Assembly: GCF_902810435.1 (NCBI RefSeq)
Contig: NZ_LR778174.1
Coordinates: forward strand, 1,165,501 to 1,229,500
Reading direction: 5' to 3'
Source: Veillonella parvula
Lineage (GTDB): Bacteria > Bacillota > Negativicutes > Veillonellales > Veillonellaceae
Length of the DNA: 64,000 bases
Position numbers and translations under genes: made by a program. A model generated the notes under the pieces. It worked only from the letters and a program-made list of their open reading frames with translations, did no database searches and had not been told where the DNA came from. Each line of letters starts with the position of its first letter. The first letter of the stretch is position 1. Below, piece after piece: positions 1 through 64,000 of the stretch.

Positions 1-456
<456 letters not shown>

Positions 457-471
457 CTAAAACTTTATAAT

Positions 472-1017
472 CTATTCAACAACTTTTACCATTGCTGGAC
501 GTATACAACGACCATCAACAGTATAGCCAGTTTGCAAAACTTCACACACCGTATCGGATTCATATTCATCTGACGGTACACGCATAATCGCTTGATGGAA
601 ATTTGGATCAAATGGTTGACCCATAGCTTCAATAACAGCTAAACCATGTTTAGATAACATAGCCATCAAATTTTGATGAATCATAATGAATCCATCGAGG
701 AATACTTTTGCTTCCCCTTCTGCAGGACTTTGAACGGCCCGTTCAAAGTTATCCAATACAGGAAGAAGGTCCGTTAATACATCCCCTTTTACATATCCAG
801 CAAGTTGCTCTTTTTCCTGGTTAGTACGACGTTTGAAATTTTCAAAGTCCGCTTGTAACCGTTTATAGCGATTATCAAAGTCGGCTTTAAGTTCTTCTAA
901 CACTTGAGCAGCATCAGCCACAGCTTCTTCAGTTTTTTCAACAGTTGGTTCCTCTACATTCGTAGTATCCTCTGTTTCCTCCACTGTTTCTTGTTTAATG
1001 TCTTGTTCTTCAGCCAT
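472..1017 (-). CDS. grpE: Nucleotide exchange factor GrpE
   Basis: A 181-residue cochaperone that releases ADP from DnaK. The first 40 residues are acidic and low-complexity. A long coiled coil follows (about residues 40-90, with NRYKRLQADFENFKRRT). The C-terminal beta domain ends in GYTVDGRCIRPAMVKV, the usual GrpE ending. Length is normal for the family. Its ATG overlaps the hrcA stop by one base (TAATG), so translation is probably coupled, and it is regulated with hrcA through CIRCE. Confidence 0.97.
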   Translation of the reverse strand: MAEEQDIKQETVEETEDTTNVEEPTVEKTEEAVADAAQVLEELKADFDNRYKRLQADFENFKRRTNQEKEQLAGYVKGDVLTDLLPVLDNFERAVQSPAEGEAKVFLDGFIMIHQNLMAMLSKHGLAVIEAMGQPFDPNFHQAIMRVPSDEYESDTVCEVLQTGYTVDGRCIRPAMVKVVE

Positions 1018-2045
1018 TATTTGCCCTTTCTGTTTTGTTCTTTTACCATAGTTTCCATTATATGTTTCATATGGGACAACATGCCGATGATACGTCCGTA
1101 TTCCATCCGCGTTGGACCAAGAATAGCAAGAGTTCCGATAGGCTGATCTTGATTCGTAAAATCAGCTTGTACCACACTCATTGAATGTAGCGCTTCAGTT
1201 TCATTCTCAATACCAATCTTGACCTTAACAGGTGTTGGAGAATCATCTTTTAATAACTGTCCTAATTGATTTTGTTCTTCCACTAAGGAAAGCAAGGGTT
1301 GTACCTTCTCAACAGACTTAAACTCTGGTTGATTTAACAACTCTGTGGTACCTACCGAATAGAACAACTTACGTTTATTAATAGCTCGTAATAATGTCTC
1401 CGAAAGGATTAATAAAATTCCCTGCGGTCCTTCCATATGGACCAATATAGATCCTAAAGCCTCAGCCGTTACATGACCAATACTTACATTCTGTAGTGCA
1501 TTGCTAAATTGTATGGCTAGACTTTGTAAAAGCTCTGGTGAAACACTTTCACCAAAGTACATCAACTCATTATCGAGTGCTCCTGTTTCAGTAATAACTA
1601 CCATAATGGCTTGATGACTATCTAGCGGTAATACATGAATGTATTTGATTAATGCTCTATCATGGGCTGGTGCTAAGAATAAACTCATGCTATGACTTAC
1701 CTGTGAAAGTAGTTTAGCCATATTTAGAAAGAGTTCACTCGTTGATCCATTGGAACGCTTCCATAACATTTCAATTTTTTCAGCATCCTGTAATGGAACA
1801 GGTTGTCGACTCAGCATAGAATCAACATATAAGCGATAGCCCTTAGCTGAAGGAATACGTCCAGCCGATGTATGAGGTTGCTCTAAATAGCCTAATTCCT
1901 CTAAATCGGACATTTCGTTCCGCACCGTAGCAGGACTGATGCCAAGATCATAATTTTTAGCAATCGTTCGAGATCCTACAGGTTCTGCGGACTTAACATA
2001 GTCTTCAATTATGACTCGCAAGATGCGCTGTTTTCTTTCATCCAT
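1017..2045 (-). CDS. hrcA: Heat-inducible transcription repressor HrcA
   Basis: A 342-residue repressor of class I heat-shock genes that binds CIRCE. The N-terminal winged helix (MDERKQRILRVIIEDYV, then GSRTIAK and SPATVRNEMSDLEELGYL) is characteristic. The C-terminal region has the GAF-like and HrcA inserted domains. I chose the ATG at 2045, which has an AGAGGTG ribosome site. The longer frame from 2066 would start inside the CIRCE operator and carries seven atypical residues. It is the first gene of the operon with grpE and dnaK and sits just downstream of its own operator, so it should be autoregulated. Confidence 0.96.
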   Translation of the reverse strand: MDERKQRILRVIIEDYVKSAEPVGSRTIAKNYDLGISPATVRNEMSDLEELGYLEQPHTSAGRIPSAKGYRLYVDSMLSRQPVPLQDAEKIEMLWKRSNGSTSELFLNMAKLLSQVSHSMSLFLAPAHDRALIKYIHVLPLDSHQAIMVVITETGALDNELMYFGESVSPELLQSLAIQFSNALQNVSIGHVTAEALGSILVHMEGPQGILLILSETLLRAINKRKLFYSVGTTELLNQPEFKSVEKVQPLLSLVEEQNQLGQLLKDDSPTPVKVKIGIENETEALHSMSVVQADFTNQDQPIGTLAILGPTRMEYGRIIGMLSHMKHIMETMVKEQNRKGK

Positions 2046-2059
2046 AATGACACCTCTTG

Positions 2060-2086
2060 TTAGCACTCATTAACTTTGAGTGCTAA
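2060..2086. promoter_or_regulatory. CIRCE operator (HrcA binding site)
   Basis: A perfect inverted repeat, TTAGCACTC, nine-base spacer, GAGTGCTAA. This is the exact consensus CIRCE element. It lies between the predicted hrcA promoter and the hrcA start codon, where bound HrcA would block transcription of hrcA-grpE-dnaK. Confidence 0.98.
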
Positions 2087-2094
2087 TCGCATGT

Positions 2095-2125
2095 ATAATA
2101 TTACCATATTAAAAAAAATTGTCAA
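2095..2125 (-). promoter_or_regulatory. Predicted sigma-A promoter of hrcA-grpE-dnaK
   Basis: On the minus strand a perfect -35 hexamer TTGACA (2125-2120) is followed by an AT-rich spacer. Two -10 candidates follow: TAATAT at 16 bases (2103-2098) or TATTAT at 19 bases (2100-2095). Transcription would start at or just before the CIRCE element. Which -10 is used cannot be decided from sequence. Confidence 0.75.
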
Positions 2126-2143
2126 GCTAAAAAATGCCAAAAA

Positions 2144-2211
2144 AGTCAAATAATATCAATTTAGTCAAAAAGACAAATCAATATTTTTGATTAATTAGTC
2201 AAAAAATCAAA
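2144..2211. promoter_or_regulatory. Cluster of CtsR-like AGTCAAA heptads
   Basis: Three exact AGTCAAA heptads lie at 2144-2150, 2163-2169 and 2197-2203. The last two are each followed after one base by a one-mismatch copy (AGACAAA at 2171, AATCAAA at 2205). The known CtsR operator is a direct repeat of RGTCAAA separated by NAN. The half-sites match, but the one-base spacing does not. They sit just upstream of the -35 of the heat-shock promoter. The role is an inference; AT-rich chance repetition is possible. Confidence 0.35.
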
Positions 2212-2225
2212 GTGCAACAATAAGA

Positions 2226-2332
2226 AAACACTTATACTATCTACATTTATGACATATCCCAAAATTTAAAGATTAGAATATGTAGTTCTAATAAAATTTC
2301 TATTATTAAAACCTGAAATAGTATAAGTGTTT
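2226..2332. repeat. Long-range 15-bp inverted repeat flanking an AT-rich segment
   Basis: The arms AAACACTTATACTAT (2226-2240) and its exact reverse complement (2318-2332) flank 77 AT-rich bases. These contain a second stem, ATTAGAA-N7-TTCTAAT (2272-2292). No gene is visible inside. The region 2087-2442 between hrcA and the siroheme protein gene is otherwise non-coding. A folded RNA or a decayed miniature element are both possible. Confidence 0.6.
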
Positions 2333-2404
2333 ATATATAATAATTTAGTTGTCAATAAACTCTTAGTTAAAATACTTTTTTGGCCCAAGAATTTACGGAC
2401 TATA

Positions 2405-2450
2405 AACTATAAATCAATTAGAACTAAAATGTACTAATTGATTTATAGTT
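2405..2450. repeat. 16-bp perfect inverted repeat at the 3' end of the siroheme protein gene
   Basis: Arms at 2405-2420 and 2435-2450 (AACTATAAATCAATTA and its exact reverse complement) have a 14-base loop. The right arm covers the stop codon of the minus-strand gene. It may end or stabilise that transcript, but no U-run follows on the minus strand, so it is not a classical intrinsic terminator. Confidence 0.6.
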
Positions 2451-3045
2451 CTACCCCTTCTAATGGATTGCCAAGACGCTCTAACAGTTTCCCCATACGT
2501 TCACGAGGTTCACCATATTTAGCATACCAATCAATCAAAATATCTACAGCTTTTTTAGATTGCTCAATAGTTAGTTTTCTTGCTAAAATTTTTCCTGCTT
2601 CAGGTCTCATGCCTGTATTACCACCAACAGCCAACATAAAACCTTGAGATGTACCGATAAAGGCAATATCCTTTACCATTGCATCTGGGCAGTTACGTCC
2701 ACATCCACTGATGCCGATTTTGCACTTGTGAGAGGTTTTTCGGCCGTAATGTTTTCTCTCTACATAATCAGCCAATTCTTTAGTTTCCATTTGTCCATTT
2801 TTACAATGGCCTTTACCTACACAAGCAATTAAGGAATTAACACCTCTATGAATAACAGTGGTCACGCCATCAGGCAATTCAGAAATAAACTGCTCCTTAT
2901 CATCTTTTTCAATACCTGTAATTTGTATACCTGTTACAACATGACGGAAGGATCCACCATATTTTTCAGCAAGTTCTATGCATGCTTTCATTTGATCTAA
3001 AGTAAATTCATTATGTAAACCGTGTAATATTACAGATGTCTTCAT
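2443..3045 (-). CDS. Small siroheme/[4Fe-4S] sulfite or nitrite reductase-like protein
   Basis: A 200-residue protein with a ferredoxin-like half domain (residues 1-65) and the siroheme-[4Fe-4S] cysteine pattern: C75-X5-C81 and C115-X3-C119 (GISGCGRNC). Full sulfite and nitrite reductases have two such modules and over 500 residues. This single-module size fits the low-molecular-weight assimilatory-type sulfite reductases described in anaerobes such as Desulfovibrio vulgaris. The real substrate and electron donor are unknown. A GAGGAGG ribosome site precedes the ATG. It appears to be a single-gene unit. Confidence 0.8.
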   Translation of the reverse strand: MKTSVILHGLHNEFTLDQMKACIELAEKYGGSFRHVVTGIQITGIEKDDKEQFISELPDGVTTVIHRGVNSLIACVGKGHCKNGQMETKELADYVERKHYGRKTSHKCKIGISGCGRNCPDAMVKDIAFIGTSQGFMLAVGGNTGMRPEAGKILARKLTIEQSKKAVDILIDWYAKYGEPRERMGKLLERLGNPLEGVEL

Positions 3046-3126
3046 CGCTCCTCCTCAAATCTAGCATGCTTATTCACCATCATCCTATTTATACTAACAT
3101 ATTAGATTTTGAGAAACTGTGAGAAA

Positions 3127-4311
3127 TTACTCACGAATAAATTGACTAAATACATAGTTCCCATGCTTGGCACCTTCAGCGGTTAAATGATAACTTCCAT
3201 TTTGATACTCTAATAGACCTTTACTAACTAAATCATCTAAAGCAGTACCAAATAAATCATGGACAGATACGCCAAATTTATCTTCGAATTTTTGCTCATC
3301 AAGGCCCCATTTAGTGCGAAGGGCTAAAAAGGAAAAATCCTCTTGAGCTCGCTCTAAAGTAATCGTCTCCGTATCAATAGTAGGCATAATATATCTGTCA
3401 ACAGATTGTATATAGGGCATTACATTACGATTATTACTACGGCGTACTCCGTCATAGAAGGAATGAGCACCAGCACCAAAGCCTAAATAATCTATATAGT
3501 GCCAATATTTTAAATTATGACGACTATAGGAATTAGCCTTGGCGAAATTTGAAATCTCATATCGTTCAAAACCCAATTCTTTTAAACCAGCCATCATTGT
3601 ATCATACATTGATTCATCTATACTTTCACTAGGAATGAAAATAAGATTTTTCTGAACTAAATGATATAAATAGGTCCCCACTTCTACTTGTAATCCATAA
3701 GTAGAAATATGATTAATAGGCAACTCTTCTACGACTGCTAAATTACGTTTAATATCGTCTAAGGATTGTCTTGGTAATCCATAAATCAAATCAATATTAA
3801 TATCAGCAAAGCCCGCCTCTTTAGCATCATAAACGGCTTGTTTTGCCTGTTCCCCGTTGTGACTGCGATGAAGCATGGTAAGTGCCTTATCGTCAAATGT
3901 TTGAACACCAAAGCTAATACGATTAAAACCAAATTTAACTAATTTCGTTAAATAATGTAAATTTACTTCCCCAGGATTCGATTCAATAGTCATATGACAA
4001 TCGTCAGTAATTGTAAAAGTGTTTTTGATTTTATCAAGAATCATCTGTAGATGTTGAATCGATAATTCTGTAGGCGTACCTCCACCAAAATAAATTGTAT
4101 CAATAGCTTTAGATGTTGACTCTGGATGTTCAGAGACCCATAAATCGATTTCTTGAACTAAAGCATATACATAGGTTTCGTAATAATCTTGTAAATTTTG
4201 GTAAGCAGGAAAATCACAATACATACATTTCTGTTTACAAAAAGGGATATGGACATATAGCCCCATATCCCTCAGTGTAGACAGATTCAGAATATCAGAA
4301 TCTGTTTTCAT
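3127..4311 (-). CDS. hemW: Radical SAM heme chaperone HemW (HemN-like)
   Basis: A 394-residue radical SAM protein with the cluster motif C25-X3-C29-X2-C32 inside HIPFCKQKCMYCDF. Ending the motif with CDF, together with location beside lepA, is typical of HemW (heme insertion), rather than coproporphyrinogen dehydrogenase HemN. The conserved FGGGTPT motif and a C-terminal HemN_C domain are present. I use the ATG at 4311, which follows a GAGGA site inside the end of lepA. The longer frame starts with TTG within lepA and has no separate ribosome site. It is four bases from the lepA stop and co-transcribed. Confidence 0.93.
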   Translation of the reverse strand: MKTDSDILNLSTLRDMGLYVHIPFCKQKCMYCDFPAYQNLQDYYETYVYALVQEIDLWVSEHPESTSKAIDTIYFGGGTPTELSIQHLQMILDKIKNTFTITDDCHMTIESNPGEVNLHYLTKLVKFGFNRISFGVQTFDDKALTMLHRSHNGEQAKQAVYDAKEAGFADINIDLIYGLPRQSLDDIKRNLAVVEELPINHISTYGLQVEVGTYLYHLVQKNLIFIPSESIDESMYDTMMAGLKELGFERYEISNFAKANSYSRHNLKYWHYIDYLGFGAGAHSFYDGVRRSNNRNVMPYIQSVDRYIMPTIDTETITLERAQEDFSFLALRTKWGLDEQKFEDKFGVSVHDLFGTALDDLVSKGLLEYQNGSYHLTAEGAKHGNYVFSQFIRE

Positions 4312-4315
4312 TTTA

Positions 4316-6115
4316 TTAGTCCTCAACCTTGAGAATAGCCATGAATGCTTCTTGTGGAATCTCTACGGAACCGACAGACTTCATACGTTTCTTACCGGCT
4401 TTTTGTTTTTCAAGTAATTTACGCTTACGAGAGATATCGCCACCGTAACATTTTGCCAAAACATCCTTACGCCAAGCTTTTACAGTTTCACGAGCCACAA
4501 TTTTTGTACCTACCGCCGCTTGAATAGGAATTTCAAACATTTGACGAGGAATCAATTCTTTCAATTTCTCAGCTAATGCACGACCACGTGCAGTTGCACG
4601 GTCTTTGTGTACAATAATGGACAATGCATCCACAGGATCTCCATTTAAGAGAATATCCATCTTAACCATTGGAGATTGTTTATATCCAATCAATTCGTAG
4701 TCAAGGGATGCATAACCTTTTGTAGCGGATTTTAATTTATCAAAGTAATCATAAATGATTTCACTCAATGGCAAGTGATAAACGACAGATACTCGTGTTT
4801 CATCCAAATATTCCATAGATTGATATTCACCGCGTTTATCTTGGGACAACTCCATAATAGTACCAACAAAATCTTTAGGTACAATTGTTGTAGCCTTTAC
4901 ATAAGGCTCTTCAATGTAATCAATTTCCGTTGGAGGTGGTAATTTAGCAGGATTATCGACTTCGAGCATTTCCCCATTTGTTTTGTACACTTTGTAATTT
5001 ACAGATGGAGCCGTCGTAATAAGTGTCAAATTATATTCACGTTCTAAACGTTCTTGAATTACGTCCATATGCAAAAGGCCGAGAAACCCACAACGGAAAC
5101 CAAAGCCCAATGCCAATGATGTTTCTGCTTCATATTCTAAGGCAGCATCATTAAGCTGTAACTTTTCTAATGCATCTCGAAGGTTTTCATAGTCTTTAGA
5201 CTCTGTTGGGTAAAGGCCACAGTACACCATAGATACAGCCTTACGATAACCAGGCAATGGCTCAGTTGCAGGATTATTAGCTAATGTTACAGTATCGCCT
5301 ACATGGCAATCTTTTACATTTTTGATGCTAGCTGCAATACAACCTACTGAGCCACATTGTAATTCTTGCACAGGTACAAGATTGGGAGTAAAAATACCGA
5401 GTTCTGTAACATCAAAGTCCTTTTTATCATGCATCATGCGAATTGTATCTTTTGCTTTTATAGACCCTTCTTTTACGCGGACATAAGCAATAGCACCTTT
5501 ATACGCGTCAAAACGGCTATCAAAAATCAAGGCTCTTGTTGGCTCATCAGATTTATCTGGTGGTGCAGGAACTTTATTTACAATAGCTTCTAAAATATCA
5601 GGAATACCGATACCTGATTTGGCAGAGCATAATACAGCATCAGATGCGTCTAAACCAATAATATCTTCAATTTCTTGTTTAACGCGATCAGGATCTGCTG
5701 ACGGCAAATCAATCTTGTTAATAACAGGAATGATTTCAAGATCATGTTCTAAAGCGAGATATACATTTGCCAACGTTTGTGCTTCCACACCTTGTGCAGC
5801 ATCGACTACGAGTAATGCCCCTTCACAGGCTGCAAGAGAACGAGATACTTCATAGCTGAAATCGACGTGGCCTGGAGTATCGATGAGATTCAAAATATAT
5901 TCTTCACCGTCTTGCGCTTTATACAAAATACGAACAGATTGCGCTTTAATAGTAATGCCGCGTTCACGTTCAAGGTCCATGGAGTCCAAAACTTGAGCCT
6001 CCATTTCACGTTTTTGTAATGTACCAGTATATTCAATTAATCTATCAGCGATGGTTGATTTACCATGGTCGATATGAGCTATAATACAGAAGTTTCGAAT
6101 CTTTTTCGTTGACAT
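4316..6115 (-). CDS. lepA: Elongation factor 4 (LepA), ribosome back-translocating GTPase
   Basis: A 599-residue translational GTPase of full family length. G1 AHIDHGKST is at the N terminus, with DTPGHVDF (G3) and NKIDLP (G4). EF-G-like domains II, III and V follow, then the unique LepA C-terminal domain ending with [15 protein letters not shown]. The ATG at 6115 lacks a close Shine-Dalgarno sequence. AAAGGAG lies 31 bases upstream, with a 17-base hairpin in between, and an in-frame TGA at 6134-6132 excludes an upstream start. It is downstream of mnmA and upstream of hemW. Confidence 0.97.
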
Positions 6116-6125
6116 ACTATGTAAA

Positions 6126-6142
6126 CAAGTTCAAAGAACTTG
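6126..6142. promoter_or_regulatory. Hairpin between Shine-Dalgarno and start codon of lepA
   Basis: The perfect stem CAAGTTC-AAA-GAACTTG lies between an AAAGGAG site (6153-6147) and the lepA ATG (6115). Folding it would shorten the distance from GGAG to ATG from about 31 bases to about 14. The hairpin has no U-run, so it is a poor terminator for mnmA. The role is an inference. Confidence 0.5.
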
Positions 6143-6153
6143 CATTCTCCTTT

Positions 6154-7215
6154 CTAACATACGCGATCGATAACAGCACCTCCCAATAATTGAGTGCCAT
6201 TATAAAAGGCTACAGACTGACCTGGGGTAATAGCCCGTTGTGGTTCTTCAAAAATAACCTCCATTGTATCGTCATCTAAAATACGTGCTGTGCAAGGAGA
6301 AGGGTTAGCTGCATAGCGAATTTTTCCTTCTGCCTTCAATTCCTTATGAATTGTATCATCTAAGAAGTTATAGAACTTACAAATCATACGATTTGTAAAG
6401 AGACGTTCATTAGGACCCACGATGACCTCATTACGATCCCCATTAAATCCAATAACATATAAAGGGTGTTTATAAGCAATACCAAGGCCTTTACGTTGAC
6501 CAATCGTATAATTAAATAAGCCGTTGTGCTTACCTAATACCTCACCATCTTCGGTAACGATATTACCAGACTCTGGCTTACCCTTCATTTCTTCTACCAC
6601 TAGCTTTTGATAATTCCCATGAGGCAAGAAACAAATATCTACGCTATCTGGTTTTTTAGCGACTGGCAAATCATATTCAGCAGCTAATTTACGTGTTTCA
6701 GTCTTACATTGACCACCTAATGGAAACATAAGATGACTCAAAATACGTTGGTTCATATTGTACATAACATAACTTTGGTCTTTTGTAGGATCAACACCTT
6801 TATGTAACTCATATAGACCTGTTTCTTCATTATAATTTACTTGTGCATAATGACCAGTTACCATATGTGTGGCACCTAATTCAAGAGCACGATTGAGCAT
6901 CAAGTCAAACTTGATGTTCTTGTTACAAAATACACAAGGATTTGGCGTACGACCATAGGCATATTCTTTTACAAAGTAATCTACTACGTTTTCGTAGAAT
7001 ACATCACGAGCATCGATAACATGATGCTCGATACCAAGAAAATCACACATCTTCTTAGCATCAGTTACGGCAAGAGGCACCTCATCATAGGGCGTACCAC
7101 TCACCCATAACCATAGGGTAATACCAAATACTTTATAGCCTTGTTTTAATAGCATTGCAGCAGTTAAAGAACTGTCTACGCCGCCACTCATAGCTACAGC
7201 GATAACTTTTTCCAT
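6154..7215 (-). CDS. mnmA: tRNA-specific 2-thiouridylase MnmA
   Basis: A 353-residue enzyme that puts sulfur on C2 of the wobble uridine of tRNA Lys, Glu and Gln. It has the PP-loop AMSGGVDSS, the first catalytic cysteine in NPCVFCN, the GHYAQV motif and the second catalytic cysteine in DICFLP. The C-terminal OB-like domain ends normally. The start at 7215 has AAAGGAG at ideal spacing; the frame open to 7245 adds ten unsupported residues. It is the first gene of mnmA-lepA-hemW and has a structured leader. Confidence 0.96.
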   Translation of the reverse strand: MEKVIAVAMSGGVDSSLTAAMLLKQGYKVFGITLWLWVSGTPYDEVPLAVTDAKKMCDFLGIEHHVIDARDVFYENVVDYFVKEYAYGRTPNPCVFCNKNIKFDLMLNRALELGATHMVTGHYAQVNYNEETGLYELHKGVDPTKDQSYVMYNMNQRILSHLMFPLGGQCKTETRKLAAEYDLPVAKKPDSVDICFLPHGNYQKLVVEEMKGKPESGNIVTEDGEVLGKHNGLFNYTIGQRKGLGIAYKHPLYVIGFNGDRNEVIVGPNERLFTNRMICKFYNFLDDTIHKELKAEGKIRYAANPSPCTARILDDDTMEVIFEEPQRAITPGQSVAFYNGTQLLGGAVIDRVC

Positions 7216-7229
7216 ACTTTCTCCTTTTA

Positions 7230-7329
7230 ATGATCTCTTGATCATAAAACTAATCAGGGTGAAAGCCTGACGTGTAAAACACTAGTTCGGTGTAAAAGTC
7301 CGAGTAGTATTGCTATAAAATTATAGCAA
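7230..7329 (-). promoter_or_regulatory. Hairpin-rich 5' leader of mnmA, possible structured regulatory RNA
   Basis: The roughly 110-base leader contains five consecutive stems. They are TTGCTATAA-TT-TTATAGCAA (7329-7310), an ACTA/CGG compound stem (7308-7281), GTGT-TTT-ACAC (7282-7272), TCAGG-N7-CCTGA (7270-7254) and ATGATC-N4-GATCAT (7245-7230). The predicted start of transcription is at the first stem. No riboswitch family I know matches, and no U-run indicates a terminator. The last stem is close to the ribosome site. Confidence 0.45.
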
Positions 7330-7334
7330 CTTAT

Positions 7335-7340
7335 ATTATA
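7335..7340 (-). promoter_or_regulatory. Predicted -10 element of the mnmA promoter
   Basis: A perfect TATAAT on the minus strand, followed about seven bases later by the first leader hairpin. The -35 position (TTTCAA, 17 bases upstream) is weak. It lies directly after the terminator of the preceding operon, which supports a new promoter here. Confidence 0.55.
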
Positions 7341-7370
7341 GCCTAGAAATAGGTATATTGAAAAGATTTG

Positions 7371-7408
7371 AAATAAAAAGAATCCCTTTCACAAAAGAAA
7401 GAGATTCT
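7371..7408 (-). terminator. Intrinsic terminator after the PLP lyase-like gene
   Basis: An AGAATC...GATTCT hairpin (7379-7408) with inner CTTTC/GAAAG pairing and a six-base loop is followed on the minus strand by TTTTATTT. It ends the long unit that includes mutS, mutL and miaA and is six bases past the final stop codon. Confidence 0.85.
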
Positions 7409-7413
7409 AAACA

Positions 7414-8652
7414 TTATCTATGTTTTAATAGTTCTTCAGCAGCTCCTAATATACCAAGCATGGAATGTTCAAACACTAGGCCACCCTGCATGAAAATTGT
7501 ATATGGTGGACGTATAGGACCATCGGCACTGAGTTCAATAGAGGAACCTTGTACAAAGGTACCACCAGCCATGATGATTTTATCTTCGTACCCAGGCATA
7601 TCCCCAGGAATAGGATGTACGTGAGCATCTACAGGAGAATAGGCTTGCATACCTACACAGAAATGCTCCATTTCTTCCCCATTTTTCAGATTAATGGCTT
7701 GAATCAAATCATAGCGATCAGCATTTACCTTAGGGAATACATCATAACCTAGTAACTCACCTACAGCAGCCGTATATACAGCACCTTTAAGAGCTTGTAA
7801 TACTACGTGAGGTGCCATAAATAAACCTTGGAAGAACAAGCGATAACCAGGAGCATATGAACCCATATGATCGCCAAGTCCAGGAGCTATCAATTGATAC
7901 GCTGCATCCTCTACAAGGTTTTCTCTACCAACAATATAACCACCAGTTGGTGCTAAACCGCCACCTGCATTTTTAATGAGAGAGCCAGCCATAATATCAG
8001 CACCAGCTTCTAATGGTTCTTGCAGCTCTGTAAATTCACCGTAACAATTATCTACGAAACAAATCGTTTTAGAGTTTTTAGCTTTTACAGCATCTACAAT
8101 AACCTTAACATCTGCAATAGATAAAGGTTCACGTGTGCTATAGCCTCGAGACCGTTGAATCACTACTACCCGCGTATTATCGTTAACAGCGTTAGCAATA
8201 GCTTCAACATCATAGGTATTATCTTTCAATGGAACCTCAGTATAGGTAAAGCCTTTTTCTACTAAAGAACCACGTACTTCACGAGCGGCACCGATAACGG
8301 ATTGCATTGTATCATAAGGAGCCCCTACGGCATAGATAAACTCTGTCCCTTTAGAGCCATTTCCCATCAAAGAAATTAATGTAGTAGCTAACGCATGTGT
8401 ACCAGAAACAAAATGAGGACGAACGATAGCCTTTTCACCTTTAAATACATAGGCAAATACTTCATCTAATTTTTCACGCCCTACGTCGTTATATCCATAA
8501 CCAGTAGTACCAGTGAAATGATAATCAGATACTTGGCATTCCTTAAAGGCTTCTAATACTTTTTTTGTATTGGCCAATGCAATAGGTTCAAATTTCTTAA
8601 ATTCTGGTTCAGCCATTTCTAGGGCTTTACTGCGTATTTCTTCTAATGTCAT
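7414..8652 (-). CDS. PLP-dependent methionine gamma-lyase-like / aluminium resistance family protein
   Basis: A 412-residue fold-type I aminotransferase-like protein of the PF06838 family (B. subtilis YnbB type). The sequence shows TTGYGYNDVGREKLDEVFA, a glycine-rich phosphate site (HFVSGTHALA) and a likely Schiff-base lysine in AGSLIKNAGGG. The family name comes from old aluminium-resistance and Met gamma-lyase annotations; the true substrate is not established. It overlaps the miaA stop by four bases, so it is co-translated with miaA, and it is the last gene before a terminator. Confidence 0.88.
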   Translation of the reverse strand: MTLEEIRSKALEMAEPEFKKFEPIALANTKKVLEAFKECQVSDYHFTGTTGYGYNDVGREKLDEVFAYVFKGEKAIVRPHFVSGTHALATTLISLMGNGSKGTEFIYAVGAPYDTMQSVIGAAREVRGSLVEKGFTYTEVPLKDNTYDVEAIANAVNDNTRVVVIQRSRGYSTREPLSIADVKVIVDAVKAKNSKTICFVDNCYGEFTELQEPLEAGADIMAGSLIKNAGGGLAPTGGYIVGRENLVEDAAYQLIAPGLGDHMGSYAPGYRLFFQGLFMAPHVVLQALKGAVYTAAVGELLGYDVFPKVNADRYDLIQAINLKNGEEMEHFCVGMQAYSPVDAHVHPIPGDMPGYEDKIIMAGGTFVQGSSIELSADGPIRPPYTIFMQGGLVFEHSMLGILGAAEELLKHR

Positions 8653-9578
8653 GCTAATCCTTCTCTACGGATTAAATCCATAGCTTTATTAAATATAAAA
8701 TCTTTAGATGTATTGCTATCAATATGTATCCATTCTATATATGGCATACGTTTATACCATGTAATTTGGCGCTTAGCAAAGTGACGTGTATTCTTCTTAA
8801 TTAAGTCACGACACTCATCTAATGTTATATTGTCATTTATATAGTCTACAACCTCTTTATAGCCAATACCTTTAAAAGCTTGGCAATCTGGATTCACTCC
8901 AGATTTTATGAGTTGTTCCACCTCTTCAATCAAACCTGCATCAAACATCATATCAACGCGTAAATTGATGCGTTCATATAATTTATCACGATCTCTCATG
9001 AGACCGATAACAGAACCTTTATAGGATACACCATCTTTTGTCTGATTTCGCAACGAATCTACATCACCATGATGCAATATCTCAATAGCTCGATACAAAC
9101 GATGTTTGTCGCTATATTGTATCTCTATATTATGCTCTTTACCTAATGTGAAAGCATAGTCTCGTAAGCCTTCAATACCTTTTGTACTATAGAGCTCATC
9201 GAGTTCTGCTCGCAAATATTCGTCAGGTTTAACATCATTAAAGTTGTAGTTCTCCAATAATGATTGGACATACAGTCCTGTACCACCAGACAGAATAGGA
9301 AGAATATTTCTATCTTTTAATCTTGCAATTATTTCTTTAGCTTGATCTTGAAAAATAGATACCGAATATGAATCATTTGGATCCAGTATATCGATGAGAT
9401 GATGTTTCACCCGATTAAGTTCATCCACCGATGGTTTAGCGGTACCAATATTGAGTTGTTTATAAACCTGATAAGCATCACCAGAAATAACCTCAGCATG
9501 CAGATGTTCTGCTAAGTCCAAGGTAAGATCTGTTTTGCCTACCGCAGTAGGTCCAACGATGGTAATTAAGGGATTCAC
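8649..9578 (-). CDS. miaA: tRNA dimethylallyltransferase MiaA
   Basis: A 309-residue enzyme that prenylates N6 of A37 in tRNAs reading UNN codons. The P-loop is GPTAVGKTDL at the N terminus. SGDAYQVYKQLNIGTAKP and the catalytic SGGTGLY motif follow, as does the C-terminal RQITWYKR. Its product is the substrate of MiaB, which is encoded upstream in the same direction. It overlaps the rsmJ-like gene by four bases. Confidence 0.97.
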   Translation of the reverse strand: MNPLITIVGPTAVGKTDLTLDLAEHLHAEVISGDAYQVYKQLNIGTAKPSVDELNRVKHHLIDILDPNDSYSVSIFQDQAKEIIARLKDRNILPILSGGTGLYVQSLLENYNFNDVKPDEYLRAELDELYSTKGIEGLRDYAFTLGKEHNIEIQYSDKHRLYRAIEILHHGDVDSLRNQTKDGVSYKGSVIGLMRDRDKLYERINLRVDMMFDAGLIEEVEQLIKSGVNPDCQAFKGIGYKEVVDYINDNITLDECRDLIKKNTRHFAKRQITWYKRMPYIEWIHIDSNTSKDFIFNKAMDLIRREGLA

Positions 9579-10387
9579 AATAACTCCTTCATATATACTC
9601 CATAACCTATACGGCTATATTTTCCCCCTACCCATTGGTGAGGTGGATATTTCTGAAAGACAGAACTAAATGGTCGTTCTTTAATAATAACACCATAAGA
9701 GGCAACACGCATAGCTTCCTCCATAATTTTATCATCAATACGACTTTCCACAGTATGTCCACGAAGTGGTTTAAATTGAGGACTATCCTCTACAGGGACC
9801 TCAAACATAGGATCAAAATAAATAATATCTATACTTTCATCTGGTAGATTAGGTACATAGTTTTCAAAGGTATCATAACTTACCTCAATACGACGTAATG
9901 CGTCCGTCACACTTTTCACATTATGCGAATAATGAGCTAAACCATAAGATGTGGCAAGCCATATAGATAGAGAACCTTCTAGACCTTTTATTTTAGCCTG
10001 AGGAAAAGCATAGCTCATGACGATACTGTCACTACCAAGACCAATTGTACAATCAAGAAACGAAAATTCTTCTTTATCAGTTATTTCATTAGTACTTAGT
10101 ATTGTCTGAACAGCATTAATTAAATGATCTCCTTCTCCACGTTGCAAACGTAGTATACGTAATTGAGCCATGGATAAATGAAAGCTATGTTGCTGATTAT
10201 CAGGAAAATGAATAGTTAAGCCATTACCAGAAAGAACAGCAATAAAATCACATGGATGAGCATTAAATAATGCTGGTATAGATAATTTTCCTCTTTTTAT
10301 ATAGGCCATATGCATAGAGGAAGCCAAAGCTTTGGCTTCCTCTTGAATGGCCTCATTAGATTTTTGAGCTGTAGTTAATATATTCAT
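9575..10387 (-). CDS. Class I SAM-dependent methyltransferase, RsmJ/YpiP-like
   Basis: A 270-residue protein with a Rossmann SAM site (LDCTIGLGSDSIV) and the catalytic-type YFDPMFE motif. That motif resembles the DPMFP motif of RsmJ, the 16S rRNA m2G1516 methyltransferase (PF04445). The N-terminal 100 residues are less conserved. It sits between mutL and miaA with one- and four-base junctions. Modification of rRNA is likely by family; the exact target is not shown. Confidence 0.78.
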   Translation of the reverse strand: MNILTTAQKSNEAIQEEAKALASSMHMAYIKRGKLSIPALFNAHPCDFIAVLSGNGLTIHFPDNQQHSFHLSMAQLRILRLQRGEGDHLINAVQTILSTNEITDKEEFSFLDCTIGLGSDSIVMSYAFPQAKIKGLEGSLSIWLATSYGLAHYSHNVKSVTDALRRIEVSYDTFENYVPNLPDESIDIIYFDPMFEVPVEDSPQFKPLRGHTVESRIDDKIMEEAMRVASYGVIIKERPFSSVFQKYPPHQWVGGKYSRIGYGVYMKELL

Positions 10388-10388
10388 A

Positions 10389-12428
10389 TTAAGACCGTAA
10401 GAATAATTTACCTAATTCATCAGGTGTAAATTTGATAATCGTAGGACGACCATGAGGACATACATATGGTTTTTCGGTACTAAATAAGTCCTCAATTAAG
10501 GTAGTCATTTGATACATATTTAAATTATGACCTGCCTTGATGGCCCCTCTACAAGATGCATAAGCTAACATTTCATGTCGTAATTGGGCCTTAGTAGGCT
10601 GTTGATGATCATGTAAGTAAGAGAATATATATTGCAGAATTTCAAATGCTTTTGACTCTACTAAATCTACTGGAGCCCCTACTAATTTTATCTTAGTAGG
10701 ACCACCTAACTCTACATCAAAGCCAAGATCAAGTAATGTTTCTCGTTCTTCCTCTACTAAATTCATTTCATCATTTGTGGCCTCACTATACTGAGGAACC
10801 AAAATAGATTGCATAGGAATCGATTCAGAAGACTTACACAACTTATCATAACGCACACGCTCATGTGCAGCATGTTGATCTATGATATATAGATCATCAC
10901 CTTTTTTAGCTAATATATAACAAGATGCAACTTGACCCATTGGTAAAAAGCCCGAGTTTTGAATTGTACGTTCTTCTATCTCTTCGTTACGAATATCGTG
11001 AGACAAGGATTTAAACTTCTCTACATCTTCCGAAGTATAACTAGTGTATGCAGTAGGAACAGCTTCAAAACTTTCATCTACAAAAGAGGATTGTTCATAA
11101 GTAGCCTTAGGTGCAGGTGGTGTATACCCCTTTGTTTTAAGATTTTCCACAAACTGCGAAGTTTCACCGCGCATGACTTCATAGCCTTTTGTACGGCGTC
11201 CACCAAAAACCTTATCATAATCTATAGCTGTTGCTATATGTTCAGCTGACTGCATCGAATCGTGTACAACAGTAGGTGCTTGATAAGAATCATAAGTAGT
11301 ATTACCAGCTAAGAATGTACTATTAGAACTAAAATTCTTAATATCACTATTACTAGCAATATCATTACCATATTTATCGGATATGTTAGCAACTGTACCC
11401 GTCATATAAGATGATGACTCTCGTTCGTATCTCTCATGGAGTGGATTATTTAAAGCATTTAAGATACCGTGATATACGGCTTTAAATATAATCTTATCAT
11501 CTGAGAATTTAACTTCACTCTTGCGAGGATGTACGTTTATATCAACCATTCTCGCAGGCACAGTAATATTTAGTACCACTAAAGGATGACCATTTTTCGG
11601 CAATAGTGCATGGTATGCATTATCGATAGCCTTCATTATGGTTTTATCAGAAATCACGCGATTATTGACGATAATGGTCTGCCATATCCTTGTACTTTTA
11701 AGAAGTGTGGGCTTACTCACTACGCCATCGATATAGATAGAATCACTTTCATAGGCAACAGTAAAAATATCTTCTTTGGTTTTATATCCATATAGCGCAG
11801 CTACAGTATCACTAATATCGCCATTTCCTGGTGTGATAATAGCTACCCGATCATCGATGATAAGCTTAAAAGAAATATGTGGATTACTTAGAGCTAATTT
11901 CCCTACAATATCTTGAATTTTAGAGGCTTCTGTACGCTCCGTTTTTAAGAATTTACGACGAGCCGGTGTATTATAAAATAAATCTTTAATTTCGATAGTT
12001 GTACCAGGTGCCGCACCATAAGGAATGCAATCGGTAAAGGTGCCGCCATCAACAGTAATACGAGTCCCCAAATAAGAGTCTGCTTTACGAGTAGTCAAAG
12101 AGAAATGAGATACAGAGGCAATACTAGCCAAGGCCTCCCCACGGAAGCCTAGGGACGCAATATCAAAGAGGTCCTCTACTTGTTGAATTTTAGAGGTTGC
12201 ATGACGTAGAATCGCCAAGCGAGCATCTTCCTCCGTCATACCGATACCATTATCAGTAATCCGCATATAGGCCACACCGCCTTCACCAATTTCAACCTCA
12301 ATATTAGTGGCAGACGCATCAATAGAGTTTTCAATGAGCTCTTTAATAACTGATGCGGGACGTTCAACGACTTCACCGGCAGCTATCTTATTGATTGTCG
12401 TTTCATCCAATACGTGAATGGTTGCCAT
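10389..12428 (-). CDS. mutL: DNA mismatch repair protein MutL
   Basis: A 679-residue GHKL ATPase. The ATP site motifs are ENSIDASA, TDNGIGM and SLGFRGEALASI. A long variable linker (about residues 330-480) leads to the C-terminal endonuclease domain with DQHAAHERVRYD, ACR-like SCRGAIKAG and CPHGRP. The endonuclease motif DQHA(X)2E(X)4E ends in Asp rather than Glu here. The start codon overlaps the mutS stop by one base, so MutS and MutL are translationally coupled. Confidence 0.97.
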   Translation of the reverse strand: MATIHVLDETTINKIAAGEVVERPASVIKELIENSIDASATNIEVEIGEGGVAYMRITDNGIGMTEEDARLAILRHATSKIQQVEDLFDIASLGFRGEALASIASVSHFSLTTRKADSYLGTRITVDGGTFTDCIPYGAAPGTTIEIKDLFYNTPARRKFLKTERTEASKIQDIVGKLALSNPHISFKLIIDDRVAIITPGNGDISDTVAALYGYKTKEDIFTVAYESDSIYIDGVVSKPTLLKSTRIWQTIIVNNRVISDKTIMKAIDNAYHALLPKNGHPLVVLNITVPARMVDINVHPRKSEVKFSDDKIIFKAVYHGILNALNNPLHERYERESSSYMTGTVANISDKYGNDIASNSDIKNFSSNSTFLAGNTTYDSYQAPTVVHDSMQSAEHIATAIDYDKVFGGRRTKGYEVMRGETSQFVENLKTKGYTPPAPKATYEQSSFVDESFEAVPTAYTSYTSEDVEKFKSLSHDIRNEEIEERTIQNSGFLPMGQVASCYILAKKGDDLYIIDQHAAHERVRYDKLCKSSESIPMQSILVPQYSEATNDEMNLVEEERETLLDLGFDVELGGPTKIKLVGAPVDLVESKAFEILQYIFSYLHDHQQPTKAQLRHEMLAYASCRGAIKAGHNLNMYQMTTLIEDLFSTEKPYVCPHGRPTIIKFTPDELGKLFLRS

Positions 12429-15061
12429 TATTTCCCGCCTCCTTTACGAGCTTCCTCTTGTAGTTCATATAATTTATTTAATGCTTCAATTGGAGTCATA
12501 CTCATTACATCGACTTCCAGTAAGCTATCTACTACGGAATGGGTAAATAAATTGCCTAGTGGAGAATCACTAACTTGCTTAACCGCTGGTTTTGCCACAT
12601 TAGTAAGTTGAGCACCCATAACTCGATTATTTAAGTCACTTGCATCATGACTTTGATCTTCCAAGGATTCTAAAATCACTTCAGCTCGTTTTAATACAGC
12701 GTTAGGTAGGCCCGCCAGTCTGGCAACATGGATACCATAACTGCGATCTGCACCACCTTTAATGATACGACGCAAGAAAGCAACATCTTTCCCTTTTTCT
12801 TTAACTGCAACGGTATAATTTTTTAATTTACTATAGCTTTCTTCTAAGCAAATCAATTCATGGTAGTGCGTTGCAAATAAAGTCTTGCTATGAATGTGCT
12901 TACAAATATGTTCCACTACGGCTTGTGCGATACTCAAACCATCAAAGGTACTCGTACCCCGACCAATTTCATCGAGAATAATTAAACTATTATGGGTAGC
13001 ATTTTCTAAAATATACGCTACCTCTTTCATTTCTACCATGAACGTGCTTTGACCAGTAGAAATATCGTCGCTAGCACCGACACGTGTAAAAATACGATCC
13101 ACAGGTGAGATAGACGCTTCACGAGCAGGGATAAAGGAACCAATCTGTGCCATAATCATTAAGATAGCCACTTGACGCATGTAAGTAGATTTACCTGCCA
13201 TATTAGGGCCTGTAATGAGTAAAAATTCTTCATCATCATGATTTAGAACGATATCATTTGGTACAAATACCTCACGTTTTAAAAACTTTTCAATAACTGG
13301 ATGACGACCATCACGAATATTGATTTGACCATTCATTACAATAGTTGGACAAATATAATTTTCTTCATAAGCAACCAAAGCAAGAGAGCACAATACATCA
13401 AGGTCTGCAAGAGCACGTGCCGTTTCTTGCACATCTTTGATAACGAGTTTAATGTCATTGCGTAATTGTTGATATAGTTCGTGTTCCAACGCGATGATTT
13501 TATCTTTCGCACTGAGAATTTTAATTTCAAATTCTTTTAACTCAGGCGTAATATAGCGTTCAGCATTGGCCAGGGTTTGTTTTCGTATGAAATAGTCTGG
13601 TACTTGTTCTGATTTACTATGGGATACCTCGAAATAGTAGCCAAACACTTTATTATAACCAGTCTTAATTTTTGAAAGCCCTGTAGCTTCTTTAATATCC
13701 GCTTCCATCTTGGCGAGCCATTGCTCGCTATTAGTCGCTAAAGAACGTAGCTCATCTAAATCAGCATTAAATCCATCTTTAATAACACGACCGTCTTTTA
13801 ATGTCAACGCTGGTTGCTCTGCAATAGCTCGACATAATAAGTCATAAATATCTTTATGATCTTGCATGCGCTCATTAATAGATGTTAAAGCTAGACTTGA
13901 ACATGTACCTAATACATTCTTAATATCAGGTAGAACTGCTAATGACTCACGAAGAGCCGTTAAATCTCTGGGAGACACAGATCCGGTTTCAACACGACCA
14001 ACGATGCGTTCAAAATCGTAAATACAATCTAAAAAGTTACGAATATGAGAACGTTCAGCACCGCGTGTAATAAGTTCTGAAACGGCTGCTTGACGACGTT
14101 GTATTTGATTTATATCAGTTAATGGACTTTCAAGCCATTGTTTTAAAAGGCGTGCCCCCATTGGTGTCAACGTACGATCTAGTACATCCAGTAAAGTACC
14201 TTTTTGTCCACCATCGCGTAAATTATGAGTAATTTCAAGGTGCCGCAAAGAAGATGTATCAAGAATAAGGCGATTACCTACACTTAATTGATGTACATAG
14301 TTGATATGAGAAATTTCAGATTTAATGATATCCTCTAAGTACAAAAGCATATAACCTAATGCTTCCCATACATCCTCTTCCATAAGGCCTAAATCACCGA
14401 AATGAGTTACAGCTTTTTCAGCTACTTCACGTTGTGTATAGTATGTAGAAAAAGGAGAAAATACGACATTACTAAATTGATTTTCAATAAAATCCTGAAT
14501 ATCTTGCGGTAATATCGTTCCTTCAGGCAATATGATTTCACTTGGTCTATACATGCTGAGTGCATCGTACATATCACTGCGTTTTTCACAATCAGTAATG
14601 CGGTGCCAAATAACTTCCCCTGTAGATACATCAGAAAACACAAGAATCCACGTATCTTTTACCATATAAAATAATGATAAAAAGTTATTTGACCGTGCAT
14701 CGTTACCATTTTCTGTCATCACTGTACCAGGAGTAACAACTTTAATGACATCGCGCTTAACAATGCCTTTAACTGCTTTAGGATCTTCTAGTTGTTCACA
14801 GATAGCAACTTTATATCCTTTTTTTACAAGCGTTTCTATGTAGCTTTCAGCCGCATGAAAAGGAACGCCACACATCGGTGTGCGTTCCTCATCTCCTGTA
14901 GGACGACCTGTTAAGGTAATATTAAGTTCACGTGATGCGACTAAAGCATCCTCATTAAATAATTCATAAAAATCACCTAATCGAAAGAACAATAATTCTT
15001 CAGAGTATCTAGATTTAATATCTAAATACTGCTCCATCATAGGTGTTTGCTTTTTACTCAT
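12428..15061 (-). CDS. mutS: DNA mismatch recognition protein MutS
   Basis: An 877-residue protein of normal length. The mismatch-contacting GDFYELF motif is in domain I near residue 31. Connector, lever and clamp domains follow, then the ABC-type ATPase with Walker A GPNMAGKST, signature STFMVEM and Walker B LIILDEIGRGTST, and a C-terminal helical extension. I prefer ATG 15061, with GAGG five bases away, over GTG 15067, which overlaps the ribosome site. It is followed directly by mutL. Confidence 0.97.
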   Translation of the reverse strand: MSKKQTPMMEQYLDIKSRYSEELLFFRLGDFYELFNEDALVASRELNITLTGRPTGDEERTPMCGVPFHAAESYIETLVKKGYKVAICEQLEDPKAVKGIVKRDVIKVVTPGTVMTENGNDARSNNFLSLFYMVKDTWILVFSDVSTGEVIWHRITDCEKRSDMYDALSMYRPSEIILPEGTILPQDIQDFIENQFSNVVFSPFSTYYTQREVAEKAVTHFGDLGLMEEDVWEALGYMLLYLEDIIKSEISHINYVHQLSVGNRLILDTSSLRHLEITHNLRDGGQKGTLLDVLDRTLTPMGARLLKQWLESPLTDINQIQRRQAAVSELITRGAERSHIRNFLDCIYDFERIVGRVETGSVSPRDLTALRESLAVLPDIKNVLGTCSSLALTSINERMQDHKDIYDLLCRAIAEQPALTLKDGRVIKDGFNADLDELRSLATNSEQWLAKMEADIKEATGLSKIKTGYNKVFGYYFEVSHSKSEQVPDYFIRKQTLANAERYITPELKEFEIKILSAKDKIIALEHELYQQLRNDIKLVIKDVQETARALADLDVLCSLALVAYEENYICPTIVMNGQINIRDGRHPVIEKFLKREVFVPNDIVLNHDDEEFLLITGPNMAGKSTYMRQVAILMIMAQIGSFIPAREASISPVDRIFTRVGASDDISTGQSTFMVEMKEVAYILENATHNSLIILDEIGRGTSTFDGLSIAQAVVEHICKHIHSKTLFATHYHELICLEESYSKLKNYTVAVKEKGKDVAFLRRIIKGGADRSYGIHVARLAGLPNAVLKRAEVILESLEDQSHDASDLNNRVMGAQLTNVAKPAVKQVSDSPLGNLFTHSVVDSLLEVDVMSMTPIEALNKLYELQEEARKGGGK

Positions 15062-15087
15062 ATTCACCTCATATATTATGAGTCATA

Positions 15088-15888
15088 TCACAGATTCCGC
15101 TTATATTCGTATATTCCCATACGATTATTAAACAAATATATAAACGGGTATAATAATTTATAAACAATAGGTGCTAAGGACAACATACTTCCTGTAAAAT
15201 TAATCAATCCAGTCTGTTTAAGCTTAGGATTCATAACTACAATTTCATGACCGTCCTTAGTTCCCCACTGAAAAGAAACATTCATTTTACTAAGCATATC
15301 ATGTTGTTTAGTGCGTTTCGCCACATATGGAGAAATCATATCAAGATATAACGTAAACTCTTCAAAAGAATCAGTCAGCAAGCCTAAAAACTGCTTCATT
15401 TCATCCAATGTAAGATACATAACTACACCTTCACTAACAAGCAGTAGTTTTCGTCCATTTATCTCAATATTTTTAGTCCACAATTCATCAGTTATAGAAC
15501 TCACTAAATTATGGACTCGTTCATGAGGCTCAAAAAATTGTGTACGTGCTTCAATCACTCCGGCAAAATCGATATTATACCAATCAATATAACCGTTGTC
15601 GACTCGATAAAACATAGTATCTAAACCGGCACCTAATGATACGACGATACAATCTGGATATAGAGATATAAAGTTTCGTATCTCTTCATCGATTACTTTT
15701 GCTCGTCCTAAAATTCCATAATAAGACATCTTAACATCTTTAAATTGATCAAAATCATAATCAATATGCTTTAAAATATCCCAGGATTTCTGATCCTTTA
15801 ATACAGATTGATCTGACTCATAATCTTTCGCTCTTGCATATAGTGTCAATAATGCCGTTTCGCCTACAGCGTTTAAATCAAGTTTCAT
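15088..15888 (-). CDS. Class I SAM methyltransferase, leucine carboxyl methyltransferase (LCMT/PPM)-like
   Basis: A 266-residue protein of the PF04072 type: VSLGAGLDTMFYRV (SAM site), WYNIDFAGVIEAR (acidic loop) and LLVSEGVVMYL. The family includes polyketide and protein O-methyltransferases and the target here is unknown. The ATG at 15888 has AAGGTG upstream. The longer frame from 15951 adds 21 residues without a ribosome site. It lies upstream of mutS after a 228-base gap following miaB and may be a separate or accessory gene. Confidence 0.75.
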   Translation of the reverse strand: MKLDLNAVGETALLTLYARAKDYESDQSVLKDQKSWDILKHIDYDFDQFKDVKMSYYGILGRAKVIDEEIRNFISLYPDCIVVSLGAGLDTMFYRVDNGYIDWYNIDFAGVIEARTQFFEPHERVHNLVSSITDELWTKNIEINGRKLLLVSEGVVMYLTLDEMKQFLGLLTDSFEEFTLYLDMISPYVAKRTKQHDMLSKMNVSFQWGTKDGHEIVVMNPKLKQTGLINFTGSMLSLAPIVYKLLYPFIYLFNNRMGIYEYKRNL

Positions 15889-16116
15889 AGTTACACCTTC
15901 TTTGTAAAAATACAAAATGTAAATGGTGTTCATACCTATGAATGTCTTCAATATACAACTTTTATATTATTTTATTATTATAACACATATGATTTCTAAT
16001 CAGCATCTATGGTAAAAAAGAACATCGCCACCACATGTTTAGCAAACTAATTTTAGATAAAAATTCTAACCTTAGAGTTAACATAATAGTGACGAGTTCT
16101 TTTTGATTCTAATAGT

Positions 16117-17430
16117 TTATTTTACAATACTACCATAACAAACCCATGTTTGAGCTTTATCGATATGAGCTGGTACAGTTTGACCAATTGTTAGGGAGTC
16201 ATCCTTAGGGAATAAAACCATTTTATTACCAGATGTACGACCGAACCACATGTCTTCATCACGAGGACTTGGTCCCTCTACAATAATATCAAATACTTGT
16301 CCTTCCATAGGTTTATTTAATTCATAAGAGATTTCATTTTGTACATCCATCAATGTTTGTAAGCGAACGCGCTTAATCTCTTCTGGAATTTGATCATCCA
16401 TAGTTGCTGCTGGCGTTCCAGATCGCTTAGAGTAGATAAACGTATACGCCATGTCATAGCGCACATCTTTTAATAATTGTAATGTAGCTTGAAAATCTTC
16501 CTCAGTTTCTCCTGGGAAACCTACAATGATATCCGTAGTCACCACCACATCTTTTATTTTTTCACGGCAATAAGAAAGTAATTCTTTATAATGCTCTACC
16601 GTGTAATGACGATTCATTTTCTTTAAAATACGATTGGAACCAGATTGAATAGGTAAATGTAAATGCGTCACAATATTGGATGACCTACCAAGAGCATCAA
16701 TCATAGACTTACTCATATCTTGAGGATGACTTGTCATATAGCGAATACGTTCTATACCAGGAATACCATCAAGAGCATCAACTAATGTACCAAAATCTGT
16801 ACCATCTTTAAAATCTAGGCCATAAGAGTTTACATTTTGCCCCAATAAAGTGATCTCTTTAAATCCTTTAACCCCTAGGTCTGTAACCTCTTTAACAATG
16901 GCCTCTACAGGACGGCTAATCTCTCTACCACGTACATGGGGAACAATACAATAGGTGCAAAATTTATTACATCCATTCATAATAGGTACCCATGCATAAA
17001 AAGAGCCATTTGGTTTTGCCTCTAATTCAGGTAATACAGAGTTATCCATATCTACGTTGATTTGATGCGTATGTCCATGTTGTACTTCTTCAATCATCTC
17101 GTTAATATGTTGAATATTATGAGTGCCTAATACAATATCAATATGAGGAGCTCGTTTAAACATTTCTGCTTGATTTTTTTGAGCCATACATCCTGTGACG
17201 GCGATAATCAAGTTTTTATTATTACGTTTTAGTCTTTTTAGCTCACCTATACGCCCATAAACTTTAGTTTCTGCATTTTCACGCACTGCACAAGTATTTA
17301 GCAGAATTAAATCTGCAGTTTCAACATTCTCTGTTGGTATATACCCAACAGATTCCAGCTGATGCGATAATCGCTCAGAGTCGGCAGTATTCATTTGACA
17401 ACCATAGGTGTAAATATAATAAGACTTCAT
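16117..17430 (-). CDS. miaB: tRNA-2-methylthio-N6-dimethylallyladenosine synthase MiaB
   Basis: A 437-residue radical SAM methylthiotransferase. The N-terminal UPF0004 domain begins with YTYGCQMN and has NTCAVRENA and VTGCMAQ, supplying the auxiliary cluster cysteines. The radical SAM motif is CNKFCTYCIVP, followed by GRE and HLPIQSGS. A TRAM domain forms the C terminus. It adds a methylthio group to i6A37 made by MiaA. A GTAGGAG site precedes the ATG. Confidence 0.97.
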   Translation of the reverse strand: MKSYYIYTYGCQMNTADSERLSHQLESVGYIPTENVETADLILLNTCAVRENAETKVYGRIGELKRLKRNNKNLIIAVTGCMAQKNQAEMFKRAPHIDIVLGTHNIQHINEMIEEVQHGHTHQINVDMDNSVLPELEAKPNGSFYAWVPIMNGCNKFCTYCIVPHVRGREISRPVEAIVKEVTDLGVKGFKEITLLGQNVNSYGLDFKDGTDFGTLVDALDGIPGIERIRYMTSHPQDMSKSMIDALGRSSNIVTHLHLPIQSGSNRILKKMNRHYTVEHYKELLSYCREKIKDVVVTTDIIVGFPGETEEDFQATLQLLKDVRYDMAYTFIYSKRSGTPAATMDDQIPEEIKRVRLQTLMDVQNEISYELNKPMEGQVFDIIVEGPSPRDEDMWFGRTSGNKMVLFPKDDSLTIGQTVPAHIDKAQTWVCYGSIVK

Positions 17431-17438
17431 TCTAACTC

Positions 17439-18314
17439 CTACACTTTAACAATCTTACGTTTTGTTTCAATAATATTCTTAACTTTAATAGACATGCGTT
17501 CAATAGACATGCCGGTAATATATTCAATTTCATTGCGAACAGATTTTTGTACCTGTTGCATCAACGGTTTAACAGGATATCCATGTTCAATAACTACAGC
17601 CATATCAACAACAAGACCGTTTTGACCTTTGTCGCTTTTTTTAAAAGAAATTATACTGGTCTCATCGACACCAGCTACTTTTTTTAACCCATTTCTAATC
17701 AATTTAATAATTACTTCATCGTCAAAAGTGAGTCGACCATAGTAGCTAAAAGCAGGACGTACAACAGAACGTTCAAATCCTTCAGAACCAATTTGACCTA
17801 AGGTATCTTGATCTTGTTTTTTCAAAGTCCTGCGGCGCCACATGGTTTTGATTGGATCGATCAAATACCCCCTAAAGTGTGACTTTAATTCCATAGTCGG
17901 CACAGGAATTATATGTTTACCCTCTTTAAGACGTGCATGTTGTGCCTTTTCAATTTCCTTAGGTGTTGCAACATCTTCTATACGAATATATCGATCAGGT
18001 TCTTGTAAGCCTAAAGCTTTAGTAATCTTCTTAACCATATTATCAGAAGTGCCGATAATCATAAGCTTATTAGGTTTAATCTTATCTAATTGTTCTCGTA
18101 CGGATTTAACTTGTACTTCGTCTTGAAAAATAGCACGACGAACAGCTTTTAAACGACTAGACTCTTTTTTTGCAGAAAAGCCAGCTACAATTTTATTATC
18201 ATGAATCAAAATACCATCATCGATGATACATTCAATTTTATTTTCATGAGCAACTACGAGGGCACGATGACTTTTACCTGTGCCACTACTACCAACAAAT
18301 GCAACGACTTCCAT
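17439..18314 (-). CDS. P-loop NTPase fused to an Asp23/Gls24-like domain
   Basis: A 291-residue protein of unknown function. Residues 8-15 are a Walker A loop (GSSGTGKS) in an N-terminal NTPase-like domain with strands VVAFVG, KLMIIGTSD and similar. The last 95 residues (from about PAFSYYGRLTFDDEVI to EYITGMSIERMSIKVKNI) look like an Asp23/Gls24 alkaline-shock domain, with GLVVDMAVVIEHG in the middle. It is nine bases upstream of miaB and directly downstream of the PHP gene. Asp23 proteins normally lack an ATPase. The role is not known; a link to envelope stress would be inference only. Confidence 0.72.
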   Translation of the reverse strand: MEVVAFVGSSGTGKSHRALVVAHENKIECIIDDGILIHDNKIVAGFSAKKESSRLKAVRRAIFQDEVQVKSVREQLDKIKPNKLMIIGTSDNMVKKITKALGLQEPDRYIRIEDVATPKEIEKAQHARLKEGKHIIPVPTMELKSHFRGYLIDPIKTMWRRRTLKKQDQDTLGQIGSEGFERSVVRPAFSYYGRLTFDDEVIIKLIRNGLKKVAGVDETSIISFKKSDKGQNGLVVDMAVVIEHGYPVKPLMQQVQKSVRNEIEYITGMSIERMSIKVKNIIETKRKIVKV

Positions 18315-18329
18315 AGCCTACCTCGTCAT

Positions 18330-19157
18330 TTATAACAAACTAATAAATTCTGATACATCCTTACCAGATACTAAGTAATCACCAAATCTATCAGGTTTCT
18401 TGCCTACAATACCATGGTAATCAGAACCACCAGTAATAAATAGCTTATGCTTTTTAGCGAATTCTTTATATCGCTCCACATCATCATCATTATGCTTTGA
18501 GTGATATACCTCCATACCATCAAAATCATAATCTAACATTTCCAACACATATTCATCACTGGTAACCAATTTAGGATGAGCCATAACAGCAAGTCCTCCA
18601 GCTTTATGTATAATATCAATAATATAAGGAACCTCTACTTTTACCTTAGGAACATAGCAAGGACTATCTTTTCGAAGAATACCTTTAAATACATCATTAA
18701 TATCCTTGGCATAACCATCATCAATTAAAAGTTTACCAATATGTGGGCGACCATAAGCTTTAGTATCAGGAAATTGTTTAATGAGCTCTTCTTTTGTAAT
18801 ATAATATCCTTCATTGTTACAACGACGGATAATTTCATCGATACGTTCTTCACGTTTTCCTTTAAAAAACGTAATAAAATCGATTAAATCTTTATTATTT
18901 TCATCAAAACAATATCCTAAAATATGAATTGACTTATCTTTATAATCAGCACTAAATTCACAGCCATTTACGATTTTAATAGATTCATTAGGATCTAACT
19001 CTTTTTGAGCAACACGCAATGCTTGAATGCCGTCTATTTCATCATGATCGGTTAAAGCCATCATAGATACATTACAGTCTATGGCATGTTGCAATAGATC
19101 TTTAGGTGTTTCAACACCATCTGAAAAGATGGAATGCATATGAAAATCTACAAGCAT
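18330..19157 (-). CDS. PHP domain phosphoesterase (RNase AM / YciV-like)
   Basis: A 275-residue PHP-family metal-dependent phosphoesterase. Metal motifs: DFHMHSIFSDG near the N terminus, LTDHDEI, a mid-protein HILGYCFD, MAHPKL and TGGSDYHG near the C terminus. This order matches the YciV/TrpH group, which acts on 3',5'-nucleotide bisphosphates and short RNA ends. The ATG at 19157 has GGAGGTG seven bases away; the upstream extension of ten residues is unlikely. It has its own promoter and is first in the unit with the Asp23 fusion and miaB. Confidence 0.85.
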   Translation of the reverse strand: MLVDFHMHSIFSDGVETPKDLLQHAIDCNVSMMALTDHDEIDGIQALRVAQKELDPNESIKIVNGCEFSADYKDKSIHILGYCFDENNKDLIDFITFFKGKREERIDEIIRRCNNEGYYITKEELIKQFPDTKAYGRPHIGKLLIDDGYAKDINDVFKGILRKDSPCYVPKVKVEVPYIIDIIHKAGGLAVMAHPKLVTSDEYVLEMLDYDFDGMEVYHSKHNDDDVERYKEFAKKHKLFITGGSDYHGIVGKKPDRFGDYLVSGKDVSEFISLL

Positions 19158-19190
19158 ATAGCACCTCCATTCCAAATATTCTATCATTTA

Positions 19191-19219
19191 ATTATGACTT
19201 ATTTAATCTATTAATTCAA
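19191..19219 (-). promoter_or_regulatory. Predicted promoter of the PHP-Asp23-miaB unit
   Basis: TTGAAT (-35, 19219-19214), a 17-base spacer and CATAAT (-10, 19196-19191) on the minus strand. It lies between the proS terminator and the PHP gene, 34 bases before its ATG. Confidence 0.6.
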
Positions 19220-19225
19220 GTTTAG

Positions 19226-19270
19226 AAAGAAAAATTGCGACCCTAATGAACATTCACTAGAATCGCAATT
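19226..19270 (-). terminator. Intrinsic terminator after proS
   Basis: A long stem, AATTGCGA/TCGCAATT plus an inner CTAGTGAA/TTCATTAG, with a two-base loop is followed on the minus strand by TTTTTCTTTC. It ends the rpsB-proS block three bases beyond the proS stop. Confidence 0.92.
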
Positions 19271-19273
19271 CTA

Positions 19274-20992
19274 TTATAAGTTTTGAAGCAATTCTGTTAC
19301 TTTATCAGCTACAGAATCAATAGCACATGGAAGAGCTTCTCCAGACTTACGGATTTGAATTTCTACTTCGTTATTCTCAAGAGTATTTTTACTTACTGTA
19401 ATGCGAAGTGGATAACCAATCAAATCAGCATCTTTGAACTTAACACCTGCACGATCTTTACGATCATCTAACAATACATCTACACCAGCATTTTGTAATG
19501 CAGTATAAATAGTTTGACTGGTAGACATTAATGCTTCGTCTTTTGCATTAATTGGGACAATAACTGCTTCAAATGGAGCAATAGAACGTGGCCAAATAAT
19601 ACCATTTTCATCGTGATATTGCTCAATAGCAGCAGCTAGTGTACGAGATACACCGATACCATAGCAACCCATAATCATTGGATTAGGACGACCATTTTGA
19701 TCTAAGAATGTAGCTTGTAATGCTTCAGAATACTTTGTACCCAATTTAAATACTTGACCCACTTCAATGCCTTTAGCATGTTCTAAAGCGCCACCACATT
19801 TAGGACACACATCGTCCTTCGTGATCAAACGAATTGGAGCAACAATAATGTCTTCTACATTAAAATCCCGTTTTGGATTGATATTAACATAGTGAGCATC
19901 TTTTTTATTAGCACCACCACAAACATTGTAAGTTTCCATAACAGATTCATCCACAACGATAGCAAATTCATCTGTTTGTTGTAATCCTACAGGACTAATA
20001 AAGCCAGCTGTTAAACCTACTTTTTCCAATTCTTCTGATGTAGCCATCTCAGGCTCTACAGAACCAAGTACGGCATGTTGTACGGCAACTTCATTTACTT
20101 CATGATCGCCACGAACGATGGCTAATACCACTTTACCATCAATAGAGAACACTACAGCTTTAATAGTTTTATGTAGTGGTAAGTTTAGCATTTCCGCAAC
20201 AGCTTCAATAGTGCTAGCATTAGGAGTATCTACAACGGATAACTCTTGAAGAACTTCTTCATCCTGTTTTATGATGCCAGGCTTACCAATTTCGATATTG
20301 GCAGCGTAATCGCATTTAGTACAATATACGATATCTGCTTCACCAGCTTCAGCAATGGCCATGAACTCATGCGTACCACTACCACCGATGGCACCACTAT
20401 CAGCCTCTACTGGGCGGAATGTAAGACCACAACGTGTAAAAATACGTGTATATGCATCGTACATAGATTTATAGGATTCATCTAAACCCGCTTCATCTAC
20501 ATCAAAAGAATAAGCATCTTTCATAATGAATTCACGGCTACGCATCAAGCCATAACGTGGACGGCGCTCATCACGGAATTTACTTTGAATTTGATATAAG
20601 TTGACTGGTAATTGACGATATGAGTTAATCTCATTTTTAACGAGGGTTGTAATCATCTCTTCATGTGTTGGTCCTAGACAAAACTCATTATCATGACGAT
20701 CATTGATACGCATCATTTCTGCGCCATATGCGTTCCAACGGCCAGACTCTTTCCAAATTTCTGCAGGCTGTAAAATTGGCATCATAATTTCTTGAGCACT
20801 AGCACGATCCATTTCTTCACGTACAATAGCTTCAATCTTTTTAATACTTTTCCAACCCAATGGTAAAAAACTATATAAACCATTTGCAGTTTTACGCATA
20901 AAACCAGCGCGAAGCATAAGCTGTTGGCTTACTACATCAGCGTCAGATGGAACCTCACGCAATGTAGGTGCATATAATTTAGTGGCTAACAT
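19274..20992 (-). CDS. proS: Prolyl-tRNA synthetase (bacterial type)
   Basis: A 572-residue class II synthetase. Motif 2 is FRDERRPRYGLMRSREFIMKD. A YbaK-like editing domain is inserted at about residues 235-390 (LHKTIKAVVFSIDGKVVLAIVRGDHEVNE). Motif 3 is MGCYGIGVSRTLAA, followed by an anticodon-binding domain. Length and insertion are typical of the bacterial form. The start overlaps the ispG end by seven bases. Last gene of the block before a terminator. Confidence 0.97.
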   Translation of the reverse strand: MLATKLYAPTLREVPSDADVVSQQLMLRAGFMRKTANGLYSFLPLGWKSIKKIEAIVREEMDRASAQEIMMPILQPAEIWKESGRWNAYGAEMMRINDRHDNEFCLGPTHEEMITTLVKNEINSYRQLPVNLYQIQSKFRDERRPRYGLMRSREFIMKDAYSFDVDEAGLDESYKSMYDAYTRIFTRCGLTFRPVEADSGAIGGSGTHEFMAIAEAGEADIVYCTKCDYAANIEIGKPGIIKQDEEVLQELSVVDTPNASTIEAVAEMLNLPLHKTIKAVVFSIDGKVVLAIVRGDHEVNEVAVQHAVLGSVEPEMATSEELEKVGLTAGFISPVGLQQTDEFAIVVDESVMETYNVCGGANKKDAHYVNINPKRDFNVEDIIVAPIRLITKDDVCPKCGGALEHAKGIEVGQVFKLGTKYSEALQATFLDQNGRPNPMIMGCYGIGVSRTLAAAIEQYHDENGIIWPRSIAPFEAVIVPINAKDEALMSTSQTIYTALQNAGVDVLLDDRKDRAGVKFKDADLIGYPLRITVSKNTLENNEVEIQIRKSGEALPCAIDSVADKVTELLQNL

Positions 20993-22071
20993 AAAGACTC
21001 CTCATCTAAATTTTCTAAATATTGGTCAATTTCTCTAAACAATGTATCTACTAATTCAGCTTCTGGTACAGTCTTAATAACTTTCCCTTTACGGAAAATA
21101 ATACCTTGACCATCACCACCAGCAATACCAAAGTCGGCCTCACGCGCTTCCCCTGGACCATTTACAACACACCCCATAACGGCAACCTTAATAGGCGCTT
21201 TTATGGATGCTAGACGTTCTTCTACAATACCAGCCATATCAAATAAATTTACTTGGCAACGACCACATGTAGGACAAGATATCATAGTGGCCCCAAAATT
21301 TCTTAATCCTAAGCTACTTAAAATACTTCTACCTACTTCAATTTCGTGAATTGGATCTCCAGTTAAGGATACCCGTAATGTATCACCAATGCCATCGAGC
21401 AATAATGCACCAATCCCCATAGCAGATTTAATAGTGCCTTGTTTAATAGTACCAGCTTCTGTTACACCTAAATGTAACGGATAAGGAATCTTATCAGATA
21501 ACTTACGATATGCTTCCACCATTAGAGGTACTTCCGTTGCTTTAATGGATAATTTCATTTGACGATAATCGAGTTTTTCTAAAATTCTTACGTGTTCTAA
21601 AGCTGTTTCAACCATACCATCCGCTGTAGGATGTCCTCCATGAGCATCGAGAATATGCTTTGGTAAAGAGCCTGCATTAACACCAATGCGAATTGGGATT
21701 TGTTTAGGTTTTGCCTTTTCAATAACGGCTAAAACCTTATCTTCACCACCAATATTTCCTGGATTAATGCGCAATCCATCAACATTATTTTCAATAGCTT
21801 CTAAAGCTAATCTATAATCAAAGTGAATATCGGCGATCAAAGGAATTGAAATGCCCGCTCTAACAGCCTTTAAAGCCTTTGCAGATGCCATTGTAGGAAC
21901 GGCGACACGAACCAGTTCACAACCAGCCTCTGCTAAATGATTAATTTCTGCAATTGCCTTCTCTGTATGTACTGGATCCGTAGTAATCATAGATTGAATA
22001 CTTACCGGTGCATAATCGCCGATTTTAACTGTACCTACATAGATACCATTTGTTGGTTTACGTACAATCAT
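20986..22071 (-). CDS. ispG: 4-hydroxy-3-methylbut-2-en-1-yl diphosphate synthase IspG (GcpE)
   Basis: A 361-residue [4Fe-4S] enzyme of the MEP pathway that makes HMBPP. The TIM barrel opens with PVSIQSMITTDP. The C-terminal cluster domain has ISCPTCGRC and MGCVVNGPGEA, providing the three cysteine ligands. Dxr, encoded two genes upstream, and IspH (53363-55261) act in the same pathway. rseP is 18 bases upstream. Confidence 0.97.
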   Translation of the reverse strand: MIVRKPTNGIYVGTVKIGDYAPVSIQSMITTDPVHTEKAIAEINHLAEAGCELVRVAVPTMASAKALKAVRAGISIPLIADIHFDYRLALEAIENNVDGLRINPGNIGGEDKVLAVIEKAKPKQIPIRIGVNAGSLPKHILDAHGGHPTADGMVETALEHVRILEKLDYRQMKLSIKATEVPLMVEAYRKLSDKIPYPLHLGVTEAGTIKQGTIKSAMGIGALLLDGIGDTLRVSLTGDPIHEIEVGRSILSSLGLRNFGATMISCPTCGRCQVNLFDMAGIVEERLASIKAPIKVAVMGCVVNGPGEAREADFGIAGGDGQGIIFRKGKVIKTVPEAELVDTLFREIDQYLENLDEESLC

Positions 22072-22089
22072 TGTAATCTCCCATCTGTC

Positions 22090-23106
22090 TTATAGTAAAC
22101 GGAAAATATCCTGCGTTGTTACATATAAGAATAATGCTACCATTAAGGCAACCCCAACCATTTGTATATACATAAGAGCTTTAGCAGGTAATCTACGGCC
22201 TGTTATAGCTTCCGCCAAGATAATAATCAAGTGACCACCATCTAAAACAGGTAATGGTAAAAGATTAATAACCCCTAAGTTAATACTAAGGAATGCAGCA
22301 AAACTTAATAGTGGTGCAAATCCTGATTGTGCAATAGTACCTGCCATTTGGGAAATTCCTACTGGACCAGATAATTCGGCTGCTTGTGTGCCACGAATCA
22401 TATCGTAAATCCCACTGACCATAGCAACAATAGTTTGCCCCGTCCGACTAACAGCAAGGCTCAAAGATTCACCAATACTATATGTTTCACGAGTAAAGCT
22501 AGGGTAGATGCCAATCTTAGGACTATCTTGTTCCATTTTAGGTATTACCGTAGTCTCTATAGTTTGTCCTTCACGCTCTACAACAACAGTTACACCATGG
22601 TTTGCTGTGCCTTGTAAGCTAGGACGAATATCATCCCAAGTACTAATTTTTTTACCATCAATCGTAATAATTCTATCGTTAGCTTCTAAATGAGCCTGTT
22701 CTGCAGAACTACCCGCAATAATGTTACCAATTACAGGTTCATTTGTATATGTAAGATTTCCTACAGTCACATTTAGGCCAAAGAAAAGTACAATGGCTAA
22801 TATAAAGTTAAATACAGCCCCTGCAGAAATAACAATAAATTTTTTCCACGCAGGTTTATTATAAAAGGAGCGCTCATTAAGAGGCTCGTCAGGTGTCATA
22901 CCAGCAATACGATTAAATCCTCCAAGAGGAATTATACGAATAGAATATAAAGTTTCCCCTTTTTGTACTTTAAATATGGCTGGACCAAAACCTATAGCAA
23001 ATTCATCAACTTGCATACCTGACATCTTAGCTGTAATAAAATGGCCTAATTCATGAATAAACACAATTAAACCAAATACAAATATTGTGGCTAATGCCGT
23101 AATCAT
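22090..23106 (-). CDS. rseP: Site-2 intramembrane metalloprotease RseP/RasP
   Basis: A 338-residue membrane zinc protease. The HELGH motif (residues 18-22) is in the first membrane segment. One PDZ domain (about residues 115-190) sits between segments, and the third ligand motif LPLPVLDGGH is near the C terminus. It cleaves anti-sigma factors and signal peptide remnants in the membrane. It lies between dxr and ispG, as in many Firmicutes. Confidence 0.95.
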   Translation of the reverse strand: MITALATIFVFGLIVFIHELGHFITAKMSGMQVDEFAIGFGPAIFKVQKGETLYSIRIIPLGGFNRIAGMTPDEPLNERSFYNKPAWKKFIVISAGAVFNFILAIVLFFGLNVTVGNLTYTNEPVIGNIIAGSSAEQAHLEANDRIITIDGKKISTWDDIRPSLQGTANHGVTVVVEREGQTIETTVIPKMEQDSPKIGIYPSFTRETYSIGESLSLAVSRTGQTIVAMVSGIYDMIRGTQAAELSGPVGISQMAGTIAQSGFAPLLSFAAFLSINLGVINLLPLPVLDGGHLIIILAEAITGRRLPAKALMYIQMVGVALMVALFLYVTTQDIFRLL

Positions 23107-23114
23107 ATATTCTC

Positions 23115-24260
23115 CTATAACATCAACGATGTTGCCTTTTCACGGGCCCATCTATCGATGGATAATAAATTATCTAATGTAAAATCATCTTCTGGTCCCA
23201 TAGATTCAAGAACAGAAGTAACGACTTTATAAATATCACCAAAGGCGATTTTATCTTCTAAAAAGGCATATACTGCCGTTTCATTAGCTGCATTAAATAC
23301 AGCAGGTTTAAATCCACTAGCACGTCCCACCTCATACGCAAGTCGAAGTGCAGGAAAATCGTCATACCGTGGAGGTAAAAACTCCAAATGTAGTGCTTGA
23401 CTAAAATCAAGATGATTCATACTTAAAACTTCACGTTTGGGATACGTCAAAGCATATTGAATGGGCTCGCGCATATCTGGATTACCCATTTGCGCTAATA
23501 TCGCACCATCCTTCATACGTATCATAGAATGAACAATACTTTGAGGATGTACTACTACATCAATATGATCAAAATCAAAACCAAATAACCAATGAGCTTC
23601 TATTACCTCTAAGCCTTTATTGAATAAAGAGGCAGAGTCTATAGTTATTTTATTACCCATATTCCAGGTAGGATGTCGCAAACAATCTGCAGCAGTTGCA
23701 GTTTGAATTTTACTAGAATCCCATGTGCGTAAAGGTCCACCAGAAGCAGTGACAATTAAAGAATCAACATTGTCACGTTTCTGTCCTTCTAAGCACTGAA
23801 ATATAGCACTATGTTCACTATCGATAGGTAGGATTTGCACGCCATGTTCTTTAGCTAAAGCCGTAATTAATGGACCTCCAGCAACAAGAGTTTCTTTATT
23901 AGCAAGACCTATAGTCTTCCCTTGTTTTATAGCTTCCACTGTAGGCTCAATTCCCGCAGCACCTACAATAGCAGTAACAATCATTGTTGCTTCTTGAATT
24001 GTAGCTGCTGCAATGAGGGCTTCCTTACCACCTATCAATTTTGTAGGACCTGTATAGCGTGCTTGTAATTCTTTAAAAGCACCTTCATCTACAAGACCAG
24101 CCACCAAAGGTTTATATTCTTTAATCTGATGTTCTAAGAGGTCAATATTATGATGTGCCACTAAGGCAACCACCTTGAATTGATCTGGATGTTGAGACAC
24201 CACATCAAGCGTCTGTGTACCGATTGAGCCAGTACTGCCGATAATACTTAGGTATTTCAT
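23115..24260 (-). CDS. dxr: 1-deoxy-D-xylulose 5-phosphate reductoisomerase
   Basis: A 381-residue NADPH-dependent enzyme for the second step of the MEP isoprenoid pathway. The NADPH site is GSTGSIGTQTLDVV. Metal and substrate motifs are LPIDSEHSA, TASGGPLR and HPTWNMGNKITIDSASLFNKGLEVIEAH. Length is normal. Nine bases before rseP. Confidence 0.97.
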   Translation of the reverse strand: MKYLSIIGSTGSIGTQTLDVVSQHPDQFKVVALVAHHNIDLLEHQIKEYKPLVAGLVDEGAFKELQARYTGPTKLIGGKEALIAAATIQEATMIVTAIVGAAGIEPTVEAIKQGKTIGLANKETLVAGGPLITALAKEHGVQILPIDSEHSAIFQCLEGQKRDNVDSLIVTASGGPLRTWDSSKIQTATAADCLRHPTWNMGNKITIDSASLFNKGLEVIEAHWLFGFDFDHIDVVVHPQSIVHSMIRMKDGAILAQMGNPDMREPIQYALTYPKREVLSMNHLDFSQALHLEFLPPRYDDFPALRLAYEVGRASGFKPAVFNAANETAVYAFLEDKIAFGDIYKVVTSVLESMGPEDDFTLDNLLSIDRWAREKATSLML

Positions 24261-24278
24261 AAGTGTACCTCTATAAAA

Positions 24279-25103
24279 TTAGTACGAAAATAGCAATATA
24301 TATACTAATGTAATGGGAGCCGCAAATAATAAACTATCAAAGCGATCCAATACACCGCCATGACCTGGTAATAATGTACCAGAATCTTTTACATTACATA
24401 GTCGTTTAATCTTTGATTCAAACAAATCACCTAATGGTGCTAATATACCGCTAATCATACCTACATGGATTCCCATCCACCAAGGAATGCCAACGATATA
24501 CGAAAATACTGCACCTGTAAGGATACAGCCGATAAATCCACCAATAAAACCTTCTAGTGTTTTATTAGGACTAATGGATGGTACTATTTTACGTTTACCA
24601 AGAGCTCGACCTGAAAAGTATGCAAAGGTATCGCTAGCCCAAGTAGTAAACAATAATAACCAAAGTGTAATAGTGCCCCAGTTATATAGTTCAAAAGGCA
24701 TTGATAAATCCATGTAAATTGAGTCATGACGAATCAAGAGTAATGAAGTCATACCCATACCAATATATAATAAACCAAATACACTAAAGGATACACTAGA
24801 CATCGAGTACTTACTTTCACCAAATGTACACAACATATAATTGGCAAATAAACTTAATACTAAAATAGCTATAGCTATAATATACTGATGACATGCAAGA
24901 GCAATCATTAGCAATAAAATGCTAATATATCCCCATATAATGGATATCCGAACACGTTTAGCTTTACCAAGTAATACAAACTCACGCCACCCTAATAAAG
25001 CTAAAAGTGTAATTAGCACATCATATACTAATCCACCAAATGTAATGGCCCCTAAGGCAATAATAAAACCAATAACAGCGGTAATAACACGTGTTTTTAA
25101 CAT
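24279..25103 (-). CDS. cdsA: Phosphatidate cytidylyltransferase CdsA
   Basis: A 274-residue membrane enzyme that makes CDP-diacylglycerol from phosphatidate and CTP. Multiple hydrophobic segments span the protein. The C-terminal signature is SPNKTLEGFIGGF with GDLFESKIKR and DSGTLLPGHGGVLDRFDS. Located three bases after uppS. Confidence 0.96.
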   Translation of the reverse strand: MLKTRVITAVIGFIIALGAITFGGLVYDVLITLLALLGWREFVLLGKAKRVRISIIWGYISILLLMIALACHQYIIAIAILVLSLFANYMLCTFGESKYSMSSVSFSVFGLLYIGMGMTSLLLIRHDSIYMDLSMPFELYNWGTITLWLLLFTTWASDTFAYFSGRALGKRKIVPSISPNKTLEGFIGGFIGCILTGAVFSYIVGIPWWMGIHVGMISGILAPLGDLFESKIKRLCNVKDSGTLLPGHGGVLDRFDSLLFAAPITLVYILLFSY

Positions 25104-25106
25104 TTT

Positions 25107-25871
25107 TTATTCCTCATCACATAAGCCACCAAATCGGCGTTCTCGTTTCTGATATGCCGCCACAGCTTCAAGTAAAGTTTCCTTAGTAAAATCTGGCCAA
25201 TGCAAATCGGTAAACCAAAATTCAGCATACGCTAGTTGCCATAACAAAAAATTACTAATTCTAAAATCACTACTAGGACGAATTAATAAATCTACATCAC
25301 TAAACTCTTTAGTGAATAATTGAGAACTTACATATTCTTCAGTAATTTTGTCCATTGTAATAACGCCATCCGCAACGGATTTTACAATGTCGCGGATAGT
25401 TCTAACTATTTCATCACGCCCACCATAGTTAATCGCTAACTGTAATGTGAGGCCTGTATTATTCTGAGTTAATAATTCTGCATCTTGAATGATTTTTTGT
25501 AGGTTTTCTGAAAGCCCTCCAATAAAACCAATAAATCGAATGCGTACATTATGTTCATGCATATACTTAACATTATTATTTAAGTATTCTTTTATGAGAG
25601 ACATAAGTAAAGAAACTTCCTGTTCAGGACGTTTCCAGTTCTCCGTGGAGAAACCATATACCGTAAGAGCTCTAATTCCGATCTCATCTGCGGCCATAAC
25701 AATTTCTTTTAATACATCTGCACCAGCACGATGCCCCATGGAGCGCGGCATGCCTCTGCGTTTAGCCCATCGTCCATTACCATCCATAATAATAGCAACA
25801 TGTTGTGGAATTATATTACGATCAATGACAGGCGTATCAGAACGTTTACGGTTAAATAATTTCTTTAGCAT
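25107..25871 (-). CDS. uppS: Undecaprenyl diphosphate synthase UppS
   Basis: A 254-residue cis-prenyltransferase that makes the C55 carrier for peptidoglycan. Signature motifs: IIMDGNGRWAKRRGMPRSMGHRAG, YGFSTENWKRP and DLLIRPSSDFRISNFLLWQLAYAEFWFTD. The ribosome site GAGGT lies inside the end of the upstream 83-aa ORF, which overlaps the uppS start by 20 bases. Confidence 0.97.
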   Translation of the reverse strand: MLKKLFNRKRSDTPVIDRNIIPQHVAIIMDGNGRWAKRRGMPRSMGHRAGADVLKEIVMAADEIGIRALTVYGFSTENWKRPEQEVSLLMSLIKEYLNNNVKYMHEHNVRIRFIGFIGGLSENLQKIIQDAELLTQNNTGLTLQLAINYGGRDEIVRTIRDIVKSVADGVITMDKITEEYVSSQLFTKEFSDVDLLIRPSSDFRISNFLLWQLAYAEFWFTDLHWPDFTKETLLEAVAAYQKRERRFGGLCDEE

Positions 25872-26103
25872 AGTCTACCTCGATAGAATTTCCGAAGTCG
25901 CTGGCAATCATTGGTCTATATAGTAGTATATGCAAGCACTCATCAACCTTTGTAATACGTGCCACATAAAATCCTTTATCTGAAATTTCAAAGAAGCGAT
26001 TAAAGGATCCACCAATCATTACCTTAAAAGGAATATGGGCAGCCTGCAAACGAGACTTTGCAAGCTGCCATGGTATTCCAATAAGGCTATTAGAATCAAA
26101 CAT
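25852..26103 (-). CDS. Small conserved-looking protein between frr and uppS, function unknown
   Basis: An 83-residue reading frame I do not recognise. No membrane segment or cysteine motif beyond a single Cys is seen. It starts MFDSNSLIGIPWQLAKSRL and has a glycine-rich turn (MIGGSFNRFF). The ATG shares one base with the frr stop (TAATG), and its 3' end overlaps uppS by 20 bases and contains the uppS ribosome site. This arrangement argues for a real, co-translated gene. Product role unknown. Confidence 0.7.
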   Translation of the reverse strand: MFDSNSLIGIPWQLAKSRLQAAHIPFKVMIGGSFNRFFEISDKGFYVARITKVDECLHILLYRPMIASDFGNSIEVDYAKEII

Positions 26104-26663
26104 TATACTTCTAATACGTCCTTTTCTTTTACTACTTTTAACTCATCGATTTGCTTAACTTTAGCATCGGTAAGCTTTTGGATTTGATCTAAACCGTCTT
26201 TAGCATCATCTTCAGTAATCGTTTTAGCTTTCTCTTCTTTTTTTAATGCTTCATTTACATCGCGACGAATGTTGCGCACTGCAACTTTTGCATCTTCAGC
26301 CTTTTTATGAACTACTTTAACGATTTCTTTACGACGTTCCTCAGTTAATTGAGGAATACTTAAACGAATTTGTGCACCATCATTACCAGGGTTCAAACCT
26401 AAATCAGATTGTAAAATTGCTTTTTCAATAGCACCAATCATTGTTTTATCCCAAGGTGCAATCACAATCATGCGAGGTTCAGGCACGGAGATATTCGCAA
26501 CTTGATTAATGGGTGATGGACTTCCATAGTAATCAACCATTACTTTATCAAGTAGTGCTACACTAGCACGGCCTGTACGAATAGATGCGAATTCATGTTT
26601 TAAAGCCTCAATAGACTTATTCATGCGGTCTTCTGCTTGTTGTAACAATTCTTTAATTTCCAT
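26103..26663 (-). CDS. frr: Ribosome recycling factor
   Basis: A 186-residue protein that splits the post-termination ribosome with EF-G. Features: the N-terminal helix region EDRMNKSIEALKHEFASIRTGRAS, the conserved PWDKTMIGAIEKAI and LTEERRKEIVKVV. Length is standard. It lies five bases after pyrH, in the classical tsf-pyrH-frr order. Confidence 0.97.
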   Translation of the reverse strand: MEIKELLQQAEDRMNKSIEALKHEFASIRTGRASVALLDKVMVDYYGSPSPINQVANISVPEPRMIVIAPWDKTMIGAIEKAILQSDLGLNPGNDGAQIRLSIPQLTEERRKEIVKVVHKKAEDAKVAVRNIRRDVNEALKKEEKAKTITEDDAKDGLDQIQKLTDAKVKQIDELKVVKEKDVLEV

Positions 26664-26668
26664 ATGAA

Positions 26669-27394
26669 TTATTCTCCTCGAACAATGGTCCCTATTTCTT
26701 CACCTTTAGCAGCTTTTGTAATATTACCAGGAATATCCATGCTAAATACAATAATAGGAATATTGTTATCTTTACATAAAGTTGTAGATGTAGCATCCAT
26801 TACTTTTAATTCTTTTGTGATAATCTCGTTATATGTTAATTCATCAAATTTAACAGCATTAGGATTTGTCTTAGGGTCAGAATCATATACGCCATCTGCA
26901 AATTTCTTTGCCATTAAAATAGCATCGGCTTCAATTTCAGCGGCCCGTAATGCAGCTGTTGTATCTGTAGAGAAGTAAGGTTTACCAAGGCCAGCACCGA
27001 AGATAACGATACGTTTTTTTTCTAAATGACGAATAGCGCGACGACGAATATAAGGTTCTGCAATTTCTTGCATTTCAATAGCTGTTTGAACACGTGTATC
27101 TACACCAGCTTGCTCTAATGCATCTTGCAATGCTAAGGAGTTCATCACTGTTGCTAGCATCCCCATATAGTCAGCAGTAGCACGATCCATACCTTGATTG
27201 CTACCAGCTAAACCTCTCCATAGGTTACCGCCACCAACAACAATCGCGATTTCTAAATCAGTGGATTTTGCTAAAGCAGCAATTTCTTTTGCAAATTCTT
27301 CAACAACATCAGGATTAATACCAAAACCTTGTTCACCTGCTAATGCTTCACCACTCAACTTTAAAACAATACGTCGAAACTTTCTTTTTGCCAT
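26669..27394 (-). CDS. pyrH: Uridylate kinase
   Basis: A 241-residue UMP kinase of the amino acid kinase fold. Motifs: [31 protein letters not shown] and [16 protein letters not shown]. It is cytoplasmic and hexameric by family. A hairpin lies between tsf and pyrH, so its expression may be partly separated from rpsB-tsf. Confidence 0.97.
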
Positions 27395-27415
27395 ATTTTT
27401 ACTCCTCTATTGCAA

Positions 27416-27447
27416 AATAAGAGAACACTGTACGGTGTTCTCTTATT
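27416..27447 (-). terminator. Hairpin between tsf and pyrH, partial terminator or processing site
   Basis: A perfect 13-bp stem, AATAAGAGAACAC (27416-27428) with its complement (27435-27447), and a six-base loop. On the minus strand only TTTTGC follows, so termination is probably incomplete. It is in the tsf-pyrH intergenic region. Confidence 0.65.
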
Positions 27448-27456
27448 GTTTATTAA

Positions 27457-28137
27457 TTATTTACCAACAGATGCCATTACTTCTGCTACGAAGTCATCTT
27501 GGCGTTTTTCAATGCCTTCACCTAAACCATAGCGAACAAAACGACGTACGTTGATGTTTTCACCGATTTTTGCAATACTTTCATTAATGATGTCTGTAAC
27601 AGTTTTATCGCCATCTTTAATGAATACTTGTTCTAATAGGCAATTTTCTTTATAGAATTTTTCAATACGACCTGCAACCATTTTTTCTAAAACAGCTTCA
27701 GGTTTTGGTTTACGACCAGCTTTAACGTCTTCTTCAGCTTCTACTTTAGCTTGTTCCAATAATACTTGTTTTTCGTGTTCAATTACTTCAGTAGGAACTT
27801 CTTCACGGTTCAAGTATGTAGGATTTACAGCTGCAATTTGCATTGCGATGTCGCGTGCTAAATTTTGGAAATCATCAGTTTTTGCAACGAAGTCAGTTTC
27901 ACAGTTAACTTCCACTAAAACACCGATACGACCACCAGCATGAATGTAGGATTGTACTACACCTTCAGCTGCAATACGACCAGCTTTTTTAGCTGCCGCA
28001 GCCAAACCTTTTTCACGAAGAAGGTCAACCGCTTTATCGATATTACCGTCAGTTTCAACCAATGCTTTTTTAGCGTCCATCATACCTGCGCCAGTCATGT
28101 CGCGCAATTCTTTTACCAAAGCAGCAGTAATTGCCAT
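27457..28137 (-). CDS. tsf: Elongation factor Ts
   Basis: A 226-residue nucleotide exchange factor for EF-Tu. The N-terminal UBA-like domain has [19 protein letters not shown]. The core has [11 protein letters not shown]. It is shorter than the E. coli protein (about 283) but complete at both ends, similar to other compact EF-Ts proteins. The GGAGGAAC site precedes ATG. Ninety-eight bases separate it from rpsB. Confidence 0.96.
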
Positions 28138-28164
28138 TATTTTGTTCCTCCTAGTATTAATTAA

Positions 28165-28185
28165 GGTAAGGATATAGTCCTTACC
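28165..28185. promoter_or_regulatory. Stem-loop between rpsB and tsf
   Basis: A perfect 8-bp stem, GGTAAGGA-N5-TCCTTACC, located about 30 bases upstream of the tsf start. No U-run of terminator quality follows. It may be an RNA processing or attenuation site that sets the S2:EF-Ts ratio. Confidence 0.5.
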
Positions 28186-28235
28186 CCAATTATATATGTT
28201 ATAGATTTATCTTTCAAATGCTAATACGACAACGA

Positions 28236-28988
28236 TTAAGCTTTACCGTCTCGAACCATTTCAGCAGAGTCAGCTACCATGTTATCTAATGCTTCTTCAA
28301 AGGATTCGCCTTGACGACCTTCAAGAACAGCGTCAGCCATTTTACCAGCCAACAATTTAACAGCGCGAATAGCGTCATCATTTGCTGGAATTGGGAAATC
28401 AACTTCGTCTGGGTCGCAGTTAGTGTCAACTGTTGCAACTACAGGAATACCCAATTTTTTAGCTTCTGCAATAGCGATTTTTTCTTTTTTAGGATCTACT
28501 ACGAAAAGAGCACCTGGCATTTTAGGCATATCTTTGATACCGCCAAGGTATTTTTCCAATTTATCCATTTCATGACGAAGACCGATAACTTCTTTTTTAG
28601 GCAATACTTCGAAAGTACCGTCTTCTGCCATAGCTTCCAATTGTTTTAAACGTTTAATACGAGTTTCAATTGTTTTGAAGTTAGTCAACATACCGCCCAA
28701 CCAACGTTCGTTAACGAAGAACATGTTAGCACGGATAGCTTCTTCTTTAATAGCTTCTTGAGCTTGTTTTTTAGTACCTACGAACAAGATTACTTCGCCT
28801 TGGGAAGCAACTTCACGCAAGAAATTGTAAGCTTCTTCTACTTTTTTAACTGTTTTAGACAAATCAATGATATAAATACCATTGCGTTCAGTGAAGATGA
28901 ATTTCGCCATTTTAGGGTTCCATCTTCTAGTCTGATGACCAAAGTGTACACCAGCCTCTAATAATTGTTTCATTGATACTACTGCCAT
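28236..28988 (-). CDS. rpsB: 30S ribosomal protein S2
   Basis: A 250-residue ribosomal protein. Hallmarks: [43 protein letters not shown] and [24 protein letters not shown]. Strong AGGAGGTG ribosome site. First gene of rpsB-tsf-pyrH-frr. Confidence 0.98.
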
Positions 28989-29026
28989 TGTGGCACCTCC
29001 TGTTAATTAACCTCCGCCGCTTCATC

Positions 29027-29061
29027 CTTCGGGTCACCCAAAATTAGGCACAGTACCGAAG
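29027..29061 (-). promoter_or_regulatory. Stem-loop in rpsB leader, possible S2-binding control site
   Basis: The leader upstream of rpsB contains CTTCGG pairing with CCGAAG around a 23-base loop rich in G and U. Ribosomal protein S2 is known to regulate rpsB in some bacteria through the leader. This particular structure is not proven to be such a site. Confidence 0.3.
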
Positions 29062-29087
29062 TCCACTGACGTGCATATTTTTCATAC

Positions 29088-29116
29088 CTAATAATTCTAA
29101 CAAAAAATCATGGCAA
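29088..29116 (-). promoter_or_regulatory. Possible rpsB promoter
   Basis: TTGCCA (-35, 29116-29111), a 17-base spacer and TATTAG (-10, 29093-29088) on the minus strand. It lies just downstream of the rpe terminator hairpin and about 100 bases upstream of rpsB. The -10 is a weak match. Confidence 0.4.
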
Positions 29117-29124
29117 AAGCAAGC

Positions 29125-29161
29125 AAGGAGTGAGGAATTCTTTAAGTATTCCTCACTCCTT
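29125..29161 (-). terminator. Hairpin terminator after rpe
   Basis: A perfect 14-bp stem, AAGGAGTGAGGAAT (29125-29138) with its complement (29148-29161). Minus-strand sequence after it is GCTTGCTTTTG, an imperfect U-tract. It separates the priA-rpe operon from rpsB. Confidence 0.7.
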
Positions 29162-29241
29162 ATTTTAAATACATTCTCTTTCTTATTGATGTACGATTTT
29201 ATGTTCAAATTTGAATTATAGAATATTATGAAAATATTTAT

Positions 29242-29892
29242 TTAATTATTGCGAATGGATTCAATCATACTTGCACGATCTTCAGCACCAAATACTGCAG
29301 AACCAGCAACTAAAACTGTAGCCCCCGCTCTTTTAATCGGTACACAAGTAATATCGTTAATACCACCGTCTACCTCAATGACTGCCGTTGAATTGTCTAC
29401 TTCTTCTAACAATATCTTAGCTTGTTTAACTTTTTTTATTGCATTCTTAATAAAAGATTGTCCTCCAAATCCTGGATTCACAGACATAATTAAAATCATA
29501 TCTAAATCTGCAGCTACATCTTCTAGTAGAGATACAGGTGTACTAGGATTCAATGCTACACCAGCCTTCATCCCACACTGCTTGATATGTTGAATCAAAC
29601 GATGCATATGAGGTACAGTTTCTTGATGAAAAGTAAAATATTCTACACCAATTTTTGCAAATTCTTCTACATAATCACCAGGATTAGTAACCATCAAATG
29701 CACATCAAATGGTAATTTTGTATATGGACGAATGGCTTTCACAATGGGAGCACCAAAGGTTAGATTAGGAACAAAGTGTCCATCCATGATGTCGATATGT
29801 AATAAATCAGCCCCCGCTGCTTCAATAGATTTTAATTCCTCACTTAACACCGCAAAATTTGCGGAAAGCATAGATGGTGCAATTTTTATCAT
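29242..29892 (-). CDS. rpe: Ribulose-phosphate 3-epimerase
   Basis: A 216-residue TIM-barrel enzyme interconverting ribulose 5-phosphate and xylulose 5-phosphate. Motifs: IAPSMLSANFA, LHIDIMDGHFVPNLTFG, DVHLMV, MSVNPGFGGQSF and VDGGI. Last gene of the operon, one base after rsgA. Confidence 0.97.
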   Translation of the reverse strand: MIKIAPSMLSANFAVLSEELKSIEAAGADLLHIDIMDGHFVPNLTFGAPIVKAIRPYTKLPFDVHLMVTNPGDYVEEFAKIGVEYFTFHQETVPHMHRLIQHIKQCGMKAGVALNPSTPVSLLEDVAADLDMILIMSVNPGFGGQSFIKNAIKKVKQAKILLEEVDNSTAVIEVDGGINDITCVPIKRAGATVLVAGSAVFGAEDRASMIESIRNN

Positions 29893-29893
29893 A

Positions 29894-30757
29894 TTAAAAC
29901 CTCTTTCGTTGACTTTCTATATCATTACGTATAGACATATAAGCATCATATCGTCCTTGATGAATATGACCAGCTTCTAGAGCAGCTTTAATCCCACAAA
30001 TGGGTTCATGTTCATGATAGCAAGGACTAAATTTACAAGTATCAACATATTCACCAAATTCTGGGAATAATGTAGGCAATCTTTCAAGAGAAACATCATT
30101 AAATTCAATAGCACTAAATCCAGGTGTATCCATGATAAAAGAATCTGCATCTAAACTATATAAAGAAGCGTGACGAGTAGTATGTTTGCCACGTTTAATC
30201 TTATCACTTACCTCCCCAGTCCGGAAGGCGAATTTTGGGTCTACTGCGTTTAAAAGACTACTCTTACCAACACCAGATGGACCTGCAAAAGCTGTTACCT
30301 TATGTTGAAGCACATGACGTAAATCATCGATGCCTGTCATATTATATGTGGATGTCATCAAAACCTTATAACCAATTGATTTATAAAGATCAACCATAGT
30401 TTCCGTCTCTGAATCCATCAGGTCACATTTATTGATACATAGCACGATAGGTATATCCGCATGTTCAATCATAACGAGCATTTTATTAAGTAATAGCTCA
30501 TTAATATCTGGTTCATGGGTAGCCACAACTAATACAACTTGGTCAATATTAGCTACTGCTGGACGTACCATCGAATTATGACGTCCATGGATGGATTCAA
30601 CGAACCCATCCTCCGAAATCGTAACGCGATCACCCACAAGTAAACTATAACGACCTTTCTTAAGTCTGCCACGAACCTTACATTCATGAATGGTGCCCGT
30701 ATCATCTTGTACATAAAAGTACCCATTCATATTTTTGACAACAATGCCTGTAATCAT
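29894..30757 (-). CDS. rsgA: Ribosome small subunit-dependent GTPase RsgA
   Basis: A 287-residue circularly permuted GTPase for late 30S maturation. N-terminal OB fold, then NKCDL (G4) before GPSGVGKSSLLN (G1) and DTPGF (G3), the diagnostic permuted order. The C-terminal zinc motif is CKFSPCYHEHEPIC. Eight bases after pknB. Confidence 0.97.
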   Translation of the reverse strand: MITGIVVKNMNGYFYVQDDTGTIHECKVRGRLKKGRYSLLVGDRVTISEDGFVESIHGRHNSMVRPAVANIDQVVLVVATHEPDINELLLNKMLVMIEHADIPIVLCINKCDLMDSETETMVDLYKSIGYKVLMTSTYNMTGIDDLRHVLQHKVTAFAGPSGVGKSSLLNAVDPKFAFRTGEVSDKIKRGKHTTRHASLYSLDADSFIMDTPGFSAIEFNDVSLERLPTLFPEFGEYVDTCKFSPCYHEHEPICGIKAALEAGHIHQGRYDAYMSIRNDIESQRKRF

Positions 30758-30765
30758 AGTACCTC

Positions 30766-32700
30766 TTATAATGCAGTTTCTTGCACTAATGCACCATTGA
30801 GGTATACCTCAATACGTACATTACCTACACCGGACACTTTTCGAACAATACGATCTCCAGGTTTATTGGTATCATCATAAATTACTGCGGAACCTTCATC
30901 ATCTTTTACGACAATTTTAAGTTCTTGATTTTTAGAACCAGCTGGTACAGTAACATCTATAGTACCAGTTGTTTTATTACCACTGTTTCCATCTTTTTTA
31001 TCAGATTTCTTTTTATCATCTTTGAACTCAGTCGTAAGATTTAATGTGGAGCCTTCGTCAATTTCATCGCCAGCTTTAATGCTTTGCTCTATAACCACAG
31101 ATTTTTCTTCCACAGATCCAGATACTTGGTTTACACCTAGTTGAATATTACTCAATGTATCACGAGCATCTTTTAATGTCATACCAACAAGATTAGGTAC
31201 TTTGACTTTCTTAGCCTTCGCTTTATTTACAACGAGATCAATTGTTGTCCCTTTAGACACTTTAGAATCTCCGGAAGGACTCTGAGCAATGATTACACCA
31301 TCTTTTTTACCATCTACAGATTGCTGTGTTATTTTCCCCACAACTAAACCTAAATCTTTAAGTCGTTGACGGGCTTGATCCACAGTTAAATCAGTTAAAT
31401 CTGGCACCGTAATATCGCCTACACCTTTAGAAACCACAAGATGGATTGTTCGTTGCTCTTTAACCTTCTCTCCAGCTCCAGGAGTTTGAGAAATAACTTG
31501 ACCAGCTGGCACATCTGGATTTGTGACTTCACTTGTAGACACACGCAAATGTTTATCTTCTAAGATATTTTTTGCTACAGAAACTTGTTTGCCTACCACA
31601 TTAGGTACATCTACTGTTGTATTACTCCAGAAATTACCGTAGCTTAAGAAAGCACCTAAAAATGCTACTAAGAAAATGACAGCAGCACCTAGAACGATGT
31701 ATTTTTGTGGAATCGATGCAATTTTACTTAACATACTCTTCTTTTTACCCTCTTCTTTTCGTTCTTCTTGAATCGTACTAAGATCTTCAAGTGCTTCAGG
31801 ATCAACAGCAGGAATCATTTGTGTAGCAAAGTCATATGGTTCATGACGTTGTGTTTTGCCCATCGTAAAACCTTGAGATAATCGCAAATCACTGATCATA
31901 TCAGAGATAGAATCAAATCGATCAGCAGGATTTTTAGATAATGCTTTCATAACAACAGCTTCTAAAAGCGGAGGAATTGATGGATTATATCGTGTTGGAG
32001 GTTCTACCTTCTCACGAACATGTTTTAATGCTACCGCAATTGGCGTTTCCCCTTCAAATGGTACACGACCTGTAAGCATTTCATACAATACGACACCCAG
32101 AGAATAGATATCTGTATTGCCGTCTACCGGTTTACCACTAGCTTGCTCTGGTGATAAATAGTGTGCTGAACCCAAAATCGAATTCGTATACATAACTGTG
32201 TTAGTTGCATTTATTGCACGAGCAATACCAAAGTCAGTTACTTTAACGCGCCCCGTATTGGTAATAATAACATTATGTGGCTTTATATCACAATGAACAA
32301 TGCCCATTGTATGCGCGTGTTCTAAGCCTTCAGCTATGGCGATAGTAAATTTAACAGCCTCATCTATGGACAGTCTTCCATGACGAGTTATATATTTTTT
32401 TAAGGTTTCACCATCTACATATTCCATGACAATGTAATGTAGATTTTGATCAAAACCTACATCATACATATTTACAATATTTGGATGATTTAATTTACCT
32501 GCCGCTTGTGCTTCTCGTTTAAATCGAGTCACAAATTCATCATCATTTGCAAAATTAGCATGCAATACTTTTATTGCTACTTGTCTACCTAGTAAGGTAT
32601 CTTCTCCAAGGTATACATCAGCCATTCCACCAACGCCAATTTTATCAACAATTCGGTAGCGGTTATCTAGAAGTATGCCTTTTATATTCATAGTACTCAT
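30766..32700 (-). CDS. pknB: PASTA-domain Ser/Thr protein kinase (PknB/PrkC)
   Basis: A 644-residue membrane receptor kinase that senses muropeptides by family. The kinase domain covers residues 15-275, with glycine loop IGVGGMADVY, K44, catalytic loop HCDIKPHN (136-143) and DFG (156-158). A membrane helix lies at 334-354. Three PASTA repeats span about 362-428, 430-498 and 500-565. A lysine-rich linker and a further 60-residue extracellular domain end it. The catalytic loop is HCD instead of the common HRD. Its phosphatase is encoded directly upstream. Confidence 0.96.
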   Translation of the reverse strand: MSTMNIKGILLDNRYRIVDKIGVGGMADVYLGEDTLLGRQVAIKVLHANFANDDEFVTRFKREAQAAGKLNHPNIVNMYDVGFDQNLHYIVMEYVDGETLKKYITRHGRLSIDEAVKFTIAIAEGLEHAHTMGIVHCDIKPHNVIITNTGRVKVTDFGIARAINATNTVMYTNSILGSAHYLSPEQASGKPVDGNTDIYSLGVVLYEMLTGRVPFEGETPIAVALKHVREKVEPPTRYNPSIPPLLEAVVMKALSKNPADRFDSISDMISDLRLSQGFTMGKTQRHEPYDFATQMIPAVDPEALEDLSTIQEERKEEGKKKSMLSKIASIPQKYIVLGAAVIFLVAFLGAFLSYGNFWSNTTVDVPNVVGKQVSVAKNILEDKHLRVSTSEVTNPDVPAGQVISQTPGAGEKVKEQRTIHLVVSKGVGDITVPDLTDLTVDQARQRLKDLGLVVGKITQQSVDGKKDGVIIAQSPSGDSKVSKGTTIDLVVNKAKAKKVKVPNLVGMTLKDARDTLSNIQLGVNQVSGSVEEKSVVIEQSIKAGDEIDEGSTLNLTTEFKDDKKKSDKKDGNSGNKTTGTIDVTVPAGSKNQELKIVVKDDEGSAVIYDDTNKPGDRIVRKVSGVGNVRIEVYLNGALVQETAL

Positions 32701-32718
32701 TATTTCTCCATTTCTAGA

Positions 32719-33420
32719 TTAGATTGTTCCCACCACAATGGTCACATTATCTCCTGCTCCGACTTCATATACAGCTTCCATCAATGATTCAATAACCAAC
32801 ATATCATCATCCGTTGATTGTAATGCAGAGGCAATTACATCATCGGATACATAGCCACTTAATCCATCAGTGCAAAGTAAAATACGATCACCGGGAAGAA
32901 TAGATTCTACGCCACTATCAACCTCTAAGATTTCATCAACACCAACTGCGCGAGTTAATAAATTCCGTTGAGGGTGATTTAGCATTTCATCCTTTGTAAT
33001 CTCTCCAGCTGTTAATAATTCTTGTACCATAGAATGATCCGTAGTAATTTGTCGTAAATGACCATCTCTATATACATACAAACGACTATCACCAACACTT
33101 GCCCAGTAAAGTTGATTACCATTTATAGCTGTAACTACAGCGGTAGTACCCATACCAGCAAGACGTTCTTCACAAGCAACGCGATTTACAATACGTTGAT
33201 TAGCGTGAATAATAGCATCACATAAGTCTTGTTGACCTATCGTTTCAAGGGAGGACAAATATTCTTTTATTTCATCTACAGCATAGGTACTTGCAATTTC
33301 ACCACCGCTATAACCACCCATGCCATCAGTAACAGCACAAATATGGCCATCAATGAAGAAACGGTCCTCGTTACGCTGGCGCACAAGCCCAATTTTACTT
33401 AAACCAACAAAATTATTCAT
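32719..33420 (-). CDS. prpC: PP2C-type Ser/Thr phosphatase (PrpC/Stp)
   Basis: A 233-residue metal-dependent phosphatase, partner of the PASTA kinase. PP2C motifs: RQRNEDRFF, VTDGMGGYSGGEIAS, ASVGDSRLYVYR, LLTRAVG, LLCTDGLSGYV and GAGDNVTIVV. The ATG at 33420 with AAAGGAG is preferred; it overlaps the rlmN end by eight bases. The frame to 33441 is not supported by a ribosome site. Confidence 0.95.
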   Translation of the reverse strand: MNNFVGLSKIGLVRQRNEDRFFIDGHICAVTDGMGGYSGGEIASTYAVDEIKEYLSSLETIGQQDLCDAIIHANQRIVNRVACEERLAGMGTTAVVTAINGNQLYWASVGDSRLYVYRDGHLRQITTDHSMVQELLTAGEITKDEMLNHPQRNLLTRAVGVDEILEVDSGVESILPGDRILLCTDGLSGYVSDDVIASALQSTDDDMLVIESLMEAVYEVGAGDNVTIVVGTI

Positions 33421-34459
33421 GATTCTCCTTTTTCCGACCATGAGCAGCCTTTAACTGCCCACATGCGGCTTGGATTGCATCGCCCATTTCCTTTCGTACC
33501 GTTACTGATACACCATAGGAACTGACGATGTCTTTAAATGTATTCATATTCGTAATAGATGGTTTATATAATTCAATATGTTCATTGCCATTAACTGGGA
33601 TCAAGTTAACATGACAATTTGGGAAATCTTTACAGATTTTCCCCAAAGCATGAGCCTCATCCATAGATGCATTTAAAGAATCTATAAGAATATACTCAAA
33701 GGTAACACGACGCTGTGTCGTATTATAATAGTATTTTACCGCATCTAAGACTTCCGTCAATTCATAACGTGCCCCAACGGGCATAATACTACGACGAACT
33801 TCATTATTTGTAGCATGTAATGAAAGTGCTAAGGTTATTGGCAAACCTTCATCAGCTAATTTATAAATATTAGGAACCCAACCACAAGTGGAAATCGTCA
33901 TCTTACGATAACTAATATTACAAATCATAGGATCATGTAGTAGTTGTAATGCTTGTAATACATTATCATAATTTTGTAACGGCTCCCCTGCGCCCATAAC
34001 GACAACAGAATGTATTTCCTCTTTAGTAAGAGCCCCAAATATGACAACTTGTCCAATAATCTCAGCGACTGTTAAATCTCTGTATAAGCCACCTTGTGTA
34101 GAAGCACAGAATACACATCCCATAGCACACCCCACTTGAGAGGAAACACATACAGAATACCCATAGTGTTGCTCCATCAAAACTGCTTCCACACGACTTT
34201 GATCTGTCATCTCTACAAGAATTTTGCGAGTCTTTCCATCAGGGGCAATAGACTCTGTAATTAATGTAGGTAAAGAAATAACACAATTATCATTTAGCCA
34301 TTGACGCAAGTCTTTCGGAAATTGTGTCATGTCTTCAAAATCAAAAATATATCTATGATAGATATAGTCAATTAACTGTTTCGCTCGAAACTTTTGTATA
34401 TTATGGGTCTTAAAGATAGATTGTAATTCTTCTAAAGACTTACCCAATAATTCTATCAT
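33413..34459 (-). CDS. rlmN: Dual-specificity rRNA/tRNA C2-adenine methyltransferase RlmN
   Basis: A 348-residue radical SAM enzyme that methylates A2503 of 23S rRNA and A37 of some tRNAs. Cluster motif CAMGCVFCAS, then VVVMGAGEPLQNYDNVL and the C-terminal catalytic cysteine in AACGQL. Between rsmB and prpC, the usual order. Confidence 0.97.
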   Translation of the reverse strand: MIELLGKSLEELQSIFKTHNIQKFRAKQLIDYIYHRYIFDFEDMTQFPKDLRQWLNDNCVISLPTLITESIAPDGKTRKILVEMTDQSRVEAVLMEQHYGYSVCVSSQVGCAMGCVFCASTQGGLYRDLTVAEIIGQVVIFGALTKEEIHSVVVMGAGEPLQNYDNVLQALQLLHDPMICNISYRKMTISTCGWVPNIYKLADEGLPITLALSLHATNNEVRRSIMPVGARYELTEVLDAVKYYYNTTQRRVTFEYILIDSLNASMDEAHALGKICKDFPNCHVNLIPVNGNEHIELYKPSITNMNTFKDIVSSYGVSVTVRKEMGDAIQAACGQLKAAHGRKKENHE

Positions 34460-34477
34460 GGTGCTCCATTTCTTATA

Positions 34478-35833
34478 TTATGATAAGCGTTTCATGCGAG
34501 CCATAAAGAAACCATCCATATGATCTCGCGGTGGATAGGTTGTAATCATACCATCTATAGCTTGTGGTGCCCCTTTATATGATACAGGATCGATGATAAA
34601 GTTCTTATGAATTGCCAAGAATTTATTTAGAACAGCTTCATTTTCACCACTATTCATAGTACATGTGGAATATACTAAATATCCATTAACCTTAACCATT
34701 TCAGAAGCTTTTTCTAATATTTCAAGCTGTAACGGCGGCAACTCGATAAGTAAAGACTCTGTTTTACGCCAACGCATATCTAATTTCTTTTGTAATATAC
34801 CTAGACCAGAACAAGGAGCATCAACTAAGACGCGATCAAATTGTTCTTTCCAATTATCAGGTAGATAACGACCATCTTGAAGCTTAGTAGAAATAATAGA
34901 TACACCTAATCGCTCAGCATTTTGATTAATCAGTTCTAATTTATGGTCGTAAATATCACAACTCATAATAGCTCCTGTATTGTTCATAAGACTTGCCATA
35001 TGCATAGACTTGCCACCTGGTGCAGCACAACAGTCTAAGATACGCTCTCCTGGTTGAGGATCCACCACATGGGCTACTAACATAGATGCTTTATCCATAA
35101 AAGTAATATGACCATCTAAAACAGGTTTGGCTTTTTCTAAATGACCTTGATGTCCATCAATATAAACTACTTCAGGAATATATGTATCCTGTTCTACAAT
35201 CCAATCTAAATCTTCTAATTCTTTTAAACAATCCTCAATAGATACTTTCACTGTATTTATGCGAGCCGTCAAACGAGGTTGTTCATTAAACCAAGCACAA
35301 AGATCTACGGTCTTATCTTTTCCCATTTCTTTTATCCATAAGTTGACAAGCCATAATGGTTGATTGTAGATAAAGGAAATTTCTTCAGCTTCGGACTTAG
35401 CTAGTTCACCTATAGAAATGCTATCACTTTCACGTAAAACCGAACGTAAAACAGCATTTACAAAACCAGATAAACCTCTAGTTAGCTTTTTGGCGAGTTT
35501 AACAGATTCATTAACAGACGCACTTTCAGGAACCTTATCCATATAGATAATTTGATAAATACCAAGTCTAAGAATTTCCACAACCATAGAAGATAGTTTC
35601 TTTAAGGGGCGCTTTGCAAAGAAAACAATAATAGCATCCAAGTAATTTTTTCTACGAATGACTCCATACACAAGTTCAGTAAAGAATCTTCGATCTAAAT
35701 CGGATAGATGATATTTCTGTAAATACTCTTGCAACTTTATATTTGCATAAGCACCATTGCGATTAATTTCACTCAATGCTTTTACAGCGAGCAATCGAAT
35801 ATTTTGTTGTTGATTAGTCTTTACCTCTATCAT
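34478..35833 (-). CDS. rsmB: 16S rRNA m5C967 methyltransferase RsmB
   Basis: A 451-residue protein with a NusB-like N-terminal domain (LAVKALSEINRNGAYANI) and a methyltransferase domain: LDCCAAPGGKSMHMA, DAPCSGLGILQKKLDMRWR and the catalytic STCTMNSGENE. I start at ATG 35833 with TAGGAAT upstream; TTG 35848 gives five more residues but no better ribosome site. It overlaps the DUF116 gene by 20 bases. Confidence 0.95.
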   Translation of the reverse strand: MIEVKTNQQQNIRLLAVKALSEINRNGAYANIKLQEYLQKYHLSDLDRRFFTELVYGVIRRKNYLDAIIVFFAKRPLKKLSSMVVEILRLGIYQIIYMDKVPESASVNESVKLAKKLTRGLSGFVNAVLRSVLRESDSISIGELAKSEAEEISFIYNQPLWLVNLWIKEMGKDKTVDLCAWFNEQPRLTARINTVKVSIEDCLKELEDLDWIVEQDTYIPEVVYIDGHQGHLEKAKPVLDGHITFMDKASMLVAHVVDPQPGERILDCCAAPGGKSMHMASLMNNTGAIMSCDIYDHKLELINQNAERLGVSIISTKLQDGRYLPDNWKEQFDRVLVDAPCSGLGILQKKLDMRWRKTESLLIELPPLQLEILEKASEMVKVNGYLVYSTCTMNSGENEAVLNKFLAIHKNFIIDPVSYKGAPQAIDGMITTYPPRDHMDGFFMARMKRLS

Positions 35834-36608
35834 TACTATTCCTACCAATCAATTGTTCTACTACTGCTCGAACACGTTCAGAATCGACTGTTGTATTACA
35901 ACATGGCCCATTAGGACGTTCATTTAATACCCCAATAACTGGGATGGGAAATACATCAGCCATTCCACTTGCTAAATCTCGTTCGCAAGCTATTGCTACA
36001 ATAGCTTTTGGGCGTGCTTCCTTTACCTTCATCCGCGCTAAGGTGCCTCCAGTGACAACTATAAATTGACAACCATAGTCCTTAGCCACTTGCAACAAAT
36101 TACCAACCTGGCATCGCCCACACTGCTTACAATTATATACATCATGTGTAACCTTATGAACACACGAACTTTCTTGTAAACAGTGAGGAGTTAATAATAA
36201 TATACGTTCTGGATCTACCGTATACATATCTAACATTACTAAATGATTGATTAAATCAATCATAGACTGGCGGAGTTGATCCTTAGTAACCCCTCTCACC
36301 TTACCAATCGCCAAAGTTAATGGAAATAATCCATAAATAAACTGATTGGCTAGTCTTAAAACAATAGGATGTAACCGTATAATACCTGTGCTAGCAACAA
36401 TTAAAGATAAGCACAAAATCCATATAATAGCAATAAGTATAGATATAACTACACTACTTATAATTGATGCAAATGGATGCAATTGTAAAAGTCCTGGTTC
36501 TAATATATACATTAGAAAGGCTAGTACTGCTGTGAGCAAAGCACATGTAACAGTTGATAAAATCAAGTATAACGGATACGTTTCGTACTGCTTATATTGA
36601 GTCCCCAA
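35814..36608 (-). CDS. DUF116 family membrane protein with cysteine cluster
   Basis: A 264-residue protein. Two hydrophobic segments (about 14-37 and 48-74) are followed by a soluble domain with C143, C149, C160, C163 and C166 (YNCKQCGRC), then IACERDL and GPCCNTTVD. The cysteine pattern suggests a metal or Fe-S site. DUF116 (PF01976) has no established function. The start is TTG at 36608, with AAGGAAGG eight bases away, overlapping fmt by 17 bases. Position between fmt and rsmB is also seen in related operons, as far as I recall. Confidence 0.8.
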   Translation of the reverse strand: MGTQYKQYETYPLYLILSTVTCALLTAVLAFLMYILEPGLLQLHPFASIISSVVISILIAIIWILCLSLIVASTGIIRLHPIVLRLANQFIYGLFPLTLAIGKVRGVTKDQLRQSMIDLINHLVMLDMYTVDPERILLLTPHCLQESSCVHKVTHDVYNCKQCGRCQVGNLLQVAKDYGCQFIVVTGGTLARMKVKEARPKAIVAIACERDLASGMADVFPIPVIGVLNERPNGPCCNTTVDSERVRAVVEQLIGRNSNDRGKD

Positions 36609-37602
36609 AAACGATACCTTCCTTTATTTGATGACCATTTATAAAATCAATTGCAGAAATGCGTTTTTTATTTTCTGGTTGGACTTCTGTTAATAGAATT
36701 ATATTTCCATCACCACAAAATACACCTAAACCGGCTATTTTAGATACGATTGTACCAGGCACAGTTGTAGCTGATATAGCAATTGGTACATGTTTACCAT
36801 GAACATCTATCAAACAGTGAGTCGTATCACTGGGAACCACTTCTCCAGACCATACTTTTAAACGTTTTCCATCGAGATATGTATAACATCCAGGTGCTGG
36901 ATTAAGTCCTCTAATGAGGTTTGCAATTTCATTAGCCGGCTTAGACCAGTCGATCTGCCCCATTTCCTTTGTAATCTTAGTAGTATGTGTAGCCATTGTA
37001 TCATCTTGTGGTGTAGCCACAATTTCTCCATTAACCCAACGAGTTAATACAGGTACTATAGTTTCACCCCCCAGTACAGCTATACGTTCAAATAACTGTC
37101 CTGTCGTTTCACCGGGTAAAATATCTGTCTCCACAATGTCGATGATATCACCTGTATCAAGTCCATCATCCATATGCATTATGGTAACACCCGTTTTAGA
37201 GTCTCCATTAAGAATTGCATAGTGAATTGGCGCAGCGCCTCTATAACTAGGTAAAATAGAGGCATGAACATTAATACAACCATATTGCGGCAATTGAATA
37301 AGCCAAGGAGGTAAAATTTTACCATACGCAATAACAATCACTACATCTGGTTGTAATGCTTCTAATTCGGCTCTCACTTGTTCATCACGCAAAGTGACTG
37401 GTTGATATACAGGCAAGTCATGCTCTAAAGCAGCTACTTTTACAGGGGGCATTTGAACTTGTTTACCACGCCCTTTTTGTTTATCAGGCTGGCAATACAC
37501 ACCGACAATAGAATGACCAGCTTGAATCAAAGCCTCTAAGGTAGGCACAGAAAAGTCTGGTGTCCCCATAAAAACGATGCGTAATTGTTTATTATCAGAC
37601 AA
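36592..37602 (-). CDS. fmt: Methionyl-tRNA formyltransferase
   Basis: A 336-residue enzyme that formylates initiator Met-tRNA. Motifs: RIVFMGTPDFSVPTL, NVHASILPSYRGAAPIH (catalytic region) and GVTIMHMDDGLDTGDI, plus a C-terminal OB-like domain. Starts with TTG at 37602 behind GAGGAG, overlapping def by eight bases. Confidence 0.97.
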   Translation of the reverse strand: MSDNKQLRIVFMGTPDFSVPTLEALIQAGHSIVGVYCQPDKQKGRGKQVQMPPVKVAALEHDLPVYQPVTLRDEQVRAELEALQPDVVIVIAYGKILPPWLIQLPQYGCINVHASILPSYRGAAPIHYAILNGDSKTGVTIMHMDDGLDTGDIIDIVETDILPGETTGQLFERIAVLGGETIVPVLTRWVNGEIVATPQDDTMATHTTKITKEMGQIDWSKPANEIANLIRGLNPAPGCYTYLDGKRLKVWSGEVVPSDTTHCLIDVHGKHVPIAISATTVPGTIVSKIAGLGVFCGDGNIILLTEVQPENKKRISAIDFINGHQIKEGIVFGDSI

Positions 37603-38083
37603 TTTCTTTCTCCTCTGGATGATCAGTAATTAATCGTAAGTTAGTTGCTTTTTCAATAAACAAATGACCTTCCAAGTGATCAATTTCATGTTGGAAAATA
37701 CGCGCCAAAAAACCTTCAGCTTTTATAGTTACCTTCTTATTATGTGGATCAATACCTTCAACGGTGACTTTATTAAATCGTTCCACATCTCCGAAATATC
37801 CTGGCACACTTAAGCATCCTTCAGGTCCAACTTGAGAACCTTCAGCATGAGTGATTTCAGGGTTAATTAGCGCAATAAGACCACTACCAGATTGGTCATC
37901 TACAACGATAATACGTTTAGCTACAGCCACTTGAGGTGCTGCAAGACCAACTCCTTCAGTCTTATACATAGTTTCAGCCATATCATCGATAAGGACTCTA
38001 AGTTTTTTATTAACATGTTCTACAGGTTCCGCCACTTGTTTTAAAACGGGATGACCTGCTTTCACAACATCTAATACAGCCAT
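37595..38083 (-). CDS. def: Peptide deformylase
   Basis: A 162-residue metallohydrolase that removes the formyl group from nascent proteins. The three motifs are GVGLAAPQVA, EGCLSVPG and HEIDHLEG. I use ATG 38083, with AGGAG at good spacing just past the priA stop; the open frame to 38116 lies within priA. Works with Fmt encoded next. Confidence 0.97.
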   Translation of the reverse strand: MAVLDVVKAGHPVLKQVAEPVEHVNKKLRVLIDDMAETMYKTEGVGLAAPQVAVAKRIIVVDDQSGSGLIALINPEITHAEGSQVGPEGCLSVPGYFGDVERFNKVTVEGIDPHNKKVTIKAEGFLARIFQHEIDHLEGHLFIEKATNLRLITDHPEEKEIV

Positions 38084-38096
38084 TGATACTCCTACA

Positions 38097-40280
38097 CTAC
38101 ACGGGATCCACGTCAATCAGCAGTCCTTCTTGCGTGAAAATCCATGAGTTATATATATATTCTTTCAAATTTGTTAAATCTGTACCGCGAATCATAATAG
38201 CTAAACGATACATATCGCGCACTTTTTTTATAGGCGCTTCATAAGGACCATTAATCAAAATATCCTGATTTCCTTTATAAGACTCCAAGTCATCGACAAT
38301 ACGATTTGCTATAGACTCTAATGTTTTCATATCTTGATGACGCACTACCATATGAATCATTTCGCGAAATGGAGGATATCCTAAAGCTTTACGATTTTTA
38401 ATTTCTTCATTGTAAAAGCCTATATAATCATGAGCCTTACTCTTTATTATAGCATAATTTAAAGGATTATATGTTTGTATTACAACGCTACCCGGTTTTT
38501 CACCCCTACCGGCACGTCCAGAGGTTTGAGTAAGTAAATCAAAAGTTCGTTCTGAAGCTGTATAAACAGGAATATTCAAAACTGAATCGGCTGTTAAAAT
38601 ACCAACAGCTGTTACATCTTTAAAGTCATGACCTTTAGATACCATTTGTGTTCCCAACAAAATATCATATTTATGAGCCCCAAAGTCATGTAAAATATCT
38701 TCTGCTAATTGCTTATTTTTTGTCACATCTTGATCAAGACGAGCAATGCGGGCCGATTTAAAGTGACGACGTAACTCTTCCTCTACCTTTTGTGTGCCTG
38801 AACCAAAAAACTTAATCCTCTTACTATTACATTTGGGACAAACAGTTGGAATTGGTTCATGATGTTCACAATAATGACAACGCAATTCTTCACCAGCTTG
38901 GTGATAAACCATAGCTACATCACAATGAGGACACATAATAGTTTCCCCACAATCCCGGCACATAACAAAAGTACTATAACCGCGTCTATTTAACAGAATA
39001 ATCATTTGATTATGCTCATCCAATGTATGTTGAATTAAGCGACTCATGGCATCAGAAAAAACGGAGTAATTTCCATGAAGAATTTCTTCCTTCATATCTA
39101 CTATAGTAACCTTCGGCATAGGTTGCTCAAAAATGCGATTTGTCAACTCTAGTAAATGATACTCCCCTTGCTTAGCTTTATAGTACGAAGTAACAGATGG
39201 TGTAGCAGAGCCTAAAATAACGGGACAACCATGTGCCTCAGCACGCCACAATGCCACGTTACGTGCATGATATCGAACCATATCCTCTTGTTTATAAGAT
39301 GGATCATGTTCTTCATCGACCACAATAAGCCCGATATCCTCAGCTGGCGCAAATACGGCAGAACGAGCGCCAATAATAATGTGACTATCCTTACGGCGCA
39401 AACGCTCCCAATTATTGTTCCGTTGTTGTACCGTCAATTTACTATGAAATACTACGACTTCGTCACCAAAAGTTTCTACAAATCGTCTCACAATTTGATC
39501 AGTCAATATAATTTCAGGTACTAAAATAATAGCCGTCTTATCCTGACTAATACATTTTGCTGTAGCACGTAAATATAATTGAGTCTTACCACTACCAGTG
39601 ACACCATGAAGTAAAAAGGTTTTATGTTCATGGCTATTCATTGCAGCTTGTATTGGTCCATATACAGCTTGTTGAGCTTCAGTAAGAGGAATATTAACTT
39701 CTTCTGTTAAAAGCTCATCAAATGTTGTTTTTGTGGCTTTAAAACGAGCTTCAACGACAATACCTTTAGCTTCACTCACTTGTTTAATGACCATACGAGA
39801 ATAGCCTTTAGCTAGCAGTAATGCCTTAGATGCTCCGCCCACTTCAAGTAAGTATTTTGCTAATTCTCGTTGTTTCTTTTTCCGTTCACTAAATTGTGCC
39901 ACCGAAAATTCTGGCATAACTACTAACCATTCTTCCTTTGGTGCCTCGTAAGATTTTAATGTCTTATTCACTGTAAACAATCGCAATGCATCGCCATAAG
40001 AGAATAAATAATACTCATTTAGACGACGGGCCGTATCCATCATTTCCGGTGTAAACCAAGGTTCACTATCTAATACTTGCACAATATTTCGTAAAGTGAA
40101 CTCTGGTGGCTCAACTAACTCGTCGTAACCAATAAGAATGCCTTCTTCACGACTATGTCCTAAAGGAATGAGTACGCGCGTACCAGGCAAAACATTACCA
40201 AACTTTTCAGGCATTAAATAGCTCAAAGGTTTATGAAGTTGTTTGGCTGGTCTGTTAATTATAACTTGTGCTACGCGCAT
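38097..40280 (-). CDS. priA: Primosomal protein N' (PriA helicase)
   Basis: A 727-residue replication restart helicase. The N-terminal DNA-binding domain precedes the helicase core: Walker A GVTGSGKTQLYL, DEEH box, GSATPS and the zinc region with eight cysteines (CRDCGETIMCPHCD ... CHYCEHH ... CPKCN). Further motifs are GSGTQKVEEEL and TSGRAGRG. First gene of the priA-def-fmt operon. Confidence 0.97.
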   Translation of the reverse strand: MRVAQVIINRPAKQLHKPLSYLMPEKFGNVLPGTRVLIPLGHSREEGILIGYDELVEPPEFTLRNIVQVLDSEPWFTPEMMDTARRLNEYYLFSYGDALRLFTVNKTLKSYEAPKEEWLVVMPEFSVAQFSERKKKQRELAKYLLEVGGASKALLLAKGYSRMVIKQVSEAKGIVVEARFKATKTTFDELLTEEVNIPLTEAQQAVYGPIQAAMNSHEHKTFLLHGVTGSGKTQLYLRATAKCISQDKTAIILVPEIILTDQIVRRFVETFGDEVVVFHSKLTVQQRNNNWERLRRKDSHIIIGARSAVFAPAEDIGLIVVDEEHDPSYKQEDMVRYHARNVALWRAEAHGCPVILGSATPSVTSYYKAKQGEYHLLELTNRIFEQPMPKVTIVDMKEEILHGNYSVFSDAMSRLIQHTLDEHNQMIILLNRRGYSTFVMCRDCGETIMCPHCDVAMVYHQAGEELRCHYCEHHEPIPTVCPKCNSKRIKFFGSGTQKVEEELRRHFKSARIARLDQDVTKNKQLAEDILHDFGAHKYDILLGTQMVSKGHDFKDVTAVGILTADSVLNIPVYTASERTFDLLTQTSGRAGRGEKPGSVVIQTYNPLNYAIIKSKAHDYIGFYNEEIKNRKALGYPPFREMIHMVVRHQDMKTLESIANRIVDDLESYKGNQDILINGPYEAPIKKVRDMYRLAIMIRGTDLTNLKEYIYNSWIFTQEGLLIDVDPV

Positions 40281-40304
40281 ACATTATTTCCTTTCGTTTA
40301 TTAT

Positions 40305-40339
40305 AAAAGGTCTCAGTAGAAATTCTACCAAGACCTTTT
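40305..40339 (-). terminator. Hairpin terminator after metK
   Basis: AAAAGGTCT (40305-40313) pairs with AGACCTTTT (40331-40339), with additional inner pairing GTAGAA/TTCTAC. It lies between metK and priA. The minus-strand tail is ATAATAA, so it relies on the U-rich end of the stem. Confidence 0.7.
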
Positions 40340-40342
40340 GTA

Positions 40343-41533
40343 TTATAAGCCAGCTTCTTCTTTTAGAATTTGTGCTTTATCTGTACGTTCCCAAGGTAAA
40401 TCCACATCAGTTCTACCAAAGTGACCATACGCTGCAGTTTTGCGATAATGAGGCTTTAACAAATCAAGCATTTCAATGATTCCTGCTGGACGAAGGTCGA
40501 AATGTTTTTTAACAAGCTCTTGAATTTTTGTTTCCTCTATGCGACCTGTACCAAAAGTATCAACTAAAATAGATACAGGATGAGCAACCCCAATTGCATA
40601 AGCAACTTGCACTTCACATTTATCAGCAAGACCTGCTGCTACAACATTTTTAGCTACATAACGCGCTGCGTATGCTGCAGAACGGTCCACTTTAGATGGA
40701 TCCTTACCGGAGAATGCACCGCCACCATGACGGGCCATACCACCGTATGTATCTACAATAATTTTACGGCCAGTTAAACCAGCATCACCATGAGGGCCTC
40801 CAATTACGAAACGACCAGTTGGATTGATGAAGTATTTAGTATTTTCATCAACGAATTCAGCAGGCAACGCTGCGTCAATTACATAACGCTTCAAATCGGC
40901 TTTAATTTGTTCTTGGGTCACTTCAGGGCTATGTTGCGTAGAAATAACAATTGTATCAATGCGCTTAGGTTTACCATCAACATATTCTACAGTAACTTGA
41001 GTTTTACCGTCTGGACGTAAGTAAGTTAAAGTCCCATCCTTACGAACTTCTGTAAGTCGACGAGATAAACGATGTGCCAAGGAAATTGGCAAAGGCATGA
41101 GTTCAGGTGTTTCATTAGATGCATAGCCAAACATCATACCTTGGTCACCAGCACCGATTTTATCAAGCACTTCACCATTGCCATCTTTTGATTCAAGTGC
41201 TTCATCAACGCCCATGGCGATATCCGCAGATTGTTCATCGATGGATACAAGTACACCACAAGTATCACAATCAAAACCAAATTTTGCACGAGTATAACCA
41301 ATTTCACGAATTGTATCACGTACGATGCGAGGAATATCAACATATGTATGAGTAGAAATTTCACCTACTACATGAACTAAACCAGTAGTAACTAAAGTTT
41401 CACAAGCCACACGAGCAGTTGGATCCTTTTCAATAATCGCATCCAAAACAGCATCAGAAATTTGGTCAGCTATTTTATCTGGATGGCCTTCAGTAACAGA
41501 TTCAGAAGTAAAAAACATATGTTTTTCAGCCAT
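40343..41533 (-). CDS. metK: S-adenosylmethionine synthetase
   Basis: A 396-residue enzyme that makes SAM from methionine and ATP. Motifs: [33 protein letters not shown] and [18 protein letters not shown]. Strong TAGGAGG ribosome site. A SAM-I riboswitch precedes it, so it should be shut off when SAM is abundant. Confidence 0.98.
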
Positions 41534-41550
41534 TTTATCCTCCTAATACG

Positions 41551-41582
41551 AAAAAAAGTCTCTCATGCACTCATGAGAGACC
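41551..41582 (-). terminator. Terminator of the metK SAM riboswitch
   Basis: GTCTCTCATG (41558 onward) pairs with CATGAGAGAC around a four-base loop and is followed on the minus strand by seven U residues (41557-41551). It is the expression platform between the aptamer and the metK ribosome site. Confidence 0.92.
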
Positions 41583-41687
41583 CTCCCATCTAACGACATT
41601 TGTCATAGGAATTAGCACCTTTTCCGCTTGGAATGGTTGCTGTAGCTTCACAGGGCCTATCCCTCCACTACTCTTGATGAGTTACAA
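41551..41687 (-). promoter_or_regulatory. SAM-I (S-box) riboswitch controlling metK
   Basis: The minus strand reads like the S-box consensus in order: CTCATCAAGAG, GGAGGGATAGGCCCTGTGAA, GCTACAGCAACC, AAGGTGCTAATTCC and GATGGGAGGG. P1 forms between CTCATC and GATGGG. The conserved GGUGCUAAUUCC and kink-turn elements are present. It lies between a good promoter and metK, with an intrinsic terminator as the switch. SAM binding should terminate transcription. Confidence 0.96.
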
Positions 41688-41691
41688 AAAT

Positions 41692-41720
41692 ATTATAGTG
41701 TATTTACAGTGAGAAAGCAA
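41692..41720 (-). promoter_or_regulatory. Promoter of metK
   Basis: TTGCTT (-35, 41720-41715), a 17-base spacer and a perfect TATAAT (-10, 41697-41692) on the minus strand. Transcription would start just before the riboswitch aptamer. Confidence 0.85.
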
Positions 41721-41727
41721 GTCATTA

Positions 41728-43392
41728 TTATACCTCTCTTGCCTCTTTTAAAGCTAAATCATGTTCGGCCTTATGAAGGGCACTTTCAAACTGACGATAC
41801 ATATGATGACAGCCCAGAATATCCAAGAAATCAGATTTATACATCTCTCTACGTATATCGTAACTCACATCACTAAGCAAAACTTCTATGCCTCTTTTTT
41901 GAAGTTCTTCAATAATACCTCGTAAAATACGTAAACCCGTTAAATCTACAAATGGTACTTTTACAAAACGAATGATTAAATATTTAGGATCTTTATGTAT
42001 AGAGTTTAACGCTCTATCAAATGCACTTATAGCGCCAAAGAATAATGGGCCATCTACAGTGTATACCATTATTTCTGGATGGATTGTAATCTCATGCCTA
42101 ATCTGAGCTGATAATTCGGCACTACTTGCTTCATGCACATCAATTGTATTAACCATTTTACGCATAAACTGCAACACTGCAAGTACTACACCTACATTTA
42201 CAGCTACTACTAAATCCGTAAAAATAGTCAGAAAAAAGGTAAGCAATAATATTATTTGATCTGGACGAGGTGCGAGAACAAGCATTCGTATAAAACGTGG
42301 TACATCACTCATATTGTAGGCTACTACAAATAATATGGCTGCCATAGATGCCAACGGAATATACACTGCATATGGGGCTAAAAATAAAAGAATGGCACCT
42401 AATGTAATGGCATGAACAATACCTGCCACCGGAGAATTACCACCTTGACGAATATTTGTGGCAGTTCGCGCAATAGCACCGGTTGATGCAATTCCACCAA
42501 ACAATGGCGCAAATATATTAGCTAATCCTTGTCCAAATAATTCAGTATTAGATTCATGCTTGGTTCCACTCATACCATCAGCAACAACTGCAGACAATAA
42601 GGATTCAATAGCGCCTAGCATGGCAATTGTAAAAGCCGGCCCGATTAAGGATAAGATTTTATCAAAACTCAATTTTGGTACAGAAAATTCTGGCAAACCT
42701 TGAGGTATGCCACCAAATGCACTACCAATGGTTAAAACCGTAGGAAATTGGTAGATGGCTTGAATAACCGTAGCAACAATCATAGCTACAATGGGAGCTG
42801 GAACTTTATTAATATATGGGATTCTAGGTAAAACTAACAGTAGACTTAAGCTTAAGATCGCAATCCCCAATGTAGGTAAGTCAGAGTATGGTAAGGACTG
42901 AATCATAGCCCATAATTTTTCATGGAAATGAGCCATATAAGGCAACGGTGGAAATCCAAAGAAATATGGCCATTGACCTACCCAAATCGTAACGCCAATA
43001 CCTGCAGTAAAACCCATAATAACAGGTGTTGGAATAAACCGAATCACCGTTCCTAACTTTGCAACACTCATTAAAACCAGAATAATCCCTGCCATCATGG
43101 TCGCAATTTGTAAGCCTTCAAAGCCATAATTGACAACGATACTGCTCAATAGAACGATAAATGCCCCTGTAGGGCCCGCAATCTGAACAGGGGAGCCACC
43201 AAACAAGGATACAAATATACCTGCAATGATTGCCGTATAAATGCCCGCCTGCGGTGTAACTCCACTAGCAATAGCAAAGGCCATTGCTAAAGGCAGAGCC
43301 ACAACCCCTACGACCAATCCGGCGATAATATTATTACTCCATTTTCCTTTTCCTAATGAGCCGTCTAAATATGCTTTTTGTATAGCAAACAT
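41728..43392 (-). CDS. SulP family inorganic anion transporter with STAS domain
   Basis: A 554-residue membrane transporter. The N-terminal motif NNIIAGLVVGVVALPLAMAF and about ten to twelve hydrophobic segments (including QIAGPTGAFIVLLSS) fill the first 400 residues. A C-terminal STAS domain follows (VYTVDGPLFFGAISAFD ... FVDLTGLRIL). Substrate may be sulfate, bicarbonate or another anion. The start is uncertain: ATG 43392 has AGGG 14 bases away, GTG 43428 has none. It lies five bases after coaBC if the upstream start is used. Confidence 0.9.
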   Translation of the reverse strand: MFAIQKAYLDGSLGKGKWSNNIIAGLVVGVVALPLAMAFAIASGVTPQAGIYTAIIAGIFVSLFGGSPVQIAGPTGAFIVLLSSIVVNYGFEGLQIATMMAGIILVLMSVAKLGTVIRFIPTPVIMGFTAGIGVTIWVGQWPYFFGFPPLPYMAHFHEKLWAMIQSLPYSDLPTLGIAILSLSLLLVLPRIPYINKVPAPIVAMIVATVIQAIYQFPTVLTIGSAFGGIPQGLPEFSVPKLSFDKILSLIGPAFTIAMLGAIESLLSAVVADGMSGTKHESNTELFGQGLANIFAPLFGGIASTGAIARTATNIRQGGNSPVAGIVHAITLGAILLFLAPYAVYIPLASMAAILFVVAYNMSDVPRFIRMLVLAPRPDQIILLLTFFLTIFTDLVVAVNVGVVLAVLQFMRKMVNTIDVHEASSAELSAQIRHEITIHPEIMVYTVDGPLFFGAISAFDRALNSIHKDPKYLIIRFVKVPFVDLTGLRILRGIIEELQKRGIEVLLSDVSYDIRREMYKSDFLDILGCHHMYRQFESALHKAEHDLALKEAREV

Positions 43393-43433
43393 GTAAGAAA
43401 AACACACCCTTTTTAAAACAACACACACAAGAA

Positions 43434-44639
43434 TTAATTTATGTCAGCTCTGTTTGCTACTAAATCAATAACTTCTCTAAGGATATGTCGAGCAAGGTCA
43501 GATTTTTTCATATTAGGCATTTCTTTAGGCTCTTTATCAGGATATAAAAAATAGCCTTCATTCGTATCTACATTAAAACCTGCATTCGATTTGCTTACAT
43601 CATTGGCTACAAGCATATCTAGATTTTTTTTAGCCACTTTATCCTGACCATACTTGATTACATGTTCTGTTTCTGCCGCAAAACCAACAAGAATTTGATG
43701 ACTTTTTTTAGAGCCCAACCCTTGTAGAATATCTGGATTTTTTACAAGTTCTATGGTCATAGACTCCATTTTTTTTATTTTTTGCTCTGCTTTATGAAGG
43801 ACTCTAAAGTCAGAAACAGCGGCAGCCATAATAACTACATTAACATCATTAAAACGAGCTTCAACAGCCTCCTGCATAGACACTGCAGAATCTACAGAAA
43901 CAAAGTCTACGCCACTTGGTACAGGTAAAGATGTGGGAGCACTTACTAAAATCACCTTAGCCCCCATGCGTGCAGCCTGTTCTGCAATGGCATATCCCAT
44001 CTTACCGCTAGAACGATTTCCAATATATCGAACTGGATCAATACTCTCCTGTGTTCCGCCAGCTGTAACAAGTATAGTAGTACCTTCAAGCTCATTGGTG
44101 CTACACATTTTAGATTCTAGCCACTCCACAATTGCTTCTGGTTCTGGTAAACGCCCTACACCAGTAATGCCACAAGCAAGCCAACCTTCTGCGGGTTCCA
44201 TAATATGATAGCCCAAGGAACGCAATCCTTCCAAATTACGTTGTGTAATAGGATTATTATACATTTCTGTATTCATAGCAGGACAAAGGTACTTAGGTGC
44301 TGTGGTGGCCATAATTGTTGTAGTTAACATATCATCAGCAATGCCTGCATAAATTTTTCCGATCACATTTGCTGTTGCAGGCACAACTACATATGCATCT
44401 GCCCAAGTGGCCAGTGCAATATGTTCTACATCCCACTGATGAACTTGTTCAAACATGTCTAAAGCTACAGGATGTCCACTAATTTCACCAAATGTTAAAG
44501 GTGACGCAATATGCGTTGCATTTTGTGTCATTACAACCTTTACTTCAGCCCCTTTTTTATGAAGTCTGCTTACCACTTCAATTGCCTTATACGCTGCAAT
44601 ACCTGCAGATACTGCGACAATGATATGTTTTCCGCGCAT
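43434..44639 (-). CDS. coaBC: Bifunctional phosphopantothenoylcysteine decarboxylase/synthetase CoaBC
   Basis: A 401-residue fusion for two steps of coenzyme A synthesis. The N-terminal flavin decarboxylase has SAGIAAYKA, PATANVIGK, APAMNTEMYNN and GWLACGITGVGRLPEP. The C-terminal synthetase starts at about residue 185 (VTAGGTQESIDPVRYIGNRSSGKMGYA). Starts downstream of a rpoZ hairpin. Confidence 0.97.
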   Translation of the reverse strand: MRGKHIIVAVSAGIAAYKAIEVVSRLHKKGAEVKVVMTQNATHIASPLTFGEISGHPVALDMFEQVHQWDVEHIALATWADAYVVVPATANVIGKIYAGIADDMLTTTIMATTAPKYLCPAMNTEMYNNPITQRNLEGLRSLGYHIMEPAEGWLACGITGVGRLPEPEAIVEWLESKMCSTNELEGTTILVTAGGTQESIDPVRYIGNRSSGKMGYAIAEQAARMGAKVILVSAPTSLPVPSGVDFVSVDSAVSMQEAVEARFNDVNVVIMAAAVSDFRVLHKAEQKIKKMESMTIELVKNPDILQGLGSKKSHQILVGFAAETEHVIKYGQDKVAKKNLDMLVANDVSKSNAGFNVDTNEGYFLYPDKEPKEMPNMKKSDLARHILREVIDLVANRADIN

Positions 44640-44651
44640 GTTCTTCTCCTT

Positions 44652-44685
44652 TTAAAAATTCCTTGTATCAATGATACAAGGAATT
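44652..44685 (-). terminator. Hairpin between rpoZ and coaBC
   Basis: A perfect 13-bp stem AATTCCTTGTATC with its complement (44657-44685) and a three-base loop is followed on the minus strand by UUUUUAAAA that leads into the coaBC ribosome site. It looks like an intrinsic terminator or attenuator that lowers coaBC expression relative to rpoZ. Confidence 0.8.
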
Positions 44686-44691
44686 GATTTT

Positions 44692-44907
44692 TTATTTAAT
44701 GCCTTCTTTAGTGCGTTTATATGTCACTTCACCTTCAGCAATTTCATAAAATGCCAAAGATACAGGCTTGTCAGTCGCATGTGTAGATTCTGCTAAGCAA
44801 GGTTCGCCATCTGTTAATTCGCGAGCGCGTTTAGCCGCTAAAGTCACCAATGTATATTTGCTATCTACTTGGCTTTCCAATTTTTTTAATGGAGGTTTTA
44901 CCATCAT
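44692..44907 (-). CDS. rpoZ: RNA polymerase omega subunit
   Basis: A 71-residue omega subunit. The motif SKYTLVTLAAKRARELTDG is diagnostic. The ATG at 44907 (or the next, 44904) follows AAGGAG inside the end of gmk. The frame extending to 45009 overlaps gmk and is a shadow. Four bases after the gmk stop. Confidence 0.93.
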   Translation of the reverse strand: MMVKPPLKKLESQVDSKYTLVTLAAKRARELTDGEPCLAESTHATDKPVSLAFYEIAEGEVTYKRTKEGIK

Positions 44908-44911
44908 ACTA

Positions 44912-45541
44912 TCACTTCTCCTTAGACTCTTGATATTGTTTATAAATATATTGAATTTGCTCTTTATTACGACTAATCTTACAAGATTCAGCTCGCAAGA
45001 TAGAAGCAACCTTTTCAGAAGCCTCTGCTAAATCATCATTTACGACGATATAGTCATAGCGATGAGCTAAGGCCAATTCTGAACAAGCCAATGACAATCG
45101 TTTATCAATGACTTCTTTAGCATCTGTGCCACGATTATGTAAACGTTCAGATAACTCAGATAGTGACGGCGGTACAATGTAAATAAATACAGCATCACTA
45201 AAACGTTCCTTAACCTGCATAGCGCCTTGAATATCGATTTCTAATAGTACACTTTTCCCATCATCTAATAAATCCATTACATGCTGTTTTGGAGTACCAT
45301 AGTAATTATCATATACCTTAGCATATTCTAAGAATGCGTCTTCACTAAGTAAAGACTCAAATTCATCTTTAGAGCGGAAGAAATAGTTAATTCCTTCCTT
45401 TTCACCCACACGTGGAGCACGGGTTGTCATAGAAACGGAATAAACTAAATTAGGCATTTCTTTACGAATATTCGCACAAATCGTACCCTTACCTGCGCCA
45501 GATGGCCCGGATATAACGATTAATAATCCTCTGTCTGACAT
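44912..45541 (-). CDS. gmk: Guanylate kinase
   Basis: A 209-residue GMP kinase. Walker A GPSGAGKGT, then SVSMTTRAPRVGEKEGINYFF, EYAKVYDNYYGTP and LLEIDIQGAMQV. The ATG at 45541 has AGGAG six bases away; GTG at 45547 overlaps that site. It is preceded by remA. Confidence 0.97.
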   Translation of the reverse strand: MSDRGLLIVISGPSGAGKGTICANIRKEMPNLVYSVSMTTRAPRVGEKEGINYFFRSKDEFESLLSEDAFLEYAKVYDNYYGTPKQHVMDLLDDGKSVLLEIDIQGAMQVKERFSDAVFIYIVPPSLSELSERLHNRGTDAKEVIDKRLSLACSELALAHRYDYIVVNDDLAEASEKVASILRAESCKISRNKEQIQYIYKQYQESKEK

Positions 45542-45549
45542 ATGCACTC

Positions 45550-45819
45550 CTATGATTCCACTGTATCTACATCCACATCATGTTGCACAAGTCGATGTGC
45601 TACGGTTTCAGGTTGAATTGCAGATAATACAATTTGACCACTGTCCATAACTAATACAGCACGTGTCTTACGACCATATGTGGCATCAATGAGCAATCCC
45701 TTGTCTCTAGCATCTTGAACCATCCGCTTTATAGGGGCGGATTCAGGACTAATAATAGCCATAACACGGTTAGCAGATACCATATTACCAAAGCCTATAT
45801 TCAGTAATTGAATACTCAT
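45550..45819 (-). CDS. remA: RemA-like regulator (DUF370)
   Basis: An 89-residue DUF370 protein. It begins [19 protein letters not shown] and has [27 protein letters not shown], both typical. In B. subtilis RemA is a DNA-binding ring that controls biofilm matrix and osmoprotection genes. The targets here are unknown. Position between yicC and gmk is conserved in Firmicutes. Confidence 0.92.
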
Positions 45820-45833
45820 TCATAGACCTCCTA

Positions 45834-46715
45834 TTACTCTACATTCTGTACTTGTTCTCTAATTTTCTCTAACTCACATTTAAGTTGAACCACAAGCTCA
45901 GTAATAATCGAATCCATTGCTTTGGAGCCGATTGTATTTACTTCACGATTCATTTCTTGCAAAATAAAATCGACCTTACGACCGATTGAGTTTGTATCTG
46001 CAAGTGTATTTTTTAATTGTACCACATGAGAGGTAAATCGGACAATCTCTTCCGTAATATCCGTCTTATCAGCCAATAGAGCAATCTCTTGTATAAAACG
46101 ATCCTCACTAATACTCGCTTCTAAAGAAACTAAATATTCCTTAATTTTAGTTTTTATGTGTTCGCGATATGCTTCTACAGCACCAGATTTATTAGTGTCA
46201 ATTTTAGTAATAATCTTTTCAAGTGTATCGATACGATCTAATAGATCCTGATTGATATGTTGACCTTCCGCAGTTCGCATTGCTATTAAAGCATCTAATG
46301 CTTGAGTAGTTGCTTCTTTTACAATATCTGAAAGTACCTCTTCAGCAATTGGTGTATCTTGTTGTTGAATCCATTCGTTAGAAATCGAATTTACAGCTTG
46401 TAAAGGTACCTTTTTGGGGTTATCATAGAACTCCTCTTGTACCAATAACTCTTGTATCTGCTTTCTCAATACACTATTAATAGTGAAAGTTTTAGGTCGC
46501 TCTCCTGCATCTAGAATAGAAACTGATACCTCAACCTTACCACGAGTAATGCGATCTTGTATCATTCCACGAATAATACTTTCAAAAGGATTCATTTGTT
46601 TTGGACTACGAATAAATAGATCCAAGAAGCGTGCATTTACGGACTTAATTTCTACAGTACAGGTAATGCCATCTTTGGTTGCTGTGCCAGAACCAAAACC
46701 GGTCATGCTTTTCAT
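45834..46715 (-). CDS. yicC: YicC family endoribonuclease
   Basis: A 293-residue protein with the N-terminal MKSMTGFG motif, EIKSVNARFLDLFIR and a C-terminal DUF1732 domain with KVDFILQEMNREVNTIGSKA. YicC was shown to act as an RNase in E. coli and B. subtilis. First gene of yicC-remA-gmk-rpoZ-coaBC and divergent to rqcH. Confidence 0.93.
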   Translation of the reverse strand: MKSMTGFGSGTATKDGITCTVEIKSVNARFLDLFIRSPKQMNPFESIIRGMIQDRITRGKVEVSVSILDAGERPKTFTINSVLRKQIQELLVQEEFYDNPKKVPLQAVNSISNEWIQQQDTPIAEEVLSDIVKEATTQALDALIAMRTAEGQHINQDLLDRIDTLEKIITKIDTNKSGAVEAYREHIKTKIKEYLVSLEASISEDRFIQEIALLADKTDITEEIVRFTSHVVQLKNTLADTNSIGRKVDFILQEMNREVNTIGSKAMDSIITELVVQLKCELEKIREQVQNVE

Positions 46716-46842
46716 AAGTCATCCTCCTTAGTAGTTTTTATTATTGTACCACGAATTACATAATCCGTGTTTAAATACTAAGAATTATATGTACACTATG
46801 GTATACTAAACTATACTTCTAAATATATTTGAAAGGAGTACT

Positions 46843-48558
46843 ATGAATTTAGACGGACTTACCATGTCTGTACTCGCTAAAGAAATAAACGAGCGATTAC
46901 AAACAGGGCAAATACAAAAACTATATCAAATAGACAAAACTACATTATTATTTAAAATTCGAGCACTCAACGAAGACCAAAACTTAATCATTACCGTAGG
47001 TGCTACACCAGCAATATATCTTAGTCAACCACTGCAAGATTTGCCAAAAGAACCAAGCTCACTTTGTATGTTCTTACGAAAGCATATTGAAGGTAGCCGC
47101 ATTGTAAAGGTGGAACAAATCAATGGCGACCGAATCATGTGCATCCAAACGGATAAACTTGAAATGGACGGTTCCATTACGAGTACATATATATATGTTG
47201 AATTAATGGGCAAATATTCCAACTGTATTTTTGTACAAAACGGTATTATTTTAGAATCTTTAATTCACGTATCTCCACTCATGAACCGTGAACGATCTAT
47301 TAGTCCAAAGCTACAGTATAATTTACCACCAAATGCTAATCGTGTAAGCTTGATGGACTTTGATTGTAATGAAATCAAAAATCTACTCACCTCTTTTGGT
47401 AATGGCTCCGTGCAACAATCTATTCGAGCTATCTTTAACGGCTTTGGCAAACCTTTATTGGATGAAGTTTTATATATTTCCAATCTAAGTGGTGAAGAAA
47501 TTATAACCGATTTAGATACTTTTCAACTAGATACGCTTTCTAAAGCCTTGAACGACCTCAAGGTAAAACTCGAAAATAGCAACGGTTTGTTTACTTTAGT
47601 TAACGATAACAATAAAAAGGCTCACGCAAGCATTTTATTACACAACTATAAGGTATTAAAAGAATACAACACTATTTCTGAAGCTTTAGAGGAATCCATT
47701 CATAATACAAAAGCAATTCATACAGCTGATAAAGAGTTAGAAAAAATCTTAACAACAGCCATCAAAAAGGAAGAAGGTCGCCATCAAAAGATTAAAGATG
47801 AATTAGAAGATACTAAGAAAATGGAAACCTATAAATTATATGGTGATCTTCTAATGATAAATGCACACCTTCAAGTGCAATATGAGCCTTCTATTGAATT
47901 GCAAAATCTTCTTTCCGAAGAAAACGAAATCTTAACGATTCCTTTAAAGCCAAACTTAACGATTGTGGAAAATGCACAATGGTATTATAAGCTTTATACA
48001 AAATTAAAAAATCGTATGGTTAGCGGCGAGTACCAACTCAATGCTAGCACCACAAAACTAGCATACTTACAATCCATTCTGTACAGTATCTCTTTAGCCA
48101 CCACTCGTGAAAGTTTAGAAGAAATACGCAAAGAATGTATGGATGCAGGCATTATAAAAAAATCAAAAAAACCATTATCTTACAAACTAGGTAAATCTAA
48201 CTACATTCACTTAACAATTGATGAAGGTGAAATATTCATCGGTCGTAACAATCAGCAAAACGAATATTTAACACACCGATTTGCAAAGCCAACTGACATT
48301 TGGTTCCATACACAAGATATCCAAGGTTCCCACCTTATTTTGAGACTCAATATTGAGCCAGACGATATGATTTTATCTAAAGTAGCACAATATGCAGCCT
48401 ACTTTAGTAAAGCTCGTGATACTAGTAAGGTCCCGGTAGATTATACATACATTAAAAATATCAAAAAGCCACCTGGATCTCCTTTGGGATTTGTTATTTT
48501 TAATACCCATCAAACTATGATTGTGGAGCCTAAAAAACCAGAAAACTATAGAGAATGA
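46843..48558 (+). CDS. rqcH: Rqc2 homologue RqcH (NFACT, ribosome quality control)
   Basis: A 571-residue NFACT protein. In B. subtilis RqcH adds alanine tails on stalled 50S subunits. NFACT-N is at the start (MNLDGLTMSVLAKEINERL ... KLYQIDKTTLLFKIR). A coiled-coil middle spans about residues 280-420. The C-terminal NFACT-R domain has DIWFHTQDIQGSHLIL and a PPGSPLGFV ending. A GAAAGGAG site precedes ATG. One of only two plus-strand genes here; it has its own terminator. Confidence 0.94.
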   Translation: MNLDGLTMSVLAKEINERLQTGQIQKLYQIDKTTLLFKIRALNEDQNLIITVGATPAIYLSQPLQDLPKEPSSLCMFLRKHIEGSRIVKVEQINGDRIMCIQTDKLEMDGSITSTYIYVELMGKYSNCIFVQNGIILESLIHVSPLMNRERSISPKLQYNLPPNANRVSLMDFDCNEIKNLLTSFGNGSVQQSIRAIFNGFGKPLLDEVLYISNLSGEEIITDLDTFQLDTLSKALNDLKVKLENSNGLFTLVNDNNKKAHASILLHNYKVLKEYNTISEALEESIHNTKAIHTADKELEKILTTAIKKEEGRHQKIKDELEDTKKMETYKLYGDLLMINAHLQVQYEPSIELQNLLSEENEILTIPLKPNLTIVENAQWYYKLYTKLKNRMVSGEYQLNASTTKLAYLQSILYSISLATTRESLEEIRKECMDAGIIKKSKKPLSYKLGKSNYIHLTIDEGEIFIGRNNQQNEYLTHRFAKPTDIWFHTQDIQGSHLILRLNIEPDDMILSKVAQYAAYFSKARDTSKVPVDYTYIKNIKKPPGSPLGFVIFNTHQTMIVEPKKPENYRE

Positions 48559-48559
48559 T

Positions 48560-48591
48560 AAAAGCGAAGGTATCCCTTCGCTTTTATTTTT
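48560..48591 (+). terminator. Intrinsic terminator after rqcH
   Basis: AAAAGCGAAGG (48560-48570), a four-base loop and CCTTCGCTTTT, then ATTTTT. It begins two bases after the rqcH stop. Clear plus-strand terminator. Confidence 0.95.
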
Positions 48592-48680
48592 GGCTTATTA
48601 TTTTGCTCACATTATTTTTTACATATTGATCTGAAATTTGATATTACTTATCTTAAGTTTTCTATGGAATTTAACATATA

Positions 48681-48713
48681 AAAAGAGGCTAGATATAATA
48701 TGATATCTAGCCT
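48681..48713 (-). terminator. Intrinsic terminator after the coiled-coil gene (rsmD-coaD unit)
   Basis: AGGCTAGATAT (48686-48696) pairs with ATATCTAGCCT (48703-48713); the minus strand then reads CTTTTTATA. It ends the rsmD-coaD unit, converging with rqcH. Confidence 0.9.
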
Positions 48714-48722
48714 TTGTTTAAA

Positions 48723-49190
48723 CTATTGGTTTTCTTCTGTACGTTGTTCAGTTTGTTTCAAACTTTCACGATTTTGACGCAAGCTTTCCAATGTTTTCTC
48801 CAAGTTGTTTTCAACATATTTAAGAACATCACCAGCATATTGAATAGAGCTAGCTTTCAGCTCATCAGAGGATTGATTTGCTGCATTAATAATTTGATTA
48901 GCTTGTTCTTGAGCTTGTTTTACAAGTTCACTTTCAGCTGTCAATTTAGCAATGTAGTCTTTAGCTTGATCGATCAAAGTTTCAGCCTGACGTTGAGCAT
49001 CAGCTAACACTTTATCTTTATCTGCTACAATACGACGAGATTCTTCAAGTTCCAAAGGTAAGGATTCCTGAATAGAATCAATAATACGCATAATTTCGTC
49101 TTCCTCAACCATACGTTTTGTAGTCATAGGAATACGGCTGCTAGATTCAATAAGAACCTCTAAATCTTCTAATAATTTTTCTGTTTTCAT
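48723..49190 (-). CDS. Coiled-coil protein downstream of coaD, function unknown
   Basis: A 155-residue, almost fully helical protein rich in Glu, Gln, Leu and Ala. A continuous coiled coil runs from about residue 45 to 145 (LEESRRIVADKDKVLADAQRQ ...). Databases often label such proteins as ATPase or ATP synthase F0 B-like because of composition; I see no ATPase motif or membrane segment. ATG 49190 has AGGGG upstream. Possibly DivIVA- or SepF-type scaffolding, but unproven. Confidence 0.75.
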   Translation of the reverse strand: MKTEKLLEDLEVLIESSSRIPMTTKRMVEEDEIMRIIDSIQESLPLELEESRRIVADKDKVLADAQRQAETLIDQAKDYIAKLTAESELVKQAQEQANQIINAANQSSDELKASSIQYAGDVLKYVENNLEKTLESLRQNRESLKQTEQRTEENQ

Positions 49191-49201
49191 ACAATTCACC
49201 C

Positions 49202-49693
49202 CTATTTATTATGGACCGTATTAAAGCGTTCTTCAAGTTTTTCCTTAACATCATCCGGAACAAGACCATCTAGCTTACCACCAAATTTAGCTAGTTCACG
49301 AATACCCGTGGAGCTGACAAAAGAGTATTTGTTATTTGTCATAATAAATACTGTTTCAATGTCATCATCCAAATATTTTGCAAATAATGCGCGCTGAAAT
49401 TCATATTCAAAGTCGCTCAATGCACGTAATCCTCGAATAATAATAGTAGCATTCTTGGATTTAACATACTCATTGAGCAAGCCACCTGTACAATCAATTT
49501 CAACATTAGGAATATGTTTGACAGAATTTCGAATCATCTCAACCCGTTCTTCCATAGAAAATAAGGAATTTTTATTCGGATTTGAGCTGACAGCAATGAT
49601 TAATTTATCAACCAATCGGCTGCCCCGTTCAAAAATATCAACATGTCCATTAGTAACTGGGTCAAAACTACCCGGACATACACCTATACGCAC
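49202..49693 (-). CDS. coaD: Phosphopantetheine adenylyltransferase
   Basis: A 163-residue enzyme for the penultimate CoA step. Motifs: CPGSFDPVTNGHVDIFERG, IIRGLRALSDFEYEFQ and SFVSSTGIRELAKFGG. Standard size. It is four bases after rsmD, the usual pairing. Confidence 0.97.
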   Translation of the reverse strand: MRIGVCPGSFDPVTNGHVDIFERGSRLVDKLIIAVSSNPNKNSLFSMEERVEMIRNSVKHIPNVEIDCTGGLLNEYVKSKNATIIIRGLRALSDFEYEFQRALFAKYLDDDIETVFIMTNNKYSFVSSTGIRELAKFGGKLDGLVPDDVKEKLEERFNTVHNK

Positions 49694-49697
49694 AGGT

Positions 49698-50249
49698 TTA
49701 GCTCCTTTCGGCTGTCTTTACAAAATAGGAAACTACCGTATAACCAAATTTCTGTTCTTTTATACATTCCCATGATTCTGGTAAGGTAAAAATCTCATCC
49801 TTATGATGTTCTAATAATAAAACACCTTCAGGTTTTAACAAATCATAGTTTACAACCAAATCTATGGTATCTTGTATAAATCCATTTTCATATGGCGGGT
49901 CAGAAAATATATAATCGAACTGTCGCCCTACTATATAATTTTTTAATTGTGAAAGTTTCCTCGGAATAATTTCTAACCGATCATCCACACGACAATGTTT
50001 AGCATTCTCTAAAATTAGTTTTCCCGTTTTAAAGTCCACTGCTACTGCATGTGCTGCACCACGACTTAAGGCTTCAATTGCTACTGCACCAGTGCCAGAA
50101 AATATATCTAGTATATCAGAACCAAATATACCTCTATTTGCTAATACATTAAATACACTTTCACGAACACGATCAAGTGTAGGCCTAGTATCTAATCCTT
50201 TAGGTGCTTTTATAGCATGTCCCTTAGCAGTTCCGCCAATAATTCGCAT
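49698..50249 (-). CDS. rsmD: 16S rRNA m2G966 methyltransferase RsmD
   Basis: A 183-residue SAM enzyme. The N-terminal MRIIGGTAKG, TRPTLDRVRESVFNVL, SAM site LDIFSGTGAVAIEALSRGA and catalytic SDPPY are diagnostic. First gene of rsmD-coaD. Confidence 0.96.
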   Translation of the reverse strand: MRIIGGTAKGHAIKAPKGLDTRPTLDRVRESVFNVLANRGIFGSDILDIFSGTGAVAIEALSRGAAHAVAVDFKTGKLILENAKHCRVDDRLEIIPRKLSQLKNYIVGRQFDYIFSDPPYENGFIQDTIDLVVNYDLLKPEGVLLLEHHKDEIFTLPESWECIKEQKFGYTVVSYFVKTAERS

Positions 50250-50303
50250 ACAACCCTCACAAGATTATACTCATTAATTATAGTATATAAATAACCAAAT
50301 TAA

Positions 50304-50327
50304 AAGTATCTTTTATTTATGATACTT
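50304..50327 (-). terminator. Short hairpin overlapping the gpsA stop
   Basis: AAGTATC (50304-50310) pairs with GATACTT (50321-50327); the gpsA stop is in the loop and the minus strand continues TTTTAATTT. It is probably a weak terminator for the long scpA-gpsA unit. Confidence 0.6.
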
Positions 50328-51315
50328 CAATTTTAATATCACGCCCCATCAACTCAGCTAATGCTATGGATGGAGATTTTTTTTCGTATAAAACCTCATA
50401 TAAAGCCTTCGTTATAGGCATTTCAATTTGATGTTTACAAGCCATTTTATAAATAATTTCTGTTGCGAAAAATCCTTCTACAACCATATTAGTATGATTA
50501 ACAATAAAATCCATCGTCTTACCCTCGGCTAGTTTTTGACCAGCCGCACGGTTACGACCATGTGGGCTCATACAAGTAGCAATCAAATCCCCCATACCAG
50601 CAAGACCAGCATAGGTTTCTTTTTGGGCCCCTAAGGCCACCCCAAAGCGAGTCATCTCATGAAGGCCACGTGTTAATAGTAAAGCCTTACAATTATCCCC
50701 TAAAGCTAAACCATCTGCAATACCAGCTGCAAGGGCAATGATGTTTTTCGTGGCTCCTGCTAGTTCAACACCAATCATATCAGTATTTGCATAAATTCTA
50801 AAATTTTGACTACATAATGCCTTTTGCAATGTTGTAGCTACCTCTAGGCTTTCAGTACTCAGCACAGATGCAGCAGGTAAGTTGCGACCAACCTCTTCTG
50901 CATGATTAGGTCCAGACAAAACCGCTAAATGACACCCTATGGTAGCAAGAACCTCTTTCATCACAGTCGTCAAAAGTTTGCCACTGGTTCGTTCTACACC
51001 TTTTGAACATAGAATATAGGCTTGATTTTTATGAGCATACGGTTTAATAGCCTCTAAACTGGTACGTACATGTACAGAAGGAGTAACCATTAATACCACT
51101 TCGGCATTACTAATACATGCCTCTAAATCAGAACTATATTGTAATTCTTCTGGAAGTTTTACACCTGGTAAATAGTCTTTATTCTCTAAGTCTTTTGCAA
51201 GTTTATCTGCAAATTCTGGACGACGACAATATATAGTTGTAGTATTTCCAGCTAAAACGGATTTAATAGCAAGGGCCGTCCCCCAACTACCAGAGCCGAT
51301 AACAACAACATTCAT
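50317..51315 (-). CDS. gpsA: Glycerol-3-phosphate dehydrogenase [NAD(P)+]
   Basis: A 332-residue enzyme making sn-glycerol 3-phosphate for phospholipids. The NAD site is VIGSGSWGTALAI. Motifs LSGPNHAEEVGR, GATKNIIALAAGIADGL and LAGMGDLIATC follow. It is located after plsY, the acyltransferase that uses its product. Confidence 0.97.
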   Translation of the reverse strand: MNVVVIGSGSWGTALAIKSVLAGNTTTIYCRRPEFADKLAKDLENKDYLPGVKLPEELQYSSDLEACISNAEVVLMVTPSVHVRTSLEAIKPYAHKNQAYILCSKGVERTSGKLLTTVMKEVLATIGCHLAVLSGPNHAEEVGRNLPAASVLSTESLEVATTLQKALCSQNFRIYANTDMIGVELAGATKNIIALAAGIADGLALGDNCKALLLTRGLHEMTRFGVALGAQKETYAGLAGMGDLIATCMSPHGRNRAAGQKLAEGKTMDFIVNHTNMVVEGFFATEIIYKMACKHQIEMPITKALYEVLYEKKSPSIALAELMGRDIKIEVS

Positions 51316-51318
51316 TCT

Positions 51319-51915
51319 TTAATCCTTTTTAATGCGCTCTACTTTTAACTCGTTTCCAGCAAGTAGACGCTTAATATTATCCCAGTGACGTACAATGACA
51401 AACAAAGCTGCTAATCCGCCAAAGCCAACAAACCAGAAGGATTCTCCAGTGAAATACATCAGTACTGGTACTAATGCAGCGGCAATGATAGAGCCTAAAG
51501 ATACAAGTTTAGTGAAATATACGATAACACCCCATACCAAAAAGCAAATCAATGCTACTATTGGTGAAAGAGCAATAAGTACACCTAAACCCGTAGCAAC
51601 GCCACGACCACCTTTAAAGCCCAGAAAAACAGACCAGTTGTGCCCCATCATCCCAAGAATACCACCTAAGATCATAAACATAGGCCCATAGGGTGAGAGT
51701 AGCACTACTCCTGCGGCCCCTTTTAAAGCATCACATAGAAATACAGGTAAGGCTGCTTTAAGTCCGATAACTCGATATGTATTAGTAGCGCCAATATTTT
51801 TAGAGCCATATTGTCGTACGTCTGTATTAAAGAAAAGCTTACCTATAATTAATCCACTAGGAATTGATCCGATAAGATATGATAATACAGCATATACAAT
51901 AATCATAATATCCAT
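51319..51915 (-). CDS. plsY: Acyl phosphate:glycerol-3-phosphate acyltransferase PlsY
   Basis: A 198-residue membrane enzyme that makes lysophosphatidate. Motifs: YLIGSIPSGLIIGK, GSKNIGATNTYRV, GHNWSVFLGFKGGRGVATGLG and a final RHWDNIKRLLAG. Five or so hydrophobic segments. It overlaps the der end by one base. Confidence 0.96.
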   Translation of the reverse strand: MDIMIIVYAVLSYLIGSIPSGLIIGKLFFNTDVRQYGSKNIGATNTYRVIGLKAALPVFLCDALKGAAGVVLLSPYGPMFMILGGILGMMGHNWSVFLGFKGGRGVATGLGVLIALSPIVALICFLVWGVIVYFTKLVSLGSIIAAALVPVLMYFTGESFWFVGFGGLAALFVIVRHWDNIKRLLAGNELKVERIKKD

Positions 51916-53249
51916 TAGTCTTCATCATCCCGTTTCTTGCCACGTAATACTAAACGAATCGGAGTTCCTTCAAAACCAAAGGACTCACGCAATCGATTCT
52001 CTAAGAAACGCATATAAGAGAAGTGAATTAGCTCTGGTTCATTTACAAATAAAATAAATGTAGGCGGCTTAACACTAGCTTGCGTCATATAATAGATTTT
52101 TGGAATTCTACCATTGCGAGATGGTACAGGATTTACGGTTTGTGCATCTTGTAATAATTGATTTAACGTCCCAGTAGATACACGGCGGTATTGTTGTTCA
52201 GATACAAACTTCAACATATCAGCTAAACGGTGAATACGTTGCTTAGTTAAAGCAGAAGCAAACAGGATAGGTGCAAACTGTAAAAAACCTAATTCATCAT
52301 AAATATCTTCAGTAAATCGCAATGTTGTTTTGTCATCTTTTTCAACAAGATCCCATTTATTCACAACAATGACTACACCTTTACCCGCTTCGTAAGCATA
52401 ACCTGCAATTTTTTTATCTTGTTCTGTAACACCATCTTGAGCATCTAGTACAAGAACTACAATATCAGCACGATCTACTGATCGCAAAGAGCGGACAATA
52501 CTATATCGTTCAACGGCTTCTTCGATTTTAGACTTACGACGCATTCCCGCCGTATCAATAAGTACAAATTTTTGGCCCCCATGAGTCCAATACGTATCAA
52601 TGGAGTCTCGAGTAGTACCTGCTACATCAGATACTATTACACGATCTTGTCCTAATAATGCATTAGTCAAAGAAGATTTACCTACATTTGGACGACCAAT
52701 AACGGCAACATGAATAGTATCTTCATCATCTACATTAGTGCCAACTGGTGGAAAATGTTTAACAGTATCATCCAGCAAATCACCTAAATTCATAAGATTT
52801 TTAGCGGAAATGCCAATGGGGTCCCCCAAACCAAGATTGTAGAATTCATAAATATTCGGCTCTTGATTTACACTATCAATCTTATTAACTACGAGTACAA
52901 CAGGTTTTCCACTAGCTCTAAGAATATTTGCAACTTCTTCATCAGCAGGTACAATACCTTGTTTACCATCGACGACAAATAAAATTACATCCGCTTCTTC
53001 AATAGCTAATTCAGCTTGTAATCGCATCATCTTAGGAATAACATGACTATTTTCAGTAATGAACTCGATACCACCAGTATCGATCATTGTAAACTCACGA
53101 TTTAACCACTCTGCATCGAAGTAAATACGGTCCCTTGTTACCCCCGGAATATCTTCAACGATAGAGATACGTTTATTAACAATGGCATTAAAAAGTGTAG
53201 ATTTACCTACATTTGGACGGCCTACAACAGCCACTAATGGTTTTGCCAT
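51915..53249 (-). CDS. der: Ribosome assembly GTPase Der (EngA)
   Basis: A 444-residue protein with two GTPase domains, each with GRPNVGKS (N terminus and about residue 180), DTGGIE and DTAGMR switch motifs, NKID and NKWD. A KH-like C-terminal domain ends it. It takes part in 50S assembly. The tandem G domains are unique to this family. Confidence 0.98.
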   Translation of the reverse strand: MAKPLVAVVGRPNVGKSTLFNAIVNKRISIVEDIPGVTRDRIYFDAEWLNREFTMIDTGGIEFITENSHVIPKMMRLQAELAIEEADVILFVVDGKQGIVPADEEVANILRASGKPVVLVVNKIDSVNQEPNIYEFYNLGLGDPIGISAKNLMNLGDLLDDTVKHFPPVGTNVDDEDTIHVAVIGRPNVGKSSLTNALLGQDRVIVSDVAGTTRDSIDTYWTHGGQKFVLIDTAGMRRKSKIEEAVERYSIVRSLRSVDRADIVVLVLDAQDGVTEQDKKIAGYAYEAGKGVVIVVNKWDLVEKDDKTTLRFTEDIYDELGFLQFAPILFASALTKQRIHRLADMLKFVSEQQYRRVSTGTLNQLLQDAQTVNPVPSRNGRIPKIYYMTQASVKPPTFILFVNEPELIHFSYMRFLENRLRESFGFEGTPIRLVLRGKKRDDED

Positions 53250-53314
53250 AGTTTCACCTCATTATCTAATCTAATACATTACTATATTTTATCATATTCT
53301 AAGTAAAGTACGCA

Positions 53315-53349
53315 AAAAGGCTAACCAAGGAAACCTTGGCTAGCCTTTT
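53315..53349 (-). terminator. Intrinsic terminator between ispH-rpsA and der
   Basis: AAAAGGCTA and CCAAGG (53315-53330) pair with CCTTGG and TAGCCTTTT (53334-53349) around a three-base loop with one mismatch. The minus strand ends TTTTTGCG. It lies after the ispH-rpsA stop, so der may have its own promoter. Confidence 0.88.
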
Positions 53350-53362
53350 ATTAGACAATGAA

Positions 53363-55261
53363 TTATTCAGCGTCTTCTGCAGTTTCTTTTGATTCCATCA
53401 ATTCAGTCAAAGCCAAACCCAATTTCTTTTCATCTTTGTTAAGAGAAATGATTTTAACTTCAACTTCTTGACCACGATTCAAGTAATCTTCAACTTTCGC
53501 ATTACGTTGTTTTGTAATTTGAGAAATGTGAAGTAAACCTTGGATGTCGTCATTAACAGCTACGAATGCACCGTAAGCTACTAAACGAACAACTTTGCCG
53601 TTAATAACATCGCCAACATGCAATGTTTCTTCAGCAACGTCCCATGGGCTCTTAGATAAAGCTTTTAAGGACAAGGATAATTTATTGCTTTCAGCGTCGA
53701 AGGATTGTAATTTAACTTCGATTTCTTGGCCAACAGAAAGAACATCTTCCACTTTTTTGATTTTTTGCCAAGAAATATCGGAAATGTGAAGTAAACCTTC
53801 AATACCGCCGATATCTACGAATGCACCATAAGGCATGATTTTACGAACGATACCTTTATAGTTTTCGCCAACGTTGATATTTTTCAATGCTTCAGCTAAT
53901 TTAGCTTGACGTTCCACTTCCAATACTGCACGACGAGAAAGAACCAAACGGTTTTTCTTTTCATCGATTTCAAGTACTTTAGCTTCAAATTCTGTACCAA
54001 CCAAGTTGTCCAAGGATTTCACGAAATGAACATCACCTTGGGACAATGGAATGAAACCACGAAGGGATTTAACTGTTACTACTAAACCTGCTGGGATAGC
54101 ATCAATACCTTTACATACGATAGCTTCATCTTTTTCTTGTGCTTCGATAACATATTGCCAATCTTCATCTTTAGCCAAGCGAGTCATGGAAAGATAAATA
54201 GGATTATCTTCTTTGATGTGATTCATGATAACTGCTTTAATTTCATCACCATTTTTTAACACATCTTTGGCAGATTCTGGTGCTGGATAAGAAATTTCAG
54301 TTCTGTTCAAAATGGCTTCAGTTTTGTAGCCAAAAGATACATAAGCTCGTTCATCTTCGACTTGAACTACTGTACCTTCTACAACATTCCCTTTCTTAAA
54401 TTCTTCTTGACCTTCGGCTGCTAATAATTCTGCAAAATCTTTCATTGTCTCAATGACCTCCTTAATAATCCAGTCGGGAGTCGATGCTCCTGCTGTTACT
54501 CCTACCGTCTGTACTCGGTCAAACCATTCCAGTTGTAATTCAGTAGAAGTTTCAATGTGATATGTTGTACATCCAACGTCACGACAAACCTCTGCCAATC
54601 GGTTTGTGTTGCCGCTGTTCTTACCGCCTATCACTATCATAAGATCTACATTACGTGCTAAATCAACGGCAGAATTCTGTCGTTCTTGCGTTGCATTGCA
54701 TATCGTTTTGAAAACCTTAAGATTCTTAGATTTTTTCTCTAATATGTCTATTATACTGTTAAATTTGAATTGTGAAAAGGTTGTTTGTACAACAACGCCC
54801 ATTTTTTCCACAATTTGTAGTTTTTGGGCGGATTCTTCATCTTCGATGATTATTCCTTCGTTATTTGCCCATAAATTAATGCTTTTGACCTCAGGATGGT
54901 TTTTTTCTCCCAAAATCACCAAAGTCATACCTTCATCTATAACAGACTTTGCATCTTGCTGTGCTTTTTTTACATGTGGACATGTGGCATCCACAACATG
55001 TAATCCTTTTTCTTCTGCCTCTTCGTAAATAGCAGGTCCTACACCATGAGAGCGAATAATCATTGTGCCTTCAGCGATATCAGACACTTCTTGAACAGGG
55101 CTTACCCCTTTGTCTTCAAGACGACCTACAACTTGAGGATTATGAATAATAGGACCTAATGTATAGCTTTTACCATCGTTATTTGCAGCTTCATTTGCCA
55201 TTTCAACAGCCCGTTTTACACCATAGCAAAAACCATGGTTTTTAGCCAAAATTATTTCCAT
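53363..55261 (-). CDS. ispH: Fused HMBPP reductase (IspH) and ribosomal S1-like RNA-binding protein
   Basis: A 632-residue fusion. Residues 1-275 are IspH, the last MEP pathway enzyme, with cluster cysteines C12 (GFCYGVKRA), C94 (DATCPHV) and C188 (TICNATQER). Residues about 288-620 hold four S1 OB-fold repeats, such as GIVRKIMPYGAFVDIGGIEG and GKVVRLVAYGAFVAV. Such fusions are known in Clostridia and Negativicutes. ATG 55261 has GAGGAG at good spacing; it overlaps plsC by ten bases. Either half could act independently. Confidence 0.96.
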   Translation of the reverse strand: MEIILAKNHGFCYGVKRAVEMANEAANNDGKSYTLGPIIHNPQVVGRLEDKGVSPVQEVSDIAEGTMIIRSHGVGPAIYEEAEEKGLHVVDATCPHVKKAQQDAKSVIDEGMTLVILGEKNHPEVKSINLWANNEGIIIEDEESAQKLQIVEKMGVVVQTTFSQFKFNSIIDILEKKSKNLKVFKTICNATQERQNSAVDLARNVDLMIVIGGKNSGNTNRLAEVCRDVGCTTYHIETSTELQLEWFDRVQTVGVTAGASTPDWIIKEVIETMKDFAELLAAEGQEEFKKGNVVEGTVVQVEDERAYVSFGYKTEAILNRTEISYPAPESAKDVLKNGDEIKAVIMNHIKEDNPIYLSMTRLAKDEDWQYVIEAQEKDEAIVCKGIDAIPAGLVVTVKSLRGFIPLSQGDVHFVKSLDNLVGTEFEAKVLEIDEKKNRLVLSRRAVLEVERQAKLAEALKNINVGENYKGIVRKIMPYGAFVDIGGIEGLLHISDISWQKIKKVEDVLSVGQEIEVKLQSFDAESNKLSLSLKALSKSPWDVAEETLHVGDVINGKVVRLVAYGAFVAVNDDIQGLLHISQITKQRNAKVEDYLNRGQEVEVKIISLNKDEKKLGLALTELMESKETAEDAE

Positions 55262-55872
55262 AAAGTCTCCTCTATACAATTGTTATGATAAGAATCTATC
55301 ATTCGTTGGATTTCACTTTTAACACTATCATTTACTTTTTGAATCGCTTCTGGAGTCGCTTTAGCTTTTTCAACTGGAATCGGTTTACCAATAATACAAG
55401 CCACTTTATTACGTTCCATATTGTGAGAGCCAATGATAGCAACAGGCACTATGCTAACCGCTGTTCTAAGAGCAATTGATGCTGCACCATCATGAAATTT
55501 ACCAAGCTTACCACTTTTTTGACGGTTACCTTCTGCAAATATGCCTAAAACCTTATTATCTTTAAGTAGTCCCATGGCATGACGAATAGCAACTTTATCA
55601 ATAGCACCGCGATTTAACGGAAATGCACCAAGCCATGTACAAAAAAAACGTGAAATGGGATTCACAAATAATTCTTGTTTAGCCATAAAGTGTACATGTC
55701 TAGGCAAAGCATAGCCGCAGATAGGGGGATCGTTATTACTTAAATGATTAGGCACCACGATAACAGGCCCTTCCATTGGAAAATTATCGCGACCATATAC
55801 TTTCAATCCATACCCTACTTTATAGCGAAGCCAAAAAGCGGTACGCCATAACCAGGTAGAAAATTTATTCAT
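55252..55872 (-). CDS. plsC: 1-acylglycerol-3-phosphate acyltransferase PlsC
   Basis: A 206-residue acyltransferase making phosphatidate. The catalytic NHLSNNDP motif (H43, D48) and the FAEGNRQKSGKLGKFHDG motif are present. The sequence begins with a hydrophobic segment. Eight-base overlap with cmk. Together with PlsY and CdsA it completes early phospholipid synthesis. Confidence 0.93.
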   Translation of the reverse strand: MNKFSTWLWRTAFWLRYKVGYGLKVYGRDNFPMEGPVIVVPNHLSNNDPPICGYALPRHVHFMAKQELFVNPISRFFCTWLGAFPLNRGAIDKVAIRHAMGLLKDNKVLGIFAEGNRQKSGKLGKFHDGAASIALRTAVSIVPVAIIGSHNMERNKVACIIGKPIPVEKAKATPEAIQKVNDSVKSEIQRMIDSYHNNCIEETLWK

Positions 55873-56548
55873 GATTGATTGTCTCCTGTACTAAATTCAA
55901 TATATATGCCACAGTTTCATCAAAATTCATATTACTAGAGTCTACAACTACTGCATCTTCAACACATACAAGTGGAGACTCTTCACGATTTTTATCCATT
56001 TCATCACGACTAACAACATTCTTTTTAATTTCGTCTAGTGTTTGCTCGTTTGATGTACCTTGTACTTCTAACCATCTACGTTTTGCCCGCGCATCTACAG
56101 AAGCGGTTAAATAAATTTTTAGCTCTGCATTAGGTAATACGACAGAACCGATATCACGTCCATCTAATATAACTCCCCCAACGGCGGCCATCTCTTGTTG
56201 GCGTTCTACCAAATATTGTCGAACCCCTTTATAAGAAGCTATAGTCGATACATTATCATTAATTTGCTGCTGGCGAATTAATGATGTAACATCTTTTCCT
56301 TTAATATAGACCTTGCATGCTGTTGCAGTAGGCTCTAAAGTCAAATTTAAAGAAGGTAATAAAGCTTCTACAGCAGCTTGATCCTTAACATCAATTTGAC
56401 TATCAAGAACTGCCCATGTAACACCGCGATACATGGAACCTGTATCGATATATAAATACCCTAATTCATTGGCCACTACTTTAGAAATGCTACTTTTACC
56501 AGCCCCAGCAGGACCATCAATAGCAATGGCAATTTTTTTAGTGTTCAT
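55865..56548 (-). CDS. cmk: Cytidylate kinase
   Basis: A 227-residue CMP/dCMP kinase. Walker A IDGPAGAGKSS, YIDTGSMYRGVTWAVL, ILDGRDIGSVVLPNAELKIYLTAS. Normal length. In the usual cmk-plsC-ispH order of Firmicutes. Confidence 0.97.
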   Translation of the reverse strand: MNTKKIAIAIDGPAGAGKSSISKVVANELGYLYIDTGSMYRGVTWAVLDSQIDVKDQAAVEALLPSLNLTLEPTATACKVYIKGKDVTSLIRQQQINDNVSTIASYKGVRQYLVERQQEMAAVGGVILDGRDIGSVVLPNAELKIYLTASVDARAKRRWLEVQGTSNEQTLDEIKKNVVSRDEMDKNREESPLVCVEDAVVVDSSNMNFDETVAYILNLVQETINHE

Positions 56549-56556
56549 AATAACCT

Positions 56557-57804
56557 CTATTCTTCATCACCGTGTACGGCATGCATGGCCGCCACATAGC
56601 CTGTGGAAAAGGCAGCTTGTAAATTATAGCCTCCTGTAAAAGCATCTATGTCTAGTACTTCACCAGCACCATATAAACCACCAATCAATTTAGACTCCAT
56701 AGTTTTAGGATTAAATTCTTTTAATGAAATACCACCTGCTGTAACAATAGCTTCCGCTACAGGTCGTAATTCCTTAACAGTTACTGTCATATGTTGCAAT
56801 ACATGGCATAAGCGCAAACGCTCTTCCTTTGTAATTTGATTAATTGGTTTAGCCGGATTTAACTCAGCAAGCTTTATAACAATGGGAATAAGATTTACAG
56901 GTAGTAAATCCTTCATCCCATTAGCCAATTGTTTTTTAGAATATAAATCAAAATCCTTTTGCAAGCGCTTATCCAATACTTCTGCAGTCAAGGCAGGCTT
57001 AAGATTAATTTCAATAGTAATTTGAGGATTTTTCTTACGAAGCAACTTACCTACCGTGTGACTTAATGATAAAATTGTAGGCCCCGTAAGGCCAAAATGA
57101 GTAAACATCATTTCCCCAAATTGTTTAGCTTGTACCTTACTTTTAGAAATTACGGAAACCTCAACATTACGAAGACTAAGCCCCATAATTTCCTTTACCC
57201 ACGTTTCGTTTGTAACGATAGGAACCAAGGATGGACGAATATCAGTAATAGTATGTCCCACTTTTTCGGCTAAAACGTAACCATCACCAGTAGAGCCTGT
57301 CAATGGATAAGATGCACCACCAGTACAAATAATAGCAGCATCACAAGCATATTGTTCCTTATCCGTTGTAACACCAACTACACGATTTTCCTGTACAGAA
57401 ATCGATGTAACAGGTTCATTTAAATGAACTTGAACATTATACTTTTTTAGGATTTTCATAAAGATATTGCGTACTTCTAATGCAGAATCGGATTCAGGAA
57501 ACACTCGTCCCCCACGTTCTACTTTAGTTTTTAACCCCCAGCTATGCAATAGGTCCAGAAGATCTTCATTACTAAAGCGTTCATAAGCACCGTACAAGAA
57601 CTTACCATTACCAGGCGTATTTTTTATAAATTCGGCCATATCTGCACTATTCGTAATATTACAGCGACCTTTACCGGTAATGCCCATTTTCTTACCAACC
57701 ATATTCATTTTTTCCAATAAGATGACGCGTGCTCCTTCACGGCCTGCTATAACAGCTGCCATTAGACCTGCCGCACCACCGCCAATGACTATGATTTGCT
57801 TCAT
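56557..57804 (-). CDS. NAD(P)/FAD-dependent oxidoreductase, HI0933/BaiN family
   Basis: A 415-residue flavoprotein. FAD site IVIGGGAAGLMAAVIAGREG, GKGRCNITN motif, CTGGASYPLTGSTGDG and the C-terminal GLYGAGEVLDIDAFTGGYNLQ. The family (YhiN) includes the bile-acid enzyme BaiN but most members have no known substrate. Overlaps rluB by four bases. Confidence 0.9.
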   Translation of the reverse strand: MKQIIVIGGGAAGLMAAVIAGREGARVILLEKMNMVGKKMGITGKGRCNITNSADMAEFIKNTPGNGKFLYGAYERFSNEDLLDLLHSWGLKTKVERGGRVFPESDSALEVRNIFMKILKKYNVQVHLNEPVTSISVQENRVVGVTTDKEQYACDAAIICTGGASYPLTGSTGDGYVLAEKVGHTITDIRPSLVPIVTNETWVKEIMGLSLRNVEVSVISKSKVQAKQFGEMMFTHFGLTGPTILSLSHTVGKLLRKKNPQITIEINLKPALTAEVLDKRLQKDFDLYSKKQLANGMKDLLPVNLIPIVIKLAELNPAKPINQITKEERLRLCHVLQHMTVTVKELRPVAEAIVTAGGISLKEFNPKTMESKLIGGLYGAGEVLDIDAFTGGYNLQAAFSTGYVAAMHAVHGDEE

Positions 57805-58529
57805 GCCTTATCTGTCCCCAATGCTTTTAGCGCTTTTACTTCACGAATTGTTAGTTGACGAGAAGCGCCTCGTTTCACACCACCTAAAGTAAGACCAGCA
57901 TACGCAATACGTTTTAAATTATGAATACGGTAGCCAAAGTGTTCAAACATACGACGAACTTGACGATTACGACCTTCATGAATTGTAATTTCTACTTCAT
58001 GTACACCATTATGATCATCAAAACCTAAATCTACAATTGTTGCAGGTGCAGTTATACCATCTTCAAGCTCTACACCATTTGCAATAATTTGTAAATCATC
58101 ATCGCGAACACGACCTTTGATACGAACTTCATAAGTCTTTTCCACGCCTTTAGATGGGTGCGTTAGATTTTGTGCCAACTCTCCATCATTCGTAAGCAGT
58201 AACAAACCTTCTGTATATAAATCGAGACGACCAATAGGGTAAATTCGTTTCGTTTCATTTTTTATATAATCTAAAACCGTTTCTCGACCTTGAGGGTCAG
58301 ACACAGATGTAATGACCCCCTTTGGCTTATTTAACAAATAATATACTGGTTTCTCTTGGGCCAATAATTGGCCATTAACCTTAACCTTATCTTTTTGTGG
58401 ATTAATTTTGACCCCTAATTCGGTTACCTTGCGACCATTGACCTGTACTTTACCTTCTGTAATTAGTTCTTCTGCCTTACGCCGTGATGCAATACCACAA
58501 CTGGCAATATATTTTTGTAATCGTTCCAT
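57801..58529 (-). CDS. rluB: 23S rRNA pseudouridine synthase, RluB/RsuA family
   Basis: A 242-residue enzyme with an N-terminal S4 domain (RLQKYIASCGIASRRKAEELI) and the catalytic GRLDLYTEGLLLLTNDGELA with the active Asp. The C-terminal RNRQVRRMFEHFGYRI is typical. Assignment to RluB rests on its scpAB-linked position; RsuA-type activity cannot be excluded. Confidence 0.9.
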   Translation of the reverse strand: MERLQKYIASCGIASRRKAEELITEGKVQVNGRKVTELGVKINPQKDKVKVNGQLLAQEKPVYYLLNKPKGVITSVSDPQGRETVLDYIKNETKRIYPIGRLDLYTEGLLLLTNDGELAQNLTHPSKGVEKTYEVRIKGRVRDDDLQIIANGVELEDGITAPATIVDLGFDDHNGVHEVEITIHEGRNRQVRRMFEHFGYRIHNLKRIAYAGLTLGGVKRGASRQLTIREVKALKALGTDKA

Positions 58530-58530
58530 G

Positions 58531-59040
58531 CTATCCTTCTGTTTCCGAAACTTCTTGATGTAAGGCTTCTATCGATTCTACACCAGCACTTCTCAAAAAT
58601 TCATCAGTCGTGCCATATAGAATCGGTCTACCTACAGTATCCTTATGACCTAATTCAGCTATAAGAGATCGAGTCAATAATTGTTTTATAATTTTATCGC
58701 TATTTACACCGCGAACCTCTTCGATTTCAGCCTTTGTAATAGGCTGCTTATAAGCGATAACAGCTAATGTTTCCATGGCCGCATTAGATAATTTATCTTC
58801 TCTTTTACGAATATGACCAACATAATCAGCACATTCAACAGCGCTGACTAATTCAACACCGGCTCCAGATATACGTATTCGAATACCTCGATTCTGTTCT
58901 TCTAGTTCTCGTTGTAATTCTTCTATATATTTTTGTGTCTCCTCTGTGGAAAGCCCAAACACTTCTGCTAACATATCTATCGATATAGGCTTTGCCGATG
59001 AAAACAAAACGGCTTCTAAATGCATCGTTGGTAAGCTCAT
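58531..59040 (-). CDS. scpB: Segregation and condensation protein B
   Basis: A 169-residue winged-helix protein, partner of ScpA and SMC. Motifs: [41 protein letters not shown] (with a one-residue variation) and [10 protein letters not shown]. Twelve bases after scpA. Confidence 0.96.
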   Translation of the reverse strand: [169 protein letters not shown]

Positions 59041-59052
59041 ATAGCCCCCTTT

Positions 59053-59778
59053 CTACACGGCCCTCTCTAAGGTAGCAGTGAATATAATATCATCATCTTC
59101 ATAGCGCATTTCCATAACTTGTTGTTTTAATAATTCTAAAACAGCCATAAAGATGGTTACCATACCACTTTTCGTTTCAATTGCTACTAATAATTCCCTA
59201 AAATATAAACATTCGCCACGATGTATACGACTAGACAAGGATATAATCATGTCCTCTAAACTATACGTATCCTTTTCAACCTTTACCTCACGAATCGTCT
59301 CTTCTTCTGGTAACTCTTTAGCCCGTTTTATAGTTTGATAAAAAATTTGATATAACTGTGAAAGTTCCAAATTATATACACTATCTAATCCAATCACACT
59401 CGTTTCTTCAGGACGACTAAATATATTCGCAGATACAGCGGTACGCTCCATTAATAGAGATGTAATATCCTTAATTTTCTTAAATTCTACTAATTTTGCT
59501 ACCAACTCGTCACGTGGATCCTCTGCTTCATCAGGCTCAGGTTCAGCCTTAGGTAATAACATGCGTGATTTAATCTGTAATAAGGTAGATGCCATAACAA
59601 GAAATTCACTACTATAATGAATATCAAAATGGTTCCAATTGTCTAGATATGCCAAGTATTGACTCGTTATTTCAACGATAGGAATATCGGTAATTTCTAT
59701 TTTATGTTTTTCAATGAGATGCAAGAGCAGATCAAGGGGACCTTCAAAAACGTCCAACTTGTAGTTATAATCTCCCAT
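59053..59778 (-). CDS. scpA: Segregation and condensation protein A
   Basis: A 241-residue kleisin of the bacterial condensin. It begins YKLDVFEGPLDLLLHLIEKHKIEITDIPI, with EFLVMASTLLQIKSRMLLP and a C-terminal winged helix. The ATG at 59778 follows GAGG by ten bases; TTG at 59787 is too close to that site. First gene of a long unit running to gpsA. Confidence 0.96.
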   Translation of the reverse strand: MGDYNYKLDVFEGPLDLLLHLIEKHKIEITDIPIVEITSQYLAYLDNWNHFDIHYSSEFLVMASTLLQIKSRMLLPKAEPEPDEAEDPRDELVAKLVEFKKIKDITSLLMERTAVSANIFSRPEETSVIGLDSVYNLELSQLYQIFYQTIKRAKELPEEETIREVKVEKDTYSLEDMIISLSSRIHRGECLYFRELLVAIETKSGMVTIFMAVLELLKQQVMEMRYEDDDIIFTATLERAV

Positions 59779-59816
59779 AAAACCCAATCCTCAGAAAAAA
59801 TGTTTTTAACTATATA

Positions 59817-59846
59817 ATTATAAAGCATTTATAGTAGTACTTTCAA
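59817..59846 (-). promoter_or_regulatory. Promoter of the scpA unit
   Basis: TTGAAA (-35, 59846-59841), an 18-base spacer and a perfect TATAAT (-10, 59822-59817) on the minus strand. The remainder of the scpA/phosphoethanolamine transferase divergent gap (59847-59947) is AT-rich with no clear second promoter. Confidence 0.75.
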
Positions 59847-59947
59847 ATAATTGTTTTTTTTACACTCATCTGCTATCTTTATTATTGTAATTATTTTATA
59901 TTAAAAAAAGATACGTTATTGTGTATTCCTTTTAGAGAGGATTTATT

Positions 59948-61780
59948 ATGTCATCGAGTGTGAGGCAAATTGGGCGAAATCCAATTTTTCGCTTTGGTAT
60001 TATAGGTATTGTTTTATATATCATCTTATTTTTAATTTATGAGCCCATAACCTTAGGGCTTGATGTAGAGGATATTACGATTTTAGCTGTACCAACAATT
60101 GTAGGTACCTTTTTATTTCAATATTTTATGGGGTGTACCGTTTTCCACAGGCCTTTTTTAGGGTATGGCCTAGTCGGAATCTTATGGGCACTTACCTTTC
60201 CTCTTTTATTCCATTGGTCCTATGTGAAGCCATTATACTTCTATGAATTTGCTAATGATTTTTTATTTGGCTTATTAATTTTCATGGGATTATCAGGCAT
60301 TCAGTTTTTACTGAACCAAACAAATCGCTTCCATAAAACAACATCCTTAATCATGGCTATCATTTCCATGATTCTGAGCTTAATACCATTCTTACAAATT
60401 GGCTATTACATGACTACTTGGCATTGCTTAACGCCAGCCAGTCTGCTAGCCGTATATATGACCAATCCAGAAGAAGCATTTGGTTTTTTAAAGAATGCAG
60501 CTGGAATACCTGGTCTTATAGCAATAAGTATTGGTCTTATCTTATGGACTTATTTATTGTACTGGTCTAACTTAGGGATGAAAGCAGTAGTAAACTTAAA
60601 TACTACACGCCCTATGCGCTCAGCTATGCTTATCGCATCCCTTGTAGCTTTTTTAGTATATGTACCATTCTTCTTGTTCCCACAAACCTGTATTGTGGCG
60701 AACTGGATTGCTGCAGGCGATTATGTAAAACAAATGCAACAATATAATGATAATCACCACTTAGTATTTGATTCCTTTAATTTAGACACAAAGGAAACAG
60801 CGGTGAACAAAACACCTGGTACTATTATTCTAGTCATTGGAGAATCTAGTTCTCGAGATTATATGAAAGTATATAATCCAAACTTCCCATATGACGATAC
60901 TCCATGGCAAGGCAATATGCGTTCGGACAATAAAGACTTTGTCTTCTTTGATAATGCCTATTCATCGTACGTACAAACAGTACCAACCTTGGAGCGTGCA
61001 CTATCTGAACGAAATCAATATGATGATAAACCATTTCTTGATTCAGCCAATATCTTAGATATTGCTAAAAAAGCGGGATACACGACTTCTTGGTTTAGCA
61101 ATCAAGGTGTATTCGGTGAATATGATACAGCTATTTCATTAATGGCTAAAACTGCAGACACAACAAAATGGGCCCATGAATCTTATGCATTCTCAGATCG
61201 ATATGATGAAGCTCTATTGCCATTATTAGAAACTGTAGATCCTACCAAAAACAACTTTATCGTTATACATATTATGGGTAGTCATATTTATTACAATGAC
61301 CGTTACCCTCATGAATTTAGCAAGTGGAAACAAGGTCCGTATCCTGATGGTCAAGAAGCATATGCTAACAGCCAATTATACACAGACTGGTTATTACAAC
61401 AAATTTACAATTATGGCAAAGACAAATTAAACTTACAAGCCATGGTGTATTTCTCCGATCACGGTGAAAGTTTAGACAAATCGCATAACCCTGATACATT
61501 TGATTTTGTTATGACACATATTCCATTCTGGGTATACCTATCTCCACAATATCGCTCAACCTATCCACAGACTGCTGAGGTACTTGCAAAACACGAGCAT
61601 CAATTCTTTACTAATGATTTGCTATACGATACATTAGTTGGTCTCATGCATGCTTCAAGTCAACGATATGATGCAACACGAGATTTTAGTAATGCTCAAT
61701 ATCGATTTAATCTACATAACTTAACTACATTACTTGGTGAACAACCATTAGCAAATGATCCTGTTAATGCAAACAAGTAG
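59948..61780 (+). CDS. Phosphoethanolamine transferase-like membrane sulfatase-fold enzyme (EptA/EptC family)
   Basis: A 610-residue inner membrane protein. Several hydrophobic helices occupy about residues 15-250. A periplasmic alkaline-phosphatase-fold domain follows: ILVIGESSSRDYMKVYNPN (metal and nucleophile region), SYVQTVPTLERALS, FIVIHIMGSHIYYNDRYP and YFSDHGESL. The pattern matches enzymes that put phosphoethanolamine on lipid A or core. The acceptor here is unknown; lipoteichoic-acid-synthase-like activity is less likely. Ribosome site AGAGAGG. Single gene. Confidence 0.87.
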   Translation: MSSSVRQIGRNPIFRFGIIGIVLYIILFLIYEPITLGLDVEDITILAVPTIVGTFLFQYFMGCTVFHRPFLGYGLVGILWALTFPLLFHWSYVKPLYFYEFANDFLFGLLIFMGLSGIQFLLNQTNRFHKTTSLIMAIISMILSLIPFLQIGYYMTTWHCLTPASLLAVYMTNPEEAFGFLKNAAGIPGLIAISIGLILWTYLLYWSNLGMKAVVNLNTTRPMRSAMLIASLVAFLVYVPFFLFPQTCIVANWIAAGDYVKQMQQYNDNHHLVFDSFNLDTKETAVNKTPGTIILVIGESSSRDYMKVYNPNFPYDDTPWQGNMRSDNKDFVFFDNAYSSYVQTVPTLERALSERNQYDDKPFLDSANILDIAKKAGYTTSWFSNQGVFGEYDTAISLMAKTADTTKWAHESYAFSDRYDEALLPLLETVDPTKNNFIVIHIMGSHIYYNDRYPHEFSKWKQGPYPDGQEAYANSQLYTDWLLQQIYNYGKDKLNLQAMVYFSDHGESLDKSHNPDTFDFVMTHIPFWVYLSPQYRSTYPQTAEVLAKHEHQFFTNDLLYDTLVGLMHASSQRYDATRDFSNAQYRFNLHNLTTLLGEQPLANDPVNANK

Positions 61781-61821
61781 TCTTTAATTAATATTGTAGC
61801 CATTATTTTTCTATTATATTG

Positions 61822-61845
61822 AGTTATTTTACTAGTAAAATAACT
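61822..61845. repeat. 24-bp perfect palindrome
   Basis: The half AGTTATTTTACT is followed directly by its exact reverse complement (61834-61845) with no loop. It lies between the convergent phosphoethanolamine transferase and DUF523 genes, 11 bases before the shared terminator. Could be an extruded operator-like site or part of the terminator region. Confidence 0.7.
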
Positions 61846-61855
61846 TGATATAATC

Positions 61856-61888
61856 AAAAAGAGATGAGTTAAACTCATCTCTTTTTTT
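61856..61888. terminator. Bidirectional intrinsic terminator
   Basis: AAAAAGAGATGAGT (61856-61869) pairs with ACTCATCTCTTTTT (61873-61886). A-rich and U-rich flanks on both sides allow it to serve the plus-strand transferase and the minus-strand DUF523 gene, whose stop codon lies inside the stem. Confidence 0.92.
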
Positions 61889-62330
61889 CTGCAAGTAAAA
61901 GCTCTATATCATTTTCAGTATAAATTGTTATATTCTTTTCAAGTAGAGCCTCTACAGTACATCCATGGCCATTTTTCAGTGTTCTAGTAAAAGTTCCATC
62001 ATAAATGCGCTTATATCCACAGCTAGGACTTTTCGCCTTCATCAAAGCTTGCTTGCAACCATATTTTTGTGCAATATCAACTGTTAGTTGAGCACCTCTT
62101 ACAAACTCATCGGTAACATCAGCTCCATTAACAGTACATATACGTTCACCCTGCCGCTCAGCAGGATCACGAGGCGTACTAAGTCCCCCTAACACTTCCG
62201 GACATACAGGTACTAATTCATAATATTCCTTTAGAGCCTCTATCGTTTCTATATAATTGTCTTTGCCATCATATCGACAATGTACACCAAATAGGCATTC
62301 ACTAATTAATAACTTAGGTTTCTTATTCAT
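61875..62330 (-). CDS. DUF523 family protein (TudS-like Fe-S desulfidase)
   Basis: A 151-residue protein with conserved cysteines C12 (SECLFGVHCRYDG), C43 (PVCPEVLGGL) and C104 (SPSCGYKRIY). The same three-cysteine pattern binds a [4Fe-4S] cluster in TudS, a 2-thiouracil desulfidase of the DUF523 family. PRDPAERQG is also typical. Activity on thiouracil here is by family inference. No clear operon partner. Confidence 0.85.
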   Translation of the reverse strand: MNKKPKLLISECLFGVHCRYDGKDNYIETIEALKEYYELVPVCPEVLGGLSTPRDPAERQGERICTVNGADVTDEFVRGAQLTVDIAQKYGCKQALMKAKSPSCGYKRIYDGTFTRTLKNGHGCTVEALLEKNITIYTENDIELLLAEKKR

Positions 62331-62402
62331 AGATTTATCTATCTCTTATATATTTATACGTAACTTATAGTAATAATTTTCACAAATCGTTTTAATTGTA
62401 TA

Positions 62403-62433
62403 TAAGAAAAAAGACTAACCCTAAGTTAGTCTT
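62403..62433 (-). terminator. Intrinsic terminator of the tRNA operon
   Basis: AAGACTAAC (62411-62419) pairs with GTTAGTCTT (62425-62433), loop of five, then TTTTCTTATA on the minus strand. It begins four bases beyond tRNA-Leu. Confidence 0.93.
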
Positions 62434-62436
62434 AAT

Positions 62437-62525
62437 TGGTGCCGAGGACCGGAATCGAACCGGTACGGTTGTTTCCAACCGACGGATTTTAAGTCCGTTG
62501 CGTCTGCCTGTTCCGCCACCCCGGC
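62437..62525 (-). tRNA. tRNA-Leu (anticodon UAA)
   Basis: An 89-base gene including encoded CCA. Acceptor GCCGGGG pairs with CCTCGGC. The anticodon loop is CTTAAAA (UAA) and a long variable arm (class II) is present, as is GGTTCGATTCC in the T arm. Last in the five-gene tRNA operon. Confidence 0.97.
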
Positions 62526-62539
62526 ATGGGTAACGATTG

Positions 62540-62614
<75 letters not shown>

Positions 62615-62623
62615 ATATAAAAT

Positions 62624-62698
62624 TGGAGCGGGAAACGAGATTCGAACTCGCGACCCCCGCCTTGGCAAGGCGGTGCTCTACCGCTGAGCTATTCCCGC
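62624..62698 (-). tRNA. tRNA-Gly (anticodon GCC)
   Basis: A 75-base gene with encoded CCA. Acceptor GCGGGAA pairs with TTCCCGC; anticodon loop TTGCCAA (GCC). T arm AGTTCGAATCT. Confidence 0.97.
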
Positions 62699-62705
62699 AT
62701 ATAAA

Positions 62706-62781
<76 letters not shown>

Positions 62782-62786
62782 ATAAA

Positions 62787-62862
62787 TGGCGACCCCGATC
62801 AGATTTGAACTGACGATCTTCGCCGTGACAGGGCGACATGTTAACCGCTACACCACGGGGCC
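62787..62862 (-). tRNA. tRNA-Asp (anticodon GUC)
   Basis: A 76-base gene with encoded CCA. Acceptor GGCCCCG pairs with CGGGGTC with one G-U pair; discriminator G. Anticodon loop CTGTCAC (GUC). First gene of the tRNA operon. Confidence 0.97.
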
Positions 62863-62881
62863 GTAACCAAAGTACTTGCTT

Positions 62882-62910
62882 AGTATATCGGTTATCAGGA
62901 CTTTTGTCAA
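62882..62910 (-). promoter_or_regulatory. Near-consensus promoter of the tRNA operon
   Basis: A perfect TTGACA (62910-62905), a 17-base spacer and TATACT (62887-62882) on the minus strand. It lies 20 bases upstream of tRNA-Asp, so the five tRNAs are strongly transcribed as a unit. Confidence 0.93.
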
Positions 62911-62912
62911 CA

Positions 62913-63509
62913 CTATACTACAATATTTTTAATAAATTCTTCCTCATTTTTTAATATGGTAGATTCCCTATGTCCTGGCTCAACAATCAAATCCTTGGAC
63001 AAAGTTAAAAGATATTTCAAACTCTTAATCAAATCAGCTGGATCACTTTTATAAGTATCTGTATTTCCCACATTTTGCTTAAATAAGGTATCACCAGTAA
63101 ATAGATACCCTTCAATTTCTAAACAAACCGATCCCGCACTATGCCCAGGTGTATGATGAACTAATATATCAAAAGGATCTAAATTTAATTGCCCCTCTAC
63201 TAAATCATTACAATGTGTATACATTTTTTTCTTATATACACTTGGTCTCCGTCGAATTAACTGTAACAACTCTTGATCTAAAGGATGTAAATAAGCGGGA
63301 ATATTATAATGTGTACACACTTCATCCAAGGCTGACACATGATCACAATGACCATGTGTCAATAAAACTGCTATGGGTTCAGAATCTGCAACCATATCAA
63401 TAATGTGGTTACAATGAAAGCCCGGATCAATAATTATAGATTTTCCCTCTTTGATAAGCACATAACAATTTGCTTTATAAAGCCCTAGAGGACGTTTTAT
63501 AACTTCCAT
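62913..63509 (-). CDS. Metallo-beta-lactamase-fold hydrolase (glyoxalase II-like)
   Basis: A 198-residue single-domain MBL protein. The metal motif LTHGHCDHVSALDEV (HxHxDH), HHTPGHSAGSVCLEI and the final EPGHRESTI provide the ligands; FTGDTLF adds the bridging Asp. It lacks the C-terminal substrate domain of true glyoxalase II, so the substrate is unknown. Between trkH and the tRNA promoter. Confidence 0.9.
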   Translation of the reverse strand: MEVIKRPLGLYKANCYVLIKEGKSIIIDPGFHCNHIIDMVADSEPIAVLLTHGHCDHVSALDEVCTHYNIPAYLHPLDQELLQLIRRRPSVYKKKMYTHCNDLVEGQLNLDPFDILVHHTPGHSAGSVCLEIEGYLFTGDTLFKQNVGNTDTYKSDPADLIKSLKYLLTLSKDLIVEPGHRESTILKNEEEFIKNIVV

Positions 63510-63524
63510 ATAGTTCCCGCCCTC

Positions 63525-64000
63525 CTATAGAATACGATATCGTTTAGGAACCTCTTTTTTAATAAAATACCCTTCCCAAAACTGAGGGTGAAGCATAACT
63601 AAAATCGTAAATAACTCCAAACGACCTAGTAACATGTCTACAATAGCAATACATTTAGCAGTATCCGGCATAACATTAAAGGAATCAGTAGGACCAAAGC
63701 CACCAAACCCTAGTCCTACATTGCTAAGAAAGGCCGTAACCACTTGCATAGAATCATATGTATTAAGACCAGTACAAGTCATTAGAAAAACAGATACCAC
63801 ATAAATCATTAAATATAAAAATAAAAATTGATGTGTCATCTGGATCCATTTAGTAGGCATCGGTTTACCATTAATACGTACTACTTGAACCATATCAGGA
63901 TGAATTGATTTTCGCAGATAAATTATAGAACTCTTAATCAAAATAATAAGTCGTATAATTTTTACACCGCCCGTTGTAGAACCACTACAACCACCAAAAA
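63525..64000 (-). CDS. TrkH/KtrB family potassium uptake protein, C-terminal part, truncated by window edge
   Basis: The last 157 residues of a K+ channel-like transporter. The frame stays open to the window edge, where it reads FGGCSGSTTGGVKIIR, the family signature at a selectivity-filter loop. Further membrane helices and VTAFLSNVGLGFGGFGPTDSF, the fourth pore loop, follow. A regulatory TrkA/KtrA partner, if present, is outside the window. Sixteen bases upstream of the MBL gene. Confidence 0.92.
   Translation of the reverse strand, partial: FGGCSGSTTGGVKIIRLIILIKSSIIYLRKSIHPDMVQVVRINGKPMPTKWIQMTHQFLFLYLMIYVVSVFLMTCTGLNTYDSMQVVTAFLSNVGLGFGGFGPTDSFNVMPDTAKCIAIVDMLLGRLELFTILVMLHPQFWEGYFIKKEVPKRYRIL

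Follow-up and report, generated by a model that had tools for sequence, protein, structure and literature searches.

A widespread P-loop–Asp23 fusion protein family in Bacillota with a possible tie to biotin-dependent acyl-CoA carboxylases

Introduction

What might an Asp23 domain do when it is built into one protein with an ATP site? Proteins of the Asp23/Gls24 family are usually small and stand-alone and carry no ATPase domain. A gene in the window analysed here (64,000 nucleotides of a Veillonella parvula genome) raises this question since its product had been read, in a preliminary description made from the DNA letters, as a P-loop NTPase fused to an Asp23-like domain. Asp23 proteins are abundant and widespread, and the excerpts of two papers on which we draw treat their molecular function as an open question (PMC6954212, PMC5437119). 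We asked whether the two domains are real, how common the family is and what its gene neighbours suggest about the process that it serves.

Results

The gene lies at 17439..18314 (- strand), starts with ATG and encodes 291 amino acids. The open reading frame is real and holds both domains in one protein, as the preliminary description had it: an intact Walker A motif, GSSGTGKS, sits exactly at the residues named there (8-15; 18270..18293, - strand) within an N-terminal P-loop domain (residues 1-160; 17835..18314, - strand), and an Asp23 domain takes up approximately residues 196-283 (17466..17729, - strand). The host genome, a single contig of 2.15 Mb, encodes two further Asp23 proteins about 49 kb away, and the fusion protein is 96-97% identical to that of its nearest named relatives, in Veillonella. 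Judged by its sequence, the protein is unlikely to have a transmembrane helix, because the maximum mean hydropathy over any 19 residues is only 1.04.

The C-terminal Asp23 assignment, for which a HMMER search with PF03780 had been proposed, was borne out by a match over the Pfam cut-off (E 6.5e-10; 39.8 bits against a gathering score of 28). The match covers residues 228-281, equivalent to positions 56-107 of the 108 in the model, and HMMER left the first half of the domain unmatched in the window's protein; the structure model has a helix-strand-strand-helix-strand order at residues 199-282, the Asp23 region. PF03780 also matched all 33 family members checked at E 0.1 or better (best 1.9e-14), the cut-off having been seen for the first member. 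The modelled C-domain matched the C-terminal domain of MamM (Z 11.0 over 77 residues, rmsd 1.7), a likeness to cation diffusion facilitators that reflects a common fold and carries no evidence of metal transport.

Conservation was assessed in an alignment of 117 sequences, many of them near-copies and the window's own gene present twice, of which 58 were left after thinning at 80% identity. Twenty key residues of the ATP site are identical in all 117, and the pattern is not due to chance because G8, G11, G13, K14 and S15 of Walker A, together with D32 and D33, are identical in every sequence; the GxxxxGK[ST] signature of the P-loop NTPase superfamily is therefore invariant throughout. A hydrophobic strand ending in an acid is also present, namely IIDD (strand 29-32 in the model), which we read as a putative Walker B, and the D32-D33 pair at the end of this second strand (18216..18221, - strand) is a candidate Mg/acid pair. 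It is unlikely, on this pattern, that the family is a dead NTPase.

Constraint is much stronger in the ATP-site half than in the Asp23 half: among the 58 thinned sequences the N-domain (residues 1-160) has a mean pairwise identity of 52% with 19 of 160 positions invariant, and the Asp23 part (residues 196-281) has 26% with 0 of 86. The junction between them (residues 178-195) reaches 54%, and E181, P187 and G193 are invariant (segment 181-193; 17736..17774, - strand), as is R128, just ahead of a GKHIIPVP motif (residues 132-139; 17898..17921, - strand) in which H134 and P137 are invariant. RefSeq names a 36% identical relative an 'Asp23/Gls24 family envelope stress response protein'; the current database name is taken from the less conserved half, and the enzyme-like half stays hidden. 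A further conserved segment resembling F-x-GYLxDPLxxFxRR lies at residues 147-162 (window 17829-17876). In the 13 sequences displayed, residues 145-195 carry a net positive charge; the model is of low confidence there, and segment 147-162 might contact a membrane or a partner.

Structure models were built with 18-20 close sequences and are of modest quality (pLDDT 65.7 and pTM 0.52 for the whole protein). A fold search with the whole protein placed GTPase Era first, at a Foldseek E of 3.5e-4 but with an rmsd of 16.5, and because a second whole-protein comparison was filled by matches to the C-domain, the N-domain was also modelled and searched by itself (mean pLDDT 71.5, pTM 0.70; residues 48-61 and 132-161 below 50). 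Its best 50 fold rows were all P-loop NTPases, mostly kinases, at Z 6.5-5.0, all under Z 8 and so below the level that the tool trusts. The lid region of the N-domain model is of low confidence. Polynucleotide kinases of the Clp1/Grc3/NOL9 type headed the list, the top row being Clp1 with Z 6.5 and rmsd 3.6 over 129 residues; adenylate and uridine kinases followed within about Z 1, and GPN-loop GTPases reached 5.7. The Foldseek list for the N-domain, in which no row fell under E 0.001, had a designed ATPase on top, with APS, gluconate, guanylate and dephospho-CoA kinases, AAA+ proteins and SRP GTPases among the others. The N-domain model may therefore be described as weakly kinase-like.

P-loop profiles, which had likewise been suggested as a check, all stayed below their Pfam cut-offs in the fusion protein: AAA scored 16.1 bits (cut-off 21.2), AAA_33 13.2 (cut-off 27) and ABC_tran 18.5 (cut-off 25), so that an identity as ABC ATPase (PF00005) was set aside. 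No NCBIfam model reached its cut-off, and a PDB sequence search gave nothing convincing, the best match being at E 0.049 with the protein as query and at E 0.0035 with the family profile, the latter to an ABC ATPase over profile positions 3-42 only. No known P-loop family claims the N-domain, and its likeness to them is P-loop deep.

This was explored further by hhalign against five profiles, which scored MiaA at 55.9 over 99 columns (49.1 in reversed order), an ABC cluster at 54.0, HprK at 44.9 over 46 columns, shikimate kinase at 42.9 and a DnaC cluster at 40.9; 30 column-shuffled controls each were run for MiaA, HprK and shikimate kinase, and the ABC and DnaC clusters were compared without a control. 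Kinship with MiaA was at first attractive, given the miaB neighbour, the similar order of motifs and the top hhalign score, and the IPT and MiaA models match 19 and 11 of the 33 family members, weakly (best 1.2e-4 and 6.1e-4). We dropped it because removal of the P-loop took the score down to 15.9, inside the shuffled range (mean 15.2, maximum 20.5). HprK, whose model PF07475 matches one of the 33 members (E 0.011), fell to 15.7 (shuffled mean 14.2, maximum 23.5), and shikimate kinase to 15.2, high yet inside its range (mean 12.8, maximum 15.7). All 30 genomes tested carry a true MiaA (that of the window is at 8649-9578), and HprK is separately present over its cut-off in 9 of the 30. Beside miaA in the window, between it and mutL, is a putative SAM-dependent methyltransferase gene (9575-10387, - strand; PF04445, 30.4 against 26 bits). 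In one genome (G499; L196, L198 and L199) the HPr kinase matches are split over three adjacent pieces, each with its own open frame, which would fit either a broken gene or frame errors in the assembly.

Except for the viral, plasmid and control sets, the genomes searched all come from one phylum, Bacillota. The full-length protein as query had matches in 193 of 200 Negativicutes genomes (166 of the 168 more complete ones) and in 273 of 398 genomes of the phylum at E 0.001; many of these lie only near E 1e-4, where other Asp23 proteins would be expected to score. The N-domain profile, with the nine best candidates per genome scored, matched 175 of the 398 at E 1e-10, the weakest match being at 1.2e-47, and each of these genomes has a single copy. 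The matches displayed include no stand-alone N-domain, because every one sits in an open frame 269 residues long or longer; in four genomes of one family (G207, G249, G285 and G362; f43; loci L084 and L085) the stop-to-stop frame of the fusion gene runs to 489-557 residues, and the two of these proteins that were read, from L084 and L085, have G/A/R-rich tails at their ends. The fusion, whose rarity the preliminary description implied, is therefore not rare: it is a common bacterial protein family within the phylum surveyed. In a tree of the 58 thinned sequences, the 20 from Negativicutes lie on one side of a branch with 92/70 support, recovered in 90% of 200 bootstrap trees, which would suit mainly vertical descent. 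The family profile found no relative in the viral contigs and one in the plasmid records (L208 6001-6870), on a 285,641-bp Monoglobus record that may be a secondary chromosome; this relative adjoins rex and central-metabolism genes. Defence-system models gave no match at E 0.01, and the best PHROG match was at E 0.051.

In the window the gene has close neighbours on both sides, as had been described. A PHP phosphoesterase gene (18330..19187, - strand, with a start that may be at 19157; PF02811, 48 against 26.4 bits) ends 15 bp before the start codon of the fusion gene, and miaB (16117..17430, - strand; TIGR01574, 526 bits) starts 8 bp after its stop codon. The best NCBIfam matches of the PHP protein, both below cut-off, were RNase RNM (4e-49) and 3',5'-nucleoside bisphosphate phosphatase (1.5e-47). 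A conserved three-gene unit had been suggested, and this was only partly borne out. Among 49 Negativicutes loci, 30 of which are the best full-length matches and so lean to close relatives (the window's locus included), PHP lies upstream in 44, miaB downstream in 33 and both are present in 31, whereas neither adjacency was seen in 48 loci (45 genomes) outside Negativicutes. Because the 3.8-kb loci extend 1.5 kb to either side of the gene, these counts would miss a more distant miaB. Among the loci compared, the PHP/miaB setting is confined to Negativicutes, and adjacency to miaB is mostly limited to the nearest relatives. Further along in the window, between mutS and miaB, lies a gene resembling SAM-dependent methyltransferases (15088-15951, - strand; TIGR00027, E 8.6e-7, below cut-off).

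Outside Negativicutes the surroundings vary. A first set of 40 long loci, 34 of them from outside the class, contained no neighbour cluster recurring in more than 9, and in 12 of 37 long loci the fusion gene lies on the strand opposite both flanking frames. Three of the 40 (L084, L085 and L112) have no labelled gene in the neighbour table because of overlapping frames. An RNase Y cluster and a SpoVS cluster are each found in L114-L118 (one member of each was tested). Genes for methylmalonyl-CoA metabolism or biotin carboxylases were found in 5 of the 34 loci, and Pfam searches with ten proteins from three such loci identified carboxyltransferase, biotin carrier, OAD gamma, OADA/PYC, mutase, B12-binding and succinyl-CoA ligase domains. 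Since the carboxylase idea arose from these 34 loci, 40 new loci spread over families were then drawn, together with 20 arbitrary control stretches of similar length, most of them 0.5 Mb away from the fusion gene in genomes that carry it. At least one gene of the carboxylase/methylmalonyl-CoA set was present in 11 of the 40 new loci, against 1 of the 20 controls, a stretch with a carboxyltransferase gene.

We placed all PF01039 carboxyltransferase genes (E 1e-30) genome-wide in 110 carrier genomes. In the new set one lies within 10 kb of the fusion gene in 12 of 40 genomes and 10 of 35 families, against 0.52 expected (0 of 200,000 simulations), the expectation assuming a fusion gene placed at random and genomes weighed as independent although the families are related. 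Without the four families behind the idea the count is 6 of 34 against 0.45 (1 of 200,000 simulations); for the first 34 genomes outside Negativicutes it is 5 against 0.44. Narrowing the distance to 3 kb leaves 5 in the new set (0.19 expected), or 2 without the four families. Overall, 17 of the 74 carriers outside Negativicutes have a carboxyltransferase gene within 10 kb, and in the other 57 it lies farther away, on another contig, or is absent; contigs that split the two genes work against the signal. In Negativicutes the count is 0 of 36 (0.37 expected), although all 36 genomes have such a gene. The layout differs between families, with the carboxyltransferase gene downstream on the same strand (G462, G224), upstream on the same strand (G273), divergent (G287, G341) or convergent (G244), which speaks for repeated association.

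The two genes also occur together. PF01039 matches at E 1e-30 were present in 108 of 110 carriers (39 of 40 and 69 of 70; the exceptions are G368 and G516) and in 31 of 70 non-carriers, 24 of the 31 at E 1e-90 or better. The Fisher p of about 7e-18 ignores phylogeny, and the 70 non-carriers are those of 223 that were listed with handles rather than a random draw. Methylmalonyl-CoA mutase (PF01642) is present in 56 of the 74 carriers outside Negativicutes; the carboxyltransferase is the steadier partner, because the mutase is missing in four near carriers (G224, G227, G287, G341) and also in G533, G234 and G462. The gene dnaC recurs likewise near the fusion gene (7 of 34 and 10 of 40 loci, or 17 of 74 overall, against 0 of 20 controls), as do dnaD and aspartate-aminotransferase-like genes, and part of the carboxylase proximity may therefore be an old synteny block. 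Examples of long loci outside Negativicutes with this recurrence of dnaC and dnaD are L082, L083, L211 and L223.

Discussion

The two-domain architecture set out in the preliminary description has stood; its implied rarity has not, and its three-gene unit holds in part. No NCBIfam model reached its cut-off for the window's protein, and among the papers listed in searches of the open full-text literature none dealt with an Asp23-NTPase fusion or with Asp23 in methylmalonyl-CoA carboxylation; within this scope the full-length family has no assigned function. The proximity of carboxylase genes is a first hint at what the fusion may serve.

We tentatively favour, as one claim that joins a carboxylase link to an active ATP site, the reading that the protein is an accessory factor which uses ATP and serves biotin-dependent acyl-CoA carboxylases, because YqhY, itself an Asp23 protein, is linked to acetyl-CoA carboxylase. 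The excerpts of PMC5437119 describe yqhY as the distal gene of accBC-yqhY, report that its loss selects mutations in acetyl-CoA carboxylase and present YqhY as restraining that enzyme. The fusion would then be a soluble protein, and the enzymes that it serves would be carboxylases or decarboxylases, mainly of methylmalonyl-CoA type. Its Asp23 domain would dock it on the carboxylase, by analogy with the way YqhY is thought to act, and its P-loop domain would bind Mg-ATP via Walker A and D32-D33 and adjust the enzyme, most likely by phosphotransfer rather than plain hydrolysis, the target being the carboxylase or a small acyl-CoA or nucleotide-like substrate. The data show the two domains, the invariant residues of the ATP site, a single copy per surveyed genome, and, outside Negativicutes, proximity to and co-occurrence with the carboxyltransferase; we infer the physical link to the carboxylase, the direction of control, the phosphotransfer and the roles of single residues. 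In a bolder version, Asp23 would be a dedicated handle on biotin-dependent acyl-CoA carboxylases, and the fusion would equip it with an arm driven by ATP: a new P-loop phosphotransferase, marked by the motifs IIDDG, AGxSAK, LGTSxxM and GKHxIPVP, through which the activity of methylmalonyl-CoA-type carboxylases and decarboxylases in anaerobic Bacillota is set. This version is conceivable but doubtful. With Asp23 fused to an intact ATP site and repeatedly linked to carboxyltransferases, Asp23 function becomes directly testable.

The same invariant ATP site beside a faster-evolving Asp23 half, and the kinases that dominate the fold rows, would also suit a stand-alone metabolic phosphotransferase without a tie to carboxylases, in which Asp23 is a docking or oligomerisation module and the proximity a remnant of old synteny. 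The absence of carboxyltransferase genes near the fusion in Negativicutes and the recurrence of dnaC, dnaD and aspartate-aminotransferase-like genes are in line with this; the varying carboxyltransferase layout and the strong co-occurrence argue against it, and we regard it as unlikely, though deserving serious weight. We consider it quite unlikely that the protein is an ATPase switch whose N-domain, by binding and hydrolysing ATP, drives the assembly and disassembly of Asp23-domain polymers or of a membrane-associated scaffold. According to the excerpts of PMC6954212, Asp23 of S. aureus assembles into filaments in vitro and is tethered to the membrane by AmaP, and the AmaP model matches 26 of 33 family members at E 0.1 or better (best 2.1e-8; 16.3 bits for the window's protein, cut-off 55), but the Asp23 part has no invariant position and no AAA or ABC model exceeds its cut-off.

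A kinase that acts on RNA or nucleotides, with the neighbouring PHP phosphoesterase working against it and a link to RNA turnover and tRNA modification, would be in keeping with the frequent PHP adjacency in Negativicutes, the nuclease-like and phosphatase-like NCBIfam matches of the PHP protein, the RNase Y and SpoVS clusters and the Clp1-type kinases at the head of the fold list. In the 48 loci outside Negativicutes the PHP/miaB setting vanishes, and the Clp1 rows tie with adenylate kinases within Z 1, which makes this reading improbable. That the protein diverged from tRNA dimethylallyltransferase (MiaA/IPT) or from HPr kinase is very hard to credit, since the top-ranking hhalign score was lost with the P-loop and a true MiaA accompanies the fusion.

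The family can be compared with several known systems. The fusion shares with the P-loop kinases (adenylate/uridine and Clp1-type polynucleotide kinases) a Walker A motif and, in its model, a kinase-like arrangement, and differs from them in having no family match over cut-off, a fold match of only Z 5-6.5 and its own motifs IIDDG, AGxSAK, LGTSxxM and GKHxIPVP. With MiaA/IPT it shares the P-loop and a superficially similar order of motifs, a likeness gone once the P-loop is cut, and its host genomes have a separate MiaA. It has nothing in common with HPr kinase/phosphorylase (PF07475) beyond the P-loop region, where the strand that follows the P-loop helix ends in a DD pair, which presumably parallels the DD motif of HPr kinase. 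MeaB-type chaperones of methylmalonyl-CoA mutase are also P-loop proteins encoded near methylmalonyl-CoA genes; none appears among the Pfam matches of the fusion at E 1, and several near carriers lack the mutase. To the Asp23/Gls24 family (PF03780, DUF322; YqhY, YloU and S. aureus Asp23) it is tied by a C-terminal domain over the Pfam cut-off, and it differs in the extra P-loop domain, some 160 residues long, at its N terminus. In the excerpts of PMC5437119, B. subtilis yqhY adjoins biotin carboxylase genes, accBC; the carboxylase genes seen near some of the fusion genes outside Negativicutes are long-form PF01039 carboxyltransferases instead.
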